Source: Thermoleophilaceae bacterium
GTDB taxonomy: Bacteria > Actinomycetota > Thermoleophilia > Solirubrobacterales > Thermoleophilaceae
DNA: 64,000 bases
Direction of reading: 5' to 3'
Assembly (NCBI GenBank): GCA_030448005.1
Contig: JAUJNT010000003.1
Location: forward strand, 1-64,000
Shown piece after piece: positions 1-64,000 of the stretch (position 1 is its first letter; each line of letters opens with the position of its first letter). The notes beneath the pieces were generated by a model, which had not been told where the DNA came from, made no database searches, and worked only from the letters and a program-made list of their open reading frames with translations. A program made the translations under genes and the position numbers.

Positions 1-23
1 CTGCATGACCTAAAAACCCGCTG

Positions 24-929
24 CTAGCGGAAATCACTTGACATAGGAGCGAGCTTGGCGAAACGGCGCGCGAGTGCCTCCGCGCCACTCACCGGGTCGC
101 CGTCGAGGCACTCCACCTCGAGGTCCCTCGCAAGCTCGGGCGTGGCCCCCGCGCCGGCCAGCGCCAGCGGCCGCCTCCGGGCCAGCGCGCCGAGCTCCTT
201 GGCGACCGACAGGAAGCGCTCGCTCGAGACCGCCGAGAGGACGACCACGTCGGCGTCGACCGTGTCGGCTGCCATGTGAAGGGTGTTCACCGGGCTGTCA
301 CCCCCGAGGTAGACATTGCGCCAGCCGTGGTTTCGGAGGACCAGGCCGAAGCACACGAGCGGAAGAGTGTGCTGCTCGCCCGACGGGCAGGCGATGATCG
401 CACGGCGGCCGGGTCCCTTGTTCCAGCCGCGCGCCAGAGCCAGCAGACGCCCCTCGAGCAACCGGCTGGCGAAGTGCTCCTGGGCCACGCTCAGCTCCCC
501 CCGTGCCCAGCGCTCGCCGAGCTCGCGCAGGTAGGGCATCAGTGCGTCCCGGATCGCCCGCTCGAGGCCGTGGATTCCGAGTAGCCGGTCGAGCACGGCG
601 TGGGCACCCTCCTCTTCGAAGCCCTCCAGGGCAGTGCCCAGTGCGTGGGCCAGCTCGACGGGCGTCTCGAGGGAGTCCTCGGACGGGTTGCGCTCGCGCT
701 CCATCGCCGCGACCTCACGGGCGGCCTCGGCGGCGGACAACCCGCTGTGAAGCTGCTGCTGCATGAGGCGCACACGCCACTCATCCGCCTCGGAGTAGAG
801 GCGAAACCCTCGCTCCGACCGGGCCGGGCGTAGCAATCCGTAACGCCTTTCCCAGGCACGGAGCAGCTCCGGACGGACGCCTACCCGGTAGCCCAGCTCC
901 CCGATCCTGAACTTGGGCGCGTGATCCAT
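24..929 (-). CDS. CarH/LitR-type MerR regulator with adenosylcobalamin-binding photosensor domain
   Basis: 301-residue MerR-family repressor candidate. Residues 7-75 form the winged-helix DNA-binding region (RIGELGYRVGVRPELLRAWE). The rest is a cobalamin-binding helical bundle plus Rossmann domain. The bundle has W141, then nine residues, then E151-H152, which is the W-x9-EH signature of B12 photoreceptors. H187 in the GEQHTL segment sits at the lower-axial-ligand position. The 46-residue spacing from W to this His equals that of Thermus CarH (W131, H177). In that family, AdoCbl in the dark drives DNA-binding tetramers and light dissociates them. The ATG at 929 was chosen over an upstream in-frame start because GGGAAGGG lies 7 nt before it and the MerR domain begins there. 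It is divergent from the PRC-barrel gene, a plausible target. Light control is inferred. Confidence 0.85.
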   Translation of the reverse strand: MDHAPKFRIGELGYRVGVRPELLRAWERRYGLLRPARSERGFRLYSEADEWRVRLMQQQLHSGLSAAEAAREVAAMERERNPSEDSLETPVELAHALGTALEGFEEEGAHAVLDRLLGIHGLERAIRDALMPYLRELGERWARGELSVAQEHFASRLLEGRLLALARGWNKGPGRRAIIACPSGEQHTLPLVCFGLVLRNHGWRNVYLGGDSPVNTLHMAADTVDADVVVLSAVSSERFLSVAKELGALARRRPLALAGAGATPELARDLEVECLDGDPVSGAEALARRFAKLAPMSSDFR

Positions 930-1065
930 GACCGCACCCTTCCCATGAACAGACTTTGAACACATCCTGTCCTGCACTCGCCGCACGGGTAGACATGAGA
1001 CGACCGCAAGGCGAGCGACGAGCCCTCGAGGGCGGTGGTCGCTCACAACCCGAGGAGGAGACACG
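930..1065. promoter_or_regulatory. Divergent promoter region between the CarH-like gene and the PRC-barrel gene
   Basis: This 136-bp interval must carry both divergent promoters and any CarH-type operator. A Shine-Dalgarno GAGGAGG precedes the + gene at 1052-1058. I could not place convincing -35/-10 pairs or a clear operator palindrome by eye. Confidence 0.4.
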
Positions 1066-1842
1066 ATGCCAGACATGACGAGTGCCTATGAGTGGGAAGG
1101 GCGCATGTTGAAGGATCGGGATGGGGAGAAGATCGGCAAGATCGACGCTCTCTATCTCGATCAGCAGACCGATCGGCCGGAGTGGGCGCTTGTGAATACG
1201 GGTCTGTTTGGGAAGAAGTCGTCGTTTGTGCCGCTTGCGGGCGCGCGGTCGGAGGGCGATGACTTGCTCGCCGAGGTGGAGGCGGGGCAGGTAAAGGATG
1301 CGCCGAAGATGGATCCGGAGGAGGAGCTCTCAGAGCAGCAGGAGGCGGAGCTGTTTCGCCATTACGGCATTGACTACACCATGGAGGGCTCTGTGACCGC
1401 GACCGGTGAGGGTCAGGCGAGCGGCGATCGCGACGCCACGGTCGGCCGCGATACGAGTGGCCCTACTACCGATGAGGCGATGACTCGCTCGGAGGAGGAG
1501 TTGCGGGTTGGCACCAGCGAGCGTGAGCGGGGCCGGGCGCGGCTGCGTAAGTACGTCGTGACCGAGCACGTGCAGCAGACGGTGCCGGTCAGGCGCGAGG
1601 AGGTTCGGGTGGAGCGCGAGCCGATCACCGACGCGAACGTCGATCAGGCGACTGACGGCCCGGCGATCTCCGAGGAGGAGCACGAGGTGGTCCTGCACGA
1701 GGAGGAGGTCGTGATCGAGAAGCGCGCCGTTCCGAAGGAGCGCGTGCGGCTCGACAAGGAGACAGTCGTCGACGAGCAGACGGTCTCCGAGGAGCTCCGC
1801 AAGGAGCAAATCGAGGCAGACGCCGGGGAAACACGGCCCTGA
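1066..1842 (+). CDS. PRC-barrel and DUF2382 (YsnF-like) stress-associated protein
   Basis: 258 residues with an N-terminal PRC-barrel (about residues 5-80, WEGRMLKDRDGEKIGKI onward), a low-complexity acidic linker, and a C-terminal DUF2382/YsnF-type domain (about 150-245). The C-terminal domain is made of alternating Lys/Arg/Glu strands such as VPVRREEVRVEREP. It has no signal peptide and is very acidic, so it is probably cytosolic. Proteins of this architecture are common in desiccation- and stress-tolerant bacteria, but no enzymatic role is known. The start has a strong Shine-Dalgarno (AGGAGG, 1053-1058). It is divergent from the B12-binding MerR gene, so light- or B12-linked stress control is possible but unproven. 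Confidence 0.85.
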   Translation: MPDMTSAYEWEGRMLKDRDGEKIGKIDALYLDQQTDRPEWALVNTGLFGKKSSFVPLAGARSEGDDLLAEVEAGQVKDAPKMDPEEELSEQQEAELFRHYGIDYTMEGSVTATGEGQASGDRDATVGRDTSGPTTDEAMTRSEEELRVGTSERERGRARLRKYVVTEHVQQTVPVRREEVRVEREPITDANVDQATDGPAISEEEHEVVLHEEEVVIEKRAVPKERVRLDKETVVDEQTVSEELRKEQIEADAGETRP

Positions 1843-1861
1843 GAAGACCACGGGCCGCGCT

Positions 1862-1892
1862 CGCGGGGCGCGTTCGTTCTGCGCGCCCCGCG
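1862..1892 (+). terminator. Strong GC hairpin after the PRC-barrel gene
   Basis: A perfect 11-bp inverted repeat, CGCGGGGCGCG (1862-1872) and CGCGCCCCGCG (1882-1892), surrounds a 9-nt loop just 20 nt after the stop codon. There is no U-tract, as is usual for actinobacterial terminators. Confidence 0.5.
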
Positions 1893-1916
1893 CAGCCGGT
1901 CCAAGAGGGAGGCGTC

Positions 1917-2012
1917 ATGGCTGTCGGCCGTGATCTGGGCTCGCGCCCGTCGCCGCTGTCGCCAGTTGCCGGTTATCGGTCGGAGCTGAAGGCGGCGGGT
2001 AGAGAGGCTTGA
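1917..2012 (+). CDS. Candidate 31-residue small protein
   Basis: A short open frame begins at ATG 1917, with GAGGGAGG at 1905-1912 as a good Shine-Dalgarno, and ends at TGA 2012. The product is basic and Arg/Ser/Gly-containing with no recognisable domain. It sits just beyond the hairpin that follows the PRC-barrel gene. The only support is the ribosome-binding site and high GC at third codon positions. Confidence 0.25.
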   Translation: MAVGRDLGSRPSPLSPVAGYRSELKAAGREA

Positions 2013-2094
2013 CGGCGAGCATGCCCTCGCGGAGCTGCGAGGGCGGTCGGGCGCTTGAGGGAACTGGGGGCACCGCGGTCTGAGTTGAGCACTT

Positions 2095-2631
2095 TCAGGT
2101 CCGGAACCGTGAGGCAAGCTTATTCAGTGTCGCTGCTGCAGTTTCGGCGTTCTCGTAGGGGCCCGGCATGACGAACACGTCGCTGGGCGAGAGGCTGAGG
2201 CCTGCGATGAACCCGTTCCCGATGAAGCTGCCAAAGAGCCCCTCGGCAGCCTTCTTGTACGTGAAGATGACCAGCTCGGGTGCGTAGTCATCGAGCTTGG
2301 CTTCGAGGATGCCGCTGCCGTGCTCGTACTCAGCGGAGCGGAGCTGCTTGGCGCTCCGGGTGGGACGCTTGACGATGTCGGTGAACCCGATGCCGGCTCG
2401 GAACGCGACATCGTCCTCATATCCGCCCGAGGCGGCCGGCAGAACCCCGACCGCTCGGAGCCGTGCGAAGAAGCGCTGTCCTGCCCGGCCCTGGTAGTAG
2501 TGGCCGGCCTCGACGCTGACGGGCGAAGGGTTTATGCCGACGCATATTGCCCGCAGGTTCCCCCGCAGCAGGTCCTCCAAGGTCTCCACCTGCTCACCCA
2601 TCCAGTCTTCGGTGACCCGGTGCCCTGGCAC
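2095..2631 (-). CDS. mug: Mug/TDG-type mismatch uracil (thymine)-DNA glycosylase
   Basis: 178 residues from a GTG start; an ATG ten codons later is an equally possible start. It contains the family-2 uracil-DNA-glycosylase active-site motif GINPSP (about residues 33-38), the GHYYQGRAGQRFF segment, and the C-terminal MPGPYENAE loop matching the second catalytic/intercalation motif. These enzymes excise uracil or thymine from G:U and G:T mismatches and start base-excision repair in the cytoplasm. The gene stands alone, convergent with nothing, and no Shine-Dalgarno is clear. The family call is firm; the exact substrate preference is not predictable. Confidence 0.85.
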   Translation of the reverse strand: MPGHRVTEDWMGEQVETLEDLLRGNLRAICVGINPSPVSVEAGHYYQGRAGQRFFARLRAVGVLPAASGGYEDDVAFRAGIGFTDIVKRPTRSAKQLRSAEYEHGSGILEAKLDDYAPELVIFTYKKAAEGLFGSFIGNGFIAGLSLSPSDVFVMPGPYENAETAAATLNKLASRFRT

Positions 2632-2847
2632 GGTGCGGATGCTAGTCCCGCAAAGACCAGTCAGAGGGGTCCGGGTCAGGGGCCCTCGCGTTTGCGCTCG
2701 TGCCGGGCCTCAGGAGGACTCGATCAGCGCGCGGGCAGTCGTTCGCGGCAAGGGCGCGTGCCGCAGCGCAGGTCTAGGGCTGCCTGGCCGGTCAGAGACC
2801 TAACTGATTCCGCAGAGCGGGCGCTCGGCGCGCGTACATTTCTTCTG

Positions 2848-3567
2848 GTGCAGCGCATCGGGGTCATCGGAGACGCTCACGCCAACCTTCCCGCGACGCG
2901 TGCTGCGCTCGAGGCGTTGCAGCCGGCGGGGTGCGATGCACTCGTCCACGTGGGCGATGCGGTCGGAATCGGGCCGCATCCCGGCGAGGTGGTCTCCCTC
3001 CTCGTGGAGCGGGAGGTCCAGTGTGTGATGGGCAACCATGACGAGTGGGCCGCCTTCGGCTTGCCGCAGCCCTTGCCGCCGTGCATGAGCGAGGGCGAGG
3101 CCGCTCACCAACGCTGGACGCGCAGCCAGCTCACCGACTCCCACCGCGACATCCTGAAGGCCTGGCCTTACGAACTGTCGCTGACCTGCGGCGCAGCGAC
3201 CGTCATGTTCGTGCACTACGCGCGCCGGGCGGACGGCGGCTTCGGCCATCTTGACGCCAACGCGACCGCTGATGATTTCGGACGCCTCTACGAGGACGTT
3301 GGCGGTGACGTCGTCGTCTTCGGGCATGAGCACCGTCCGTACGACCTCGTCGTAAGAGGTCGCCGGCTCCTCAACCCGGGCTCAGCCGGCTGCAATGACA
3401 GGGCAGAGGCTCGGGCGCTGCTCCTCACCGCAGCCGATGTCGATGTCGATGTTGATGTCGCAAAACTCGCCGTGCCGTACGACGATGCCGCTCTGTTGCG
3501 GGCATTCGAGGACCGCCAGGTTCCGGCACGCGACTTCATCCTGCGTACGTTCATTCGCCCCCGGTAG
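2848..3567 (+). CDS. Calcineurin-like metallophosphoesterase (YfcE/MJ0936-like)
   Basis: 239 residues from the GTG at 2848. The dimetal phosphoesterase motifs are present in order: GDAHAN (residues about 7-12), HVGDAVG (about 34-40), MGNHDEW (about 61-67), a VHYAR segment and FGHEHRP near residue 160, then LNPGSAG. It is a small cytosolic protein without a signal peptide. Substrates in this family range from phosphodiesters to nucleotides and cannot be assigned here. A DVDVDVDV stretch near residue 200 comes from a short GATGTC repeat. The frame is open further upstream, but that part is antisense to the glycosylase gene and is not coding. Confidence 0.8.
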   Translation: MQRIGVIGDAHANLPATRAALEALQPAGCDALVHVGDAVGIGPHPGEVVSLLVEREVQCVMGNHDEWAAFGLPQPLPPCMSEGEAAHQRWTRSQLTDSHRDILKAWPYELSLTCGAATVMFVHYARRADGGFGHLDANATADDFGRLYEDVGGDVVVFGHEHRPYDLVVRGRRLLNPGSAGCNDRAEARALLLTAADVDVDVDVAKLAVPYDDAALLRAFEDRQVPARDFILRTFIRPR

Positions 3568-3682
3568 CCCGCGCCTCGCCCGCATGCCTGGGGCGGGCCA
3601 AGCGCACGAGGCGGTCCTAACCAGTTCCCGGAAACGGGCCGCACCAGTCCGTCGCCGCCGCCCCGCCCGCCCGGGCGGTTGC

Positions 3683-3688
3683 TAGCCT
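3683..3688 (+). promoter_or_regulatory. -10 box of a probable leaderless rpmB transcript
   Basis: TAGCCT lies 7 nt before the rpmB GTG, and no Shine-Dalgarno precedes the start. The spacing fits transcription beginning at the start codon. Confidence 0.45.
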
Positions 3689-3695
3689 GTCGCGC

Positions 3696-3887
3696 GTGCC
3701 GAAGATCTGTTACGTGTGCAAGAAGGGCCCCGCGTTCGGGAACAGCCGAAGCCACTCGATGGTCGCCACGAGGCGCCGCTTCAACCCGAATCTGCAGAAG
3801 GTCCGCATCGAGATCAAGGGCTCACCCTCGCGTGAGTACGTCTGCACTCGCTGCCTGAAGGCGGGCAAGGTCACGAAGGCCGCCTGA
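3696..3887 (+). CDS. rpmB: 50S ribosomal protein L28
   Basis: 63 residues, full length. The N-terminus CYVCKKGPAFGN and the segment RRRFNPNLQKVRI are diagnostic for L28. Two CxxC pairs (C4 and C7; C50 and C53) show this is the zinc-binding form. It begins with GTG and has no Shine-Dalgarno, consistent with a leaderless message. It heads the actinobacterial housekeeping block and is followed 56 nt later by the FakA-like gene. Confidence 0.97.
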   Translation: MPKICYVCKKGPAFGNSRSHSMVATRRRFNPNLQKVRIEIKGSPSREYVCTRCLKAGKVTKAA

Positions 3888-3943
3888 CTCGCCACCCCGC
3901 TTCCGGACCGGAAACGTCTGGCGCAGAAGGTGTAGTTAGGGAC

Positions 3944-5581
3944 GTGCCTGATGAGAGCCTGGTTCGTTTTCGCCGTGTCGTGGCCGCCTCCCTTGCGGCG
4001 CTCGAGAGTCGCCGCGCCGAGGTCAACGACCTGAACGTCTTTCCCGTCGCCGACGGCGACACCGGGGACAACATGGCGATGACGTTGCGCGCGGTGCTCG
4101 ACGAGCTGGACGGGCTGGGTGAGGAGCCGCTCGACGTCCTCGGCCGGGAGGAGCTGGTTTCCGCCGTCGCGCGGGCGGCCCTGCTGGGGGCACGTGGCAA
4201 CAGCGGAGTGATTCTGTCCCAGATCGTCCGCGGGGCGGCGGAGTTGCTGGCCTCACGGCCCGGTGAGCTGATCGACCCGAAGCTGGTGGCGGCGGCCCTT
4301 GCCAGCGCCGCGGACGCCGCCTACGACTCCGTGCGAGATCCGGCCGAGGGCACGATGTTGACCGCGGTGCGCGCGATGGCTGAGCAGCTGGATCACATGC
4401 AGACACCCTCTCTTGGCCCGGAAGCTTCCCCAGCAGAGCAGGACGCGCTCCTGGCGCAGGTGCTGGAGCGTGCGCTCGACGCGGCCAACGAGGCGGTGAA
4501 CAAGGGCCCCGAGCAGCTGGCGGTGCTCAAGGAGGCGGGAGTGGTGGATGCCGGCGCGTACGGTCTGACCGTAATCGTTGCCGGGGTGGTGGCCGCCCTG
4601 CGTGGCGCCGACACGCCCGAGCTGGCCCCCCAGGCCCCTCCGGCCCACTCGCTTCACCTCCCGCAGCACGAATCCTCGAGCTTCCGTTACTGCACCAACT
4701 TCGCGGTCACGGGCACCGGTCTCGACGGCACCGTCCACGTCGAGCCGCTCGAGCAGATCGGCGACAGCGTGCTGGTCGTGGGAGACGACCGCACGCTTCG
4801 CGTGCACATCCACACCGATGACCCCGACGCTGCGATGGCGCTCTTCAGGGGCGCCGGCGAACTGTCGCGGGTGGACATCGCGGACATGGTCGAGCAGGTG
4901 GCTGACCGGTCAGCGCGCCTAACGGAGCCCCGGCCTGCCATGGCCGCCACGACGAAGTGCTCGGTGGTGGCGGTGGCCACGGGCGCTGGGCTCACCCGTC
5001 TCTTCCAAGAGCTGGGAGTGCTGGTCGTGGACGGTGGCCCGACGATGAACCCCTCCACTCACGAATTGCTGGCCGCCGTCCACTCCGCCGCCTCCGACGA
5101 CGTCCTGCTGCTCCCGAACAGCAACAACGTGACGATGGCCGCCCAGCGGGCTGCGGAGCTCTCGGACAAGCCGGTCGCCCTCGTGCCCACCACCGCCCCC
5201 CAGGAGGGCCTGGCGGCGCTGCTCGCCTTCGACCCCGCCCGTTCCTGTGAGGAAAACGCCACGGCCGTCTCCGATGCCGCAGCGGCTCTACGTTGTGGCG
5301 GGGTTGCCGAGTCGGCCCGGGAGGACCCACAGGGGCGCTTCTCGCGCGGGGACGCCGTCGGGTACTCAGCCACCGAGCTCGTGGCCTGGGGCGAGCCGGC
5401 CGAGACGCTCAGGACCACGCTCGCGCACGTGGCCGCGGGGGCGGAGCTCGTGACCTGCATCGCCGGGCAGGGCGCTCCGCTGCCGCGAGAGAGCGTCGAG
5501 GCCGCCGTCCCGGATGGAGTGGAGCTCGAGCTTCACGAGGGCGGACAGCCCGCCTGGTGGTGGCTCTTGTGCGCCGAGTGA
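3944..5581 (+). CDS. DAK2-domain fatty acid kinase subunit FakA/YloV-like protein
   Basis: 545 residues, the normal length for the family. The N-terminal DAK2 (dihydroxyacetone-kinase-like) nucleotide-binding domain carries NVFPVADGDTGDNM (about residues 28-41) and GARGNSGVILSQ (about 83-94). The C-terminal half is the FakA-specific region with a late SNNVTMAAQ motif. In Firmicutes FakA phosphorylates exogenous fatty acids held by FakB/DegV partners. Position between rpmB and recG is the conserved location. The GTG start at 3944 has no Shine-Dalgarno; a TGTAGT hexamer 7 nt upstream suggests a leaderless transcript. No FakB is encoded in the window. Confidence 0.9.
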   Translation: MPDESLVRFRRVVAASLAALESRRAEVNDLNVFPVADGDTGDNMAMTLRAVLDELDGLGEEPLDVLGREELVSAVARAALLGARGNSGVILSQIVRGAAELLASRPGELIDPKLVAAALASAADAAYDSVRDPAEGTMLTAVRAMAEQLDHMQTPSLGPEASPAEQDALLAQVLERALDAANEAVNKGPEQLAVLKEAGVVDAGAYGLTVIVAGVVAALRGADTPELAPQAPPAHSLHLPQHESSSFRYCTNFAVTGTGLDGTVHVEPLEQIGDSVLVVGDDRTLRVHIHTDDPDAAMALFRGAGELSRVDIADMVEQVADRSARLTEPRPAMAATTKCSVVAVATGAGLTRLFQELGVLVVDGGPTMNPSTHELLAAVHSAASDDVLLLPNSNNVTMAAQRAAELSDKPVALVPTTAPQEGLAALLAFDPARSCEENATAVSDAAAALRCGGVAESAREDPQGRFSRGDAVGYSATELVAWGEPAETLRTTLAHVAAGAELVTCIAGQGAPLPRESVEAAVPDGVELELHEGGQPAWWWLLCAE

Positions 5582-7739
5582 GAGCTCGAACGTCCGCCGC
5601 TCCCTCTATCACCGTCCTATTCCCACGCGTTTTGCAAGCAAAGAGGAGCTGACCCGCGACGGGGCGCTCGCCGCCGCCGTTCGCTCGATCCCCCGTCCCA
5701 GCCTGCTCGCCCAGCCGGTCGAGGGCAAGGGGGAGATCGCCAAGGGTCTCGCCGCGCTGGGCATCGAGACCCACGGCGACCTCATCGAGCACCTTCCCCA
5801 CACCCACCGCGACCGCCGTGAGTCGCGCCGGGTGGCCACGCTCGGGGTGGGGGAGGAGGCCACCGTGGGAGTCACCGTGAAAGGGGTCACCGTGAAGCCC
5901 ATGCGCGATCGCCGCCGCAAGCGCGTGGAAGCCCGGGTGTACGACGAGACGGGCCCGTTGCTGGCGGTCTGGTTCAACCAGCCCTGGCTAGCCCGCCAGC
6001 TCCCCGAAGGCACCCAGGTGCTGCTGCACGGCAAGCTCCGCCGCCGCAGCGAGTTCTGGGTGACCGAGCACGAGCTCGTCGCGCACGGCGATGCTCCCGT
6101 GCACACGGTCGGGCTCGTGCCGGTACATCCGGCCACGGCCGGGATCTCGGCGGCCGCGCTGAGGAGCCTCCTCTGGGAGGACTACGGGCTCATGCGTCAC
6201 GTCATCGAGCCATTGCCGGCGGCCCTACGCGTGGCCGAGCGCCTGCCCGACCGCTCCGCAGCGCTCGCCGCCACGCACTTCCCCGACACCGAGGATGAGG
6301 AGGCCGACGCCCGTCGCCGACTGGCCTTCGAGGAGCTCTTCCTGCTTCAGCTGGCCGTCACGGGCCGGCGCCGCGCGCGGCGCGAGGGACGCCGCGCCGT
6401 GGCACTGGCCCCCCGCGGCTCGCTGCTCGAGACGTGGCGCTCGGCGCTCCCTTTCGACCTGACCGACGACCAGCGCGCCGCAGGTGAGCGCATCGACCTC
6501 GACCTCGCCGGCGAGCGCCCCATGCAGCGGCTCCTGATGGGCGAGGTGGGAAGCGGAAAGACCGTGGTGGCCCTGGGCGCGATGCTGCGCGCGGTCGAGA
6601 ACGGTCGCCAGGCTGCCCTGATGGCGCCCACGGAGACCCTCGCCGAGCAGCACCTGCTGACCCTCGATCGCCTGCTCGACGGGGCGGCACCCGTGGAGCT
6701 CCTGACAGGCTCCACTAGCGCGGCCCGGAGGCGCGATCTCCTGGGGCGGTTGTCATCTGGAGAGCTCGGCCTGGTCGTGGGCACCCACGCACTGATCGAG
6801 GAGGCTGTGCGGTTCCGGGACCTCGCGTTGTGCGTCGTGGACGAGCAGCACCGCTTCGGCGTGCGCCAGCGCGCCGCACTCGACTCAAAGGCCCCGGACG
6901 GGCTGGTGCCCCACGCGCTCCACATGACCGCCACCCCCATCCCGCGCACGCTGGCGCTCACCGCCTACGGGGACCTCGACGCCACCGTGCTCCGCGAGCT
7001 GCCCGCGGGGCGCAGGCCGGTCGAGACCCACGTCGTAGACGGCGTCCGCGCCCGGGCGCGCGCCTACGAGCGCATCCGGGAGGAGATCGGCAAGGGTCGC
7101 CAGTGCTTCGTGGTCTGCCCCCTCGTGGAGGAGTCCGAGGCTCTCCAGGCCAAGGCCGCCACCGCCGAGGCGGAGCGCCTGGCCGCGACCGAGCTGCGCG
7201 AGCACCGTGTGGCGCTCATCCACGGCCAGATGCCCCCCGCCGTCAAGCAGGAGGCCATGCGCGACTTCGCCGCCGGAGAGGCCGACGTGCTCGTGGCCAC
7301 GAGCGTGGTGGAGGTGGGCATCGACGTGCCGAACGCCACCGTGATGCTGATCGAGGCGGCCGAGCGCTACGGCCTCTCCCAGCTGCACCAGCTGCGCGGC
7401 CGGGTCGGACGCGGGGGGCACGAGTCACTATGCATTCTCTTTGGCGACCCCAAGCTGCCCCGGCTGAAGGCGATCGCCGGCGAGCGCGACGGATTCCGAC
7501 TGGCGGAGATCGACCTGGAGCTACGCGGTGCCGGAGAGGTGCTCGGAACCCGCCAGAGCGGGCTTCCCGAGTTCCGGGCGGCGCGCCTTCCCGAGGACGC
7601 GCAGCTGCTCGAGAGCGCCCGCGCCAGAGCGGACGAGGTCTTGGACGGCGACCCCCGGCTCGGCCGGCCGGAGCACGCGCTGCTCCGGGAGGCCGTGGTC
7701 ATGCGCTTCGGCTCGGAGCTGGATCCGATTCCGGCATAG
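5514..7739 (+). CDS. recG: ATP-dependent DNA helicase RecG
   Basis: About 700-741 residues. It has an N-terminal wedge/OB-fold, then helicase motifs: Walker A GEVGSGKT (about residue 342), DEQHRFG (about 441), MTATPIPRTL (about 470), VVEVGIDVPNA and QLRGRVGRG (about 594-625). RecG reverses stalled replication forks and branch-migrates Holliday junctions. The only in-frame ATG (5514) overlaps the FakA-like gene by 68 nt. The first 40 residues look unlike RecG, and an AAGAGGAG directly before a CTG at 5649 hints at a non-canonical start there. It is followed 55 nt later by rsmD. Confidence 0.96.
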   Translation: MEWSSSFTRADSPPGGGSCAPSESSNVRRSLYHRPIPTRFASKEELTRDGALAAAVRSIPRPSLLAQPVEGKGEIAKGLAALGIETHGDLIEHLPHTHRDRRESRRVATLGVGEEATVGVTVKGVTVKPMRDRRRKRVEARVYDETGPLLAVWFNQPWLARQLPEGTQVLLHGKLRRRSEFWVTEHELVAHGDAPVHTVGLVPVHPATAGISAAALRSLLWEDYGLMRHVIEPLPAALRVAERLPDRSAALAATHFPDTEDEEADARRRLAFEELFLLQLAVTGRRRARREGRRAVALAPRGSLLETWRSALPFDLTDDQRAAGERIDLDLAGERPMQRLLMGEVGSGKTVVALGAMLRAVENGRQAALMAPTETLAEQHLLTLDRLLDGAAPVELLTGSTSAARRRDLLGRLSSGELGLVVGTHALIEEAVRFRDLALCVVDEQHRFGVRQRAALDSKAPDGLVPHALHMTATPIPRTLALTAYGDLDATVLRELPAGRRPVETHVVDGVRARARAYERIREEIGKGRQCFVVCPLVEESEALQAKAATAEAERLAATELREHRVALIHGQMPPAVKQEAMRDFAAGEADVLVATSVVEVGIDVPNATVMLIEAAERYGLSQLHQLRGRVGRGGHESLCILFGDPKLPRLKAIAGERDGFRLAEIDLELRGAGEVLGTRQSGLPEFRAARLPEDAQLLESARARADEVLDGDPRLGRPEHALLREAVVMRFGSELDPIPA

Positions 7740-7794
7740 AGGTGGAGCCGCAACTGCACAACCAATCGCTGCCCACCCTCCAGCCCGTTGGCTC

Positions 7795-8328
7795 ATGAGG
7801 GTCGTGGCGGGCCGGCTGCGGGGGCGCCGCCTCTCCGCCCCGCCGGGGCGCGCGACGCGCCCAACGGCCGACCGCGTACGCGAGGCGCTTTTCTCGATCC
7901 TCGGCGACATGACCGGCCTGCGGGTGCTCGACCTCTTCGCCGGTTCGGGGGCTCTCGGTATCGAGGCGCTGTCCCGCGGTGCCTCCGAGGCCGTCTTCGT
8001 GGACAGCTCGCACCGGGCCGTGGCAACGGTCAGGGGCAACCTTCAGACTCTGGCGCTCGAGGCAGCGGTGCACCAGCGCGACGCCCTCGCGTTCCTGCGC
8101 CGGCCCGGCGAAGGCGCCCGTTTCGACCTCGTGTTCCTCGACCCGCCCTATGATTGGGCGGGCCGTCTGGCCGACCAACTCGCCGAGCGCCTTCCCGCGA
8201 TCCTCACAGACGACGCCCGCATCGTGACCGAATCCGACAAGCGCAGGCCGCTGCTGATCCCGTTCCCGCTCGTGCGGGAGCGCATCTACGGCGACACGAG
8301 GATCGCCGTGCACCGCGTGGGCATCTGA
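7795..8328 (+). CDS. rsmD: 16S rRNA (guanine(966)-N2)-methyltransferase RsmD
   Basis: 177 residues. It starts MRVVAGRLRGRRL, which is typical of the family, and has the SAM-binding DLFAGSGALGIEALSRGA motif (about residues 43-60) and the catalytic DPPY motif (about 116-119) of N2-guanine/N6-adenine methyltransferases. It modifies G966 of 16S rRNA during 30S assembly. The start ATG follows recG closely, and its stop overlaps the coaD start as TGATG, so the two are translationally coupled. Confidence 0.95.
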   Translation: MRVVAGRLRGRRLSAPPGRATRPTADRVREALFSILGDMTGLRVLDLFAGSGALGIEALSRGASEAVFVDSSHRAVATVRGNLQTLALEAAVHQRDALAFLRRPGEGARFDLVFLDPPYDWAGRLADQLAERLPAILTDDARIVTESDKRRPLLIPFPLVRERIYGDTRIAVHRVGI

Positions 8329-8852
8329 TGGCCGAGCAGCCGAGCATCGGGGGCACGGCCATCTGCCCCGGGTCATACGATCCCGTGACGCTCGGGCACG
8401 TCGACATCATCTCGCGTGCCGCCCACGTCTTCGATCGCGTGGTCGTGGGGGTGGTGAACCACCCCGTGCGCAAGAAGAAGACCCTCTTCACCGTCGAGGA
8501 GCGCGTGGGGTTTCTCGAGGCCGAGCTCGAGAAACTGCGCAATGTGCAGGTAAAAGCCTTTGATACGCTACTCGTCGATTTCGCCCGGGAGCACTCGGCC
8601 AAGGCCATCGTCAAGGGTCTTCGTGCGATATCGGACTTCGAGTTCGAGTTCGAGATGAACCAGCTCAATCGAAAGTTGGCGCCGGACATCGAGAGCATGT
8701 ACCTGTTCTCCGCCCCGCAGTTCACCTTTCTCAGCTCGAGTGGGGTGAAGGAGCTCGCCACTTTCGGCGGCGACCTCGACGACCTGGTGCCCCCACGGGT
8801 GGCCGCTCGTTTGCAGGAAGCGCTCATGCGACCGCGAAATGAGACAATCTGA
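8328..8852 (+). CDS. coaD: Phosphopantetheine adenylyltransferase
   Basis: 174 residues. It carries the nucleotidyltransferase motif GSYDPVTLGHVDII (about residues 14-27; GH is the T/HxGH-type ATP site), KGLRAISDFEFE and the C-terminal SSSGVKELATFGGD signature. It catalyses the penultimate step of coenzyme A synthesis. The start codon overlaps the rsmD stop. Coenzyme A made here feeds the acyl carrier and fatty-acid genes later in the window. Confidence 0.97.
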   Translation: MAEQPSIGGTAICPGSYDPVTLGHVDIISRAAHVFDRVVVGVVNHPVRKKKTLFTVEERVGFLEAELEKLRNVQVKAFDTLLVDFAREHSAKAIVKGLRAISDFEFEFEMNQLNRKLAPDIESMYLFSAPQFTFLSSSGVKELATFGGDLDDLVPPRVAARLQEALMRPRNETI

Positions 8853-8978
8853 GCAACGTGAGCCAGGAGCTGCTGACATCCCACGCGCGCGGCCGACGCC
8901 CGGCGAAAGATCTGACGCCCTGATGGGGAGGGTGACAATCGAGACGCGGAGCGGGACGCCCCGCGGAGGTAACTGCTG

Positions 8979-9440
8979 ATGGACGTCCTCGTTCTGATCG
9001 ACAAGCTCGACGACACGGTGCACAACGCCAAGCCCGTGCCGCTCACCGACCAGGTGCGCGTCGACAAGGAGGAGATCTACGACATCCTCGATCAGATGCG
9101 GGCCACGATCCCCGAGGAGATCAAGCAGGCGCGCTGGATCGTCAAGGAGCGCCAGGAGATGCTCGCCGAGGCCAAGCGCGAGGCAGAGCGGATCGTGAAG
9201 GAGGCGCGCGAGGAGCAGATCCAGCTCATCTCAGACGAGGAGATCGTCAAGCAGGCCGAGCGCCAGGCCGACGAGATCGTGGAGGACGCGCGGGCCCGCG
9301 AGCGCGAGATCAGGCTCGGAGCCGAGGACTACGCCGACGACATCCTCAACACCCTCGAGGTCAACCTCGAGAAGTTCACCGCCGCCGTGCAGCGGGGGCG
9401 CGACCGCTTACAGGGCCGCGAAGAAGCCGAAGTCTCCTGA
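8979..9440 (+). CDS. DivIVA/cell-division-initiation-like coiled-coil protein
   Basis: 153 residues. The first 20 (MDVLVLIDKLDDTVHNAKPV) match the membrane-targeting start of the small DivIVA-related proteins found next to coaD in Actinobacteria. Residues about 30-140 are an uninterrupted Glu/Lys/Arg/Ala-rich coiled coil (KEAREEQIQLISDEEIV and so on). A perfect GGAGG precedes the ATG. In related genomes this gene lies directly between coaD and DUF177-rpmF, so a role in polar growth or septum placement is inferred. Here a 6.6-kb variable block follows instead. Confidence 0.75.
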   Translation: MDVLVLIDKLDDTVHNAKPVPLTDQVRVDKEEIYDILDQMRATIPEEIKQARWIVKERQEMLAEAKREAERIVKEAREEQIQLISDEEIVKQAERQADEIVEDARAREREIRLGAEDYADDILNTLEVNLEKFTAAVQRGRDRLQGREEAEVS

Positions 9441-9540
9441 GAGCGCCGATAGGCGGCGCCTGGCGGCGTCATCGCTTCGCTTGCGTGCGGAGCACGCGTC
9501 GCTCGCTCTTCCTTGCCATGCTTGCCTCTCGGCGCTCTCA
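9439..9540. terminator. Structured inverted-repeat element overlapping the stop codon
   Basis: A perfect 12-bp inverted repeat, TGAGAGCGCCGA (9439-9450) and TCGGCGCTCTCA (9529-9540), starts in the TGA of the coiled-coil gene. It encloses a smaller perfect hairpin GCGTGC-GGA-GCACGC (9483-9497). This probably forms a multi-branched RNA terminator, or is the footprint of a small mobile element. Confidence 0.4.
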
Positions 9541-9643
9541 AAGCGTGCCCCGACACAGCTCGATGGTGGGGGCCTGAGAGCCGCAGGGGCCGCAGCTCTG
9601 AGCCGTCAGCTGAGGCGGCGGCCCCTGGCCTCGCCGGCCGGTC

Positions 9644-10135
9644 TCATGAGAAGCCGCTGAGCCGCAGTGACTGGAGCGGGCGCTTCGCGGAGCTTCCGGG
9701 CAGCGGTCGTATGAGCGCGTCGGCCACGGCTCCGGTTACGAACGCGTACACCCCCTTGTGCAGGACGTCGATGACGAGCTCCTCGCGTGGCCATGTCCAC
9801 GGCGGCGCACCGACGCCGGTGAGGTTCTCAAGCGTCTGATCGATGCTCAGGCGAAGCTGGGTGTGCATCGCCGAGGCGCCCGGCCCGCGCAGGTTGGAGG
9901 CCGACATGCCGGCACGAAGGGCGCCCGCCGCTGCGCCCGTGAAGTAGTGCATCGCCCAGTTGCGGGCGAGGCTGTCGCGATCGGGTTCGGGCAGGCGGAG
10001 GAGGTGTGCCAGCGTGCGGCCCGGTACGAACGAATTCGGCCGGCCGGTCACCCTCTGCTCGACCTTCTCGACCGCGGTCATCACCGCCGCGCCGACGAGA
10101 CCCGCAGCCGCGCCCTTGAGGATGCCGGTGGTCAT
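9644..10135 (-). CDS. Unrecognised small protein with Gly/Ala-rich hydrophobic segments
   Basis: 163 residues. The N-terminus GILKGAAAGLVGAAVMTAVEK and the segment HYFTGAAAGALRAGM look like glycine-zipper membrane or membrane-associated helices. A third, FVTGAVADALIRPL, lies near the C-terminus. The pattern recalls DUF1440/YagU-like inner-membrane proteins, but I cannot assign it. The start ATG overlaps the stop of the preceding minus-strand frame (ATGA), suggesting translational coupling in a small accessory operon inside the island between coaD and DUF177. Confidence 0.6.
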   Translation of the reverse strand: MTTGILKGAAAGLVGAAVMTAVEKVEQRVTGRPNSFVPGRTLAHLLRLPEPDRDSLARNWAMHYFTGAAAGALRAGMSASNLRGPGASAMHTQLRLSIDQTLENLTGVGAPPWTWPREELVIDVLHKGVYAFVTGAVADALIRPLPGSSAKRPLQSLRLSGFS

Positions 10136-10476
10136 GTCGAGGCGTGCCCTTCCACGGGTGACAGGTACCTGGAGGCGATGCTTTCAAACGGTCCTCCGCG
10201 CCAGGATCTGGCGCGTGGCGGGGGGTCGGTTCGCGCGGTTTGCCGCTCGCCGGCGAGGGAATCCGGGGTGGCGTGCACCACAGCTTCCAGGTCACGGTGC
10301 GGGCGGGGCACACCGATGACTTTCGCGCCGGCCTCGAGGCCATCGATGAGGTGGTCAGCATCTCCGTTCACCGCGGCGTCGATCAAGCCGATGGTCGTTG
10401 CGGCCGACTCCTCGTGGGGTACACGCAGGCGCGGGTCCGCAGGCGCACGTCTGTCGTCTAGACATCTGCCGGCCAC
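10132..10476 (-). CDS. Hypothetical protein upstream of and coupled to the Gly/Ala-rich gene
   Basis: 114 residues from GTG 10476; a GTG at 10539 is another possible start. Nothing in it is recognised. The middle (ATTIGLIDAAVNGDADHLI) is helical, and the C-terminus is basic and proline-rich. Support comes from high GC3 and from its TGA overlapping the next ATG as ATGA, typical of coupled genes. It could still be a chance frame. Confidence 0.4.
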   Translation of the reverse strand: MAGRCLDDRRAPADPRLRVPHEESAATTIGLIDAAVNGDADHLIDGLEAGAKVIGVPRPHRDLEAVVHATPDSLAGERQTARTDPPPRARSWRGGPFESIASRYLSPVEGHAST

Positions 10477-10554
10477 TGATGGCGTTTGGACCACCCGTCT
10501 TGAGCGTCGGCTGGCTGTGGGCCTCGGACGCGTCAGCACAGGCGGGCGTGCGAG

Positions 10555-10764
10555 TCATTCCGTCCGATCCGTGCGCCCCTTCTCTTCGACCACCCGGTCC
10601 GGGTCGGGGCTGGGCGGGCCCGTCGAACCGGGCGGCGCGGCCTTGTCCGGCACCGCATCGTCGGGCGTGATGGCGGGCCCTCGCGAACCCTCGTCGGAGG
10701 CACGCTCGCCTTCGCGCGAAGCGCCGACGCCCGTGTCCTCCGTGGGATCATGTTCTCGTTCCAT
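10555..10764 (-). CDS. Hypothetical short acidic, Pro-rich protein
   Basis: 69 residues, strongly hydrophilic (Glu, Asp, Arg, Pro, Ser, Gly), starting MEREHDPTEDTG. It is probably intrinsically disordered. No family is recognised. TAGGCC lies 6 nt before the ATG and no Shine-Dalgarno is present, which would fit a leaderless transcript. It may head a three-gene minus-strand unit with the two following genes. Confidence 0.4.
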   Translation of the reverse strand: MEREHDPTEDTGVGASREGERASDEGSRGPAITPDDAVPDKAAPPGSTGPPSPDPDRVVEEKGRTDRTE

Positions 10765-10982
10765 GAGAACGGCCTACCCGGTGCGCCGAGGCAGTAACTG
10801 AGTGAGCCTTCCCCCCCCAAAGGTCTCGCCGGAAGCCCTCGGTCGATGGCGTGGGCACTCGAGCACGCGAAGTGAGTGCTCAGGCGAACGTTTCGAGAAG
10901 GCCGGCTATCCGCGCGTTCCGGGCGTTGGTCGGCGCCGGGCCGCCGCAGCGTCCGTGCTCTGCTCAGGCGCAGAGGATCGAG

Positions 10983-12815
10983 CTACAGGGAGCCTCGCAC
11001 CCTCCGCCCACCGAGCCGTCCTGTGAAACGATTGCCGCGAATCCTCAGGACGCCACGAGTGCCCCGGGGGCCACGGACACGAAGGCTTCCCTTCTCACTC
11101 CGGGCGAACGAGGAGATCCGCCCGCTGATGGCGATGCCCGCCACGAAGGAGACGTTCGTGATCGACAGGACGTGCTTCGACAAATCGAGCGCGTACCGGC
11201 CCGAGCGCAGCCCGACGCCGCGGACCGTACTCCCCGCGTCGGTGGCGTAGTCCAGGTCGTCGGTCACGTCGCGCAGGGTGAGCGTGACCGCGGCCGCCGC
11301 CCGACCTGGCCACCCGGGCACGCCCCGCACGGGCTCGACGCTGGACAGCGAGCGCGGCGTTACGCGATCCAGGGGAGGTGCACTACGATAGTCGCGGCAG
11401 GAGGTGGGCACGTCGGCCCCGCCGAAGAACCTCGGCAGCAGCCCGTTCACGCACGGGGTGACGCCCAGCGCCAGCGGAGTGTGTCCGATGTCGCGCACGG
11501 TCACCACCCGTGACCGGGGAAGTTGGTCGGCCACCGCACGGGCGGACTCGAGCGGCGTGCGCAGGTCGTCGGCTCCCTCGACCAGGAGGGTGGGCACGTC
11601 GGGAAGCGGTCCGGCGCCCGGTATGGGGTCTACCGTTGCCTCGGGCCATCGCAAGCACAGGCCGATCACGTCGCTGCCCAGAGCCGTGGCCCTGTCAAAT
11701 GGGAAGAACTGGGACTCTGGGAGGGTCGCGACCGCCTGCGCGGACTTGGCGCGCCGTGCGCCGAAGGGGGTGCCGCGTGGCCATGGAAGGGCGGCTTCTT
11801 CGCAGGTGGTGGCCGCATATAGCGCAGCGCTCAGTTCGCGAGGGGGCGTGTAGTCGTTCTCGGCGGCGATCGCCCTTCGGTGGAGCCGCAGCATCGGCGC
11901 GGCATCGCCGCGCAGCGCACTGGCCACGGCCGCTGGATACTGCCGGCGCAGGACGGGGTCGAAGTCGCCGGCGACCAGGGTGCTGATCAGGTCAAAGCGC
12001 CCGAGGGCGGCTTTTCTGGGTCGCCCGCCGCGATCCGCGATGCGGCCGCGCAATGGCCCTTTGGCCGCCATGCGACTGACCAGCCGGCCTACGTCGGCCA
12101 CCGGATCGCGGGTGAACGAGTCACAGGCCCGGCCGGCGCACAGGCTTCGAAGGACGCGGGGCACGGCTGCGAACGTGTCTCGCCCGAGCGCGTCGGGGCC
12201 GTTCGCCGGGAGGACCGAGTCGAGCGCCATCCGGTCGACTCGGGTGGGATAGCGCAGCGCGTACGACAGCGCCGTGCGGGTCCCGTAGGAGACGCCGAAG
12301 AGCGAGAGCGAGGGGGCGCCGAGCGCGATGCGGATTGCCTCGAGGTCGTCGGCGGTGTCCCTGCTGGTGTAGTGGGCCCGGCGCGCGCCCAGCCTGGTCG
12401 CGCAGCGACCGGCGGCACCCCCGGCGCGCAAGATGTCCGCGCGCTCCAGCTCCGGACAGCGCAGTAGGCCCGATCGCCCGGTGCCACGCTGGTCGAACAC
12501 CAGGAGATCATGGGTCGCGCGCAGCTCGCCCAGGGAGCCCAGCGAGTCGTTCGAGAAGGCGGCGGTAGCGGACTCGCCAGGCCCACCGGCAAAGGCGACG
12601 ACCACCCCGCGCCGCTGCTTCGCGCGCGCGGGCCAGCGCTTCACGAACAGCGAGACCTTGCCCGGCAGCTTGCCGCTGCGGTCGAGCGGAACGCTGAGGC
12701 GGGCACACTTGAAGCCGGCATCGCGGCAGGGCTGAAACCGCAGGGCGGCCTGGGATGGAGCGGCGCCTACGAGCGTGCCGACGATCACCGCGATCGAGAC
12801 CAGGCATATGCGCAC
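10983..12815 (-). CDS. Secreted alpha/beta hydrolase (TAP-like/proline iminopeptidase family) with an extra C-terminal domain
   Basis: 610 residues from GTG 12815. A signal peptide occupies residues 1-23 (hydrophobic core VSIAVIVGTLVG, cleavage after PSQA). The hydrolase fold has the oxyanion segment AGGPGES, the DQRGTGRSG motif, the nucleophile elbow GVSYGTR, then late EGADDLRTP (Asp) and DIGHTPL (His), completing the triad. This is the pattern of tripeptidyl-aminopeptidase-like exported peptidases. About 120 residues beyond the catalytic domain are beta-rich and Arg/Gly-rich, and I do not recognise them. The frame is open further upstream, but the signal peptide fixes the start near 12815. 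No Shine-Dalgarno is visible. Confidence 0.85.
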   Translation of the reverse strand: MRICLVSIAVIVGTLVGAAPSQAALRFQPCRDAGFKCARLSVPLDRSGKLPGKVSLFVKRWPARAKQRRGVVVAFAGGPGESATAAFSNDSLGSLGELRATHDLLVFDQRGTGRSGLLRCPELERADILRAGGAAGRCATRLGARRAHYTSRDTADDLEAIRIALGAPSLSLFGVSYGTRTALSYALRYPTRVDRMALDSVLPANGPDALGRDTFAAVPRVLRSLCAGRACDSFTRDPVADVGRLVSRMAAKGPLRGRIADRGGRPRKAALGRFDLISTLVAGDFDPVLRRQYPAAVASALRGDAAPMLRLHRRAIAAENDYTPPRELSAALYAATTCEEAALPWPRGTPFGARRAKSAQAVATLPESQFFPFDRATALGSDVIGLCLRWPEATVDPIPGAGPLPDVPTLLVEGADDLRTPLESARAVADQLPRSRVVTVRDIGHTPLALGVTPCVNGLLPRFFGGADVPTSCRDYRSAPPLDRVTPRSLSSVEPVRGVPGWPGRAAAAVTLTLRDVTDDLDYATDAGSTVRGVGLRSGRYALDLSKHVLSITNVSFVAGIAISGRISSFARSEKGSLRVRGPRGTRGVLRIRGNRFTGRLGGRRVRGSL

Positions 12816-12887
12816 CGGGGAAGTATCAGCACACCTGGCGCAGCACACTGCCGCGGGTGCGGCAGACGTACGACCAAGCGAGCGGTG

Positions 12888-12893
12888 TATAAT
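12888..12893 (+). promoter_or_regulatory. Consensus -10 box TATAAT
   Basis: A perfect TATAAT lies 62 nt before the next + strand gene. The hexamer 17 nt upstream (GACGTA) is a poor -35. It probably drives the small membrane protein gene at 12955. Confidence 0.4.
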
Positions 12894-12954
12894 GGTGGCG
12901 GGCGTTAAACCAACGGCGAGCATGACGAGGGATTGAAGGAGGATCGGGCTGACC

Positions 12955-13266
12955 ATGCCCGCACAGCACTCAGGTGATCTCACGGACCAGCCCCGTGAGG
13001 TGCACCGTGAGGCTCTGCGTGAGGTCGGCCTGCTGTCGGAGCCCATTCGCTGGTTTGGCCCGTGGGCGGGATATGTGCTTGCCGTGATGGTCGGACGCGT
13101 GCTGGCTGGGGAGTCTGTCGTCGATATTGGTGCCCTCTTCCTCGGCATCCCGCTGGCCTGGCTGGCGGGATGGCTCGACGCCCGCGACCGGGAGTGGGCC
13201 CAAATCGCCGTTGTAGTCGTCCTTGTGCTGATGGGACTCGCTGTAGGGTTGTTCGCCCCGGCGTAG
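12955..13266 (+). CDS. Small two-helix membrane protein, function unknown
   Basis: 103 residues. A polar N-terminus of about 33 residues is followed by two hydrophobic helices (about 36-68 and 78-102, VVVVLVLMGLAVGLF at the end) separated by a DARDRE loop. AAGGAGG lies upstream of the ATG at a longish spacing, and a TATAAT promoter lies 62 nt upstream. No family is recognised. It lies in the accessory island, just upstream of the trypsin-like protease but with a 34-nt gap. Confidence 0.6.
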   Translation: MPAQHSGDLTDQPREVHREALREVGLLSEPIRWFGPWAGYVLAVMVGRVLAGESVVDIGALFLGIPLAWLAGWLDARDREWAQIAVVVVLVLMGLAVGLFAPA

Positions 13267-13300
13267 CCCGGACCCGTTCACAGCACCTCGGGGGTCTTCC

Positions 13301-15007
13301 ATGATGCGATCGATTTTGCGGGGGCGTTTCATGACGCCGATGCTGTTGCCCCTGGCTGTCGCGGCGTTCCTCGGAGCCTCCTTCACCGCGGCTTCTGCCG
13401 GCTCGCCCGCGCGCACGTACAAGGCTCAGGACTCGCAGCCGGTGGAGGGCCGAATCGTCGGTGGCAGGCAAATCCCGGTCACGGCCGCGCCCTGGCAGGT
13501 GATGGTCACGTTGCCGCTGCCAAACGGGCAGGAAGGATCGTGCGGCGGCGCAGTCCTCAACGCGACCACCGTGGTGACAGCGGCGCACTGCGTCACCAAT
13601 TCGACGGCGCCGCCCAACCCGGACGTACCGCCGGCCGATATCACCGTGGACGCCGGGATCTCGCGGTTCGATCCGAACACCGGGGAACCCCAGGCGCAGC
13701 CAGGCGACAACGAGCAGACGGTCGGGGTTACCGCCAACCGTGTCCATCCCGGCTACCCCCGGAGGTTGCTGAACGGATCGGGAACCCTGGCCGACTTTGT
13801 CGACGACGTGGCCGTCCTCACCCTTGATGAGCCGCTTGACCTGTCTCAGCCGGCCGTGCAGCCGATTTCCCTCACGGCGCAGAACGTTCTCTCGCCGATC
13901 GGGGCTACGGGCACCGTCACCGGCTTCGGGCTGCAGGGGGAGAATCCAGACGTCGTCAACGGCAACCTCTTCGCGCTGGACGAGGCCGTACAGGATGCCT
14001 CGCTCACTCCGGCGGGGCCCCTGAATGCCCTCTTCGTGGTCGGTGTCGCGCCGGCGGGCTCGTTCTGCTCTGGGGACAGCGGCAGCGCGCTGCAGGCCGG
14101 CGGGGCGCTCCTGGGGATCGTGTCCAGCAGTGTGAACTGCGCCGGCGCCCAACCGAACTTCTACACCAACGTCTCGGCGGCCGAGATCCAGCAGTTCATC
14201 CTCGGCAATCCCTCACCACCGCCGGCTCCGCGGGGCGGCCAGGACGTCACTCTGAGAGGGCCCACATCGGCGCCGACTACGGGCGACACGCTGACCTGTT
14301 CGGCGGGGACATGGAGCAACTCGCCCTTCTTCACCTACCTGTTCGTCGATACCTCGACGAGCACAGAGCTCCAGCGTGGGCCTTCCACCACCTATTCGGT
14401 CACGGGCGTCTCCGACCTAGGCGCGACGATCAGCTGCCGCGCCCTGGCAGCCAACGCCGGTGGCATCGGACTGACTCCACCGACAGCGACGCCTCCGGCG
14501 GTGGTGGCGGCCCCGAAGCCGACTACCACTGCTCCGTCTCCGACTCCGACGAACCCGATCAACCGTCTGTCGCTGGCACTGCGGGCAAGCGTCGTCCGCC
14601 CGGCGCGGAGCGGCGCGAGGCGACGGGCGCGTACGTCCGCCCCGGCGGTTCGAGTCCGGCGCGGGCAGAGGATTACCTTCACTCTGGGGGTGCGCAACAA
14701 GGGCAACCGCCGGCAGACGACCGTCCGTCGGTGCGTCAAGCTGTCGCCGCGCTTCACGCTGGTGAGTCGTGGCGGAGGCCAGGTTTCCGGCGGCCGGATT
14801 TGCTACCTGTCGCGATCGCTGGACGCTGGTCGTCTGACGCGTCGACGCTTCGTCGTTCGGATCGATCGCGACGCACCATCGGGCCGGTTGGTGGTTGCAG
14901 CAAGCGCTCGCAGCCGCGAGGGCGCTGTCGCGAGGGCGCGGCGGGCGCTGTTCGTGCGTCCAACGGCGGCCCCCGTGAGCCCGAGGCCGCCTGGCGTGAC
15001 CGGCTGA
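13301..15007 (+). CDS. Secreted trypsin-like (S1) serine protease with C-terminal Ig-like and DUF11-like domains
   Basis: 568 residues. The signal peptide is at the N-terminus (core MLLPLAVAAFLGASF). The zymogen site RIVGG (about residue 50) would give the free N-terminus. The catalytic triad is visible: His in TAAHC (about 97), Asp in DDVAVLTL (about 168) and Ser in CSGDSGSAL (about 260). Residues about 315-385 form an Ig-like fold with a Cys pair. A Thr/Pro-rich linker and a DUF11-like beta domain (about 440-555, ITFTLGVRNKG) follow. It is exported and probably anchored to or acting at the cell surface. The start may be ATG 13301 or ATG 13331. Confidence 0.9.
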   Translation: MMRSILRGRFMTPMLLPLAVAAFLGASFTAASAGSPARTYKAQDSQPVEGRIVGGRQIPVTAAPWQVMVTLPLPNGQEGSCGGAVLNATTVVTAAHCVTNSTAPPNPDVPPADITVDAGISRFDPNTGEPQAQPGDNEQTVGVTANRVHPGYPRRLLNGSGTLADFVDDVAVLTLDEPLDLSQPAVQPISLTAQNVLSPIGATGTVTGFGLQGENPDVVNGNLFALDEAVQDASLTPAGPLNALFVVGVAPAGSFCSGDSGSALQAGGALLGIVSSSVNCAGAQPNFYTNVSAAEIQQFILGNPSPPPAPRGGQDVTLRGPTSAPTTGDTLTCSAGTWSNSPFFTYLFVDTSTSTELQRGPSTTYSVTGVSDLGATISCRALAANAGGIGLTPPTATPPAVVAAPKPTTTAPSPTPTNPINRLSLALRASVVRPARSGARRRARTSAPAVRVRRGQRITFTLGVRNKGNRRQTTVRRCVKLSPRFTLVSRGGGQVSGGRICYLSRSLDAGRLTRRRFVVRIDRDAPSGRLVVAASARSREGAVARARRALFVRPTAAPVSPRPPGVTG

Positions 15008-15041
15008 GCCGGTCTGAAAACGCATCGCCCGCCGGCGCGAA

Positions 15042-15831
15042 TCAGCGCCGAGTGATGTGAACAGGGGTGCCCGCAGGCAAGTGACCGGCCAGCCACCGGA
15101 CCGGCCCGTTGTCCACCCTGATGCAGCCGTGGGAGGCTGCAGTGCCCAACGGGGCGTCCGCCCGCGACTCGGGCCCCCGACCGTGAATGGCCACGCGCCC
15201 CGGGCCACCGCCGAAGTTGTAGAGAACCTTCGAGAACGCCGTCAAATGCAACGCAAAGGGTCCCAGGAAGTCCGCGGGATCGGAAAGCCGAGCCTTCTCA
15301 TAGACCGCGAAAAGACCCTCAGGGGTTGGCGGTCCGCGGCCGACCTACGACGGCGCGTGTCCGTCCGACCAAGCGGCCTGCTCGCAGGACCGACAAGGTA
15401 CGTGGCCTCAAGCGCACCCGGAGGAACCAGGCGGTGTGGCGCACGAGCGCGGCGTCGGCCGGAATCCATCCGGTTGTGCCGCTTGGCCGAATGGGCAGCT
15501 GTACCTTGAGCCACGGCCGGCCACGACCGTCCCGACGCGCCGACACCAGCATGAGCTTCGTCGCATTCCGCGAGTGCAGCGACTCGGGCGGAACGCTCCA
15601 CACCCCTCGCCCGTGCCCCGGTGAGCGCCGCGCCTGAACGCGGAAAAGTACCTTGGCGATGTAACCGCCCGAAGCCTGACTGGGGCGCACGCCACTGATC
15701 GCCGCACCGGGCTTCCCGTCGGTCTTGAGCGCCTCGAGAACCCCGCGCTCCGAGGTCGGCGAGGCGGCGGCCGAGCCAGCGGCGACCAGCGCGACCAGCA
15801 TCCCGGCCCCTGCTCCGGACCCCGCGCTCAC
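15042..15831 (-). pseudogene. L,D-transpeptidase (YkuD) interrupted by one frameshift
   Basis: Reading from GTG 15831, the first frame has a signal-like N-terminus and an SH3-like segment (LPIRPSGTTGWIPAD), then the YkuD beginning (RPRTLSVLRAGR), and stops at 15319. The remainder (EGLFAVYEKARLSDP, AFSKVLYNFGGGPG, IHGRG and the catalytic SHGCIR) continues in another frame to TGA 15042. One extra base near 15319-15330 (in the GGTCGGCCGCGGACC stretch) breaks an otherwise complete gene. The enzyme would make 3-3 cross-links in peptidoglycan. It is either a recent pseudogene or a sequencing error. A second, intact L,D-transpeptidase lies at 40.6 kb. Confidence 0.85.
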
Positions 15832-15993
15832 GTTGTCATCACGCCACGCGAGCTGTTGGGGCGGCTGCCCATCGGCCTGAAGATAGCGCCGTACATCCGC
15901 GCCGCGCGCACGTGCGACGGTCAGATCCCTGGTTGCGGGGAGGGCTCTCGCGCGAAAGGCCCGCTGAGGTCCTCAGCAGCCGGAGGCCAGCCG

Positions 15994-16022
15994 CTGACTT
16001 GCATTCGGCCTGCCGCTATCGT
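15994..16022 (+). promoter_or_regulatory. Promoter of the DUF177-rpmF operon
   Basis: CTGACT (15994-15999) and TATCGT (16017-16022) are separated by 17 bp. The -10 lies 8 nt before the GTG start, consistent with a leaderless transcript. Confidence 0.5.
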
Positions 16023-16030
16023 CGAGAGCC

Positions 16031-16549
16031 GTGTCCTACCCGGCTGACAGCTTCGATCTCGGGACGCTGCGCCTCTCCTCCGGGGAGGCGCGGTCGATCA
16101 TGCTCGACGTGCGGATCGACGAGCTCACCTTCGGGGGGCAGACCTACTCCGCCGGGGGGCAGGCCGAGGTTCGCCTCGACGTGTCGAGGACGATGTCCGG
16201 GTACGCGCTCAGGCTGCGGTTCGTACCTGATCTGGCTGGCCCGTGCATGCGCTGCCTGGAGGACGCCGGCGACTCGGTGACCGTGGACGCGCGCGAGATC
16301 CACCAACCAGGTGACGCCGAGGAGCTGCGCTCCCCCTACGTCGAGGACGCGGCGCTCGACCTGCGCGGGTGGGCGCGCGACGCGCTCGCGCTTGCGCTGC
16401 CGACACAGATCTTCTGCCGTGCGGAGTGTCGGGGGCTGTGCGTGCGCTGCGGCGAGAACCTGAACAGGAGCCCCGAGCATGGGCACGAGCCAGAGCCCGA
16501 TCCCCGCTGGGCCAAGCTGTCCGAGCTGAAGCTCGACCAGCTGAACTGA
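16031..16549 (+). CDS. DUF177/YceD family protein
   Basis: 172 residues. It starts SYPADSFDLGTLRL and has the DUF177 hallmarks: CMRCLE (about residue 75) and a C-terminal zinc-ribbon-like CRAECRGLCVRCGENLN (about 137-153), giving several paired cysteines. The family is almost always cotranscribed with rpmF; in plants and E. coli it is linked to 23S rRNA maturation. Here rpmF follows after 76 nt. The GTG start has no Shine-Dalgarno but has a promoter right upstream. Confidence 0.92.
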   Translation: MSYPADSFDLGTLRLSSGEARSIMLDVRIDELTFGGQTYSAGGQAEVRLDVSRTMSGYALRLRFVPDLAGPCMRCLEDAGDSVTVDAREIHQPGDAEELRSPYVEDAALDLRGWARDALALALPTQIFCRAECRGLCVRCGENLNRSPEHGHEPEPDPRWAKLSELKLDQLN

Positions 16550-16608
16550 CCCCAGATCTCTCGCAGGCTGGGCACCGCCCGCGCCCATCTCTTCGCGCCG
16601 GCGACTGC

Positions 16609-16614
16609 TAGCCT
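16609..16614 (+). promoter_or_regulatory. -10 box before rpmF
   Basis: TAGCCT ends 11 nt before the rpmF ATG and no Shine-Dalgarno is present. It is the same hexamer as before rpmB and ffh. Confidence 0.4.
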
Positions 16615-16625
16615 CCCACGCCGCG

Positions 16626-16823
16626 ATGGCCGTCCCCAAGCAACGACAGTCCCACTCCCGCACGAACAAGCGGCGCTCGCAGCACAAGCTGAAGGCTCCC
16701 AGCCTTGCGGTGTGCCCTCGCTGTGGTGCTCCTCGCATTCCCCACCGCGTGTGCTCGGAGTGCGGGACCTATGCCGGTCGCGAGGTCGTCGTGCGGACGC
16801 CCGCCGGCTCTGACGACGACTAG
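16626..16823 (+). CDS. rpmF: 50S ribosomal protein L32
   Basis: 65 residues. It begins MAVPKQRQSHSRTNKRRSQH, which is diagnostic, and has the zinc-ribbon CPRCG and CSECG pairs (about residues 30-33 and 43-46), so it is the zinc-containing form. A short acidic tail follows. plsX begins 9 nt after the stop, the classic rpmF-plsX arrangement linking ribosome and phospholipid genes. Confidence 0.97.
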   Translation: MAVPKQRQSHSRTNKRRSQHKLKAPSLAVCPRCGAPRIPHRVCSECGTYAGREVVVRTPAGSDDD

Positions 16824-16832
16824 CCCGCTCCG

Positions 16833-17813
16833 GTGATCGCGCTCGACGCGAACGGAGCGGACGGCGGTCCGGGGACCGTCGCCGAGGGCGCGCGCCTGTC
16901 CGGCGTCGAGGCGCTCCTGTTCGGGCCGGCCTCCCAGCTCGGGGGGCTGCATGCCGTGGACGCGCCCACGAGGATCGGAGCGGACGAGGAGCCCGTCCGC
17001 GCCGTTCGCCGGCACCCCGAGGCCTCGATCGTGCAGGCCGCGAGGGCGGTCGGCGAGGGTCGCGCCGAGGCGCTCGTGTCCGCCGGCAGCACCGGCCCGA
17101 CGCTGGCGGCCGCAACCCTCAGCGTGAAGCGCATGCGCGGCGTGCACCGCCCGGCGCTCGCCGCCATGATCCCGGTTCCCGGCGGCCCCGTCCTCCTGCT
17201 GGATGCAGGTGCAAGCGTGGAGGTTCGCCCGGAGCGGCTCGTCCAGTTCGCGCACATGGGGGCCGCTTTCATGGAGAGCGTGCTCGCCGTCGAGCGCCCG
17301 ACGGTCGGCTTGCTCTCGGTAGGTCAGGAGGCGGGCAAGGGCACTCCCGAGGTGATCGAGGCGCACGGCAGGCTCTCGGATGGCCCGCTGAACTTCGTGG
17401 GAAACGTGGAGGGATTCGACCTGCCCGCCGCGGCCGTTCGGGTGGTCGTGACCGACGGCTTCACGGGCAACGTCGCGCTCAAGGTGATGGAGGGCTCCTC
17501 GAGGACGGTGCGCAACCTCATCGGCGACGCCGTCCGCTCCGGTGTGGTCTCGCGCGCGGGCGGCCTGCTCGTGAGAGGAGCGGTGCGCAGGGTGAGGGAC
17601 CAGCTCGATCCCGAGCGAGTGGGGGGAGCGATCCTGCTCGGCATGCGAAAGCCGGTCGTGCTGGCGCACGGGAGCTTCGGTCCCGCCGGGATCGCCAGCG
17701 CAGTGCGGCTTGCCCGCCGGGCGGTCGACGAGGACATGGTCGGACGCACCGCCGCGGCCCTCGAGGCCGGCGGAGCGTTGCGATCCGCATCCGTTGGTAG
17801 CGTCGCCGGGTGA
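16833..17813 (+). CDS. plsX: Phosphate acyltransferase PlsX
   Basis: 326 residues from GTG. Family motifs are ALDANGADGGP at the N-terminus (canonical is AxDxMGGDxxP), EALVSAGSTGPTLAAA (about 85-100), GNVEGFD (about 190) and VTDGFTGNVALKVMEG (about 208-223). PlsX converts acyl-ACP to acyl-phosphate for phospholipid synthesis. Immediate neighbours rpmF and acpP match the conserved order. The N-terminal motif is slightly divergent (NGADGG), but nothing suggests loss of function. Confidence 0.95.
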   Translation: MIALDANGADGGPGTVAEGARLSGVEALLFGPASQLGGLHAVDAPTRIGADEEPVRAVRRHPEASIVQAARAVGEGRAEALVSAGSTGPTLAAATLSVKRMRGVHRPALAAMIPVPGGPVLLLDAGASVEVRPERLVQFAHMGAAFMESVLAVERPTVGLLSVGQEAGKGTPEVIEAHGRLSDGPLNFVGNVEGFDLPAAAVRVVVTDGFTGNVALKVMEGSSRTVRNLIGDAVRSGVVSRAGGLLVRGAVRRVRDQLDPERVGGAILLGMRKPVVLAHGSFGPAGIASAVRLARRAVDEDMVGRTAAALEAGGALRSASVGSVAG

Positions 17814-17839
17814 ATGACACCTGACCACTGCGAGCCCAA

Positions 17840-18115
17840 TTGACCTCCGAGATCTCGAGCATCGCCCGCAACGAGGCCCTCGAGCTGATCCGCCGGCACC
17901 TTGCCGCCGAGCTCGAGGTCGCGCCCGACCGGATCGATGAGGGCACGCGCTTCAAGGAGGACCTGGAGGCGGACTCCCTCGACCTCCTCGAGCTGACCGT
18001 CGAGCTCGAGGACACCTACGGCATCCGCATCCCCGACGAGGAAGCGGCGAAGATACTCACGGTCGGGCAGGCCGCCGACTTCGTGGCCGCACATGCCCAG
18101 GACAAGCACGGCTGA
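17840..18115 (+). CDS. acpP: Acyl carrier protein
   Basis: 91 residues, starting from a TTG codon at 17840. The phosphopantetheine attachment motif ADSLDLLEL (Ser at about residue 45) and the acidic helices (ELTVELEDTYGIRIPDEEA) are diagnostic. It carries growing acyl chains for fatty-acid synthesis and supplies PlsX, encoded just upstream. The 3' end overlaps the rnc start by 23 nt. Confidence 0.96.
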   Translation: MTSEISSIARNEALELIRRHLAAELEVAPDRIDEGTRFKEDLEADSLDLLELTVELEDTYGIRIPDEEAAKILTVGQAADFVAAHAQDKHG

Positions 18116-18791
18116 GGGCGGCGAGACCCTTGCCGACCTGGTGGACGGGCTGCCCGACGACCTTGCTCGTCAGGCCTTCACACACGCCTCGTGGGTGGGC
18201 CACCGCGCTGAGAGCTACGAGCGGCTCGCGTTCCTGGGGGACGTCGTCCTTAGCCTCGCCGTGTCCACACATCTCTTTCCCCGCTTCGAGCGCCACGGCG
18301 CGGGGCGGCTGACCAAAGTGCGCGCGCAGGCCGTGAGCGGGGCCGCGTGTGCGCAGGTGGCCGCCGAGATCGGCGTCCCCGAGCGCCTCCGCGGCCGGGC
18401 CCCCGACGGGGAGGGGCGCAGCTTCGCGATGCTGGCCGACAGCGAGCGGGTGCTTGCCTCGGTGTGCGAGGCGGTGATCGGCGCCGCATACCTGAGCTTC
18501 GGCTTCGAACGCGTCGCGCCGGCGGTCGTGAGCGCGTTCTCGGACCAGATCGACGAGGCGCTCGAGCACCCCGTGGACTACAAGTCGGTGCTCCAGGAGC
18601 GCCTGGCCCAGCGGGCCGAGGTCGTGGTGTACCGGATCGAGTCTGAGGAGGGCCCGGCCCACGCAAGGCGCTTCGTGGCGATCGCCGAGGTGGCCGGACG
18701 CGAGCTCGGACGCGGGGAGGGCAGGACCAAGAAGGGCGCCGAGCAGGAGGCCGCCCTGGTGGCCCTGGACGTGCTGGACGGCGCTGGCTGA
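18093..18791 (+). CDS. rnc: Ribonuclease III homologue with altered active site
   Basis: 232 residues. It has an N-terminal RNase III domain (about 12-150) and a C-terminal double-stranded-RNA-binding domain (about 165-230, with GRGEGRTKKGAEQEAA). The signature reads ERLAFLGDVVLSL, where the family normally has ERLEFLGD. The second metal-binding block reads VLASVCEAVIGAAYL, where ILADxxEALIGAxYL is usual. Thus the residues matching E. coli E41 and D114 are Ala and Ser, while E38, D45 and E117 are kept. RNA binding should be intact; cleavage may be weak or absent. It overlaps acpP upstream and smc downstream (TGATG). Confidence 0.85.
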   Translation: MPRTSTAEGGETLADLVDGLPDDLARQAFTHASWVGHRAESYERLAFLGDVVLSLAVSTHLFPRFERHGAGRLTKVRAQAVSGAACAQVAAEIGVPERLRGRAPDGEGRSFAMLADSERVLASVCEAVIGAAYLSFGFERVAPAVVSAFSDQIDEALEHPVDYKSVLQERLAQRAEVVVYRIESEEGPAHARRFVAIAEVAGRELGRGEGRTKKGAEQEAALVALDVLDGAG

Positions 18792-21700
18792 TGCATCTGC
18801 GCTCGATCACGATGAAGGGCTTCAAGTCCTTCCCGCACCGCACCAAGCTCGATTTCTCACCCGGCGTGGGGGTCGTGGTCGGGCCAAACGGCTCGGGCAA
18901 GTCCAACATCACGGATGCCGTGCTCTGGGCGCTCGGAGAGCAGAGCCCGCTGGCGGTGCGCGGACAGACCATGAAGGACGTCATCTTCGCCGGCGGCCAC
19001 GGCGTGAAGGGCTCGAACGCGGCCGAGGTCGAGGTGGTGATCGACAACCAGCGCGGAGACGGCAACACCGACTTCTCCGAGATCTCGATCGTACGGCGCC
19101 TCGACCGCTCCGGCGAGGGGGAGTACCGCCTGAACGGCGCGCGCTGCCGCCTGGCCGACGTGGTGGAGGTGCTCTCCGACACGGGCCTCGGCAAGGAGAT
19201 GCACTCGGTGGTCTCGCAGGGGCGCGTCGAGGCTATCGTGCTATCCCGCCCGCGCGAGCGCCGGCTGCTGATCGAGGAGGCGGCCGGGCTCGGCAAGCAT
19301 CGAAGGCGTCGCCGTAGCGCCCAGCTCAAGTTGGAGCGCACCGGTGAGAACCTGTCGCGAGCGCTCGACGTGGAGCGCGAGGCCCGCTCCCGCCTGCGGC
19401 CGCTCAAGCGGCAGGCCGAGGCCGCAGAGCTGCACGCGCGCCTGGAGCGCCAGAGCGACGAGGCGCGCTTCGAGCTCGGCCGCGACGCCGTCCGCGGTGC
19501 GCGCGCCGAGCTCGAGCAGGCGGAGTCCACCGCCGCCGCGGCGCGGTCCGAGCGCGATGAGGCCGAACGGCTGCTGGTCGCGGTGGCCGCTCGCCGCGAG
19601 GCTGCGGAGGAGGCCTTCGCCGCCCTCAGCCGCGAGCGCGAGGCGCTGCAGGCACGCGCGTTCGCCGCGCGCTCGGGCGCCGACCGGATCGCGATGCGAC
19701 TGGAGCGCGCGCGTGACCAGGGCAGTGCCGCGACCGAAAGACGGGAGCGCATGGAGGGAGAGCTCGAGACGGTGCAGTCCGCGCTTGCCCAGGCCGGTGA
19801 TCCGGCGGCAGGCGCCGAGGCGCGCATCGCGGCGCTCGAGCGTGAGCTCGAGGCGCTCGAGGGTGAGCGCGAGCAACGTCTCCGGGCGGCGCTCCGGGAG
19901 CTCGAGGCCGAGCGCGATGCCGCTCGCTCCGGGCTGGCGCAGTTCGAGGAGTCCGCCGCCTGCGCCCGCGAGGCGCTCTCGCGGGCCGAGAGCGAGGCGG
20001 ACGCCGCCCGGCGCGGGCGCCGCGAGGCCGAGCGCCAGGCGGAGGGCGCCCGCAGCAGAGCGGCACAGGCCGGCGCCGAGCTGGCGGCGGTGAACGGGTT
20101 CCTGCGCGCGAGCGCCGGTGCGACCGGAGGCGCCCGCGCACTCTCTGACCTGCTGGAGGTGCAGCCGGGCTACGAGCTGGCGCTGGCCGCCGCGCTCGGG
20201 CCGCGCCTGGGGGCGGCGCTGGTGGAGGACCTGCCCGCGGGCCAGGCGCTGCTCGACCGCGCCGGGGACGACGGCGGCCTTGCCCTCCTCACGAGAGGCG
20301 ACGGGCCGGGCGGGAGGGAGGACCCGCCGCCTGCGCCGGGCGCCGAGCGACTGCTCGACCGCGTACGAGCGGATGACGCCGCCTCCGGGCTCGCCCAACG
20401 GCTGCTCGGCCGCGTCTGGGTGGTCGAGTCGCTCACGAAGGTCGGCGAGGGCTTTACTGGCATCGCCGTGACCCGTGCCGGCCGCGTCCTCGATTCCCGG
20501 GCGGGGCTGCTCGATCAGGCCCCCGCCGGAGGAGCCGAGCGGGTGCTCGAGCAGCGCAACCGGCGGGTGGCGCTCGTGAGCGCCTCGGAGGATGCCGTAC
20601 GTGCCGAGGCGCAGGCACGCAACGCGGTCGAGGAGGCCGCCCGGCGGGTGGTGAGCGCGGATGCCCTGCGCGAGGAGGCCGAGACCGCTCGCCGCGTTGC
20701 CGTGCGCGACCTCGAGCACGCCACCGAAGCCCTGAGGCGTACCGAGTGGTTGATCGAGCGCCGGCGTGAGGCGCCGGACGAGGGCCCTGATGCAGTCCGG
20801 CGGGCGGAGGTCTCCGCGGAGCTGCGCGCCGAGCGCACGCTGGTGGAGACCGCGCTCCGCGAGTCGGCCGCGCGCCAGGAGCGGGCACGGCGCCTGCGGC
20901 GAGGCATCGAGCAGGATGCCGGGCTGGCCGCTGCCGCGGGCGGCGTGGTGACGGCGCTCGAGTCGGCGCTCGAGGCGGTGTCGGCTCGCGTGGCCGCGCT
21001 CGAGGCGGAAGGGGCGCAGGGCGCCGCAGCGGGCGAGCAGACGGCCGCCGCGCTGCGGTCGTGTGCCCACGAGGAGGCCGGGCTCCAGAGCCGGCTGAAG
21101 GCTGCAAGCGAGCGGGTCACCGCGGCCGAGGTTGCCGCCCAGCAGGCCCGCGACGCCGCGGCGGACGCGGAGTCCGAGCTCTCCGGGGTGGCGGGCCGTC
21201 TCGGCCTGGAAGCCGGCCCAGCGCCGCATGCCCTCGATGCGGATGCCCGCGCGGAGCTTGCGGCCCGCATCGAGAGGCTCGCGCGCCGGCGCGAGCAGCT
21301 CGGGCCCGTGAATCCCCTCGCGGCGAGCGAGTACGAGGAGGCGGTTGCCCACGTGGAGGAGCTCGAGGCCCAGCGAAGCGACCTGGAGTCGGCGCTCGCG
21401 GAGCTTCACCGCCTGATCCGCGAGACCGATCGACGCATCCGCGACAGCTTCGAGGAGACCTTCGCGGCCGCCGCGCGCAACTTCGAGGAGGTTGTGGGCC
21501 ACCTCTTTCCCGGCGGCCGGGGGCGCCTGCGTCTCGTCTCCCCCGACCAGGCGCCCCGACCGGTCCTGGGTGGCGAGGAGCCCCAGGCGGCGGCCGTGGA
21601 GGAGGGCGAGTCAGGCGAGGAGGACCGAGCTCGACCCGGCACGGAGGAGGCGGGCGTTGAGGTGGAGGTCACGCCGGCAGGGAAGTCGACCAAGCGCCTG

Positions 21701-22018
21701 TCGCTGCTCTCCGGCGGTGAGAAGTCGCTCGTGGCCCTGGCCTTCATGTTCGCCGTGTTCCTCGCCAGGCCATGCCCCTTCTACATCCTCGACGAGGTCG
21801 AGGCCGCCCTCGATGACCTCAACATCGACCGCTTCCTCGAGCTCGTGCGCCGTTACTCCGACCGGGCCCAGTTCATCGTCGTGACCCATCAGAAGCGAAC
21901 GATGGACGCAGCCGATCGCCTCTACGGGGTCAGCATGGGCGGCGACGGGATCTCCCGGGTGGTCTCGCGAAGGCTGGCAGCGGCCCCGCCGCCCGAGCGC
22001 GCCGCAGGCGCCGCATAG
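18791..22018 (+). CDS. smc: Chromosome segregation protein SMC
   Basis: 1075 residues. The N-terminal ATPase half has GPNGSGKSNI (about residue 31). Two very long Ala/Arg/Glu-rich coiled-coil arms follow, separated by a hinge at about 435-560 (ALSDLLEVQPGYELALAAALG). The C-terminal head has the ABC signature LSGGEKSLVALAF (about 973) and Walker B FYILDEVEAALDD (about 997). With kleisin partners it condenses and segregates chromosomes; scpA/scpB are not in the window. The ATG overlaps the rnc stop. The coiled coil is a little shorter than in many SMCs (about 1150-1190). Confidence 0.97.
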   Translation: MHLRSITMKGFKSFPHRTKLDFSPGVGVVVGPNGSGKSNITDAVLWALGEQSPLAVRGQTMKDVIFAGGHGVKGSNAAEVEVVIDNQRGDGNTDFSEISIVRRLDRSGEGEYRLNGARCRLADVVEVLSDTGLGKEMHSVVSQGRVEAIVLSRPRERRLLIEEAAGLGKHRRRRRSAQLKLERTGENLSRALDVEREARSRLRPLKRQAEAAELHARLERQSDEARFELGRDAVRGARAELEQAESTAAAARSERDEAERLLVAVAARREAAEEAFAALSREREALQARAFAARSGADRIAMRLERARDQGSAATERRERMEGELETVQSALAQAGDPAAGAEARIAALERELEALEGEREQRLRAALRELEAERDAARSGLAQFEESAACAREALSRAESEADAARRGRREAERQAEGARSRAAQAGAELAAVNGFLRASAGATGGARALSDLLEVQPGYELALAAALGPRLGAALVEDLPAGQALLDRAGDDGGLALLTRGDGPGGREDPPPAPGAERLLDRVRADDAASGLAQRLLGRVWVVESLTKVGEGFTGIAVTRAGRVLDSRAGLLDQAPAGGAERVLEQRNRRVALVSASEDAVRAEAQARNAVEEAARRVVSADALREEAETARRVAVRDLEHATEALRRTEWLIERRREAPDEGPDAVRRAEVSAELRAERTLVETALRESAARQERARRLRRGIEQDAGLAAAAGGVVTALESALEAVSARVAALEAEGAQGAAAGEQTAAALRSCAHEEAGLQSRLKAASERVTAAEVAAQQARDAAADAESELSGVAGRLGLEAGPAPHALDADARAELAARIERLARRREQLGPVNPLAASEYEEAVAHVEELEAQRSDLESALAELHRLIRETDRRIRDSFEETFAAAARNFEEVVGHLFPGGRGRLRLVSPDQAPRPVLGGEEPQAAAVEEGESGEEDRARPGTEEAGVEVEVTPAGKSTKRLSLLSGGEKSLVALAFMFAVFLARPCPFYILDEVEAALDDLNIDRFLELVRRYSDRAQFIVVTHQKRTMDAADRLYGVSMGGDGISRVVSRRLAAAPPPERAAGAA

Positions 22019-22021
22019 ACA

Positions 22022-22027
22022 TAGAGT
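22022..22027 (+). promoter_or_regulatory. -10 box before ftsY
   Basis: TAGAGT lies 9 nt before the ATG, directly after the smc stop. No Shine-Dalgarno is present. Confidence 0.35.
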
Positions 22028-22036
22028 GCGCGCGCG

Positions 22037-23044
22037 ATGGCGCGCGAATGGAACGAGCTCTTCCTGACCGGGGAGGAGCCCCTCGAGCAGGCCGAGGAGG
22101 ACCCCGGGGAGGGGGACGCCGGGGAGGGGCGGGGGGGCTTCATGTCCCGCCTGCGTCAGAACCTCACCAAGACGCGGCAGGCACTCGGTGCGGAGCTGCA
22201 GGCCACGATGTTCGAGCGACTCGACGACGAGGCCTTCGAGCGCCTCGAGGAGGCGCTCATCTATGCCGACGTCGGGGCGCCGACCACCGCGGCGATCGTC
22301 GAGCGGCTCGAGATGGAGGCCGAAACGGGAGAGCTCGAGAGTGGGGAGGACCTGACCCGCCGGCTGCGGGAGCTGCTCGCCGAGACGGCTACCCTCGACG
22401 GGGCCACGGTAGACCTGACCGCCCGCCCGGCGGTGATCCTCGTCGTAGGGGTGAACGGCACCGGCAAGACCACCACGGTCGGCAAGGTGGCCTGGCATCT
22501 GCACCACGAGCTCGGGCTGTCGGTGCTGATCGCCGCGGCCGACACCTTTCGCGCGGCGGCGGCGGAGCAGCTCGAGGTCTGGGCCGAGCGGGCCGGCTGC
22601 GAGCTCGTGCGGGGCGCGGAGGGATCAGACCCCGCGGCCGTGGTCTACGACGCGCTCGAGGCGGCCGGCGCCCGCGGGCGCGAGGTGGTGATAGTGGACA
22701 CGGCGGGCCGGCTGCACACACAGCAGCACCTCATGGACGAGCTCGCCAAGGTGCGCAAGGTGATCGCCCGCAAGATCCCGGGCGCACCGCACGAGACGCT
22801 GCTCACGATCGACGCCACCACCGGGCAGAACGGCCTGCGACAGGCCATGCTCTTCCGCGAGGTGGTGGACGTGAAGGGGATCGCCCTCACAAAGCTCGAC
22901 GGCACGGCCAAGGGCGGCATTGCCCTGGCGATCGCACAGGAGCTGGGCGTGCCGGTCAAGCTGATCGGCATCGGGGAGGGGCTCGAGGACCTGCGGCCGT
23001 TCGACCCGGAGGACTTCGCGACGGCGATCCTCGAGGAGGCCTGA
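22037..23044 (+). CDS. ftsY: Signal recognition particle receptor FtsY
   Basis: 335 residues. A short acidic N-terminal A-region (EEPLEQAEEDPGEGDAGE) precedes the four-helix N domain and the G domain with GVNGTGKTTTVGK (about 138), ADTFRAAAAEQL (about 173), DTAGRLHT (about 221), TKLDGTAKGG (about 286) and GIGEGLEDL. It docks the Ffh-ribosome complex at the membrane. Smc-ftsY adjacency is conserved, and ffh follows at 24.5 kb. Confidence 0.97.
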   Translation: MAREWNELFLTGEEPLEQAEEDPGEGDAGEGRGGFMSRLRQNLTKTRQALGAELQATMFERLDDEAFERLEEALIYADVGAPTTAAIVERLEMEAETGELESGEDLTRRLRELLAETATLDGATVDLTARPAVILVVGVNGTGKTTTVGKVAWHLHHELGLSVLIAAADTFRAAAAEQLEVWAERAGCELVRGAEGSDPAAVVYDALEAAGARGREVVIVDTAGRLHTQQHLMDELAKVRKVIARKIPGAPHETLLTIDATTGQNGLRQAMLFREVVDVKGIALTKLDGTAKGGIALAIAQELGVPVKLIGIGEGLEDLRPFDPEDFATAILEEA

Positions 23045-23144
23045 TGCCTCGCCGGGTCTGAGACCCGCGAGGACTCATCCGGCCTCGAGCGGTCCGCCGG
23101 CGATCTCCGGCCCCCGGCCTCCCACGGGCCGTGTCCCCGGCCCT

Positions 23145-23150
23145 TAGGAT
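23145..23150 (+). promoter_or_regulatory. -10 box before the nfeD-like gene
   Basis: TAGGAT ends 6 nt before the ATG at 23157, with no Shine-Dalgarno between. It is in a 112-nt intergenic gap. Confidence 0.4.
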
Positions 23151-23156
23151 GGGGCC

Positions 23157-23585
23157 ATGCCCGCTTGGGTCATCTGGATGATCGCCGCCGGGGTCCTGGC
23201 CGTGGGGGAGATCTTCAGCCTGTCGTTCTTCCTCGGGCCGATCGCGGTGGCGGCGGTGCTCGCCGCGGTTGCGGCGCTTGCCGGCGCGGGCGCCGCCCTG
23301 CAGATCGTGATCTTCACGCTCGCCTCTGTGGCCTCCCTGCTCGTGCTTCGCCCGATAGCGCGGCGCCACCTGCACACGCCGGCGCAGATCCGGACCGGCA
23401 CCGCCGCCCTGATCGGGGAGCGCGCCGTCGTGATCGACCGCGTGGACGCCGATGGCGGCACCGTGAAGCTGAAGGGCGAGGTCTGGACCGCGCGACCCTA
23501 CGACGAGGATGAGGTTCTCGAGCCCGGGGCGCGGGCGCATGTAATGGAGATCCAGGGCGCCACGGCGCTCGTGTCGGAGGCATAG
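23157..23585 (+). CDS. NfeD-like membrane protein
   Basis: 142 residues. Hydrophobic helices are at about 3-25, 27-50 and 50-62 (WVIWMIAAGVLAVGEIFSL and following). A soluble OB-fold domain of the NfeD C-terminal type follows (about 80-142, GTAALIGERAVVIDRVDADGGTV). NfeD proteins pair with SPFH/stomatin proteins at the membrane; the SPFH gene begins 9 nt downstream, so they act together. This is the short form without the protease domain. Confidence 0.88.
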   Translation: MPAWVIWMIAAGVLAVGEIFSLSFFLGPIAVAAVLAAVAALAGAGAALQIVIFTLASVASLLVLRPIARRHLHTPAQIRTGTAALIGERAVVIDRVDADGGTVKLKGEVWTARPYDEDEVLEPGARAHVMEIQGATALVSEA

Positions 23586-23594
23586 GAGGAAGAA

Positions 23595-24515
23595 ATGGCC
23601 GCACTCATCGTTGTCATCGTGATCGCCGCCGTGGTGCTCATCACCATCGCGCAGGGTGTTCGCATCGTGCCCCAGGCGCGCGCGGGCATCGTCGAGCGGC
23701 TGGGCCGCTACCACCGCACTCTCGACGCCGGCCTGGCGCTCGTGGTGCCCTACGTCGACCGTGTCAAGCCGCTGCTCGACATGCGCGAGACGGTGGTGTC
23801 GTTTCCCCCGCAGCCGGTGATCACCGAGGACAACCTCACGATCCAGATCGACACGGTCATCTACTTCCAGGTGACCGACCCCAAGGCCGCCACCTATGAG
23901 ATCGCCGACTACCTGGCGGCGATCGAGCAGCTCACCACCACCACGCTGCGCAACGTGATCGGCGGCATGAACCTGGAGGAGACACTGACCTCGCGCGACA
24001 AGGTCAGCACGGCGCTGCGGGTCGTGCTCGACGAGGCCACCGGCAAGTGGGGCATCCGCGTGAACCGCGTCGAGCTGAAGGCGGTGGACCCGCCGCCCTC
24101 GATCCAGGAGGCGATGGAGAAGCAGATGCGCGCCGAGCGCGACCGGCGCGCGGCCATCCTCACCGCCGAGGGCGTGAAGCAGTCGCAGATCCTCACAGCC
24201 GAGGGCGAGAAGCAGAGCTCGATCCTGCGTGCCGAGGGCCAGCGGGAGTCCCAGATCCTCGCCGCCGAGGGCCAGTCGAAGGCGATCGAGACGGTCTTCG
24301 ATGCCATCCATCGCGGTGACGCCGACCCGAAGCTGCTCGCGTATCAGTACCTGCAGATGCTGCCCCAGATAGCCCAGGGGGACTCGAACAAGATCTGGAT
24401 CATCCCCAGTGAGTTCAGCCAGGCACTCGGGAACCTCGGCGCGGTGATCGGGCCCACGGGCGACGCCGGGTCTGCGACGGGCGGCCCCCCGGCTCCGCCA
24501 CCGCCGCCCCGCTAG
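23595..24515 (+). CDS. SPFH/band 7 (stomatin-like) membrane protein
   Basis: 306 residues. An N-terminal membrane helix (LIVVIVIAAVVLITIAQG) is followed by the SPFH domain (about 25-190: VPQARAGIVERLGRYHRTLDAG, DPKAATYEI, LRNVIGGMNLEETLTSRD). A coiled-coil region comes next, with four tandem copies of an IL(T/R/A)AEGxxxS repeat (about 195-232), and then a Pro-rich tail. It is probably a membrane-microdomain scaffold working with the NfeD-like partner. GGAGGAAG precedes the ATG. Position between ftsY and ffh is shared with other actinobacteria. Confidence 0.9.
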   Translation: MAALIVVIVIAAVVLITIAQGVRIVPQARAGIVERLGRYHRTLDAGLALVVPYVDRVKPLLDMRETVVSFPPQPVITEDNLTIQIDTVIYFQVTDPKAATYEIADYLAAIEQLTTTTLRNVIGGMNLEETLTSRDKVSTALRVVLDEATGKWGIRVNRVELKAVDPPPSIQEAMEKQMRAERDRRAAILTAEGVKQSQILTAEGEKQSSILRAEGQRESQILAAEGQSKAIETVFDAIHRGDADPKLLAYQYLQMLPQIAQGDSNKIWIIPSEFSQALGNLGAVIGPTGDAGSATGGPPAPPPPPR

Positions 24516-24518
24516 CCT
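24513..24518 (+). promoter_or_regulatory. -10 box before ffh
   Basis: TAGCCT overlaps the stop codon of the SPFH gene and ends 7 nt before the ffh ATG. There is no Shine-Dalgarno. Confidence 0.4.
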
Positions 24519-24525
24519 CAGCGGC

Positions 24526-25851
24526 ATGTTCGACGCCCTCTCAGAGCGGCTGAACGACGCCTTGGGGGACGTCCGCTCGCGCGGAAAGCTCACCGAGGAG
24601 GACATCTCGAAGGCGATGCGCCAGGTGCGCCTCGCGCTGCTCGAGGCCGACGTGAACTTCAAGGTGGTCAAGCAGTTCACGGGGCAGGTGAAGGAACGCG
24701 CCCTCGGCGCGGACGTGCTCCAGTCGCTCAACCCCGGCCAGCAGGTGGTCAAGATCGTGGCGGACGAGCTCACCACGCTGATGGGGGGCGCGGGGCGAGA
24801 GCTCGTCTTCGCAAAGAAGGGCCCGACGGTGATCCTGATGGCCGGCCTGCAGGGGTCGGGAAAGACCACGGCCTGCGGCAAGCTCGCCCGTCACCTGCGG
24901 GAGGAGAAGAAGCTCGACGTGGCCATCGCGGCCTGTGACCTGCAGCGCCCCGCGGCCGTGGACCAGCTCGTGAAGGTAAGCGCGCAGGCCGGGGCCACCG
25001 TCTACGAGCAGGGGACCTCGCGCGATCCGGTGGACGTGGCCGAGTGGGCGCTGAGCCAGGCAAAGAAGGATGGCCGCGACGTGCTGATCGTGGACACCGC
25101 CGGCCGCCTGCACGTGGACGCGGAGCTGATGGAGCAGCTCGGACAGGTCAAGAAGCGCACGAAGCCCCACAACGTCCTCCTGGTGGTGGACGCGATGACC
25201 GGCCAGGACGCCGTGAGCGTGGCCGAGAGCTTCGCCGAGACCGCCAACTTCGACGGCGTCGTGCTCTCGAAGCTCGACGGCGACGCCCGCGGCGGCGCGG
25301 CGCTGTCGGTCAAGGCCCTCACCGACAAGCCGATCCTCTACGCGTCCACCGGGGAGAAGCTCGACGCCTTCGAGCGCTTCCACCCGGACCGGATGGCGCA
25401 ACGGATCCTCGGCATGGGCGACGTCATGACGCTGATCGAGAAGGCCGAGTCGAGGATCGACGAGCGCCAGGCCCAAGAGCTCGAGCGCAAGATCAAGAAG
25501 AACCAGTTCACGCTCGACGACTTCCTCGAGCAGATGCAGCAGGTGCGCAGCATGGGCCCGCTCCAGGGCCTGCTGAAGATGATTCCCGGCATGGGCCAGC
25601 AGCTCGGGGGCCTTCAGGTGGATGACAGGGAGCTCGATCGCCTGCAGGCGATCATCACCTCGATGACCCCCGCCGAGCGCGCCAACCCGAGGATCATCGA
25701 CGGCTCGCGCCGGCGCCGCATAGCGGCGGGCTCGGGCACCAACGTGCAGGCCGTGTCCCGGCTCGTGAAGCAGTTCGGCCAGATGCAGAAGATGATGCGC
25801 CAGCTCCAGCAGGGCAAGATGCCCTCGCTGCAGCAGCTGGCCGGCAGCTAG
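24526..25851 (+). CDS. ffh: Signal recognition particle protein Ffh
   Basis: 441 residues. The N/G domains carry GLQGSGKTTACGK (about 108), DLQRPAAVDQL, DTAGRLHVD (about 191) and SKLDGDARGG (about 248). The methionine-rich M domain (about 330-441) includes SMTPAERANPRIIDGSRRRRIAAGSG, which contacts 4.5S/SRP RNA, and the terminal MQKMMRQLQQGKM. It binds signal sequences co-translationally and passes them to FtsY. No SRP RNA gene was found in the window. Confidence 0.97.
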   Translation: MFDALSERLNDALGDVRSRGKLTEEDISKAMRQVRLALLEADVNFKVVKQFTGQVKERALGADVLQSLNPGQQVVKIVADELTTLMGGAGRELVFAKKGPTVILMAGLQGSGKTTACGKLARHLREEKKLDVAIAACDLQRPAAVDQLVKVSAQAGATVYEQGTSRDPVDVAEWALSQAKKDGRDVLIVDTAGRLHVDAELMEQLGQVKKRTKPHNVLLVVDAMTGQDAVSVAESFAETANFDGVVLSKLDGDARGGAALSVKALTDKPILYASTGEKLDAFERFHPDRMAQRILGMGDVMTLIEKAESRIDERQAQELERKIKKNQFTLDDFLEQMQQVRSMGPLQGLLKMIPGMGQQLGGLQVDDRELDRLQAIITSMTPAERANPRIIDGSRRRRIAAGSGTNVQAVSRLVKQFGQMQKMMRQLQQGKMPSLQQLAGS

Positions 25852-25867
25852 CGCGCCGCAGAGCGAA

Positions 25868-25915
25868 GGCGGCAGGATGCCGCCGGGAACCTCAGAACTG
25901 CGGCAGGATGCCGCA
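25868..25915 (+). repeat. Twin near-identical hairpins between ffh and rpsP
   Basis: Two copies of a GGA-triloop hairpin lie 31 nt apart: GGCGGCA-GGA-TGCCGCC (25868-25884) and TGCGGCA-GGA-TGCCGCA (25899-25915). Fifteen bases are identical between copies. They could form the ffh terminator, or alternatively act as protein or RNA binding sites ahead of rpsP. Confidence 0.6.
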
Positions 25916-25920
25916 GGGGC

Positions 25921-25926
25921 TAATCT
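25921..25926 (+). promoter_or_regulatory. -10 box before rpsP
   Basis: TAATCT ends 6 nt before the rpsP ATG, immediately after the second hairpin. No Shine-Dalgarno is present. Confidence 0.45.
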
Positions 25927-25932
25927 CACACC

Positions 25933-26418
25933 ATGGCGGTCCGAGTCAGGCTCACGCGAGTGGGCAGCAAGAAGAACGCGATGTGGCGCGTGGTGGTCGC
26001 TGATCAGCGCTCGCCGCGCGATGGCCGCTTCATCGAGATGATCGGCCATTACAACCCTCACACCCAGCCGTCCCAAATCGTGATCGACCGGGAGCGGCTA
26101 GATCACTGGATCTCACGGGGCGCCGAGCCCAGCGGGACGGTGAGGAAGCTGATGCGCGCCCCTAACTCCCAGCCGCTCGCCGCGGTGGCGGCCGACGCCC
26201 CTCCCGACGGGGCCGCGGCTTCCGCCCCTGGCGGAGAGGCCGCCGCCCCGCCTTCCGAGGGCGCAGGCGATACCCCACCTTCCGAGGGCGCAGGGGACAC
26301 CCCGCCTTTGAAGGCCGCCGGGGAGGAAGAGCCCGACGCCGATGCAGACCCGGCCGGGGAGGCCCGTGCCGGCGGCGACGAAGCGGCGGCTTCCGGGCCC
26401 GGCAGCGAGTCCGGCTAG
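25933..26418 (+). CDS. rpsP: 30S ribosomal protein S16 with long disordered tail
   Basis: 161 residues, against about 80-90 for typical S16. Residues 1-80 are a normal S16 (VRVRLTRVGSKKNAMWRVVVAD, IEMIGHYNPHTQP, WISRGAEPSGTVRKLM). The remaining roughly 80 residues are Ala/Pro/Gly/Glu-rich low complexity and include a repeated SEGAGDTPP unit. The tail is probably disordered on the ribosome surface. It heads the rpsP-KH-rimM-trmD-rplS operon. Confidence 0.96.
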   Translation: MAVRVRLTRVGSKKNAMWRVVVADQRSPRDGRFIEMIGHYNPHTQPSQIVIDRERLDHWISRGAEPSGTVRKLMRAPNSQPLAAVAADAPPDGAAASAPGGEAAAPPSEGAGDTPPSEGAGDTPPLKAAGEEEPDADADPAGEARAGGDEAAASGPGSESG

Positions 26419-26442
26419 TCCGGAGTCCGCGGGACCGGACGG

Positions 26443-26679
26443 GTGGAGGACCTGCTTGCCTACCTGGCCCGGGCGCTCGTGGACGATCCCGACGCGGTCG
26501 AGGTCGAGGGCTTCGAGGAGGACGACGGCACGATCGTCCTCGAGTTGCGCGTAGCGCCCGAGGACACCGGAAAGGTGATCGGCCGTGGCGGGCGGACCAT
26601 CGCCGCGCTGCGCACCATCGTGAAGGCCTCGTCGGTCAAGGAGAGCCGCCGCGTGCTCGTCGACGTGATCGACGACTGA
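26443..26679 (+). CDS. khpA: KH-domain RNA-binding protein KhpA/YlqC-like
   Basis: 78 residues from GTG. It is a single type-II KH domain with the IGRGGRTIAALRTIV motif (GxxG loop, about residues 47-61). KhpA (with KhpB/Jag) binds RNA broadly and affects cell division and sRNA function in other Gram-positives. It lies between rpsP and rimM, its conserved place. Confidence 0.92.
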   Translation: MEDLLAYLARALVDDPDAVEVEGFEEDDGTIVLELRVAPEDTGKVIGRGGRTIAALRTIVKASSVKESRRVLVDVIDD

Positions 26680-26693
26680 AACGGACGGCTGGG

Positions 26694-27176
26694 ATGCCGG
26701 CGCAGCAGCCGCGCCTCGTCACCGCAGGGCGGGTCGGCAGGCCCCATGGCCTCGACGGCGGCTTCAGGGTGGAGGCGGTGACTCACCGGCTCACCGTTGG
26801 CATGACCGTCAGCGTGGGGGGCGGCGAGCGTGTCGTCGAGCGTGTCGCGGGCACCGACGAACGCCCGCTCATGCGGCTCAGGGGGGTGGGCGATCGTGAC
26901 GCCGCTGCGGCGCTGCGCGGCGAGCCGCTTCTCCTCAGCGAGCTCGAGGCCCCACTCGAGGACGGCGAGTGGCTCGCCGGCGACCTCGAAGGCTGCCTGG
27001 TACCGGGACTCGGCCGTGTCACCCGCGTGGTGGGCGCCCCGTCGTGCGAGCTCCTCGAGCTCGAGGACGGCACGCTGGTGCCACTGATCGCGGACGCCGT
27101 CAGGTCGGTGGATCTCGAAGCGCGCCGGATAGAGGTCGATCGCCGCTTCCTGGGGCGCGAGGAGGCGGCGGGATGA
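26694..27176 (+). CDS. rimM: Ribosome maturation factor RimM
   Basis: 160 residues. The N-terminal beta-barrel starts TAGRVGRPHGLDGGFRV, and the PRC-barrel half ends with PLIADAVRSVDLEARRIEV. It assists 30S head assembly around S19. Its stop overlaps the trmD start (ATGA), so the two are coupled. Confidence 0.95.
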   Translation: MPAQQPRLVTAGRVGRPHGLDGGFRVEAVTHRLTVGMTVSVGGGERVVERVAGTDERPLMRLRGVGDRDAAAALRGEPLLLSELEAPLEDGEWLAGDLEGCLVPGLGRVTRVVGAPSCELLELEDGTLVPLIADAVRSVDLEARRIEVDRRFLGREEAAG

Positions 27177-27853
27177 AGATCGACGTGCTCACGCTCTTCC
27201 CGGACTGGTTCGACTGGTTTCGCCGGCAGCGCCACGTGTCGAACGCGCTGGCCCTGGGGCACTCGCTCGAGGCCATCGACCTGCGTGCCACGACGCCGCT
27301 CGGCGCGGGCCAGGTGGACGACACCCCATACGGCGGGGGTGCGGGCATGGTCATACGGGTCGATGTGGTGGCGGCGGCGCTCGGCGCGCGCTGGAGGGCC
27401 GACCCGGTGGAGGGTCGAGGTAGCCGGCGGGTGATCGCGCTCGCCGCGGGTGGGCGCCGGTTCGACGACGCGCTCGCCGATGAGCTCGCCGTCGAGGAGG
27501 AGATCACGCTTCTCTGTGGCCGCTACGAGGGATTCGACGAGCGGGTGCACGAGCAGCTCGCCACCGACGTCGTCTCGATCGGCCCGTACGTGCTTGCGGG
27601 AGGCGAGCTGGCGGCGATGGTCATCTGCGACGCCGTCTTTCGCAAGCTGCCGGGCGCCCTCGGTCACGAGAGCAGCCCGATCGAGGAGTCCTTCAGCGCG
27701 GCGCTCGGAGGAGCACCGGAGTACCCGCACTACACCCGTCCGGCCGAGTGGCGCGGACATGGGGTGCCCGCCGTGTTGCTGTCGGGCGACCACGGCCGCG
27801 TGCACGAGTGGCGCATCGAGCGCAGCCGCCGCCGCGCCGGGGAGGGCCTCTGA
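27173..27853 (+). CDS. trmD: tRNA (guanine(37)-N1)-methyltransferase TrmD
   Basis: 226 residues. It starts [16 protein letters not shown], with [14 protein letters not shown] (about 51-64), [13 protein letters not shown] (about 112-124), the [16 protein letters not shown] knot region (about 133-148) and late [11 protein letters not shown]. It methylates G37 next to the anticodon to prevent frameshifting. The true start is ATG 27173, overlapping rimM; the frame is open upstream but antisense-like. Confidence 0.97.
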
Positions 27854-27938
27854 GGAAGCCGGGGCGCGGGTGGCCTTTCGCTACCATTCGCCGCCGCGCG
27901 AGGTTGCCGTTCCTGGCGATCGTGCTCCTCCCCTTGCC

Positions 27939-28427
27939 ATGAGCGGTGTCATCGACAACATCGAGCGCGCCCAGCTGCGCCGGGTCCCGGTCTTCCAGGC
28001 GGGGGATCGCGTGCGCGTGCACTTCCAGGTCGTGGAGGGCACGCGCAGGCGTACCCAGGTGTTCGAGGGGATCGTCATCAAGCGGCAGGGAAGCGGCGCT
28101 CGTGAGACCTTCACGGTCCGCAAGCAGTCCTTCGGCGTGGGGGTGGAGCGCACGTTCCCCGTGCACTCGCCCAAGATCGAGCGCATCGAGGTGGCGGGCC
28201 GCGGCGATGTGCGCCGGGCCAAGCTCTACTACCTGCGCGATCGCGTCGGCCGCGGCGCCCGCGTGCGCGAGCGCCGTTTCACCGGCCACGACGAGGAGGC
28301 CTTCGTAGAGGGCACGATGCCGCCGCCCGAGGCAGACCTCCCCGAGGTGCTGCCCGCTGGCGAGGGCGATGCCGCCGGCCAGACCGAGGGCGCCGAGGCG
28401 GAGCCGGCGCAAGAGCCTCGCGCCTAG
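27939..28427 (+). CDS. rplS: 50S ribosomal protein L19 with C-terminal extension
   Basis: 162 residues, against about 115 usually. Residues 1-115 are typical L19 ([66 protein letters not shown]). The last 45 residues are acidic, Ala/Glu/Pro-rich and probably disordered, paralleling the tail on S16 in the same operon. Confidence 0.96.
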
Positions 28428-28456
28428 CCGGGCCGCGCGCCGACCGGAGACCCAGA

Positions 28457-29077
28457 GTGCCCGTGGCGAGCAAGAAAGAGGACCAGAGCGCAGCCGGTTC
28501 GCTCATCGAGCTCGTGACGATCGTGGCGGTGGCCCTCGGTCTCGCCCTCGGGATCCAGGCGTTTCTCGTCAAGCCCTTCCGTATCCCGAGCGAGTCGATG
28601 GTGCCCACGCTTGAGGTACGCCAGCGGGTGCTGGTCGACCGGCTGAGTCAGCGCTTCAGTGACCCGGACCGGGGGGACGTCACCGTGTTCAAGCCGCCCG
28701 AGGGCGCAGACGACAACGCGTGTGGCGTTCGCAAGCCGGCGGAGATGCCCTGCCCCCGGCCCACGAAGGGTCGCTCGGACACCAACTTCATCAAGCGGGT
28801 GGTGGGATTGCCGGGTGAGCGGCTGAAGGTGGTGAACAACCGCGTCTACATCAACGGGCGCAAGCAGGACGAGCCCTTCGTGAAGGAGAACACGCCCTGT
28901 GAGCAGCTCTGCGACATGCCCCGGGAGATCACCATTCCGAAGGGCCACTACTTCATGATGGGCGACAACCGGGGCGAAAGCGCGGACAGTCGCGAGTGGG
29001 GGCCCGTGCCCAAGAAATGGTTGATCGGGCAGGCCTTCGTCACGTATTGGCCACCCAAGAGGATCGGGACGCTCTAG
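28457..29077 (+). CDS. lepB: Signal peptidase I
   Basis: 206 residues. One N-terminal membrane helix (LIELVTIVAVALGLALGIQAF) is followed by the catalytic Ser box IPSESMVPTL (about residue 48). The Lys box is FIKRVVGLPGERL (about 113), then MMGDNRGESADSREWGPV (about 175). It removes signal peptides from exported proteins such as the protease and hydrolase of the 10-15 kb island. The position after rplS is conserved. Cysteines at about 93, 101, 150 and 154 in the extracytoplasmic part may form disulfides. Confidence 0.96.
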   Translation: MPVASKKEDQSAAGSLIELVTIVAVALGLALGIQAFLVKPFRIPSESMVPTLEVRQRVLVDRLSQRFSDPDRGDVTVFKPPEGADDNACGVRKPAEMPCPRPTKGRSDTNFIKRVVGLPGERLKVVNNRVYINGRKQDEPFVKENTPCEQLCDMPREITIPKGHYFMMGDNRGESADSREWGPVPKKWLIGQAFVTYWPPKRIGTL

Positions 29078-29119
29078 AGGCTTCGATGGCCCTCGGCCCG
29101 TTCCGCCCGCATTCGCGCC

Positions 29120-29125
29120 TATAGT
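29120..29125 (+). promoter_or_regulatory. -10 box before rnhB
   Basis: TATAGT ends 11 nt before the rnhB GTG. No -35 or Shine-Dalgarno is convincing. Confidence 0.35.
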
Positions 29126-29136
29126 CGGCGCCGATC

Positions 29137-29886
29137 GTGGATGACGCAGGCACAGCCGCCGCTGCCGGCCCGGACGGGACCGCCCGCAGCGCGGCCGCGA
29201 GCGCCGGATCACATAAGGCCGGCCGTCGCGGCCGCGCGCGCGCCGGGAGCGGCAGGCGCCTGTTCGCCTTCGATCGGGACCTCGGCCGCCGGTTCGTGGC
29301 GGGTGCCGACGAGGCCGGCCGTGGCTCGCTGGCCGGGCCGCTGGTGGCCGCAGCAGTGCTGTTCGACCTCGACCGCCTGACGCTCGCCGACCGCCGGGCG
29401 CTGTCTCGCCTCAACGACTCCAAGCAACACAGCGAGGTCACTCGCGAGGAGCTCTACCCGATGGTGATGCGCGCAGCGGCGAAGGCCGCGATCGTGTCCC
29501 GCTGCGTCCGCGGCATCGACGGCAGGGGCCTCCACGTCACAAACCTCGCAGCGCTTCGCGCAGCGCTCCTGCGGGTGTCGTGCGAGCGGACCATCTGCCT
29601 CGTCGACGGCTTCAAGGTGCCCGAGTTCGGGCGTGAGCAGCGCGCGGTGGTCGACGGGGACTGTCGCAGCGCCGCCATAGCCGCCGCCTCGGTCCTCGCC
29701 AAGGTGACCCGTGACCGCTACATGCGCCGCGCCGCGGCACGCCACCCCAAGTGGGAGTTCGAGACCAACGTCGGCTACTCGACCCCCGAGCACCGCGCCG
29801 CCATCGCCGAGCACGGCGTGTCACCGCTTCACCGCATGTCCTTCCAGTCGATCGCCTATCAGCAGCTCCGGTTGGCGGCTCCCTAG
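29137..29886 (+). CDS. rnhB: Ribonuclease HII
   Basis: 249 residues from GTG. A roughly 40-residue Ala/Gly/Arg-rich N-terminal extension precedes the catalytic domain with GADEAGRGSLAGPLVAAAV (about 58-76; Asp and Glu catalytic), LNDSKQ, VDGDCRSAAIAAASVLAKVTRD and GYSTPEH. It nicks RNA in RNA-DNA hybrids and removes misincorporated ribonucleotides. The extension may be disordered, or the true start may lie later in the frame. Confidence 0.95.
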   Translation: MDDAGTAAAAGPDGTARSAAASAGSHKAGRRGRARAGSGRRLFAFDRDLGRRFVAGADEAGRGSLAGPLVAAAVLFDLDRLTLADRRALSRLNDSKQHSEVTREELYPMVMRAAAKAAIVSRCVRGIDGRGLHVTNLAALRAALLRVSCERTICLVDGFKVPEFGREQRAVVDGDCRSAAIAAASVLAKVTRDRYMRRAAARHPKWEFETNVGYSTPEHRAAIAEHGVSPLHRMSFQSIAYQQLRLAAP

Positions 29887-30220
29887 CCTGTCGGGCCGAA
29901 GGACGTCCCGAGCGCGGGTGCGGGCGGTTCCGGCCTGATCAGAGCTGTGTGGCCTGCCCCCCTGTGGGTGCAGGTATACCGAGGGGTGGGGTGAGGGGAC
30001 CGCCGTCTGAGGCAGCGTCATGTCTGGGGGTCGTCCCGTAGGACGAGACGGTGTGAGCCTGCGATGGGACAGCGCCTTCCTGCCGGGGGGTCGTCCTGTC
30101 ACCCCAGGGCAAGATGGCGTAAGAGGGACAGTGGCAATCGGTGTCGCCGTCTGCGTACTCGCCTTCCCCGCCGCGCGGGCCTGCGCGGGCTGACGGAAAC
30201 TGGGGGGCGAAGGCTTCCCC
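29887..30220. repeat. Intergenic region with imperfect 60-nt direct repeats
   Basis: 334 nt without a credible gene. GGGGGTCGTCC occurs at 30026-30036 and 30086-30096, and GGGACAG occurs at 30066-30072 and 30126-30132, both at exactly 60-nt spacing; the sequence between is only weakly conserved. A GGGG-rich stretch precedes them. The region lies between convergent rnhB and yraN, so it may hold terminators or an inversion junction. Confidence 0.45.
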
Positions 30221-30604
30221 TCAAAAGGCATCCTCGACGTGCTCGAGCGCGAGCAGTGCTCCGGCCCGGTTGACGGTCACCCCGATCGCGTCGAAGCGAA
30301 GGCTGGCGCGGTAGGGGCGATCGCCGCGGTGCGCGGAGAGCCACTCGCCGGCGAGTAGCCGCAGACGGCGGCGCTTGCCGCTGCCGATCGCGTCGAGCGG
30401 CCCCAGGGGGCCCGACCGGCCACCGGCAACCCGCGTCTTGACCTCGACGAACACCAGGGCGCTGTTCCCGGCGGCAACGATGTCGAGCTCTCCGAGCCGG
30501 CAGCGGAAGTTGCGCTCGAGGATCTCATAGCCGGCTCGTTCGAGGTGCTCGCCGGCCAGCCGCTCGCCGAGCGCTCCAAGCCGGCGGCGGGGGTCCGATG
30601 CCAT
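30221..30604 (-). CDS. UPF0102/YraN family protein
   Basis: 127 residues. Motifs are LGERLAGEHLERAGYEIL, NFRCRLGELDIVAAGNSALVFVEVKTR (Asp/Glu/Lys of a restriction-endonuclease-like fold) and SGKRRRL. Function is uncertain; the fold suggests a nuclease in DNA processing. In most genomes yraN runs in the same direction as rnhB, yifB and dprA. Here it alone is inverted between them, with repeats on one side. Confidence 0.9.
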   Translation of the reverse strand: MASDPRRRLGALGERLAGEHLERAGYEILERNFRCRLGELDIVAAGNSALVFVEVKTRVAGGRSGPLGPLDAIGSGKRRRLRLLAGEWLSAHRGDRPYRASLRFDAIGVTVNRAGALLALEHVEDAF

Positions 30605-30730
30605 GGAAGCGACGGTATGGGTCCGGCCGTCACAGGTGGGAGGACGAGCGTGACGACTCCGCTCGCGGTCCTGCCCGCGAGCGCAGCCGGATTGTCACGC
30701 CCGGGTGCCCACCGGCAGGCCGCGCGCGCA

Positions 30731-30736
30731 TAGCTT
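30731..30736 (+). promoter_or_regulatory. -10 box before yifB
   Basis: TAGCTT ends 6 nt before the yifB ATG, without a Shine-Dalgarno, in the divergent yraN-yifB gap. Confidence 0.4.
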
Positions 30737-30742
30737 GAACGC

Positions 30743-32254
30743 ATGCTCGCCAGCGTCGCCACGTTCGGCCTCGAGGGAGTCGATGCCCGGGAGATCACCG
30801 TGGAGGTCGACGTCAGGCGGGGGCTTCCCGCGTTCACGATCGTCGGCCTTCCCGACGTAGCGGTGCGGGAGTCGCGCGAGCGCGTGCGGGCTGCCCTGCT
30901 GAACTCTTCGCTCGAGTTTCCGCTCTCCCGGCTCACGGCCAATCTCGCGCCCGCCTGGGTGAGGAAGGCGGGGCCCGGCTTCGACCTCGCACTTGCCGTC
31001 TGCGTCCTGGCGGCCAGCGGCCAGGTCCCATCCGGGCGGCTCGAGTCGACGGCCGTCTGTGGCGAGCTCTCCCTGAGCGGTGAGGTACGCCCCGTCCGGG
31101 GTGCGCTCGCGGTCGCTCTCGCGGCCCGGCAGGCCGGCTACGGCCGCCTCATCGTTCCGGTGGACAACGCGCCGGAGGCAGCCCTGGCGGAGGGCCTCGA
31201 GGTGCTCGGGCTGTCGAGCATCGGGCGGATCGTCGACCTCCTCCACGACCGTCGCGCGGCCGAGCCGGTCCATGCCTCCGAAGCCGACGAAGCGCCGCTT
31301 GCCACCCCGGACCTCGCCGACGTGCGGGGACAGGCAGATGCCAAGCGCGCCCTCGAGATCGCGGCCGCGGGGGGACACAACCTCCTGATGGTCGGCCCTC
31401 CCGGTGCGGGCAAGACGATGATCGCCCGGCGGATGCCCGGCATCCTCCCGCCGCCGGCCTTCGAGGAGGCCATCGAGATCACCCGTATCCGAAGCGTGGC
31501 CGGCCTCGGTGGCCGGCTCGCACGCGAGCGGCCGTTTCGGGCGCCGCACCACACCGTGTCGGCGCAGGGCCTGGTCGGGGGAGGGTCACACCCCCGTCCT
31601 GGCGAGATCACGCTGGCGCATCGCGGCGTGCTCTTCCTCGATGAGCTCGCGGAGTTCTCTCGCGCGGCGCTCGAAGCTCTCCGCCAGCCCCTGGAGGACG
31701 GCTTCGTGGCGATCACCCGTGGACAGCGCTCGCTCGTCTTTCCCTCGCAGACCACGCTCCTGGCGGCGTGCAACCCATGTTCCTGCGGTCTTGTCCCCGC
31801 GCAATGCGAGTGCTCGGCCACAGAGCGCGCGCGCTATCGCCGCAGGCTGAGCGGCCCGCTGCTCGACCGGATCGACCTGGTCTGCCAGGTCTCGCCACCG
31901 TTGGCGTTGCAGCTCGTGGGCAGGGAGAGCCCGGCCGAAGGCTCCGCGGAGGTGCGCGAGCGGGTGGTCGCCGCGCGTCAGCGACAGCTGCGCCGGCTCG
32001 CAGGCTGCCCGGTGCTCTCCAACGGCGGCATGGACGGGCGCATGACCAGGCGCCATGCGGTTCTACGGGGCTCCGCCGTGCAGCGGATGATGGACGTCGT
32101 CGGCTCCGGAGGCCTGACCGGGCGCGGACACGACCGCGTGCTGCGTCTGGCCAGGACCATCGCCGATCTCGCCGGACGGGCTGAGATCCACTCCGACGAC
32201 CTCGACGAGGCGCTCGGCTACCGGCTCGGGACGGTCGGGGAGGCGGCGGCGTGA
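30743..32254 (+). CDS. YifB/ComM family magnesium-chelatase-like AAA ATPase
   Basis: 503 residues. The N-terminal Lon-protease-like domain (ITVEVDVRRGLPAFTIVGLPD) is followed by the AAA+ module with Walker A GPPGAGKTMIARR (about 218), LFLDELAEF (about 297) and the zinc-type CNPCSCG motif (about 343). ComM homologues are helicases that extend branch migration during natural transformation. The stop overlaps the dprA start (GTGA), tying it to DNA uptake and recombination. Confidence 0.93.
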   Translation: MLASVATFGLEGVDAREITVEVDVRRGLPAFTIVGLPDVAVRESRERVRAALLNSSLEFPLSRLTANLAPAWVRKAGPGFDLALAVCVLAASGQVPSGRLESTAVCGELSLSGEVRPVRGALAVALAARQAGYGRLIVPVDNAPEAALAEGLEVLGLSSIGRIVDLLHDRRAAEPVHASEADEAPLATPDLADVRGQADAKRALEIAAAGGHNLLMVGPPGAGKTMIARRMPGILPPPAFEEAIEITRIRSVAGLGGRLARERPFRAPHHTVSAQGLVGGGSHPRPGEITLAHRGVLFLDELAEFSRAALEALRQPLEDGFVAITRGQRSLVFPSQTTLLAACNPCSCGLVPAQCECSATERARYRRRLSGPLLDRIDLVCQVSPPLALQLVGRESPAEGSAEVRERVVAARQRQLRRLAGCPVLSNGGMDGRMTRRHAVLRGSAVQRMMDVVGSGGLTGRGHDRVLRLARTIADLAGRAEIHSDDLDEALGYRLGTVGEAAA

Positions 32255-33393
32255 GCGATGCCTGCGATCTCTGCCTGCGCCGCGCGTACCTGATCGGGCG
32301 CCTCGCGGCCTCGATCGCGGGGCTGCTCGATCGCCCGCGCCGGCGCGCAGCCGGATTGCTGGCGCTTCCAGAGGAGGACCTCATCGGCGCGGTGGGGGGA
32401 GAGGGCGCCGATGAGGGGCGCCTCTTCCTGGACGCGTTCGATCCGTTGGCGGCTCGCGAGCTTCTCACCGAGGCATCGGTCCAGGCCGTGTGCCGCCACG
32501 CCGCCGCGTACCCGGAGTCGCTCCTCGCGCTGGGGGATCCGCCCGCCGTCCTCTTCATGGCGGGCGCCTGCCGCGACCTGGCACGTCTCGGCCCCGAACC
32601 GGCGGCGGTGGCGCTCGTGGGCACCCGCAACCCCTCGCCGTACGGGCTCGAGATGGCCTACGAGCTCGGCCGGGGGCTCGGCGCCGCCGGCGTCACGGTC
32701 ATCAGCGGGCTGGCGCTCGGCATAGACGCTGCCGCGCACCGAGGGTGCGTGGACGCAGGAGGGCCCGCGGTGGCCGTGCTCGCCGGCGGGCCCGACGTGC
32801 CCTACCCCCGCAGTAACCGCCGCCTGTACGAGCGGATCCGGGCAGGCGGGGTCATCGTCTCCGAGATGCCGCCGGGACAGCGTGCGTACCGCTGGTCGTT
32901 TCCCGCCCGCAACCGGATCATGGCGGGGCTTGCCTCGATCACCGTGGTGGTCGAGGCCGCGGACCCGTCCGGCTCGCTGATCACGAGCGTCTTCGCCGGC
33001 GACCTCGGACGCACCGTGGCCGCGGTTCCCGGGCGGGTGACCTCGCGCTGCAGCGCCGGGAGCAACAGGCTCCTCGGTGACGGCGCACGGATGGTCACCT
33101 GCGCCCAGGATCTGCTCGACGAGCTGTACGGCGTGGGCTGGCAGGGCCCTGGCCCCGCGGCGCTGCCGCCAGGAGTCCAGGCACGCGCGGACCGCAGCGG
33201 CGGCGAGGGGCTCGGGCCCCTGGAGGTGCGCGTCCTCGACGCGCTCGAGGCCGGCCTGGGCATCGATGGGGTGTGCGCCCATTCGGGCCTGCCCGCCAGG
33301 GAGGCCCGCGCGCTGCTTTCGCGGCTCGAGGCCTCCGGTCACCTGCGCCGCGACGGCCTCGGCGCCTACCGTCGGACGGCGGCCTTCAGGTGA
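32251..33393 (+). CDS. dprA: DNA-processing protein DprA
   Basis: 380 residues from GTG. The Rossmann-like DprA domain is clear: [72 protein letters not shown] and [16 protein letters not shown]-terminal winged-helix region (about 325-380) is typical. DprA loads RecA on incoming single-stranded DNA. It overlaps yifB and is followed by the thiD leader. Confidence 0.95.
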
Positions 33394-33409
33394 GGCCCTC
33401 GGCGTCCCT

Positions 33410-33415
33410 TAGGAT
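33410..33415 (+). promoter_or_regulatory. -10 box before the thiD leader
   Basis: TAGGAT, 6 nt before a GTG (33422) that opens a ten-codon frame. It is identical to the hexamer before the nfeD-like gene. Confidence 0.35.
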
Positions 33416-33421
33416 GAAAGG

Positions 33422-33454
33422 GTGCTACGAGTCCTCGCGGCTGTGCGCCGGTGA
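33422..33454 (+). CDS. Candidate ten-codon upstream leader peptide of thiD
   Basis: GTG 33422 begins a frame encoding [10 protein letters not shown] (GTG read as Met) that ends with TGA overlapping the thiD GTG (GTGA at 33451-33454). The TAGGAT box 6 nt upstream would make it leaderless. It could couple thiD translation; it may also be chance. Confidence 0.3.
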
Positions 33455-34242
33455 CCCCTCCGCGCCTCCTCTCGATCGCCGGCTCGGACTCCGGCGGTGG
33501 CGCGGGCATCCAGGCGGACCTGAAGGCCTTCGCGCGCTGCGGAGCGCACGGCATGACCGCCATCACCGCGATCACCGCGCAGAACACCGTTGCGGTGGCG
33601 GCGGTGCATCACGTGGCCCCGGAGGCCATCGTCGAGCAGGTACGGGCCGTGGCCGAGGACATCGGCGTGGACGCGGTGAAGATAGGCATGCTCGGCTCCG
33701 CGGAGACGATCGAGGCGGTGGAGCGGGCACTCGCGCTCGTAGGAGATGCGCCGGTGGTCCTCGACCCGGTGATCGTGGCCGAGAGCGGCGCGGTCCTTCT
33801 GGAGGAGGACGCTCGGGAGGCGCTGCGCCGACGGCTGCTGCCGCGGGCCACCGTGGTCACCCCCAACCTGCACGAGGCGCGTGTGCTCGCGGGCGCGGGG
33901 GAGAGCGCGGACGGGGAGGAGCTGGTGCGGGCGGTCCACGCCCTGGGGCGCGGGGCGGTCGTGATCACCGGCGGACACCGCGAGGAGGCAACCGACCTCT
34001 TCTTCGACGGCGATGAGCTCGTCGCGATCCCCGGCGAGCGCCACCCCGACGGAGCTGCCCACGGGTCTGGCTGCACGCACTCCTCGGCGCTCGCGGCTCA
34101 CCTCGCGCTCGGCTTCGAGCCTCTCGGGGCGGCGCGGCGGGCCAAGGCGATCGCCGCCGAGGCCGTGCGAGACGGGCTGCGGGAGATCGGCTCGGGCGCT
34201 GGGCCGGTGGACGTCTTCGCCCTCGGGAAGCCCCGCGCCTGA
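33451..34242 (+). CDS. thiD: Hydroxymethylpyrimidine/phosphomethylpyrimidine kinase
   Basis: 263 residues from GTG. Ribokinase-fold motifs are [19 protein letters not shown] (about 8-26), ITAITAQNT (about 38-46), [19 protein letters not shown] (about 107-117), TPNLHEA and the ATP/anion-hole [16 protein letters not shown] (about 206-221). It performs two phosphorylations in thiamine pyrimidine synthesis. No other thiamine gene is nearby. A short leader frame overlaps its start. Confidence 0.96.
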
Positions 34243-34304
34243 CCACCGGACAGGCGCGCCCTTTGCCTCTGGCATAATCGTCGGGCAGCGACCGTCGTCC
34301 ACCC

Positions 34305-34309
34305 AGGAG
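34305..34309 (+). promoter_or_regulatory. Shine-Dalgarno that points to an ATC start
   Basis: AGGAG lies 6 nt before ATC 34316 but 21 nt before the first ATG (34331) of the same frame. A CATAAT hexamer about 30 nt upstream may be the -10. Confidence 0.35.
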
Positions 34310-34330
34310 CCTCAGATCAAGTTCTTACGC

Positions 34331-34564
34331 ATGAAACCCGGCCATGGCGAGATCCTCCTGACGGAGGGAGATCCGCAGCTGCGCGAAGATGAGGAGCGGC
34401 TGGTGCAGGAGTTCCGCCGTCAGCTCGACGAGGGCATGTGGGCCGCCGTTCCGACGAAGAACGAGGGAAGCGGGCGGCGTGAGGCGAGGATGGTGCGCGC
34501 CTACGGCGAGATCCCGCCCGAAGCCGAGCGGGTGATCTTCTTCCCTCGCGCGGCGGGCGGCTGA
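34331..34564 (+). CDS. Small conserved-looking protein of unknown function
   Basis: 77 residues from ATG 34331, or 82 if translation begins at the in-frame ATC 34316, which has the better-placed AGGAG. The sequence is mixed charged (GHGEILLTEGDPQLREDEERL, EEFRRQLDEGMWAAVPT-like). It has no membrane segment and no recognised family. It is followed 19 nt later by a membrane-anchored protein and then ilvD, probably in one operon. Confidence 0.6.
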   Translation: MKPGHGEILLTEGDPQLREDEERLVQEFRRQLDEGMWAAVPTKNEGSGRREARMVRAYGEIPPEAERVIFFPRAAGG

Positions 34565-34583
34565 CCGGCCAGCCGGCGCCCGC

Positions 34584-35213
34584 ATGCTGCCCGCGCTGCT
34601 AGTCCTCGCGCTCGTCGCGGCCGTCCTTGCCGGACCGGTGGCGGCCCGTGCATTCAGGCGGTGGCGTACCCGCCGCGCGGCGGCCCGCCGCGGGCTGCCC
34701 CTCCCCCAGGAGGCCGCCTACGACCCGGGCCGGGAGCGCCGGGCCGAGCACCGCGCCCGCGAGTTGCTGCGCTCCTGCGTGAACGATGAGGAATGGGCGA
34801 TGTATCGCGACCTCGGCTTCATCAGGGTGCCGGGCCGCTATCTCGGGGACAGTCACCGAGGCCACGAGACCCGTGGCGGTCAAGCCGCCCGCCGTCCTCC
34901 GTACGCATACCTGCTGTACCCGCACAAGCCGATCGTCGCCTACGTGCCGCAGACGGGCCGGCTCCTCAGCGAGTACTGCGTTGAGTTCCCCGATATCAGC
35001 GGTGATGGCCGGTCGCGCCTTCCGGCGTCCGACGACGTCCTGGCCAAGTGGATGGCGCTCACCTCCGACGAGGCCCGCGTGATCGGGCAGGCCAACATGC
35101 ACCACGCCGGGAGACAGCTCGACCCCCAGCGCGTGCGCCGGGACCTGTGGCGCCTGTCCGAGTGGGAGCGCCGGCGCAGCGATCCGGGCTCGGTCCGGGC
35201 GCGGAGCACATGA
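34584..35213 (+). CDS. Membrane-anchored protein of unknown function
   Basis: 209 residues. An N-terminal hydrophobic helix ([20 protein letters not shown]) is followed by a basic stretch and a soluble domain with a conserved-looking core ([45 protein letters not shown]). No family is recognised. Its stop overlaps the ilvD start (ATGA), so it is translationally coupled to branched-chain amino-acid synthesis, though the functional link is unknown. Confidence 0.7.
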
Positions 35214-36904
35214 TCGGGGACGCCCCGACGCGGGGCGCGAGCACGCGCGCCCGCAGCCGCGCACAGCTCGACGGCCCCGACCGCGCCCCGACGCGGGCCT
35301 ACCTCAAGGGCATCGGCTACGACGACGAGGCGCTCCGGCGCCCCATCGTCGGCATAGCCAACACGTGGACGGAGGCCATGCCGTGCAACTTCCACCTCCG
35401 CCGCCTGGCCGAGCGCGTCAAGGACGGCGTGCGGGCAGCCGGCGGCACGCCGATGGAGTTCAACACCGTGGCGGTGTCCGACGGCATCGCGATGGGCACG
35501 GAGGGGATGAAGACCTCACTGGTGAGCAGGGAGGTGATCGCCGACTCGATCGAGCTCGTGGCGCGCGGCCACCTCTTCGACGCCGTCATAGCCCTGTCGG
35601 GCTGCGACAAGACGATCCCCGGGTGCGTCATGGCCCTCGCCCGGCTCGACCTGCCCTGCCTCATGCTGTACGGAGGCTCGATCGCGCCCGGGAGTTTCCG
35701 CGGTAAGGACGTGACGATCCAGGAGGTCTTCGAGGCCGTCGGGGCACACGCCTCCGGCAACATGTCCGACGAGGACCTGGCCGAGCTCGAATCGGTCGCC
35801 TCCCCGGGCGCCGGCGCGTGCGGTGGTCAGTTCACGGCCAACACGATGGCGATGGCCTTCGAGCTGCTCGGCATCTCGCCCATGGGCAGCTCGATGGTGC
35901 CGGCCGAGGAGGGAAAGAAGGGTCAGGTTGCCGAGGACTGCGGCCATCTCGTGCTAGAGCTGCTGGAGCGCGATTTTCGGCCCCGCAGCGTGATCACCAA
36001 GGCCTCGCTGGAGAACGCGATCGCCGGGGTGGCGATGACGGGCGGCTCCACCAACGCGGTGCTGCACCTCCTTGCGGTGGCCAGCGAGGCGGGGGTGGAG
36101 CTCTCGATCGACGACTTCGACCGGTTGGCATGGATAACCCCCTTGCTCGCCGATCTGAAGCCCTTCGGCCGCTACGTGGCCCCGGACCTGTGGCGGGCGG
36201 GCGGCGTGCCGCTAGTGGCGGCGCGACTCGCCGAGGCGGGACTGCTGCACGGCGAAGCCGTCACCGTGACCGGTCGCACGATCGGTGAGGAGGCGGCCTC
36301 CGCCGAGGAGGCCGACGGACAGTCGGTCGTTCGCCAACTGCGCGAGCCTCTTGCCCCGAATGGCGGCTTTGCGATCCTGCACGGCAACCTCGCCCCAGAC
36401 GGCTGCGTGGTGAAGCTCGCCGGCCACGGGCGCAGGCAACAGCGTGGCCAGGCCCGCGTGTTCGAGTCCGAGGAGGATGCCTTCGCCGCTGTGAAGGCGG
36501 GCTTGATCGCGGCCGGTGAAGTCGTGGTCATCCGCAACGAGGGGCCCGCCGGCGGACCTGGCATGCGCGAGATGCTCGCGGTCACGGCAGCGATCCAGGG
36601 TGAGGGGCTGGGCGACTCGGTGGCGCTCCTCACCGACGGCCGCTTCTCGGGAGCCACTCACGGGTTCATGGCCGGCCACGTGGCGCCCGAGGCCATCCGC
36701 GGCGGCCCGATCGCCGCCGTGCGGGACGGGGACACCGTGGTCTTCGACGTGGAGGGCCGCGAGCTGAACGTGGAGCTCTCCGAGGAGGAGATCGCAGAGC
36801 GCGTCGCGGCCTACGTGGCGCCCGTGCCCCGCTACGAGACCGGCGTGCTCGGCAAGTACGCCCGCCACGTGGGCTCGGCCGCGCAGGGCGCACTCACCAG
36901 CTGA
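35210..36904 (+). CDS. ilvD: Dihydroxy-acid dehydratase
   Basis: 564 residues. Iron-sulfur ligands lie in [24 protein letters not shown] and [16 protein letters not shown], the three-cysteine pattern of IlvD/Edd dehydratases. [24 protein letters not shown] near the C-terminus is the second family signature. It catalyses the third step of valine and isoleucine synthesis. The ATG at 35210 overlaps the upstream membrane-protein gene; longer in-frame starts are unlikely. It is convergent with the following hydrolase gene. Confidence 0.97.
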
Positions 36905-36928
36905 CGAGGCACGCCCTCGGACGAAGAT

Positions 36929-37975
36929 TCAAACGGAGGGGTCGCGCTCCCGGGCGTCACCCGAGCCGTTCGAGCCACCCGGCGCGACGTCCATCTGCTC
37001 CTCGGGCTCAGCTTCGAGATCGCCCTCCTCGACGTCGTACTCGAGAAACTCTGCGAGGAGCTTGTTGAAGGCGGCGGGCCGCTCGAACATCGGCACGTGA
37101 CCGGTGTCCTCGATGATCACCTTCCGCGCTCCGTCGATCATCGAGATGAACGCGTCCGCGTCCTTCACGGGGATGATCATGTCCTTCTCGCCCCAGATCA
37201 CGATGGTCGGCGCGCCAATCTGCGGGATCCGGTCGCGGAAGTCGTATTCGAGGGTGGCCCTCAACGCGTGCTCGAAGCCGGGCTTGTCCGCACCCTTCAT
37301 GAGCGCCTCAAACATAGCGTCCGCCTTGATGCGGCTCGGGTGGCGGACGATCAGGCTCATGATCCAGTGCCGCAGCACCGGCCGCCGCGCGATCCACTGC
37401 TTCTGGGCGATGTTCGCGGTGGTCAGAAAGGCCGCCACCTTGCCGGCGGCCATGGCCGGCCGTCGGGCCACGTCGATCTGCGAGACGCCTGCGGAGGAGA
37501 TGAGCATCAGGCGGTCGACCACCTCGGGCGCGCGGATGGCGACCTCCGCCGCGACGAAGCCGCCCATGGAGTTGCCGACGACGACGGCAGGGGCCAGATC
37601 GAGGCGGCGGCAGACATCCGCCACGAAGTTTCCGTAGAGCTCGATCGAGATCTTCTCCCGCGGCATCTCGCTCATCCCCTGTCCCGGCAGGTCCATCGCG
37701 ACGACACGTCGCTCCTGCGCGAAGCGCGGGATGTTCTCGAGCCAGTTCTGCCACTGGCCGCTCAGGCCATGCACGAAGACCATCGGCCTCGAGTCGCCCT
37801 GCTCGCCAATGTCCACGTAGTTGACCGAGGTGCCGTCGATCTCGATCTTGTGCAGGTGAGCCGGCCAGTCGATCTCCCGCCAGTCAGGCGGATCGGTCGC
37901 CCCGTAGTCCTCACCGGCGTTGCGGGCTGACCGCGGAAGAGCGGGGGGGACTCGGGAGGGAAGGATTGTCTTCAT
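36929..37975 (-). CDS. Alpha/beta hydrolase
   Basis: 348 residues from ATG 37975. Motifs are FVHGLSGQWQNW (oxyanion loop), AMDLPGQGMSEMP, the nucleophile elbow VVGNSMGGFVA (Ser about 148), WGEKDMIIPVKDA (Asp) and EDTGHVPMFERP (His). There is no signal peptide. The C-terminal 30 residues are acidic and disordered. The substrate is unknown; it is divergent from an acyltransferase gene, so a lipid or polyhydroxyalkanoate-type ester is possible. Confidence 0.88.
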   Translation of the reverse strand: MKTILPSRVPPALPRSARNAGEDYGATDPPDWREIDWPAHLHKIEIDGTSVNYVDIGEQGDSRPMVFVHGLSGQWQNWLENIPRFAQERRVVAMDLPGQGMSEMPREKISIELYGNFVADVCRRLDLAPAVVVGNSMGGFVAAEVAIRAPEVVDRLMLISSAGVSQIDVARRPAMAAGKVAAFLTTANIAQKQWIARRPVLRHWIMSLIVRHPSRIKADAMFEALMKGADKPGFEHALRATLEYDFRDRIPQIGAPTIVIWGEKDMIIPVKDADAFISMIDGARKVIIEDTGHVPMFERPAAFNKLLAEFLEYDVEEGDLEAEPEEQMDVAPGGSNGSGDARERDPSV

Positions 37976-38052
37976 CGACACATACCGTACCGCTGATCGC
38001 GCTCGACCGCTGAGCTGCCCGGGCGCCCCACACGTGCCAGAATCGACACGCA

Positions 38053-38961
38053 ATGGCCGACTCCCCGCGCACTCCCCTCGCCGTCCAGGATCAAACCGCT
38101 CCAGCCGCGGCGCCCGCGCCGCCGCTGCCGGCCGTGCGTGAAGAGGACCTGCGCCGGCACCTCCCGGGCGTCGAGCCGGAGCGCACCCTGACCGACTGGG
38201 GTCGCTCGGAGCGGGTCGAGGGGCTCCTTGACAAGACCCTCATCGAGTTCTATTACCGGTACTGGTTCCGAGCGGAGGTGGAGGGGATCGAGAACGTGCC
38301 GGCCGCCGGCGGCGCGCTCCTTGTGTCGAATCACTCAGGTGCGCTGCCGCCCGACGCCGCCATGATCGGGAAGGCGATCCGGGAAGAGCACCCGCGGCCG
38401 CGGCCGCTCAACATCACCGTCGAGCACTTCTTCAAGGGCTATCCCGGTTTCTCGATGCTGATTCCCAAGATCGGCTGCGTCGCTGCGCATCCCGCAAACG
38501 TGCATCGGCTCCTGTACGACGAGGGACAGCTCGTGCTGGTCTTCCCGGAGGGTCGCAAGGGCACCGAGAAGCTCTACAAGGACCGCTACCGGCTGCGCCG
38601 GTTCGGACGGGGCGGTTTCGTGGAGGCGGCCATGCGCGCCCGCGCGCCGATCGTCCCGGTGTGTGTGGTGGGAGCGGAGGAGGCCCAGCCGGTATTCGCC
38701 CAGTCGAAGCTGCTGAAGCGCATGACCGGACTGATCTACGTACCGCTCACGCCCACCTTCCCGCACCTGGGCCCGCTCGGCATGCTCGCCTTCCTTCCCG
38801 CCAAGTTCAAGCTCCGCTTCCTCGAGCCGATCCACTTCGACGAGGAGGGATTGCACGAGGACAAGGCGCTCGTGCAGACCACCGCCCACGAGATCCGCGC
38901 ACGGATCCAGGAGAACCTGTTCGAGATGATCGCCAAGCGCAAGTCCGTCTGGTTCGGGTAG
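38053..38961 (+). CDS. PlsC-like phospholipid/glycerol acyltransferase
   Basis: 302 residues. The acyltransferase motifs are SNHSGALPPDAAM (NHx(n)D-type, about 96) and VFPEGRKGTEKLY (about 164), with the surrounding AHPANVHRLL. A Pro/Ala-rich N-terminus of about 35 residues precedes them. It probably acylates a glycerolipid at the inner membrane. The SDR epimerase gene starts 7 nt downstream; the two are commonly paired in actinobacteria and presumably act on the same lipid or glycan. Confidence 0.88.
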   Translation: MADSPRTPLAVQDQTAPAAAPAPPLPAVREEDLRRHLPGVEPERTLTDWGRSERVEGLLDKTLIEFYYRYWFRAEVEGIENVPAAGGALLVSNHSGALPPDAAMIGKAIREEHPRPRPLNITVEHFFKGYPGFSMLIPKIGCVAAHPANVHRLLYDEGQLVLVFPEGRKGTEKLYKDRYRLRRFGRGGFVEAAMRARAPIVPVCVVGAEEAQPVFAQSKLLKRMTGLIYVPLTPTFPHLGPLGMLAFLPAKFKLRFLEPIHFDEEGLHEDKALVQTTAHEIRARIQENLFEMIAKRKSVWFG

Positions 38962-38968
38962 CCGAGCG

Positions 38969-40444
38969 ATGCCCTCCAAGCGCGTCCTCATCACGGGCCT
39001 CTCCACCTACTGGGGTGGGCGCCTGGCACTGGCGCTCGAAAGGGATCCGTCGATCGAGGCGATCGTGGGTGTGGACAACGAGGAGCCGAGCGTGGAGTTC
39101 GAGCGCACGGAGTACGTGAAGGTGGGCGCGCAGCACGCCCTGCTGCGGCGCGTCGTGGAGGCCGCGGAGATCGACACCGTGGTGGACACCCGCCTCGTCG
39201 TGGACTCGAGCACGACCTCTTCGCGGAAGGCCCACGAGAACAACGTGATCGGCACGATGAACATCCTGGCGGCCTGCAGCGGGAGGAGCTGCTGCGTGCG
39301 CAAGTTCATCTTCAAGTCCTCCACCCACTTCTACGGGTCAGAGCAGGACGATCCCGCCTTCTTCGACGAGACGATGGGCCGCCCGCACGCGCCCCGCACG
39401 CCGATCGAGCGCGACATCCTCGAGGCGGAGTCCTCCGTGGCGGAGTTCGCCGACAAGAACCCGGGCGTGACGGTCACGATCCTGCGCGTCGCCAACGTGC
39501 TCGGACCAGCCGTGCGCACCTCGCACATCGACCTCTTCTCGCTTCCCGCGGTGCCGGTGATCCTCGGCTTCGACCCCCGCTTCCAGTTCGTGCACGAGGA
39601 CGACGTCGTCCACGGACTCGAGCACGTGGTGCAGCGCCAGCTTCCGGGCGTCTTCAACCTGGCGGCCGACGGCGTGCTCACGCTCTCGGAGGTGGCGGGG
39701 CTGCTGGGCAAGCCCTACGCGCCCATCCTCCCGCCGTGGGGGACCGGTTTGGTGGCGGGGCTGGCCGGCCGGCTCGGGGTGAAGATCCCGGCGGAGATGC
39801 TCAACCAGCTGCGGTTCGGCCGCGGGGTGGACAACAGGCGCCTGAAGGCGTGCGGGTTCGAGTACGGCTACACGAGTCGCGAGGCGGTGCTCAAGCTCGG
39901 CGAGCACCTGCGCCTGCATCCCCTCCTGCGAAGCAACGCCGAGCCCTACCGCTACGAGCGTGAGGTCGAGGAGTTCCTGCGCTGGAGCCCCAACGTGCGT
40001 AGCTCGAGGCTCGAGGACAGCGGCGGGCTCACGCGCGAGCAGCTCGTCGCGCTCCAGCGGCTGCTGTCCGCATACGACCCGCCAGCGGACCCCGGGGCCG
40101 CGATCGGGGACGCGCGCGGCGGTGAGGCCGGGCCCGATGAGGGAGACGGCAAGTCAGCCGGTGAGGCCGTGCCCGATGAGGGGGACGGCAAGTCAGCCGG
40201 CGAGGCCGTGCCCGAGACCGAGGCCCGTCCCTCCTCGCGTCCGCTCGTCGAGGTGCCGCCCCCCTCGCCTCCGGTGGACCACTACGACGACCTGGGCTCG
40301 GAGGAGATCATCTCCCTGCTCGGATCGCTCGATGGCGAGGGCCTCACCGCGCTGCGCGAGCACGAGCGCGAGCACCGCGGGCGTGAGGCCGTCATCGGCG
40401 CGATCGACTCCGTTCTGGACCGTCAGGCGGCCGCCCGGCGCTGA
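38969..40444 (+). CDS. NAD-dependent epimerase/dehydratase (extended SDR) with repeat-bearing tail
   Basis: 491 residues. The N-terminal SDR domain has VLITGLSTYWGGRLALAL (a modified GxxGxxG), NNVIGTMNILAAC, SSTHFYGS and downstream HEDDVVHGLEHV. Residues beyond about 330 are not part of the fold. They include two consecutive copies of a 13-residue DEGDGKSAGEAVP unit and a Pro-rich linker, then a helical C-terminus (EEIISLLGSLDGEG). The usual YxxxK is replaced by a different arrangement, so the reaction is uncertain. It is coupled to the acyltransferase. Confidence 0.82.
   Translation: MPSKRVLITGLSTYWGGRLALALERDPSIEAIVGVDNEEPSVEFERTEYVKVGAQHALLRRVVEAAEIDTVVDTRLVVDSSTTSSRKAHENNVIGTMNILAACSGRSCCVRKFIFKSSTHFYGSEQDDPAFFDETMGRPHAPRTPIERDILEAESSVAEFADKNPGVTVTILRVANVLGPAVRTSHIDLFSLPAVPVILGFDPRFQFVHEDDVVHGLEHVVQRQLPGVFNLAADGVLTLSEVAGLLGKPYAPILPPWGTGLVAGLAGRLGVKIPAEMLNQLRFGRGVDNRRLKACGFEYGYTSREAVLKLGEHLRLHPLLRSNAEPYRYEREVEEFLRWSPNVRSSRLEDSGGLTREQLVALQRLLSAYDPPADPGAAIGDARGGEAGPDEGDGKSAGEAVPDEGDGKSAGEAVPETEARPSSRPLVEVPPPSPPVDHYDDLGSEEIISLLGSLDGEGLTALREHEREHRGREAVIGAIDSVLDRQAAARR
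40134..40211 (+). repeat. 39-bp in-frame tandem repeat, two copies
   Basis: Two copies of a 39-nt unit, nearly identical, encode DEGDGKSAGEAVP twice in the disordered tail of the epimerase. Copies differ only at synonymous-looking positions. Confidence 0.7.
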
Positions 40445-40537
40445 CCGGCAGTCATCCGTTTCGCGAGCGGGCGCGTATGCACTCGCAACGGTGGTTGCAA
40501 TGGCACGATTGGGCTACGCCACAAAGGGTAGGAGGTC

Positions 40538-40543
40538 TACAAT
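40538..40543 (+). promoter_or_regulatory. -10 box before the L,D-transpeptidase gene
   Basis: TACAAT 33 nt before the ATG at 40577. No good -35 is visible at 16-18 bp. Confidence 0.3.
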
Positions 40544-40576
40544 CGGTTGGCGCGCCGCCTCCGGGCACGATTACTC

Positions 40577-41611
40577 ATGGGACAAAAGTCATTCATCGCC
40601 ATCGCCGTCGTTGTGGTCGCGCTCGTTCTCGGCGGGGTGGCCGCCTACGCCTATGACTCCTCGAACGAGGATCGCATCGCCAACGGCGTCACCGTTGCGG
40701 GCGTGGACGTGGGCGGGCTCGGCCCCGAGGAGGCTCAGGCCAGGGTAAGGCGCCAGGTGGCCGATCGCCTGGAGCAGCCCATCACCGTGACCCACGGGCC
40801 GAAGCGATTCTCCCTGTCGGCGGAGGGTGCCGGCCTGCGCACCGATGTCGGCGGCATGGTGGACGAGGCACTCGCGGCAAGTCGCCAGGGCAACATCTTC
40901 AGCCGCGTGGCCCGTGACGTGACCGGCGGTGAGGAGGACGCCCGGGTGAGGGTCCGGGTGAGCTACTCGAAGGCCGCAGCGGCTCGTCTGGTGGACCGGG
41001 TGCGGAAGGGCGTCAACCGCCCCGCCCAGGACGCCAAGCTGAACTTCCCCAGCCTGACGCAGGTCAGCGAGAAGGATGGCACCGAGGTCGAGACGGCAAA
41101 GCTCGAGCGGCGGGTGAAGACCGCCCTGCTCACGCCGGGCGGGCACCGTGAGATCGAGGCGCCCACCGCGGTGACGAAGGCCAAGGTGACGAAGGAGCAG
41201 CTCACAGCCCGCTATCCGGCGCTGATCGTCGTGGACCGAGGCGCCTTCCAACTACGCTTCTACCGGAACCTGAAGCTAGCGAAGAGCTACAAGATCGCCG
41301 TCGGGAAGGCGGGCCTCGAGACGCCCGCCGGGCTCTACCGCATCCAGAACAAGGCGGTGAACGCGGCATGGAGCGTGCCCAACTCCGCGTGGGCCGGCAG
41401 CCTGGCAGGCACGGTCATTCCCGGTGGCGCTCCCAACAACCCGCTCAAGGCCCGCTGGATGGGCATCTTCGACGGCGCCGGCATCCACGGCACGGATCAG
41501 GTGGGCTCGCTCGGGACCGCTGCCTCCCACGGTTGCGTGAGGATGGCCATCCCGGACGTGATCGAGCTCTACGACAAGGTCGAGGTGCAGACCCCGGTCT
41601 ACGTCGCCTAG
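40577..41611 (+). CDS. L,D-transpeptidase with N-terminal membrane anchor
   Basis: 344 residues. A membrane helix or signal anchor (FIAIAVVVVALVLGGVAAYAY) is followed by a VanW/PG_binding_4-type region (NGVTVAGVDVGGLGPEEAQARV). The C-terminal YkuD domain has IHGTDQVGSLGTAASHGCVRM; the Cys is the catalytic residue. It would form 3-3 peptidoglycan cross-links outside the membrane. It may functionally back up the frameshifted copy at 15 kb. The ATG 40577 was preferred to one ten codons earlier because it sits next to the anchor. Confidence 0.93.
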   Translation: MGQKSFIAIAVVVVALVLGGVAAYAYDSSNEDRIANGVTVAGVDVGGLGPEEAQARVRRQVADRLEQPITVTHGPKRFSLSAEGAGLRTDVGGMVDEALAASRQGNIFSRVARDVTGGEEDARVRVRVSYSKAAAARLVDRVRKGVNRPAQDAKLNFPSLTQVSEKDGTEVETAKLERRVKTALLTPGGHREIEAPTAVTKAKVTKEQLTARYPALIVVDRGAFQLRFYRNLKLAKSYKIAVGKAGLETPAGLYRIQNKAVNAAWSVPNSAWAGSLAGTVIPGGAPNNPLKARWMGIFDGAGIHGTDQVGSLGTAASHGCVRMAIPDVIELYDKVEVQTPVYVA

Positions 41612-41823
41612 CGGCGCGACTCGACCCGGATCTCATCCTTCGGCACCGCTTCCCAGCCGGCCTCCTCCAGGGAGGCCTGCCTTCCCGTGTGGCGAAAGCA
41701 GAGGGTGCCTATGAACACTCCCCGCTCCCGCTTTCGCAGCACGGCGTACCACATCGTGGACGCATCCCTGGGACCCCGGATCGGGTGCCACGGCCGGTGG
41801 GGAATCTCCTCCTCGTCGGCCAT
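41608..41823 (-). CDS. Small hypothetical protein, convergent with the L,D-transpeptidase
   Basis: 71 residues from ATG 41823. Central strands (STMWYAVLRKRERGVFIGTLCFRH) and an acidic-basic C-terminus are visible; no family is recognised. Its stop overlaps the transpeptidase stop by 4 nt. A GTG 12 codons upstream is another possible start. It is divergent from xerC. Confidence 0.5.
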   Translation of the reverse strand: MADEEEIPHRPWHPIRGPRDASTMWYAVLRKRERGVFIGTLCFRHTGRQASLEEAGWEAVPKDEIRVESRR

Positions 41824-41872
41824 GCCCGCGTCCACGAGCTGCCGCCGGGTGGCCACCCGTCCATCCTGAGTA

Positions 41873-42793
41873 TTGACGAAGAACACCGACACGCAGGCGC
41901 TAAAGCCTAGTTGGACGCACGCGCTGCGGGACTTCGACACGGCGCTGCGGACGCAGGGCATGGCCGAGAAGACCCGCCGCGCCTACGGCGTGGACCTCGG
42001 GCAGCTGGCCGAGTGGGCGTCAGGGTATGCGCTCGACCCCGGCCAGCTCGACTACCGCCGACTGCGCCGCTTCGCGGGAGTGCTGTCCGAGCGAGGGGCC
42101 TCGAGGTCCACGGTGGCGCGCAAGCTGGCAGCGATCCGGTCCTTCTACAGGGTGCTCGTCCAGCGCGGAGAGCTCGAGGCCAGTCCCGCCGACCTTGTGT
42201 CGAGCCCCAAGCGCGACTCCTACCTGCCGGCGGTGCTGAAGGACGGGGAGGTGGCCTCGGTGCTCGACGGCATGCCGGTCTCGACGCCCCTCCTGCTGCG
42301 CGACAGGGCGATGCTCGAGCTCGCCTACTCCGCCGGCCTGCGGGCGGAGGAGCTCGTGAACCTCGACGTGACGAGCCTCGACCGCGACGCCGAGCAGCTG
42401 CGAGTGGAGGGCAAGGGGCAGAGGACCAGGATCGTTCCTGCCGGAGAACCTGCCTGGAAGGCGATTGACGCCTACCTCGAACGCGCCCGCCCGGCACTGG
42501 CGGGCATCGCCGACGAGCCGGCGCTGCTGCTCTCAAAGAGCGGCAGGCGGCTCTCCACGTCAGATGTCCGTCGCAGGCTCGCGCTCGCCATGCGCCGTGC
42601 CGCCGTGCAGTCCGGCGTGTCGCCGCACACCCTCCGGCATTCTTTCGCGACCCACCTGCTCGAGGGCGGTGCAGACCTCCGCGCGATCCAGGAGCTGCTC
42701 GGGCATGCCTCGATAAGCACGACTCAGACGTACACTCGGGTAGAGTCGCAGCGGCTGGGGCAAGCCTATGCGCGGGCACATCCCCGCGCCTGA
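41873..42793 (+). CDS. xerC: Tyrosine recombinase XerC/XerD
   Basis: 306 residues from TTG. The N-terminal SAM-like core-binding domain is at about 12-100. The catalytic domain has SAGLRAEEL (Arg), HTLRHSFATHLLEGG (His-x-x-Arg), LGHASISTTQTYT (His and Tyr nucleophile). It resolves chromosome dimers at dif. The neighbours dprA (upstream) and the whiG-type sigma (directly downstream) match actinobacterial order. A later ATG would truncate the core-binding domain. Confidence 0.94.
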   Translation: MTKNTDTQALKPSWTHALRDFDTALRTQGMAEKTRRAYGVDLGQLAEWASGYALDPGQLDYRRLRRFAGVLSERGASRSTVARKLAAIRSFYRVLVQRGELEASPADLVSSPKRDSYLPAVLKDGEVASVLDGMPVSTPLLLRDRAMLELAYSAGLRAEELVNLDVTSLDRDAEQLRVEGKGQRTRIVPAGEPAWKAIDAYLERARPALAGIADEPALLLSKSGRRLSTSDVRRRLALAMRRAAVQSGVSPHTLRHSFATHLLEGGADLRAIQELLGHASISTTQTYTRVESQRLGQAYARAHPRA

Positions 42794-42801
42794 GGACAGG
42801 G

Positions 42802-43599
42802 ATGGCATTGGAAACCAACGTCAAGGCGATCGAGCTAAAGGATCTCTGGCGCCGCTACAAGGACGACGGCGACCAGAGAGCCCGCGAGCGGCTGGTGCTC
42901 GCCTACGCCCCGCTCGTCAAGTACGTGGCGGGACGCATGTCCAGCGGCCTGCCGGCGCACGTCGAGGAGGCGGACCTCATCTCCTACGGGCTGCTCGGGC
43001 TGATCTCGGCGATCGAGCGCTTCGACCCCGGCCGCGACATCCGCTTCGAGACCTTCGCGATCACCCGCGTCAAGGGGTCGATCATCGACGAGCTGCGCTC
43101 GCTGGATTGGGTGCCGCGGTCGGTTCGCGCCAAGGCCCGCGAGATCGAACGTGCAAACGCAAAGCTCGAGCATCAGCTTCACCGCGCGCCGACCGACCAG
43201 GAGATGGCGGATGCGCTCGGCGTGTCCATGGACGAGTTCCAGGAGTCGCTCGTAAAGATCTCGAACTCGTCGGTCGTCGCCCTCGATGAGCTCTGGACCG
43301 TCTCTGACTCCTCCGGCGACACCGTCTCGCTGTTGGACACGATCCAGGACCCCGATGCGGTCGATCCCTCCCGTGAACTCGATCTGACCGACATGAAGGA
43401 CCGCCTGGCGGACGCCATCGCGCGGCTTCCGGAGCGAGAGAAGCTGGTCGTCGCTCTCTACTACTACGAGAACCTGACACTGCGCGAGATAGGCGAGGTG
43501 CTCGGAGTCACCGAGTCGCGGGTCTCTCAGCTTCACACGAAGGCCGTACTGCGGCTGAAGTCCCGGCTGCAGGGGGACTCCTTGGCGGAATCGGCCTAG
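42802..43599 (+). CDS. whiG: WhiG/FliA-family RNA polymerase sigma factor
   Basis: 265 residues. Region 2 reads LVLAYAPLVKYVAGRM, DLISYGLLGLISAIERFDPGRDIRFETFAITRVKGSIIDELR; region 3 and region 4 end with LTLREIGEVLGVTESRVSQLHTKAVLRL. It is an alternative sigma of the flagellar/sporulation class; in Streptomyces the orthologue in this position starts spore development. No flagellar or anti-sigma gene is in the window, so the regulon is unknown. GAGGACAGGG precedes the ATG. Confidence 0.92.
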   Translation: MALETNVKAIELKDLWRRYKDDGDQRARERLVLAYAPLVKYVAGRMSSGLPAHVEEADLISYGLLGLISAIERFDPGRDIRFETFAITRVKGSIIDELRSLDWVPRSVRAKAREIERANAKLEHQLHRAPTDQEMADALGVSMDEFQESLVKISNSSVVALDELWTVSDSSGDTVSLLDTIQDPDAVDPSRELDLTDMKDRLADAIARLPEREKLVVALYYYENLTLREIGEVLGVTESRVSQLHTKAVLRLKSRLQGDSLAESA

Positions 43600-43656
43600 A
43601 TCCCCACCCCGGTGCCGGGGTATGTTTCCCACGGGGAAATCGAGGAGAGGAGCCTG

Positions 43657-45732
43657 ATGGCGCACGAAGGCGCAAAGCGGATCCGCAACGTAGCCCTGGT
43701 AGGTCATCGCGGCGGCGGCAAGACCTCCGTGAACGAGGCCCTCCTGTTCGAAGCGGGCGCCATCAACCGGCTGGGTTCGGTGGCGGAGGGCACCACCGTC
43801 TCCGACTCGGCGCCCGACGAGAAGGCGCGCGAGATGTCGATTGCCTCGAGCCTCGCATCCTTCCGGTGGCAGGAGCGCAAGATCAACCTGATCGACACGC
43901 CGGGCGAGCCAAGCTTCGTGGCCGATGCCCTGTCCGCGCTGCGAGTGTGCGAGGGCGCGGTCTTCGTGGTCAACGGCGTGATGGGCGTCGAGGTGGGCAC
44001 CGACCGCCTGTGGCAGAGAGCCGACGATCTTGGGATGGCGCGGCTGATCTTCGTGAACATGCTCGACCGCGAGCGCGCCGACTTCTTCCGGTCGCTCGAC
44101 TCGCTGAAGGCCGCCTTCGGTCAGCACGTCGTCGCCACGGAGATCCCGATCGGGGCCGAGCACGACCTGAAGGGCGTGGTCGACCTCATCGACATGAAGG
44201 GCTACCGCTACGACGGAGCCGGGCGGGGGAACCGCGAGGAGATCGAGATCCCAGATGAGCTCGCGGCGCAGGCCGCGGAGTATCGCGAGAAGCTGATGGA
44301 CGAGGTGGCGGAGGTCTCCGACGAGCTGATGGAGCGCTATCTCGAAGGCGAGCAGATCTCCCACGAGGAGACGGTGAGCGCGCTCAAGGCGGGAGTGACC
44401 GCCGGCAGGCTCTTCCCTGTGACCTGTGGCGCCGCCACCAAGAACCTCGGCACCAACCGGCTGCTGGACGCGCTTGTCGAGGACCTTCCCTCGCCGGCCA
44501 AGAAGGGGCCGGTTGCCGCCGGTGAGGCCACACTCGAGCCGGTCGAGGACGCCGAGCTGGTGGCCTTCGTCTTCAAGACGCTGGCCGATCCCTTCGCCGG
44601 ACGGATCAACCTCTTCCGCGTCTATCAGGGTGTGCTCCCGCACGACTCGCAGGTGTTCAACACTCGGGCGCATCAGAAGGAGAGGGTGGGGCAGCTGCTC
44701 GTCCCGCAGGGCAAGGAGCACGACCATGCCGACGAGTTCGGCCCGGGAGACATCGGCGCCGTCGCCAAGCTGAAGGAGACGCGAGCCGGGGACATCCTCT
44801 CCTCGAGGGACGTGGAGGTCGACCTGAAGATGCCCGACCTCCCGCGCCCGGTCATGGCCTTTGCCATGGAGCCCAAGGCGAAGGGGGATGAGGACAAGGC
44901 CTTCACCGCGCTGAGGCGGCTGCAGGAGGAGGACCCGACGATCGACGTGCACAGGGATCCCCAGACCGGAGAGCAGATCGTGGCGGGCCTCACGCAGGTC
45001 CACGTCGAGGTCATCGTGGAGCGCATGAAGGAGCGCTTCGGTGCCGAGGTGGTGCTGAAGCCGCCGAGGGTGCCCTATCGCGAGACGATCACCGCGTCGG
45101 CCAAGGCGCACGGGCGCTACAAGAAGCAGACCGGGGGCCGCGGGCAGTTCGGGGACTGCCACATCGAGATCGAGCCGCTGCCAGGCGGCGTCGGGTTCGA
45201 GTTCGTGGACAAGATCAAGGGTGGGGTCATTCCCAGCGGCTTCATCCCCGCGGTCGAGAAGGGCGTCACCGAGACGATGTCACAGGGCGTGATCGGTGGC
45301 TATCCGGTGGAGGGCGTGCGGGTCACGCTGTTCGACGGCTCCTACCACGCCGTCGACTCCTCGGAGATGGCCTTCAAGGTGGCCGGCTCGATGGCCTTCA
45401 AGCAGGCGATGGAGTCAGCCCGCCCCGTCCTGCTCGAGCCGATCATGACGGTGGCGGTCTCGATTCCGGAGGATTCCGTTGGAGACGTCATCGGAGACCT
45501 CAACTCGCGCCGTGGCCATCCGCTCGGCATGGAGCCCAAGGGCGCAGTGACGGAGGTCAAGGCGGAGGTGCCGATGTCAGAGATGCTGAGCTACGCCCCT
45601 GACCTGCGCGCGATAACCGGCGGCCGCGGGGACTACACGATGGAGGTGGCGCGGTACCAGGAGGTGCCCGCCCATCTCGCCTCCAAGGTGGTGGAAGCCG
45701 CGCGGCAGGAGGGAGAGGCGGTGCGCGCCTAG
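43657..45732 (+). CDS. Elongation factor G paralogue (EF-G2-like)
   Basis: 691 residues. The GTPase domain has GHRGGGKTS (about 16), the switch II DTPGEPSFV (about 79) and IFVNMLDRERADF where NKxD is expected, so the usual Lys is Met. EF-G domains II-V follow (GRINLFRVYQG, FAMEPKAKGDEDK, GGRGQFGDCHIEIEP, GGVIPSGFIPAVEKG, YHAVDSSEMAFKVA). Because canonical fusA normally sits with rpsL/rpsG, this is a divergent second copy; in related proteins GTPase activity is altered. GAGGAGAGGAG gives a strong ribosome site. Confidence 0.9.
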   Translation: MAHEGAKRIRNVALVGHRGGGKTSVNEALLFEAGAINRLGSVAEGTTVSDSAPDEKAREMSIASSLASFRWQERKINLIDTPGEPSFVADALSALRVCEGAVFVVNGVMGVEVGTDRLWQRADDLGMARLIFVNMLDRERADFFRSLDSLKAAFGQHVVATEIPIGAEHDLKGVVDLIDMKGYRYDGAGRGNREEIEIPDELAAQAAEYREKLMDEVAEVSDELMERYLEGEQISHEETVSALKAGVTAGRLFPVTCGAATKNLGTNRLLDALVEDLPSPAKKGPVAAGEATLEPVEDAELVAFVFKTLADPFAGRINLFRVYQGVLPHDSQVFNTRAHQKERVGQLLVPQGKEHDHADEFGPGDIGAVAKLKETRAGDILSSRDVEVDLKMPDLPRPVMAFAMEPKAKGDEDKAFTALRRLQEEDPTIDVHRDPQTGEQIVAGLTQVHVEVIVERMKERFGAEVVLKPPRVPYRETITASAKAHGRYKKQTGGRGQFGDCHIEIEPLPGGVGFEFVDKIKGGVIPSGFIPAVEKGVTETMSQGVIGGYPVEGVRVTLFDGSYHAVDSSEMAFKVAGSMAFKQAMESARPVLLEPIMTVAVSIPEDSVGDVIGDLNSRRGHPLGMEPKGAVTEVKAEVPMSEMLSYAPDLRAITGGRGDYTMEVARYQEVPAHLASKVVEAARQEGEAVRA

Positions 45733-45787
45733 CGCACGGCTCGGCGCGTCGGCGCGCTCAGCGAAGCTCCACCGATAGTGACCCGGG

Positions 45788-45802
45788 ACGCCCGGAGGGC
45801 GT
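45788..45802 (+). terminator. GGA-triloop hairpin after the EF-G-like gene
   Basis: ACGCCC-GGA-GGGCGT is a perfect 6-bp stem in the 124-nt gap. Flanking GGGACG and CGTCCC can extend pairing. Confidence 0.35.
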
Positions 45803-45842
45803 GCGGACGAACGTCCCATTCCATACCAGCTGCCGGTCCCCC

Positions 45843-45848
45843 TAGAAT
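45843..45848 (+). promoter_or_regulatory. -10 box before the zinc-ribbon gene
   Basis: TAGAAT ends 8 nt before the GTG at 45857, with no Shine-Dalgarno, so a leaderless transcript is likely. Confidence 0.45.
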
Positions 45849-45856
45849 CGCCCGCG

Positions 45857-46606
45857 GTGAAGAAAGAACTCCGCCCGTTCCACGACATCGCCGCCTGTGA
45901 CGTATGCGGCCGAACGATCCTCAAGGGGGAGCGAACAGAACCGTTCCTCGCTCCGGGAGGAACGCGTCACTCCGTGTGCGATCTGTGCTTCGTCCGCGCC
46001 GAGCACGAGGGTTGGATCCGCGAATCAGCTCACGACCAGCTGCCCTCGCGCAGCTCCCGGCCCCTGGAGCGCCGCCCCCTCCTTCGCAGGCTTCGCCGCC
46101 GCGCACCCGACCCGGTGAACGGCCGGCCGCCTGAGGGTCTCGACGCTCACCCTCCGCTCGCCGAGCCCGGCGATGCGGAGGTTGAGACGGGGGGCGCCAC
46201 CGCGGACCTGGGCTCGCCGCCCACGGCTTCTGCCCCGCGGCGCGAGCCGCCCCAGAACCCCCGCCACGTGCGTGGGGTGCCCACCACGGCCGAGGTCAAG
46301 GTGGAGCGTGCCCTCGAGCTGTTCAACGCCTCCGAGCACCAGCGCACGATCGCCGGTCTGACTCGATCGCTCGGATCTCCGATGGTCAGGGCGGTGCCCG
46401 ACCCCGAAGCTCCGAGCACCGTGACCGTGCTGGTCGCTTGGGAGCTCTCGTGGTATCGCTACCGCGTGGACCTCGGGGATGCTGCCGAGCCGGTTGCCCT
46501 CCAGGGAAAGGGCGACGAGCTGAGCGACATCAAAGAGGGGCTTCGCGACTGGAACGCCGGACTCGACGCTGACGGGCGAGTGGTGATAGGAGTGGAGCCG
46601 GAATGA
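45857..46606 (+). CDS. Uncharacterised protein with N-terminal zinc-ribbon-like motif
   Basis: 249 residues from GTG. Residues 10-50 contain CDVCGRTILKGERTE and CDLCFVRAE, two CxxC pairs that should bind zinc. A basic, Pro-rich disordered linker (about 60-145) is followed by a folded C-terminal domain (about 150-249: VERALELFNASEHQRTIAGL, VTVLVAWELSWYRYRVDL). No family name is recognised. The stop overlaps the next ATG (ATGA), and an RNase-H-domain gene follows, so a nucleic-acid role is possible. Confidence 0.75.
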   Translation: MKKELRPFHDIAACDVCGRTILKGERTEPFLAPGGTRHSVCDLCFVRAEHEGWIRESAHDQLPSRSSRPLERRPLLRRLRRRAPDPVNGRPPEGLDAHPPLAEPGDAEVETGGATADLGSPPTASAPRREPPQNPRHVRGVPTTAEVKVERALELFNASEHQRTIAGLTRSLGSPMVRAVPDPEAPSTVTVLVAWELSWYRYRVDLGDAAEPVALQGKGDELSDIKEGLRDWNAGLDADGRVVIGVEPE

Positions 46607-46815
46607 TCTATTGCGTCGTGCCTCAGCCGCTGACCGAGGAGCTGTTCGACCGGCTCACCGAGTACTACCAGCACGATCCCAACGTCACGGTGATCGTGGA
46701 TCGACGCGAGGGGCAGGGGGGTGCGCCCGGTCCCCACCCCGCCGACCGGGATCGGCGCAGGCGCCGCGCCAAGGGCACGTTCCCGCCAATCGGGCCGGCC
46801 GACGGGAAGTCCTGA
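46603..46815 (+). CDS. Small uncharacterised protein between the zinc-ribbon and RNase H genes
   Basis: 70 residues. The first 35 form a compact-looking unit (MIYCVVPQPLTEELFDRL, EYYQHDPNVTVIVDRR); the rest is basic and disordered. It overlaps the upstream gene (ATGA), and its TGA overlaps a CTG that may start the RNase H gene. The tight coupling suggests it is real. Function is unknown. Confidence 0.7.
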   Translation: MIYCVVPQPLTEELFDRLTEYYQHDPNVTVIVDRREGQGGAPGPHPADRDRRRRRAKGTFPPIGPADGKS

Positions 46816-47225
46816 CCGAGCTGTCCAGGGTCGTGGTCCACGTGGACGGGGGTGCGCGAGGCAATCCGGGCCCCGCCGCCGTAGGTGTGGTGGCGACCGA
46901 TCCGGACGGCGGCGCGGTGGCGGAGCGCAAGGCCTACATAGGCGTGGCCACCAACAACGTCGCCGAGTACCGCGCGGTGCTGCTCGGGCTGGAGCTGGCC
47001 CGCGAGCTGGGCGCCTCGGAGGTAGAGGTGGTGAACGACTCGGAGCTCGTGGCCCGGCAGATCGAAGGGCGCTACAAGGTCAAGAACGCGGGGCTGAAGC
47101 CCCTCTACTTGGAGACGATGAGAGTGCTTCGCGAGTTCGAGACATGGTCGGTGCGCAGCGTGAGGCGGGAATCCAACAAGCGTGCCGATGAGCTCGTGAA
47201 CGAGGCCCTGGACGCGGCCGGATAG
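46812..47225 (+). CDS. RNase H-like domain protein (ribonuclease HI family)
   Basis: About 137 residues. RNase H residues are in order: VHVDGGARGNPGPAAVGVV (Asp), NVAEYRAVLLGLELA (Glu), VVNDSELVARQIEGRYKVKN (Asp) and late RRESNKRADELVNEAL (Asp). It would cleave RNA in RNA-DNA hybrids. The start is unclear: CTG 46812 overlaps the upstream stop as CTGA, and GTG 46833 comes later. A separate RNase HII (rnhB) lies at 29 kb. Confidence 0.88.
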   Translation: MTELSRVVVHVDGGARGNPGPAAVGVVATDPDGGAVAERKAYIGVATNNVAEYRAVLLGLELARELGASEVEVVNDSELVARQIEGRYKVKNAGLKPLYLETMRVLREFETWSVRSVRRESNKRADELVNEALDAAG

Positions 47226-47296
47226 GCGAGAGGATCAGCCACCCGCCCTCAGCCGAGCGGCTGCACGAGCTGTTCGAGCGCCCGGGGCGGTTCACC

Positions 47297-48355
47297 GTGG
47301 GGATCGAGGAGGAGCTGATGGTCCTCGACCCGGAGAAATTCGACCTCGTGCCGCGGGCACACGAGCTGCTCGAGGGCCTCGAGGCTGACCCGCGCTTCAA
47401 GCCGGAGCTCGTGGCCGGCCAGGTGGAGCTCGTGACCACCCCGTCCGACACCGTCGGTGAGGCCGCCGCCCAGCTCGAGGAGGGACGTCGCAGGCTGGGC
47501 CAGGCGGCGGACGAGAGAGTGGCACTGGCGGGCGCGGGTGCCCATCCGTTCACTTCCGAGGCAGGCGTCCTCAACGAGGCGGAGCGCTACACCCACACGC
47601 GGAGGGAGTACGGGTGGGTGGCGCGCCGCCAGTTGGTGTTCGGCCTTCACGTACACGTGCGCGTGCCCGGGGCTGAGAGGGCCGTCGCGGTCTACAACGG
47701 CCTGCGCTCATATCTGCCGGAGCTCGCCGCGCTGGCGGCAAACGCCCCGTTCTACGGCGCAGTCGACACCGGGCTGGCGTCGATAAGGCCGAAGATCTCC
47801 GAGATGCTCCCGCGTCAGGGAGTGCCGCCTATGCTCAGCGGCGTCGAGGATCTAGCGGGGGCGCTCGCCTGGGGCACGCGTGCCGGAGTCCTGGACTCGC
47901 CACGGACCTGGTGGTGGGAGCTTCGGCTGCACCCCGTCCACGGCACGGTTGAGGTCCGGGTTCCCGATCAGCAGACCACGGTCGCGGAAACGGCGGCGAT
48001 AGCAGCCGTCGCCCACTCGCTCACCGCCTACCTGGCGGCACGGTATGACGCCGGGGAGCGGCTGCCTGGCCATCCCACGTGGCGAATCGAGGAGAACCGC
48101 TGGTCGGCCTGTCGGCACGGTCTCGAGGGAACGCTCGCCGACCTCGACACGGGCGCGCCTCGACCGGCGCGCGAGCGGGTTCTGGAGGTGCTCTCCGAGA
48201 TCGAGCGCACGGCAGCCGACCTCGGCTGCTCGAAGGAGCTGGCCATGGCGCGTGTGCTCGCCGATGGCACAGGGGCACAGCGCCAGCGCGAGGTCGGCGC
48301 GGAGGGCGGCGCGCAGGCCGTCGCGCGCTGGCTGGCGAGCCGCTTCGCCTCCTGA
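47297..48355 (+). CDS. Carboxylate-amine ligase of the YbdK/glutamate-cysteine ligase type 2 family
   Basis: 352 residues from GTG 47297. It begins at the family signature GIEEELMVLDP, and has VELVTTPSDTVGEA, YGWVARRQLVFGLHVHVRVPG, TWWWELRLHPVHGTVEVRVPDQQTTV and PTWRIEENRW. Such enzymes ligate glutamate to amines or cysteine; YbdK itself is a weak gamma-glutamylcysteine synthetase. The frame is open upstream without a normal start codon, so a few N-terminal residues could be missing. The substrate cannot be inferred. Confidence 0.88.
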   Translation: MGIEEELMVLDPEKFDLVPRAHELLEGLEADPRFKPELVAGQVELVTTPSDTVGEAAAQLEEGRRRLGQAADERVALAGAGAHPFTSEAGVLNEAERYTHTRREYGWVARRQLVFGLHVHVRVPGAERAVAVYNGLRSYLPELAALAANAPFYGAVDTGLASIRPKISEMLPRQGVPPMLSGVEDLAGALAWGTRAGVLDSPRTWWWELRLHPVHGTVEVRVPDQQTTVAETAAIAAVAHSLTAYLAARYDAGERLPGHPTWRIEENRWSACRHGLEGTLADLDTGAPRPARERVLEVLSEIERTAADLGCSKELAMARVLADGTGAQRQREVGAEGGAQAVARWLASRFAS

Positions 48356-48407
48356 AGCGCCGCCGCGCTGTTTTGCCTCGCGTGCGCCGGGGCATGAAGT
48401 GGGTGTT

Positions 48408-49421
48408 ATGCCGCCCCTGCCCGAGCCGCGGGGTCCCGTGAGCGCGTTCCTCCTGCGGGAGCTCGTGCGACCGACCCATCCGCTGCCACCGACGGCGGTG
48501 GCCGAGCCGGTGGACTCCCTGGGCGACGAGGATCTCCAGCTGGCTCTTTACCTGTGCTACGAGCTGCACTACCGGGGTCTCGACGGGGTCGACCCGCGCT
48601 GGGAGTGGGAGCCGTCGTTGCTCGCGCTGCGAGGCAGCCTGGAGCGGATGGTGGAGGGTGCGCTCAGGCGGTTGGTCGGAGAGCTCCCCGCACGGATCGA
48701 GCCCGAGGAGAGCGACCGCGCCCTGCGCGCCGTCGCCGACGCCGACGACGCTCCGTCGCTCTCCAAGTACCTCGCTCGCCATGGCACCGAGGAGCAGGTG
48801 CTCGAGTTCATGATCCACCGGTCGGCCTACCAGCTCAAGGAGGCCGACCCCCACTCCTGGGCGCTGCCACGGCTGAGCGGCCCGCCCAAGGCGGCGCTTG
48901 TGGAGCTTCAGGCAGACGAGTACGGAGGCGGGCGCACCGACCGCATGCACGCGGAGCTGTTCGCGGCGGCGATGGAGGCGCTCTGCCTCGACCCCTCCTA
49001 CGGGGCCTACCTCGACCGGATCCCGGGGGTCACGCTGGCCACCGTGAACCTCATGTCGCTCTTCGGTCTGCACCGGCGCCTGCGCGGCGCCATCGTCGGT
49101 CATCTGGCCCTCTTCGAGATGACATCTTCCGTTCCGAACCGCCGGTATGCGGATGCCCTGCGCCGCCTCGGACATGACGCCCGCGCCACCGCGTTCTTCG
49201 ATGAGCACGTGGAGGCGGATGCGGTGCACGAGAACATCGCCGCCGTTGACCTGGCCGGCGGGCTGATTCGCCAGCAGCCGGAGATCGCGGGAGACGTCAT
49301 CTTCGGGGCGCGCGCGCTCGCCGAGCTGGACGCGCGTTGGTCGCGCCACATGCTCGAGAGCTGGGATGCCGGGCGCAGCTCGCTTCGCACGCCGGTGGCC
49401 CAGCCGGCGCTGACCGCCTAG
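48408..49421 (+). CDS. Iron-containing redox enzyme of the heme-oxygenase-like (HDO) family
   Basis: 337 residues. The all-helical fold has candidate metal-binding positions in YLCYELHYRGLDG (about 46-58), LQADEYGGGRTDRMH (about 166-180) and FDEHVEADAVHENIA (about 262-276). These are the Glu/His/Asp pattern of heme-oxygenase-like diiron oxidases/oxygenases. The reaction is unknown; relatives cleave fatty acids, amino acids or build natural-product moieties. It overlaps the convergent CDGSH gene by 4 nt, a frequent pairing that suggests an iron-sulfur electron donor. Confidence 0.82.
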   Translation: MPPLPEPRGPVSAFLLRELVRPTHPLPPTAVAEPVDSLGDEDLQLALYLCYELHYRGLDGVDPRWEWEPSLLALRGSLERMVEGALRRLVGELPARIEPEESDRALRAVADADDAPSLSKYLARHGTEEQVLEFMIHRSAYQLKEADPHSWALPRLSGPPKAALVELQADEYGGGRTDRMHAELFAAAMEALCLDPSYGAYLDRIPGVTLATVNLMSLFGLHRRLRGAIVGHLALFEMTSSVPNRRYADALRRLGHDARATAFFDEHVEADAVHENIAAVDLAGGLIRQQPEIAGDVIFGARALAELDARWSRHMLESWDAGRSSLRTPVAQPALTA

Positions 49422-49654
49422 CTCGGGCCGCGGCCGGCCTCCCGGGCGCTCGGCGCCCGGAAGTCCACGAGCTTGTGACTCCCGTCGCAGAATGGTCGTG
49501 TGCGGGACTTCCCGCAGCGGCAGAGGGCGATCGTCTCGCGCCCCGCCTCGATCTCGTTGCCGTCCTGGTCCTGTAGGCGAAAGTCGCCCCGCACCAGCAG
49601 GGGGCCGTCGCGGTAGGGGGTGATCACCGTCTCGATCTTCCTGGGTTCGCTCAC
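49418..49654 (-). CDS. CDGSH iron-sulfur domain protein
   Basis: 78 residues from GTG 49654. The 16-residue motif CRCGKSRTRPFCDGSH (about residues 45-60) fits C-x-C-x2-S-x3-P-x-C-D-G-S-H exactly, giving the three-Cys one-His [2Fe-2S] site of mitoNEET-type proteins. The N-terminal part (IETVITPYRDGPLLVRGDF) is the usual beta extension. It probably acts as an electron or cluster carrier for the convergent iron redox enzyme. A 15-bp palindrome lies directly upstream. Confidence 0.93.
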   Translation of the reverse strand: MSEPRKIETVITPYRDGPLLVRGDFRLQDQDGNEIEAGRETIALCRCGKSRTRPFCDGSHKLVDFRAPSAREAGRGPS

Positions 49655-49658
49655 CTAA

Positions 49659-49673
49659 CGAGGTATTACCTCG
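49659..49673. promoter_or_regulatory. 15-bp palindrome directly upstream of the CDGSH gene
   Basis: CGAGGTATTACCTCG is a perfect inverted repeat with 7-bp arms and a single central base, 5 bp before the GTG start. It is a candidate repressor operator overlapping the promoter. Confidence 0.5.
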
Positions 49674-49847
49674 AAGCTGCTCGTTCAATCGTCGTCAGTC
49701 AGGCAGGTAGGCCCGAGGTGTCGTCGACCGAAAATCCTCACTGCCGCCGGGGTAAGTGTGTTTGCATGGTTCTGATCTGAGAACTGGTCTCTGTACGCAG
49801 TCTGGGCAATGGTCGACCATCGAGCCGGCCCCAAGAGAGGAGATCGG

Positions 49848-50288
49848 ATGGCTGAGGGCACTCAGGGCGCGGCGGGCAGTACGGCTGCGCGTCGCGAAAG
49901 CGCGGGCAACACGTCGTTGGAATCGAGCCGTGGCAATACGACGATCGCGAATGGGGTCGTGACGAAGGTAGCCGGCATCGCGGCCCGGGAGGTACCCGGC
50001 GTCTACGACCTCGGTGGTGGCGCCGCGCGCGCGATCGGCTCCGTTGGCGAGCGTGTCGGCATCGGCGATGCGCGTAGTCAGGGCGTGTCGGTCGAGGTCG
50101 GGGAGAAGGAGGCGGCGGTCGACCTGACGATCGTGGTGGAGTACGGCGAGTCGATCCCGCAGGTCGCTCAGCAGATTCGCGACAACACGATCAACCGCAT
50201 CGAGGGCATGACCGGCCTCTCTGTCACCGAGGTCAACGTGGCGGTCACCGATCTCCATTTCCCCGGCGACGAAAGCGGCGACGCGTAG
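49848..50288 (+). CDS. Asp23/Gls24 family envelope stress protein
   Basis: 146 residues from ATG 49848. A disordered Ala/Gly/Ser N-terminus is followed by the Asp23 domain: NGVVTKVAGIAAREVPGVYDLGG, VSVEVGEKEAAVDLTIVVEYG, IRDNTINRIEGMTGLSVTEVNVAVTDL. Asp23 proteins gather at the cytoplasmic membrane through AmaP anchors during wall stress. A strong AGAGAGGAG precedes the start, and four related genes follow in the same operon. Confidence 0.93.
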   Translation: MAEGTQGAAGSTAARRESAGNTSLESSRGNTTIANGVVTKVAGIAAREVPGVYDLGGGAARAIGSVGERVGIGDARSQGVSVEVGEKEAAVDLTIVVEYGESIPQVAQQIRDNTINRIEGMTGLSVTEVNVAVTDLHFPGDESGDA

Positions 50289-50297
50289 GCCGGAGGG

Positions 50298-50666
50298 TTG
50301 AGCGTGCCTTCTGAGCGGACGCCGTCGGCCCCGTCGGCGCTCATCTCGGCGCGCGTCGAGCTCGCCCGAGTTGCGCTTGGGGCCGCGACCGCCGTTGAAG
50401 GGGTCGTCGCCGGGAATCCGGGCCAGACCGAGGCTTACGTGACGCCGGACGGGGAGAGGAGGTTGGTGGGCGTCGTGGCGGTCGCCGAGCGCGGCGGGCG
50501 CTACAGCGTCGACCTCTGCCTGACCGCACGGCTGGTGCCGTTGCACGAGCTTGGCGCGCGCGTGGCGGAGCGGGTGCGCAAGGCCGTCGACGCTGCCGGC
50601 ATGGCCGAGCGGTTGGGTGCGCTGCACGTGACCATCGCCGACGTCGAAGCCGAGGGTGCGACGTGA
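50298..50666 (+). CDS. Asp23/Gls24-related small protein
   Basis: 122 residues from TTG 50298; GTG 50304 is another possible start. Its beta-alpha pattern (ISARVELARVALGAATAVEGVV, GRYSVDLCLTARLVPLHELG, RVRKAVDAAGMAERLGALHVTIADV) resembles a diverged Asp23 domain and matches the soluble part of the membrane proteins that follow. It overlaps the next start (GTGA). Confidence 0.7.
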   Translation: MSVPSERTPSAPSALISARVELARVALGAATAVEGVVAGNPGQTEAYVTPDGERRLVGVVAVAERGGRYSVDLCLTARLVPLHELGARVAERVRKAVDAAGMAERLGALHVTIADVEAEGAT

Positions 50667-51253
50667 TATTCCTGCGCGCGCTGGTGCGGCTCGTGTCGTT
50701 CGTCCTGCTCCTGGCGCTCGCCTTGGTGGGCGCCGCCATAGCGCTGTTCTCGATTCAGGGCGGGGATACGGGGTTGAGCATCCCGTCGCTCGCACAGATC
50801 GTTCAGCTGCCGGAACTGCGCGGGACGCTCGACGACTTCCTCGCTGCGCTCGAGCGGCCGGGGCCCGTGGCGGCCATGACGTTGCTCGTGGCGGTTGGGG
50901 CCGTCGTGCTCGGCGCTCTGCTGCTGATCGGGATCCTCCTGCCACGGCGCGAGCGGATGGTCACCCTCGACTCGAGTGAGCGCGGGATGCTGGCGGCGCG
51001 CCGCCGCCCGCTCGCTCAGCTCGCCGCGGCGTTGGCCGAGCGCGTGGAGGGCGTTACCCAGGCGCGGGTGCGGGTGCGGCCGCGGCGCACTTCCGGTGGT
51101 CGCCTGAAGGTTCGCGCCGACCGCACGCGGGCGGCGCAGCCGGAGTCGGTCAAGCAGTCGATCGCACACGCGCTCGAGCCGCTCACCGGACCGTTCGAGC
51201 TCCGGGCCCGCACGAGCTCGCGGGTCGGTGAGAGCGGCTCGAGGGTTCAGTGA
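50663..51253 (+). CDS. AmaP-like membrane anchor protein, first copy
   Basis: 196 residues from GTG. Two membrane helices (about 8-30, LVSFVLLLALALVGAAIALF; about 66-92, AAMTLLVAVGAVVLGALLLIGILL) flank a roughly 36-residue outer loop. A cytosolic Asp23-like domain (LAERVEGVTQARVRVRP onward) follows. This is the layout of AmaP, which tethers Asp23 to the membrane. It overlaps both neighbours (GTGA at each junction). Confidence 0.8.
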   Translation: MIFLRALVRLVSFVLLLALALVGAAIALFSIQGGDTGLSIPSLAQIVQLPELRGTLDDFLAALERPGPVAAMTLLVAVGAVVLGALLLIGILLPRRERMVTLDSSERGMLAARRRPLAQLAAALAERVEGVTQARVRVRPRRTSGGRLKVRADRTRAAQPESVKQSIAHALEPLTGPFELRARTSSRVGESGSRVQ

Positions 51254-51858
51254 TGCTGCGGCAGCGCATCCGCTCGCGCACATCGCCGCTGGCTTTCGTC
51301 GGCCGCGCACTCGTCGTGCTGCTGGCGCTCGGTCTGATCTGGGGCGGCGTGGCGTTCGCTCTGCTGGCGCTCAAGGTCGACGCCGGAACCGTCAACGACA
51401 TCACCGGCTATCGGTCGGTCTACGACTTCCTCACCGGACTCGGTCCGGGCGACTTCGACGGCACGACTCGGCTCATCCTCGGCCTGGTCGGGCTGACGGC
51501 TCTGCTGCTCTTCGGCTACCTGGCGTGGAAGGAGATCCCGCGGCCGTACCTGGCGCGCCGGGACCTCAACCTGGCTCGCGACGAGCGCGGCGATGTCGTG
51601 GTCGAACCTCGAGCGATCGAGCGGCTGGCCGAGGCATCGGCGCTTCGGCAGAGGGGTGTGAGCGCCGCGAGCGGCCGCTACGGCGGCGACGACCTCTCCG
51701 TCGACGTGTCGGTGCGGCGCACGAACCAGCCGGCGCAGATCCTCCACGGCGTTCACAGCGCGGTGTACGAAGCGCTCGAGGCGCACGGACTACCGACCGT
51801 GCCGGTCAACGTGACGCTGGCCGGCTACAAGCAGAAAACCGGAAGGGAGCTCAGATGA
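51250..51858 (+). CDS. AmaP-like membrane anchor protein, second copy
   Basis: 202 residues from GTG 51250 (ATG 51253 is equally possible). Two membrane helices (about 18-42 and 75-95), an outer loop and a cytosolic domain (LSVDVSVRRTNQPAQILHGVHSAV, GLPTVPVNVTLAGY) repeat the plan of the preceding gene at low identity. The two could form a heteromeric anchor for the Asp23 proteins. It overlaps the next gene (ATGA). Confidence 0.8.
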   Translation: MMLRQRIRSRTSPLAFVGRALVVLLALGLIWGGVAFALLALKVDAGTVNDITGYRSVYDFLTGLGPGDFDGTTRLILGLVGLTALLLFGYLAWKEIPRPYLARRDLNLARDERGDVVVEPRAIERLAEASALRQRGVSAASGRYGGDDLSVDVSVRRTNQPAQILHGVHSAVYEALEAHGLPTVPVNVTLAGYKQKTGRELR

Positions 51859-52100
51859 TGGATCAGAAGCAATTCCTTGCCGCTCTCGGCTTTGCCTTCA
51901 CGGCGGCCTGGATCGGCTTTAACTTCGGGTCTGCGGTGCTCTGCCTGGTGGGCGCCGGGCTCTTCTATGCCGCCGCCTCGTTCGCACAGGGGGAACTCGA
52001 CCTGCCCGAGATCCAGGACCGCTTGCGCGGCGGAAGTCAGGGCCGCTCGGGCGGCGCCTACGGCGCGCAGCCCGGGACGCACGCCCCGCGCGTGCGGTAG
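51855..52100 (+). CDS. Small membrane protein of the Asp23 operon
   Basis: 81 residues. One or two tight membrane helices (LAALGFAFTAAWIGFNFGSAVLCLVGAGLFYAAASF) and a Gly/Gln-rich cytosolic tail with ELDLPEIQDRLRGGS. AAGGGAGC precedes the ATG. It is similar in plan to DUF2273-type small proteins of Asp23 operons in Firmicutes, where a short membrane protein closes the cluster. Confidence 0.75.
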   Translation: MMDQKQFLAALGFAFTAAWIGFNFGSAVLCLVGAGLFYAAASFAQGELDLPEIQDRLRGGSQGRSGGAYGAQPGTHAPRVR

Positions 52101-52143
52101 TGCGGCCGCGAGGCCAAGATGGTCGAAGCGACGGCCTTTGTCG

Positions 52144-52215
52144 ACATGTGAGCGCCACCCACGCAGCGACCACGGTGCGCTTGTAAGAGAGGACCCAGCG
52201 GGTGAGCGAGGACAT
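52144..52215 (-). pseudogene. 5' remnant of an MMPL/RND-type transporter gene
   Basis: From ATG 52215, preceded by a perfect AAGGAGGT, about 24 codons read SSLTRWVLSYKRTVVAAWVALT, which is how MMPL-family transporters begin (first membrane helix). After that the sequence is unrelated, so the body of the gene has been deleted at a junction near the end of the Asp23 operon. Confidence 0.55.
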
Positions 52216-52319
52216 GGCTACCTCCTTGAGGACTCGCCGGACCGGTGTCGCCGGTCTCGAGCCGATCTGTTCGTCAGATTCTGTACTTCAGACTGGGGTT
52301 GGCGTAGGAACTAATCGCG

Positions 52320-52680
52320 GTGTCCACACCGTCTTCGGACGTAGCGCCGCGAGCGCATGGGACCGCACGCCGCGCCGCGGCGCGGCGCGAGTCGCCCGGA
52401 CTTGGAGCGCGAGAGGTCCTCGCCGCCTACCTGCGTCGCGTTCGCGGTGCCGTGGCGGACCCCGAGCGGATCGTCATCTGCACGGGCTTCGCGCAGGGGC
52501 CTGAACCTCGTAACCCGCGCGCTGGTCCGCCAGGGGGTCGGGGAGGTCGCCTTCGAGGATCCCGGCTACGACGAGCAGCGCGAGATCGCGCGACACGCCG
52601 GCGTCCGCGTCATCCCCGGCACCTGCGGCGGATGCGTGCGGTCTATGGTGGGCGGCGCAAGGTACTCGTGCACGCCTAAC
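52320..52680 (+). pseudogene. MocR-type (GntR/aminotransferase) regulator fragment
   Basis: Two frames joined by a one-base insertion near 52497 read LAAYLRRVRGAVADPERIVICTGFAQG then LNLVTRALVRQGVGEVAFEDPGYDEQREIARHAGVRVIPG. This is the start of the PLP-dependent aminotransferase domain of MocR regulators. The DNA-binding domain is missing and the sequence decays after about 52620. It probably once regulated the divergent MMPL gene. Confidence 0.7.
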
Positions 52681-52794
52681 GACTACCAGGAACGCCATCG
52701 CCGACGCTGCCACCATCGCAGTGGGCGCGAAGGAGAAGCCGCTTCCGTCTCGCCGGCATCCGCCAACCCTCACGCACCCCGGTACGAACGCCGA

Positions 52795-52818
52795 CCACCG
52801 GGAGCGATGTCCCGGTGG
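52795..52818. terminator. Hairpin before the IS3 element
   Basis: CCACCGGGA and TCCCGGTGG form a perfect 9-bp stem with a 6-nt loop; flanking GAACG (52786-52790) and CGTTC (52821-52825) can extend it. It could be a terminator. Just after it, the minus strand has a short frame end (QEAMDLLEQVAVSLR) that I cannot place. Confidence 0.4.
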
Positions 52819-52920
52819 CCCGTTCGTGAAGGCCGGCTCAGCGAAGCGAGACCGCGACCTGCTCCAGGAGGTCCATCGCCTCCTGCAGGCTGAGCCGGAC
52901 CGGGTTCCACGGAGACCGTG

Positions 52921-53308
52921 TTACTTGGTTTTGACAGTGAGCAACGTACTGGTTGGGGCGGCGGGGCCGAGCACGGCGAGCCCGTAGGGCGAGTGGTGGG
53001 AGGGTCCGCCGGCGCGGCCGGCCGGTCCGCCGGCGGCGGCCGCGGTGAGCGCGTTGAGCTCGAACTCGACCGGGGGGATGTCGCCGAGTTCGCCGTGCAG
53101 GCGCGTGTTGTTGTACCAGCCGACCCACGCGACGGTCGCGAGCTCGACCTCGGTGGCGGTCCGCCACACGCGGTCTGCGATCAGCTCCGTCTTTAGGTGT
53201 CCACGAGGCTTTCGGCCATCGCGTTGTCATAGGCGTCGCCGGTCGTTCCGACCGAGGCCAGCACGCCCCCGCGGCCATCACGGCGTGCAGGTCGGCGCTG
53301 GTGTACTG
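52921..53308 (-). pseudogene. 3' part of the IS3 transposase orfB
   Basis: Reading on the minus strand from the IS30 junction: QYTSADLHAVMAAG, then with shifts DAYDNAMAESLVDT (catalytic Glu region), TELIADRVWRTATEVELATV and WVGWYNNTRLHGELGDIPP. This is the end of an IS3 integrase domain. At least two one-base shifts and loss of contact with its 5' part make it non-functional. Confidence 0.85.
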
Positions 53309-54957
53309 GGCGGATTCAAGCGGTCCTCGCAACGCTCGATCGAGAGGAGTTGCGATGGGCGCGAGGAGAAGGCGGCGGTCGGATCGGGCTGGTCGGCCGG
53401 CGATGCGGTCACCGGGACGTCCGGCGGCGGGGCGGAAGGAGCACCGCCAGCGGTTCTGGGCAGCGATCGCTCGCGGGCTGTCCAGCGAGGACGCGGCGGC
53501 CGAAGCGGGCGTGTCGGCCGCGGTTGGCGTCCGGTGGTTCCGGGAGGGTGGCGGGATGCCGTCCGTCACGCTCGGCGCGCCGTCGGGGCGGTACCTGTCG
53601 TTCGCCGAGCGGGAGGAGATCGCTCTTCTTCGGGCGCGTGGTTGCGGCGTGCGGGAGATCGCGCGGGCGCTCGGGCGCTCGCCGTCCACGATCTCGAGGG
53701 AGCTGCGTCGCAATGCCGCGACGCGTGCCGGTGGGCTCGAGTATCGGGCCAGCGCCGCGCAGTGGCATGCCGACCGTCGAAGCCGGCGTCCGAAGCCCGC
53801 CAAGCTCGCGGAGAATCCTGAGTTGCGCCGGTATGTGCAGGACCGCCTAGCCGGTGCGGTGGAGCGGCCCGACGGGGTCGTCGTCGACGGTCCAGCGGTC
53901 GCGTGGATCGGCCGGCGCCATGGCCGGCGCAAGGACCGGCGGTGGACGAGGTCCTGGAGCCCGGAGCAGATCTCCAGCCGGCTCCGCCTCGACTTCCCCG
54001 ATGATGAGTCGATGCGCGTCTCCCACGAGGCGATCTACCAGTCGCTCTATATCCAGGGGCGCGGCGCGCTCAGGCGCGAGCTCACCGCCTGCTTGCGCAC
54101 CGGACGCGCGCTGCGCGTCCCGAGGGCCCGCACGCGCGGCGCGGCAAGAGCTTCGTGACCGACGAGATCCTGATCAGCGAGCGGCCCGCCGAAGCTGCCG
54201 ACCGTGCCGTTCCGGGCCACTGGGAAGGCGACCTGATCCTCGGCCTGGGCAGCTCCGCGATCGGCACGCTCGTGGAGCGCAGCAGCCGGTTCACGATGCT
54301 GCTTCACCTTCCGCCGATGTGCGGCGGCGAGGACCCCAGGATCAAGAACGGACCCGCGCTCACCGGTCACGGAGCCGAGGCCGTCCGCGACACGATCGCC
54401 GCCGCGATCACCACGCTCCCCGAGCAGCTGCGCCGGTCGCTGACCTGGGACCAGGGCGCCGAGATGGCCCAGCACGCGCAGCTTCGGATCGACACCGGCC
54501 TGCAGATCTACTTCTGCAATCCACAGAGCCCGTGGCAGCGCGGCACCAACGAGAACACCAACGGGCTGCTGCGCCAGTACTTCCCGAAGGGCACCGACCT
54601 CGCCAGGCACAGCGCCGACGACATCGCCGCCGTCGCCGCCGCCCTGAACACGCGCCCCCGGAAGACCCTCGGCTGGAGAACGCCCGCCGAAGCGCTCGAC
54701 GAGCACCTGGCGAAGACAGCCTGAGCCGGCCCAGCCCGCCGACCGCGAACGAGGCGAGATCCGGAGCGCCGCGCAACGGGGCCCAGCTAGGCGCGCACGC
54801 GCCTATCGCCGCTCCGGCCCGCCCTCCGGGCGAGCCTCGACGGCGACAGGCGCATCACCCCAGCACGCGTCTCTGCGCCGAGGCCCGCGGAGCCGTCACC
54901 TGCAGTCCGTAGATTCATCTCACGGAAACGCTGTTGCGAGGACCGGTTGAGTCCGGG
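53309..54957 (+). mobile_element. IS30-family element inserted in the IS3 transposase
   Basis: About 1.65 kb. The ends are inverted repeats: CGGATTCAAGCGGTCCTCGC at the left and the complement of CGGACTCAACCGGTCCTCGC at the right (18 of 20 identical). CTG occurs on both sides (53306-53308 and 54958-54960) as a 3-bp target duplication. Removing the element and one CTG restores the IS3 reading HHSDRGSQYTSADL, proving the insertion point. Confidence 0.88.
53355..54724 (+). pseudogene. IS30 transposase with one frameshift
   Basis: The first frame (ATG 53355 to TGA 54158) holds the helix-turn-helix (YLSFAEREEIALLRARGCGV, ALGRSPSTISRELRRN) and [31 protein letters not shown]. The second frame (from about 54140 to 54724) has the DDE residues in [22 protein letters not shown] and [17 protein letters not shown]. 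One base is missing near 54140 (RTRG then RGKSFVTDE). It could be a programmed shift, but a single-frame form is normal for IS30, so it is probably inactivated. Confidence 0.85.
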
Positions 54958-55553
54958 CTGGCTCCCGCGGTCTGAGTGGTGGACGAGCTCGACGTGCCCC
55001 AGCTGCGTGCGCGTGCCGAGCGCCATCCGGAGCGCGTCGACGACGAGCTCGGCGCGCATGTCGGAGGCGAGCTGCCAGCCGACGATCATGCGGCTGAAGA
55101 CGTCGAGGCAGAACGCGAAGAAGACGAGCCCCTCCCAGCAGCGCACGTAGGTGAAGTCGGCGACGACCAGCTCACCGGGCTCAGACGCGCCGAAGTTACG
55201 CCCAACGAGGTCTGGGCGCCGCTTTGCGTCCGGGTCGGCGGACGTCGTGCGCCACGGGCGCCCGCGCCGCTTGGCGCCCTGGATGGCGTTGTCGCGCATG
55301 ATCCGCTGCAGCTGGCAGCGCGGCGCGCGCTCGCCGCGGCGGCGCAGCTCCTTCCACATCCGCCGGTAGCCGTAGGCCTCGTAGTTCTCCTTGTGGACCT
55401 CCCGAATCAGGCCGAGCAGGCGCTCGTCCTCGACCTCGCGGGCCGAGCGCCCGCCGCTCTGACGCTCGTAGAAGGCAGACGCCGATACGCCCAGCGTGCG
55501 GCAGATGAGCTCGACCCGAAATCCGCGCGCCGCTGCTCAATGAACGCGCTCAC
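54958..55553 (-). pseudogene. 5' part of the IS3 transposase orfB
   Basis: From GTG 55553, which overlaps the orfA stop (GTGA): SAFIEQRRADFG, then after a one-base loss near 55520 VELICRTLGVSASAFYERQ, YGYRRMWKELRRRGER, ELVVADFTYVRCWEGLVFF (first Asp) and HVELVHHSDRGSQ (second Asp), where the IS30 element cuts in. The rest lies at 52921-53308. Confidence 0.85.
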
Positions 55554-55852
55554 CTCGATCGGGTCGGGTCGAGCTCCTTGGCGAAAAATACCGAAGCGGC
55601 CTTCAATATCTCATTCGCCTTGCGCAAGTCGCGCACCTCACGCTCGAGGCTCTTCAGACGCTCGCGCTCGCCGCTGGTCAGCCGGTCTGAGCGCCCGCCA
55701 CCGTCGGCCTCGGCCTGGCGCACCCACGTGCGCAGCGACTGCGCCCCGATACCGAGATCCTTCGCCACCTGCGCGACCGGCCGGCCCGACTCGAACACGA
55801 GCCGCACCGCCCTCTCACGCAACTCGTCGGGATACCTCTTCTGCGATGACAT
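55550..55852 (-). CDS. IS3-family transposase orfA
   Basis: 100 residues. It has the HTH_Tnp_1 helix-turn-helix (RYPDELRERAVRLVFESGRP, VAKDLGIGAQSLRTWVRQAE) followed by the leucine-zipper coiled coil (ERERLKSLEREVRDLRKANEILK). It would bind the IS ends and, by ribosomal frameshifting, form the OrfAB transposase; orfB is broken, so the element cannot move by itself. Confidence 0.9.
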   Translation of the reverse strand: MSSQKRYPDELRERAVRLVFESGRPVAQVAKDLGIGAQSLRTWVRQAEADGGGRSDRLTSGERERLKSLEREVRDLRKANEILKAASVFFAKELDPTRSR

Positions 55853-55922
55853 CGATGGAGCCTCGACTCTCTCCAGGACAGAACCCTGGAATCGAGGTCT
55901 CCGTCAAACCCGGCCTGGCTCA

Positions 55923-56907
55923 ATCTGCAAGAGGCTCTGCGCGCGAGACGTCGAGCGCTTCTTCTCACGCTGGCAGGCGCGGCTGCCCTCGCCGTTCACG
56001 GTCGCCGATCGGCGCCGCGGCTACCGCTACGCGCTCGCCTTCCGCCAGCTCGAGCTCTCAGACACGCGCGTCTTCGAGCGCCCGGCGCAGGGACGCGCCT
56101 GGTTTGAGCAGACGATTCGCGACCAGCTCGTGCTCGGGCGCCCCGACAACGTCGCGATCGTCTTCGGCCGCCGCATCGACCGCACGACGCCCGGGCGCTT
56201 TCTGACGCGCGTGATCAACCGCGGCGTCGAGCCGGCGATCCAGGTCCACTACAAGCGCTCGAAGGTAAAGCAGTACTTCAAGGGGCAGGGCGCTCAGGAC
56301 CGAGACGACGATCAACGACACGCGTGACTTCGGGGTCGGCCGACTGCTGACCGAGGCCAACTGGGAGGCGCTACTTCGGATCGGCCACGAGACCAACGAG
56401 CGCTTGCTCTCCGCCCAGCTCGAGGCGTGCCAGTGCGCGCCCGACGCACAGACGCTCGAGCACGTCGTGCTGCCGTCGCGAGAGGACGGCCTACCCTGCC
56501 CCCGGACTGCGCCTTGGCGACCCGCGCGTGATGGCGCTGCTCGCCTCGCTGTGCGCGTTTCGCCACCTGTTCGAGGGGCTCACCGATCGCTCGCTGCGCG
56601 CCTTCGTCGCCGGCCTTTTGCCCGGCTACAGCGCAAAGCCAGGCGACCTATGACCTGTGGCCGCCTGCGGCGCGAGGGCCTGATCCGCCGCATCCCGCGC
56701 TCGCAGCGCTACGAGCTGACGAGCGCGGGCCGGCGGCTCGTCGTCTTCTTCACGAAGACCTACTCCCGGATCGTCTGCCCATCGCTCGCCGAGCTCGATC
56801 CGGCCCTGCCCGATCAGATCGCGCGCCAGACTGCGCTCGGTCGACCGTGGCGCCAGTTCGAGCGGGCGCTCGACGCGCGCATTGAGGCGGCCGCTATCGC
56901 GGCCTGA
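55923..56907 (+). pseudogene. Decayed winged-helix protein, C-terminal half
   Basis: Successive frames read VERFFSRWQARLPSPF, RPDNVAIVFGRRI, RVINRGVEPAIQVHYKRSKVKQYFK, RTETTINDTRDFGVGRL, LRREGLIRRIPRSQRYELTSAGRR and FFTKTYSRIVCPSLAELDP. This matches a widespread uncharacterised family ending in a winged helix, known to me only by its typical segments (IKHY..SVK.YDK, LR.ETTIN, LR.HGLI.K). At least three single-base shifts break it. The N-terminal half is absent and the fragment begins exactly at the IS3 end. Confidence 0.65.
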
Positions 56908-56964
56908 AACGATGACTCATCCGCGTGAAGGTTTGGGCGACCAAGCGCAGCTAGACTCTCGCCG
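56773..56964 (+). repeat. 192-bp inverted repeat, left copy
   Basis: By eye, base-for-base identical to the reverse complement of 59151-59342. It contains the last 45 codons of the decayed winged-helix gene and about 60 bp beyond. The two copies enclose 2186 bp with an IS481 fragment and a polytopic membrane protein gene. Confidence 0.9.
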
Positions 56965-57303
56965 CGCGTGAGCTGAGCGCCGTCGGCTGGAAGCTGCGTG
57001 AGATCACGACCGACAACGGCTCTGAGATTCCGCGCGCGCGAGTTCGGCGAGGCGGTCGGGGAGGCGGGGCGCGCCACGCGCTTCATCAAGGCCGGCACTC
57101 CGAACTCAAACGGCTGCGTCGAGCGCCTGCAGCTGACGATCCTCAAGGAGTGCTGGCGCCCCGAGGTTGCGCGCTCGCTCGTCCCCAAGATCACCGGCCT
57201 GCGGCGCGACCTCGACGAGTACCTGCGCTACTTCAACACCGATCGCGCCCACACGGGGCGCCGCACCAAGGGCCGCGTCCCGGCTACGGCGCGCGCAAGA
57301 TGA
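56965..57303 (+). pseudogene. IS481/IS3-type integrase fragment
   Basis: Frames read ELSAVGWKLREITTDNGSE (second catalytic Asp), then after a one-base shift FRAREFGEAVGEAG, FIKAGTPNSNGCVERLQLTI (catalytic Glu), LKECWRPEVARSL and FNTDRAHTGRRTKGR. This is the C-terminal third of an rve-type integrase of the IS481 style. The N-terminal part is missing, and the fragment abuts the 192-bp repeat. Confidence 0.8.
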
Positions 57304-57397
57304 GGAGCGTGAGACGAGCGCGACGTGTCGCTACGTCTCTGGATTAGGACGAGCTAGGCCTATGGGGGCGCAGTGAGGATGTCGAAGCCCGCCCGCG

Positions 57398-59029
57398 CTA
57401 CCGTTCCGATTGCCGTTCGTACAGCACCAGCTTTCCGTTGGCCGTCTGGGTCACGGGCCGGAAGCCCTGCTTGAGCTGGTTCATGAGGTGGCGTGCGTCC
57501 GATGGCAGCCGTCGCGCCGGCTCATTCCGCCACAGCATGACATAGCGCAACTCAGGCACCGCCGACAGATCCACGTCTGGGGGTGCCTCCTCGAGCTTCC
57601 CCAGGGCGACGAAGGCGTTGCGCTCGCGATGGAAGCGGACCGGAAAGTAGCTCGTCGCGGCCTCGTAGTGCCCCGCGTCGACACCGCCGGTCATGAGGGC
57701 GACGAGTGACGGCGCGTGCAGCAGGGGGTCTTGCACCAAGCGCCTCAACCCGCTCGCTGCGGGCTCTTCGCTGCGCAGGCGGAAGCCGACGAGCAACGAC
57801 TGCGGCTCGATGAAAGAACTCAGTTCGCGGTAAGCCTGTACCTTCCGGTCGAACTCGAGCTGGACAGGAAACCGCAGGACCACGACGCCGAGGGCCACGA
57901 CGCAACCGGCTACGGTCGCCGTTGCCCGCAGCCAACTCGGCGGGCGAATCGCTGCAACGGCGAGTAGCAACAGCAGCGGCGGGAACATCGCCAGACGCGC
58001 GTGCATCAACCCGCCCTGCCCGAAGCTCTCGGGCACCACGACATAGAGAGCGAGCGTCACGACCAGGGTCACCAGCGCCGGCGATCGCCAGTCTGATCGA
58101 AAGTGTCGGAGATGGTGTATCAACGCGCCGAGCAGCAGAACCAGGCTGCATACCAACACCAGCAGCGGCAGGAACTCCAGTAGGGAGTACGTGACAAGCG
58201 GCAGTTGGAGCGTCAGGAGGCCAACGAGGTGGATGGGCAACAGGTCGTAACCGAGGTAGATCCCTTCGCCAGCGGGACGTGCGAGAAAAGCCAAGGTGAG
58301 GACGCCCACCGGAACCAGTGCCAGCACGGGAGGAGCAATGCGGTGAAAAAGCTGTCGCCGCGAGGCTGGCGGGTCTAGGTAAAGGTCGATTGCCGTGGTT
58401 GTGCACAGGAATAGCGCAAGCATCACCAGGGGCACGAGATGTGTGAAGTAGCAGAGCAACAGGATTGCGCTGAGACCGAGCCCTGAGCGCTTGGTCCAGC
58501 TTCTCCTGTGCCGTTGCACGTGCGCCACGCCTAGAAGAAAGGCCACGACCCCGTAGGAGAAGTTGTAGAAGCCCCACATCAGGAAGGTGCTCGTCGAGAG
58601 CACGAGTCCGACTGGAACGACCCAGGACGCGTCCGGTCGCACGGACAATACGGCTCGGCGAAGGGCGTACGCAAAACCCACGAGATAGAGACCAACGACC
58701 AGCTTCTCGGCAGTCGTGGGGCTCACTACCTCAAGGAGCCCAGCCAGCAAGTACTGCGTCAGCAAGTTGGGAAGCGGGAAGTTATCTCGGTAGTAATAGG
58801 TGTCGTAGATCTGTTGTTCGGCTCCACCCAGAACGTAGGCACCGAGAACGTGTGCAGGGCCGTCCACGCTTCCGACGTTCTTCAGTATGAGCAACGGCAA
58901 CAGCTGCACCGCTACGACCCCCGCTATTGCGAGATCGGGGCCTGTCAGGGACTTGAGACGGACGCGGACGCTTGCCATCCTCGGTTTCACCGATGCAGAG
59001 CGCAGCTTCGGCCGATAGCCCACGCCCAT
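57398..59029 (-). CDS. Polytopic membrane protein, possible GT-C-type glycosyltransferase
   Basis: 543 residues from ATG 59029, which has GAAGGGGG as ribosome site. About ten to twelve membrane helices are visible (for example IAGVVAVQLLPLLIL, FLPLLVLVCSLVLLLGALI, LVTLVVTLALYVVVP). The first outer loop has DGPAHVLGAYVL, a D-x-x-x-H arrangement seen in GT-C-like proteins, and a C-terminal soluble domain of about 130 residues follows. No exact family is recognised. Base composition is visibly less GC-rich than its neighbours, and the gene is enclosed by the 192-bp inverted repeat, suggesting transfer. Confidence 0.75.
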   Translation of the reverse strand: MGVGYRPKLRSASVKPRMASVRVRLKSLTGPDLAIAGVVAVQLLPLLILKNVGSVDGPAHVLGAYVLGGAEQQIYDTYYYRDNFPLPNLLTQYLLAGLLEVVSPTTAEKLVVGLYLVGFAYALRRAVLSVRPDASWVVPVGLVLSTSTFLMWGFYNFSYGVVAFLLGVAHVQRHRRSWTKRSGLGLSAILLLCYFTHLVPLVMLALFLCTTTAIDLYLDPPASRRQLFHRIAPPVLALVPVGVLTLAFLARPAGEGIYLGYDLLPIHLVGLLTLQLPLVTYSLLEFLPLLVLVCSLVLLLGALIHHLRHFRSDWRSPALVTLVVTLALYVVVPESFGQGGLMHARLAMFPPLLLLLAVAAIRPPSWLRATATVAGCVVALGVVVLRFPVQLEFDRKVQAYRELSSFIEPQSLLVGFRLRSEEPAASGLRRLVQDPLLHAPSLVALMTGGVDAGHYEAATSYFPVRFHRERNAFVALGKLEEAPPDVDLSAVPELRYVMLWRNEPARRLPSDARHLMNQLKQGFRPVTQTANGKLVLYERQSER

Positions 59030-59150
59030 ACCCCCCTTCTCTGCCAGACCCGGAACCGTAAGCCCTGCAAGCTCAACTCCCTCCCTTGGCGCTCCACGTC
59101 TGCCGGTCACCCACCGGGTGGCGCCTTGCGGTGTGCGGGTCACTGCTGCC

Positions 59151-59342
59151 CGGCGAGAGTCTAGCTGCGCTTGGTCGCCCAAACCTTCACGCGGATGAGT
59201 CATCGTTTCAGGCCGCGATAGCGGCCGCCTCAATGCGCGCGTCGAGCGCCCGCTCGAACTGGCGCCACGGTCGACCGAGCGCAGTCTGGCGCGCGATCTG
59301 ATCGGGCAGGGCCGGATCGAGCTCGGCGAGCGATGGGCAGAC
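59151..59342 (-). repeat. 192-bp inverted repeat, right copy
   Basis: Reverse complement of 56773-56964 without visible mismatch. It lies 121 bp upstream of the membrane protein start and is directly followed by a 14-bp sequence matching an IS3 end. Confidence 0.9.
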
Positions 59343-59356
59343 CCCGGCCTGGCTCA
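59343..59356. mobile_element. 14-bp IS3-end remnant
   Basis: CCCGGCCTGGCTCA is identical to the outer 14 bp of the right inverted repeat of the IS3 element (55909-55922). It directly adjoins the right 192-bp repeat, marking a recombination junction. Confidence 0.5.
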
Positions 59357-59722
59357 CACCGGCCTCCATCCCGAGTTGATGTGCGCGTCACGGCCCTCCT
59401 TGTTCCTGTGCTCCACGAGGACCGAGAGTGTGGTGCGCCCGTCCACCTCGGTGAGCGCTCAGCACCCGGAGTTGGGCCGTTCCGTTGGCTGCTCTTCGCG
59501 AAGCGAGGAGTCTCCTCGCACTCTGGCGTGCGCTTCGCGTGGGGGCACCTCAACCGGTATCGTTGAAAAATGAGTTTGCGCGTCGAGTCTGTCTTGATGA
59601 TGGCCCGCTTGCCACGGGCTGTCGGCGCGCTCTAGTTCGCACCGTCGACACCGGCCCCAGACTGCTTGGGGTCGGCGCTCTCATCGGATGCTGGTCCCAA
59701 CGGGCCAGAAGGGAAGGCACCG
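59357..59722. other. Non-coding region upstream of metG-like gene
   Basis: 366 nt without a credible gene. A small hairpin (CCCCA...TGGGG near 59655-59671) and another just before the ribosome site (TGGTCCC/GGGCCA, about 59692-59708) are visible. GGGAAGG serves as Shine-Dalgarno for the downstream gene. I do not see a complete T-box. Confidence 0.4.
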
Positions 59723-61219
59723 ATGAGCAAACGACGCTTCTACATCACAACGGCGATCCCGTACGTCAACGGCGACCCGCATCTCGGCTTTGCGCTCGAG
59801 TGTGTGCAGGCCGACGTACTGGCGCGCCACCGGCGGCTGCTCGGGGAGCGGGTCCGCTTCCTGAGCGGAACGGACGACCATTCGCTCAAGAACGTCGAGG
59901 CTGCCGCCGTTGCCGGCGTGCCGGTCGCGCAGTTCGTGGATGTAAAGGCGGAGCGGTTTGCCGCGCTTCGCGAACCGCTTGAGCTCTCCTATGACGACTT
60001 CATCGCCACGAGCCGCGATCCGCGTCACCGCCCAGGGGTGAGGCGCCTCTGGCACGCGTGCGCCGCGAGCGGAGACCTCTATGAGCGCTACTACGAGGGT
60101 CTCTACTGCACCGGCTGCGAGGCCTTCCGCTCCCCGAACGAGCTCGTCGACGGGCTCTGTCCCGAGCACCGCCGGCCACCGGAGCAGGTCGCTGAGCGCA
60201 ACTGGTTCTTTCGCCTCTCGCGCTACCGCGATCAGCTGCTTGACCTGATCGAGAGCGGAGGGCTTCGGATCGAGCCAGAGCAGCGGCGAAACGAGGTGCT
60301 CGGTTTCATCGGTGGCGGGCTCGAGGACTTCAGCGTCTCCCGCTCCCAAGAGCGCGCACACGGCTGGGGCATCCCGGTGCCGGGGGACCCGAGCCAGGTG
60401 GTCTACGTCTGGTTTGACGCGCTTGGGAACTACATCAGTGCGCTGGGCTACGGAACCGAGGGCGAGCTCTACGGCCAGTGGTGGGAGCGCTCAGACGAGC
60501 GCCTGCACGTGATCGGCAAGGGGATCATCCGCTTTCACGCGGTCTACTGGCCGGCCATCCTGCTCTCCGCCGGGGAGGCGCTACCGACGGCGATCTTCGT
60601 CCACGACTACCTCACCGTCGACGGGCAGAAGCTTTCGAAGTCGCTCGGCGGCACCCACGACCCCGCCGACATCGCGGGCTACTACGGAAGCGCCGCGCTG
60701 CGGTGGTGGTTTCTTCGCGACGTGCCGCGTGCTGGTGATACCGACTTTCGCGAGGAGCGGCTCGCCGCGCGCGCGAACGAGCTCGCCGACGGCCTCGGAA
60801 ACCTCGTCAACCGCACCATCGCGCTGGTCGCGCGCCATCGCCCACGGGGCATTGCCGCAGTCGAGCCCCGGACGGAGGAGTCGCTCGCGCTACAAGCGGC
60901 CCTCCAACGGACACCGGGCGAGATCGAGGACGCCCTTTCTCGCTTCGACATCAGGTCTGCCGCGGCGGCGCTCTGGTCTCTCGTCGAGGAGGCCAATCGT
61001 TATGTCGCCGCGACGCGGCCCTGGGAGCTCGCAAGGGCCGAATCCGACATAGACGCCGGCACCGACCTCGACGAAGCGTTGGGTGTCCTCATGAGCGCCT
61101 GCCGCACGCTCGCGCGCGAGTGCCGGCCCTTCCTGCCCGCGGCGAGCGAGCGAATCGGGTGCGCTCTCGCCGAGGGCAATCCGGAGCTTGGCCGCCGGCT
61201 GTTCCCAAAAGCCCCGTGA
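59723..61219 (+). CDS. Methionyl-tRNA synthetase, probably an additional or acquired copy
   Basis: 498 residues. The class I catalytic core has the HIGH-type PYVNGDPHLGFALE (about residues 12-25), a single-knuckle insert CTGCEAFRSPNEL...CPEH (about 131-152), the WFDALGNYISALGY active-site region (about 232) and the KMSKS-type QKLSKSLGG (about 303). A helical anticodon-binding domain follows (ANELADGLGNLVNRTIALVA). It charges tRNA-Met. It sits in a mobile-element zone, away from the usual metG neighbours, so it may be a second, drug-tolerant or horizontally acquired form. It lacks a C-terminal tRNA-binding extension. Confidence 0.9.
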   Translation: MSKRRFYITTAIPYVNGDPHLGFALECVQADVLARHRRLLGERVRFLSGTDDHSLKNVEAAAVAGVPVAQFVDVKAERFAALREPLELSYDDFIATSRDPRHRPGVRRLWHACAASGDLYERYYEGLYCTGCEAFRSPNELVDGLCPEHRRPPEQVAERNWFFRLSRYRDQLLDLIESGGLRIEPEQRRNEVLGFIGGGLEDFSVSRSQERAHGWGIPVPGDPSQVVYVWFDALGNYISALGYGTEGELYGQWWERSDERLHVIGKGIIRFHAVYWPAILLSAGEALPTAIFVHDYLTVDGQKLSKSLGGTHDPADIAGYYGSAALRWWFLRDVPRAGDTDFREERLAARANELADGLGNLVNRTIALVARHRPRGIAAVEPRTEESLALQAALQRTPGEIEDALSRFDIRSAAAALWSLVEEANRYVAATRPWELARAESDIDAGTDLDEALGVLMSACRTLARECRPFLPAASERIGCALAEGNPELGRRLFPKAP

Positions 61220-61401
61220 CCGCGCTTCCCCTCAATACCGCTGGTCTCTCCGTCGAGCAGTCGATCGCACGTATTGGATGCGTGGCTCGCGGCGATTCCT
61301 TGAAGCTGGATCGGCCGCGGGGCGCTAGGGCAGGCGGCCTGTCGGTCAGCAGGTGAGCACTGTTGACGGAGGGAAGATGCCCTGAGCCGTCGACCTTGGA
61401 A

Positions 61402-61811
61402 TCAGCTGTTGTCGGCGGCGAACTCGGCGGGATCGGGTATCTTGATCGGGCCCTCCTTCGGCTGCCCGATGCGCAGATGGTTGCCGAACGGGTCCCGTAG
61501 CCCGCAATCGGTGCCGTAGAAGCGCTCGGTGGGTTCCTCCGTGAACTCGACCCCCTTGGCGAGTAGCTGCTCGTAGGTCTTGTGGATGTCGTCGACCGTG
61601 AAGATTGCGACGGCGCCCATCGCGCCCTTCGCCACCAGTTCGCGGACCTGCTCGGCCGTCGCTCCGTCGAGGGCCGGCTTGCCGGCTTCTCCAGCAGGAT
61701 CTCGTGCTCGGGCTCCCCTGGAACGTTGACCGTCAGCCAGCGCATGATGCCTACGGTCGGTCTCCCGCAGGAGGCATGCGGCCGGTTGGATTCTTCGACG
61801 GCTTGGCTCAT
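61402..61811 (-). pseudogene. VOC (glyoxalase/bleomycin-resistance-like) gene with frameshift and damaged start
   Basis: From the upstream side, IMRWLTVNVPGEPEHEILLEKP is in one frame. After a shift near 61680 the other frame reads ALDGATAEQVRELVAKGAMG, VAIFTVDDIHKTYEQLLAKG and GTDCGLRDPFGNHLRIGQP to the stop at 61402. This is a VOC fold with metal-site positions, but the first beta-alpha unit is missing and the middle is shifted, so it is inactive. Confidence 0.75.
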
Positions 61812-61978
61812 CGACTTCGAGTTGGTCCGCAGTGCGTAGGTGCGCCCGGCGTCAGGCCCCTTTCATTCACGCGATCCTATGCGCAACTGTGTCTGGCAAC
61901 GAGGAGCTCCGCCGCCGGCACCGCTCGCTCTGCCCACGTGCCGGCAGGGCAGCTGCGGAGCGCCGGTTGTCGATCGTA

Positions 61979-62012
61979 GGGGCGCCCGCAGGATCTCCTC
62001 AGCGGGCGCCCC
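61979..62012 (-). terminator. Terminator hairpin downstream of the superoxide dismutase gene
   Basis: GGGGCGCCCGC (61979-61989) and GCGGGCGCCCC (62002-62012) form a perfect 11-bp stem with a 12-nt loop, 14 nt after the stop codon of the minus-strand gene. Confidence 0.6.
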
Positions 62013-62025
62013 TCCTCTGCCGCGG

Positions 62026-62616
62026 TTAGCGGCGCTTGCGCTCGACAACCCCGCAGGCAAAGCGACTGCCCGAATCGCCGGTCTTCAGCGTCTCCTCGTC
62101 TGGCCCTGGAGTGGTGCCCGACGTGTAGCGACTGGGGATGTTCGCCAGGTTGTCGCGCCCGGCGTGGATCATGATCGCACTGCCGTCTCCCGCCACCAGT
62201 TCGCTTATGCGAAAGGAGTCGGTCACAAACATAGCTCGGGCCTTTCCGTCGCCTGCGGCCAGCAGCGGCGGCATGTCCCCGGCGTGGGCTCCATGAGCTT
62301 GGCCGTCTCGCTTGTGGTGCCCGCCGGCGCTCGTGAAGGCGGGCGGCTCGCAGAGGCCCTTCTCGTGGACGTGGAAGCCGTGAAAGCCCGGCTGGAGCCC
62401 GCGCGCCCGTACCATCACGAAGACCTTACCGTTACGTCGCTCGCGCAATCTCACCTTCGCCACTCCGCGCCCGTCGGAGCTCTTGAGCGCGGCGTGAGCC
62501 ACTGTCCTCGCGCGCTTTCCCTTCCCCTTGCCGCCGCTTTGTGCCGTGGCCACGAGGGCGAGTCCCAGCACCGCCAAGGCAGCCGCCGACAGCAGGTATG
62601 CGATTCGTCTTCTCAT
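62026..62616 (-). CDS. sodC: Secreted Cu/Zn superoxide dismutase
   Basis: 196 residues from ATG 62616, which has GGGAG five nt upstream. The signal peptide is at 1-27 (LLSAAALAVLGLALVATAQ). Metal ligands are GFHGFHVHEKG (two Cu His), SAGGHHKRDGQAHGAHAGDMP (bridging and Zn His, Zn Asp) and MIHAGRDN (fourth Cu His). Cysteines in LCEPP and FACGV form the usual disulfide. It removes superoxide outside the membrane. It is preserved while both flanking genes (VOC and globin) have decayed. Confidence 0.93.
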   Translation of the reverse strand: MRRRIAYLLSAAALAVLGLALVATAQSGGKGKGKRARTVAHAALKSSDGRGVAKVRLRERRNGKVFVMVRARGLQPGFHGFHVHEKGLCEPPAFTSAGGHHKRDGQAHGAHAGDMPPLLAAGDGKARAMFVTDSFRISELVAGDGSAIMIHAGRDNLANIPSRYTSGTTPGPDEETLKTGDSGSRFACGVVERKRR

Positions 62617-62741
62617 GTTGTCTCCCATTTCAGTTGGTCTTACCACCAGCTTTCCCCGTCAGAGCCATGGCAATGCCCCCAGCCGACCGTCGGCGCGCCA
62701 ACCCGAGAGCCGCGAGACGCTTCTCGACGTGACGCTTCCAT

Positions 62742-63105
62742 CTAAGCCAGCTCGACGAAAGGGGCCGACCGTCCCCACCCCCAGCGCGGGACCGGAGCCC
62801 TCAGGGGCGGTTGCGCCTCCGGCTGGAAGTTGGCGAGAGCAAGTCGCGTTCCCCACTCGAAGTAGGCGAGCAGCGCGGAGCGGAACTCGGGATCGCGGGG
62901 CAGGTCGGCCTCGTCGGCCGCGCGAGCCATAAGCTGAACCCAGCGGAAGCGCTGATCTTCGGTGATCGCCAGACCCGCGAACACCGGAGCGAGCACCTCG
63001 TCCTCGCGCACACGCCGGGAGAACACCTTGGCCAGCCGCTGAAGCGCTTCGGCGCCGCCCGCCCACGCCTGAAGCCGGTCTTGCTCGGCGGTGGCGCGCG
63101 AGCAC
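62742..63105 (-). pseudogene. Group II truncated-hemoglobin-like gene, frameshifted and internally deleted
   Basis: GTG 63105 has GAGGAGG as ribosome site and would start MLAR, but one inserted base then shifts the frame. The globin continues as TAEQDRLQAWAGGAEALQRL, SRRVREDEVLAPVFAGL, then jumps to ITEDQRFRWVQLMARAADEA and ends WGTRLALANFQP, VPRWGWG. The stretch that normally carries the heme-binding His (about 35 residues between those blocks) is absent. It is therefore a non-functional remnant. Confidence 0.75.
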
Positions 63106-63148
63106 CGCCCTCCTCGCTTACTGCGAGCGAGATCGAGAAAGCGTGGGG

Positions 63149-63727
63149 TCAGGCGCGGCGGCGCAATCCCGCCAGCGTCACCGTGACGAGCCGGCGGACC
63201 GCGGCCTTGGACTCCGATCCCCGAGCCGCCGCGAGGGCGTGCAGGCAATAGCTCGCGAGCTCGTCGGAGGCGACATCGTCCCGGAACTCGCCGGTCTCGG
63301 CGCCCTCCGCCACCAGGCTCCGGATCATCGCGCGCAGCTGCTGCTGTGCGCCCGCGACCTGCTCGTCTCGGTGGAGGAACGCCACTAACTCGGTGTCGTG
63401 GTGCCCGTGGGTCTCGTGAGAGATGAACGCGTAGGCCTCGAGCACAGCTTCGAGTCGCTCGCCGGCGTCGCCGGCCCGGTCTCGGACTTCGGCGAGATAC
63501 TCGAGGTGGCTCGTGATCTGACGTTCGTGCCAGGCGAACAGGATCGCTTCGACGCCCGCGAAGTACTTGTAGAGCGTTGCACGTCCGATGCCGGTCTCCT
63601 CGGCGATCTGCGACATCGTCACCGAGCGCAGCCCGTGCTCTGCCACCAGCGCCGCGGTGGTGTCGAGGATCGCCTCGCGTACCTCGCGCCGGTGCGCCTC
63701 GATCGTCTCGTTCCAGAGCCTCGGCAT
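63149..63727 (-). CDS. TetR-family transcriptional regulator
   Basis: 192 residues from ATG 63727, with GAGG just upstream. The helix-turn-helix domain is typical: REAILDTTAALVAEHGLRSVTMSQIAEETGIGRATLYKYFAGVEAI (about residues 15-60). The C-terminal ligand domain has several His residues (SHETHGHHDTE) but no family assignment. It is divergent from a membrane-protein gene whose promoter contains an inverted repeat, its likely operator. Confidence 0.92.
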   Translation of the reverse strand: MPRLWNETIEAHRREVREAILDTTAALVAEHGLRSVTMSQIAEETGIGRATLYKYFAGVEAILFAWHERQITSHLEYLAEVRDRAGDAGERLEAVLEAYAFISHETHGHHDTELVAFLHRDEQVAGAQQQLRAMIRSLVAEGAETGEFRDDVASDELASYCLHALAAARGSESKAAVRRLVTVTLAGLRRRA

Positions 63728-63766
63728 CACCTCAGAATACGCCAGGGCCCCGTGCGTCACTTTGTA

Positions 63767-63795
63767 TTGACTTTAGACACTATGTCTCGTAAATT
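63767..63795 (+). promoter_or_regulatory. Promoter with embedded TetR-type operator
   Basis: TTGACT (63767-63772) and TAAATT (63790-63795) are 17 bp apart. Between them lies AGACA-CTA-TGTCT (63775-63787), flanked by TTTA and TAAA, a palindromic operator candidate for the divergent TetR gene. Confidence 0.65.
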
Positions 63796-63844
63796 CCTCG
63801 GTATGGAGACCCTTCCCACACTCGCGACAGCGAAGGACAGATAC

Positions 63845-64000
63845 ATGCCTGACCCAGACCCCAAGCGCGACACCGGTGGGGGGCCCGACCGGGGACGCAC
63901 GGTCGGCACACCACGCTGGGTGAAGGTGTTCGGTGTCATCGCCATCGTCCTGGTCGTGCTGGTCGTCGTCATGCTCGTCACCGGCGGTGGTAAGCACGGG
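63845..64000 (+). CDS. Single-span membrane protein, incomplete at the window end
   Basis: The start ATG 63845 has GAAGGA 10 nt upstream; an ATG at 63803 in the same frame is less likely. The visible 52 residues have a polar, Pro/Asp-rich N-terminus and a membrane helix (FGVIAIVLVVLVVVMLV), then TGGGKHG at the edge. The TetR-controlled promoter lies about 50 nt upstream. Function is unknown. Confidence 0.6.
   Translation, partial: MPDPDPKRDTGGGPDRGRTVGTPRWVKVFGVIAIVLVVLVVVMLVTGGGKHG

Follow-up and report, generated by a model that had tools for sequence, protein, structure and literature searches.

A perfect 192-bp inverted repeat in a Thermoleophilaceae genome as a probable local duplication of the end of a decayed IS-like element

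Do the two perfectly matching inverted arms that surround a membrane-protein gene in a Thermoleophilaceae bacterium belong to a mobile or invertible unit, as the preliminary description of the locus had suggested, or did they arise in another way? The question was addressed in the first 64,000 nucleotides of contig JAUJNT010000003.1 (assembly GCA_030448005.1), and this whole stretch is referred to here as the window.

Geometry and gene content of the repeat

The features of the locus, in window coordinates, are:

53301-54724, + strand: IS30 remnant, part of a cluster of broken insertion sequences.
54787-55852, - strand: IS3-type transposase remnants, bordering the element remnant where its 5' part is truncated.
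55905-56954, + strand: remnant of an untyped IS-like element, 5'-truncated and frameshifted (start approximate; from the alignment of relatives).
56773-56964, + strand: left arm, made up of the decayed element gene's 45 terminal codons with the stop codon (56907), the 47 nt that lead to the 3' tip, and a 10-bp flank.
56951-56954, + strand: CTAG, the conserved 3' tip of the element, from aligned 3' ends of independent copies (right-arm counterpart 59161-59164).
56955-56964, + strand: 10-bp flank ACTCTCGCCG past the element tip, common to both arms (counterpart 59151-59160).
56998-57303, + strand: C-terminal fragment of an IS481-type transposase, between the arms (Pfam rve_3, NCBIfam transpos_IS481, profile positions 200-282 of 284).
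57398-58978, - strand: intact polytopic membrane-protein ORF of 526 aa, between the arms, without a family match.
59151-59342, - strand: right arm, repeating the left one exactly in inverted orientation.

The arms are reverse complements at 192 of 192 positions and are separated by a spacer of 2186 bp, as first described. The repeat finder reported them as 195 nt at 99%, because position 193 is mismatched while 194-195 match. The runner-up exact inverted repeat in the window measures 20 bp and the longest ones in five mononucleotide shuffles of it 16-22 bp, so that a chance origin of the 192-bp repeat is excluded; no second comparable inverted repeat was found within the 64 kb. With 0 differences in 192 bp, the 95% upper bound on the divergence of the arms is ~1.6%. 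The event was therefore recent, unless the arms owe their equality to conversion; this upholds the recent event or gene conversion proposed initially. A search for the 192-bp sequence elsewhere, also proposed there, extended its distribution no further: it occurs at just these two sites in the 3.23-Mb assembly, a plasmid search gave no match, and relatives gave weak or partial matches only (top match, 71% over 147 bp in G032). Phage records searched with the region and with the element protein gave no match either. Neither a target-site duplication adjoining the arms nor terminal repeats at their outer edges were found; the sole direct-repeat candidate around the arms is CCCGG, which on one side is displaced by 3 bp and could be a chance match. 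There is no tRNA in the window (tRNA-associated integration was considered), no Rfam RNA was found in the arms, and the only Rfam match was a group II intron in the flank of a relative.

Concerning the enclosed DNA, the integrase fragment and the lower-GC polytopic membrane gene reported earlier are both present. The former is the last third of an IS481-type transposase, and a stretch 78% identical to it lies at G000:C1:43712-43988. The frame of the membrane-protein gene stays open to 59233, inside the right arm. Its GC content by codon position (GC1/2/3) is 0.70/0.42/0.77, and GC is ~0.59-0.64 across most of the gene against ~0.70 around it. The protein had no match in Pfam, NCBIfam, PHROGs or PDB, and among the genomes searched only two others (G015, G145) encode relatives, at ~30% identity. 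The best explanation is that this gene and the IS481 fragment are bystanders, and nothing ties the function of the membrane gene to the repeats.

Positions 53301-57303 form a cluster of broken insertion sequences (IS30, IS3, the untyped element and IS481). On the right, a metG-like (methionyl-tRNA synthetase-like) gene at 59535-61220 recurs at 84% identity in the genome (G000:C8:489834-491324) and at 85% in a congener (G002:C5:141160-142647). In these copies homology stops sharply at ~1.7 kb and the flanks are unrelated each time, so that metG-like looks like a relocating gene; a distant (41%) MetRS is also encoded in the genome (G000:C1:534839). Beside the right arm, 59343-59480 (- strand) resembles by eye the end of an AHSA1/SRPBCC-type gene cut at the arm; a Pfam scan of the frame found nothing and this candidate was rejected.

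The left arm as part of a decayed element

The left arm lies at the 3' side of a decayed gene spanning about 55905-56907. An intact relative of 534 aa aligns to the remnant from residue 209 onward and across three frames, which means that the remnant is 5' truncated and frameshifted. Specifically, the arm consists of the final 45 codons of this gene, its stop codon and 57 further nt, and its outer edge falls within the element ORF (open frame 56404-56907). The CTAG tip follows the stop codon by 47 nt, and the nearest relatives (L025, L065, L066, L069) have a similar spacing. Beyond CTAG the two arms stay identical for exactly 10 bases (ACTCTCGCCG) and then diverge. We call these bases flank, since CTAG is the last motif of the aligned relatives; an extended 3' end in some subfamily is conceivable. 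All of the right arm has its counterpart within the left remnant, and element sequence upstream of the last 45 codons is absent from this arm. No other or intact copy of the element family was found in this genome. Comparison with the relatives thus shows, as judged from aligned sequences, that in the left arm a decayed IS-like element has its own 3' terminus, and that the arm is not a terminal repeat. Since its outer edge lies inside an ORF and the right arm lacks the upstream element sequence, the arms do not delimit a unit with the membrane gene as cargo.

Origin of the repeat

The 3' flanks of independent element copies beyond CTAG are unrelated, whereas the two arms share 10 bp there, so that the simplest account of the right arm is copying of left-arm DNA, flank included, and not a second insertion. 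The repeat is thus probably a local inverted segmental duplication, whose right arm was copied recently by DNA repair or replication and not by transposition. Both the direction and the mechanism are what we infer from this anatomy. The left arm (the 3' end of the decayed element plus 10 bp of flank) would have served as the template, and the 192-bp inverted copy would have been made by templated insertion or template switching during break repair or replication. The copy may be filler DNA, left where end joining linked the region upstream of the membrane gene to the sequence that starts at 59343. Transposition of the element or of the enclosed segment would not have been involved, and homologous recombination between the arms could occasionally invert the membrane gene together with the IS481 fragment. 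The genome encodes Ku, which is permissive for end joining and no more, and the surroundings are full of broken pieces of IS3, IS30 and IS481. Clear microhomology was not seen at the arm joins. An unduplicated site or a syntenic locus was not found in congeners, where the metG-like anchor has different surroundings in each place.

One arm copies the other together with flank foreign to the element, as expected of a templated inverted duplication. Like known templated insertions and template-switch duplications, the locus has a short perfect inverted copy of nearby sequence that sits between unrelated sequences, and its breakpoints do not follow the ends of genes or elements. It differs from them in being bacterial and in that the 192-bp patch lies 2.2 kb away, and here the mechanism is deduced from the product. 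We judge each of the rival explanations, namely two insertions, an invertible segment, an assembly error and a mobile unit, to be less likely than templated duplication.

The first rival supposes that two copies of the element, in opposite orientation, flanked the membrane gene, that the right copy was mostly deleted, and that gene conversion maintains the identity of the 192 bp left over. Elsewhere the family is mobile and has multiple copies, the area is prone to deletion and inverted repeats are able to undergo conversion. However, independent insertions have unrelated 3' flanks while here 10 bp past the tip are common to both arms, and the conversion tracts would also have to take in this flank; we consider such a history unlikely.

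A second possibility is that the arms recombine and turn the 2.2-kb core around, altering the expression or the joining of the membrane gene. Homologous recombination can act on two perfect inverted stretches of 192 bp separated by 2.2 kb, and the membrane gene frame is open into the right arm. As in phase-variable invertible segments, perfect inverted repeats surround a membrane-protein gene; unlike in those systems, no site-specific recombinase gene was found beside the repeat (the ORFs checked, within ~6 kb on the left, are the IS3 and IS30 remnants), and neither promoter-switch logic nor a second orientation was seen. The arms are element debris rather than recombination sites, the core is seen in a single orientation in one assembly, the arrangement is absent from the relatives searched, and no sign of a switch function was found. 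The anatomy thus gives no support to the invertible unit of the preliminary description, which is weakly possible in the sense that any 192-bp inverted repeat can recombine; as an explanation of the locus it is quite improbable.

A chimeric join during assembly is also very unlikely. The assembly is a draft of 9 contigs and the duplicated piece has no evident function, but such artefacts are generally expected to produce fold-back palindromes whose halves are adjacent, and not a patch of 192 bp that lies 2.2 kb off and is joined to other sequence on both sides, and no second case of the kind occurs within the window.

Finally, the idea that the locus is a mobile unit, in which the arms would serve as 192-bp terminal inverted repeats of a simple or composite transposon that carries the membrane gene, is hardly credible and is contradicted by the anatomy: inverted arms do surround a lower-GC, foreign-looking gene of patchy distribution, as in composite transposons or those with long terminal inverted repeats, but these arms are the end of a dead element plus 10 bp of flank, the outer edge of the left one lies inside an ORF, target duplication is absent, the only transposase sequences are the IS481 C-terminal fragment and the dead element tail, and neither the genome nor plasmids hold a second copy.

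The repeat is consequently best regarded as a rearrangement scar, an ordinary feature of little importance alone. It also serves as a caution that perfect inverted repeats can flank a gene without signalling mobility or a switch.

The untyped element family behind the arms

The element family is a more interesting lead than the inverted repeat and merits its own study. Its members are ~1.8 kb long and consist of a single ORF for a protein of ~530 aa, mostly annotated as hypothetical protein, between fixed tips (5' CTA-N-CG, 3' CTAG). The distribution is patchy, covering Actinomycetota and plasmids of Burkholderiaceae: of 296 genomes from the phylum, 10 (this genome counted) have a member, and plasmid members were found in Rhodococcus, Mycobacterium and relatives, Caballeronia, Paraburkholderia and Bradyrhizobium. 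Scans of viral contigs for the intact protein gave one frameshifted fragment.

Evidence for mobility comes from copies that can be delimited on both sides. Caballeronia plasmid pSBC2-3 bears two copies that are 94.8% identical over 1817 bp, and a copy on Paraburkholderia plasmid pBN2 has ~93% identity to the first of them over 94% of its length. All three (n = 2 for pSBC2-3, plus pBN2) start with CTAACGAGGC and end with GGAATCTAG, and the sequence outside is unrelated. Related tips occur in Rhodococcus, Mycolicibacterium and other genomes, with CTA-N-CG-R-GGC...GCC...CCGACGAG at the 5' end, where a short GC-rich motif separates CTA-N-CG from CCGACGAG, and CTTGACTC...CTAG at the 3' end, the latter 44-88 nt past the stop codon. 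Copies were located at L054:3216-5031, L095:3076-4890, L056:3333-5034 and L059:3217-5074, as well as in L067 and L084. Similar copies, identical tips and unrelated flanks together mark the family, on these comparisons, as an IS-like mobile element.

No terminal inverted repeats were seen in the element copies. Searches of Pfam, NCBIfam (including its IS transposase models), PADLOC, PHROGs and PDB with intact or nearly intact members gave nothing meaningful, and membership in a known IS family is not supported, as the protein has no meaningful match to any transposase family model in Pfam or NCBIfam. Keyword searches of the literature found no description of the element, which is weak evidence. 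The closest parallel in architecture is offered by IS200/IS605-type elements, which likewise lack terminal inverted repeats and have fixed tips, a short conserved 3' tetranucleotide and, as in some copies here, hairpin-like motifs near the ends. In contrast to them, the ~530-aa protein matches no HUH transposase or TnpB model, and an IS200/IS605 assignment is likewise not supported, family models having detected no HUH Y1 transposase. Hairpins near the 3' tip are notable in some copies (z about -2.5), but support at the 5' end is weak. Since hairpins do not stand out at the 5' tip or in the copy of the window, we claim no single-strand mechanism.

With a ~530-aa ORF devoid of a recognizable transposase domain, no terminal inverted repeats and fixed tips, the elements of Actinomycetota and Burkholderiaceae could, as a tentative proposal, constitute a prokaryotic transposable element family without named relatives, and might transpose by an undescribed chemistry. 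Proteins listed as hypothetical on several plasmids look like the one gene that a sharply delimited, untyped mobile element carries; should this be confirmed, the family would add a transposase type and lead to the re-annotation of many orphan genes. Among its members, the copy in L084 (G102:C301, 1316-1700) passes from its 5' tip and start codon directly into the C-terminal part of the coding region, and looks like an internally deleted copy, resembling a non-autonomous derivative.
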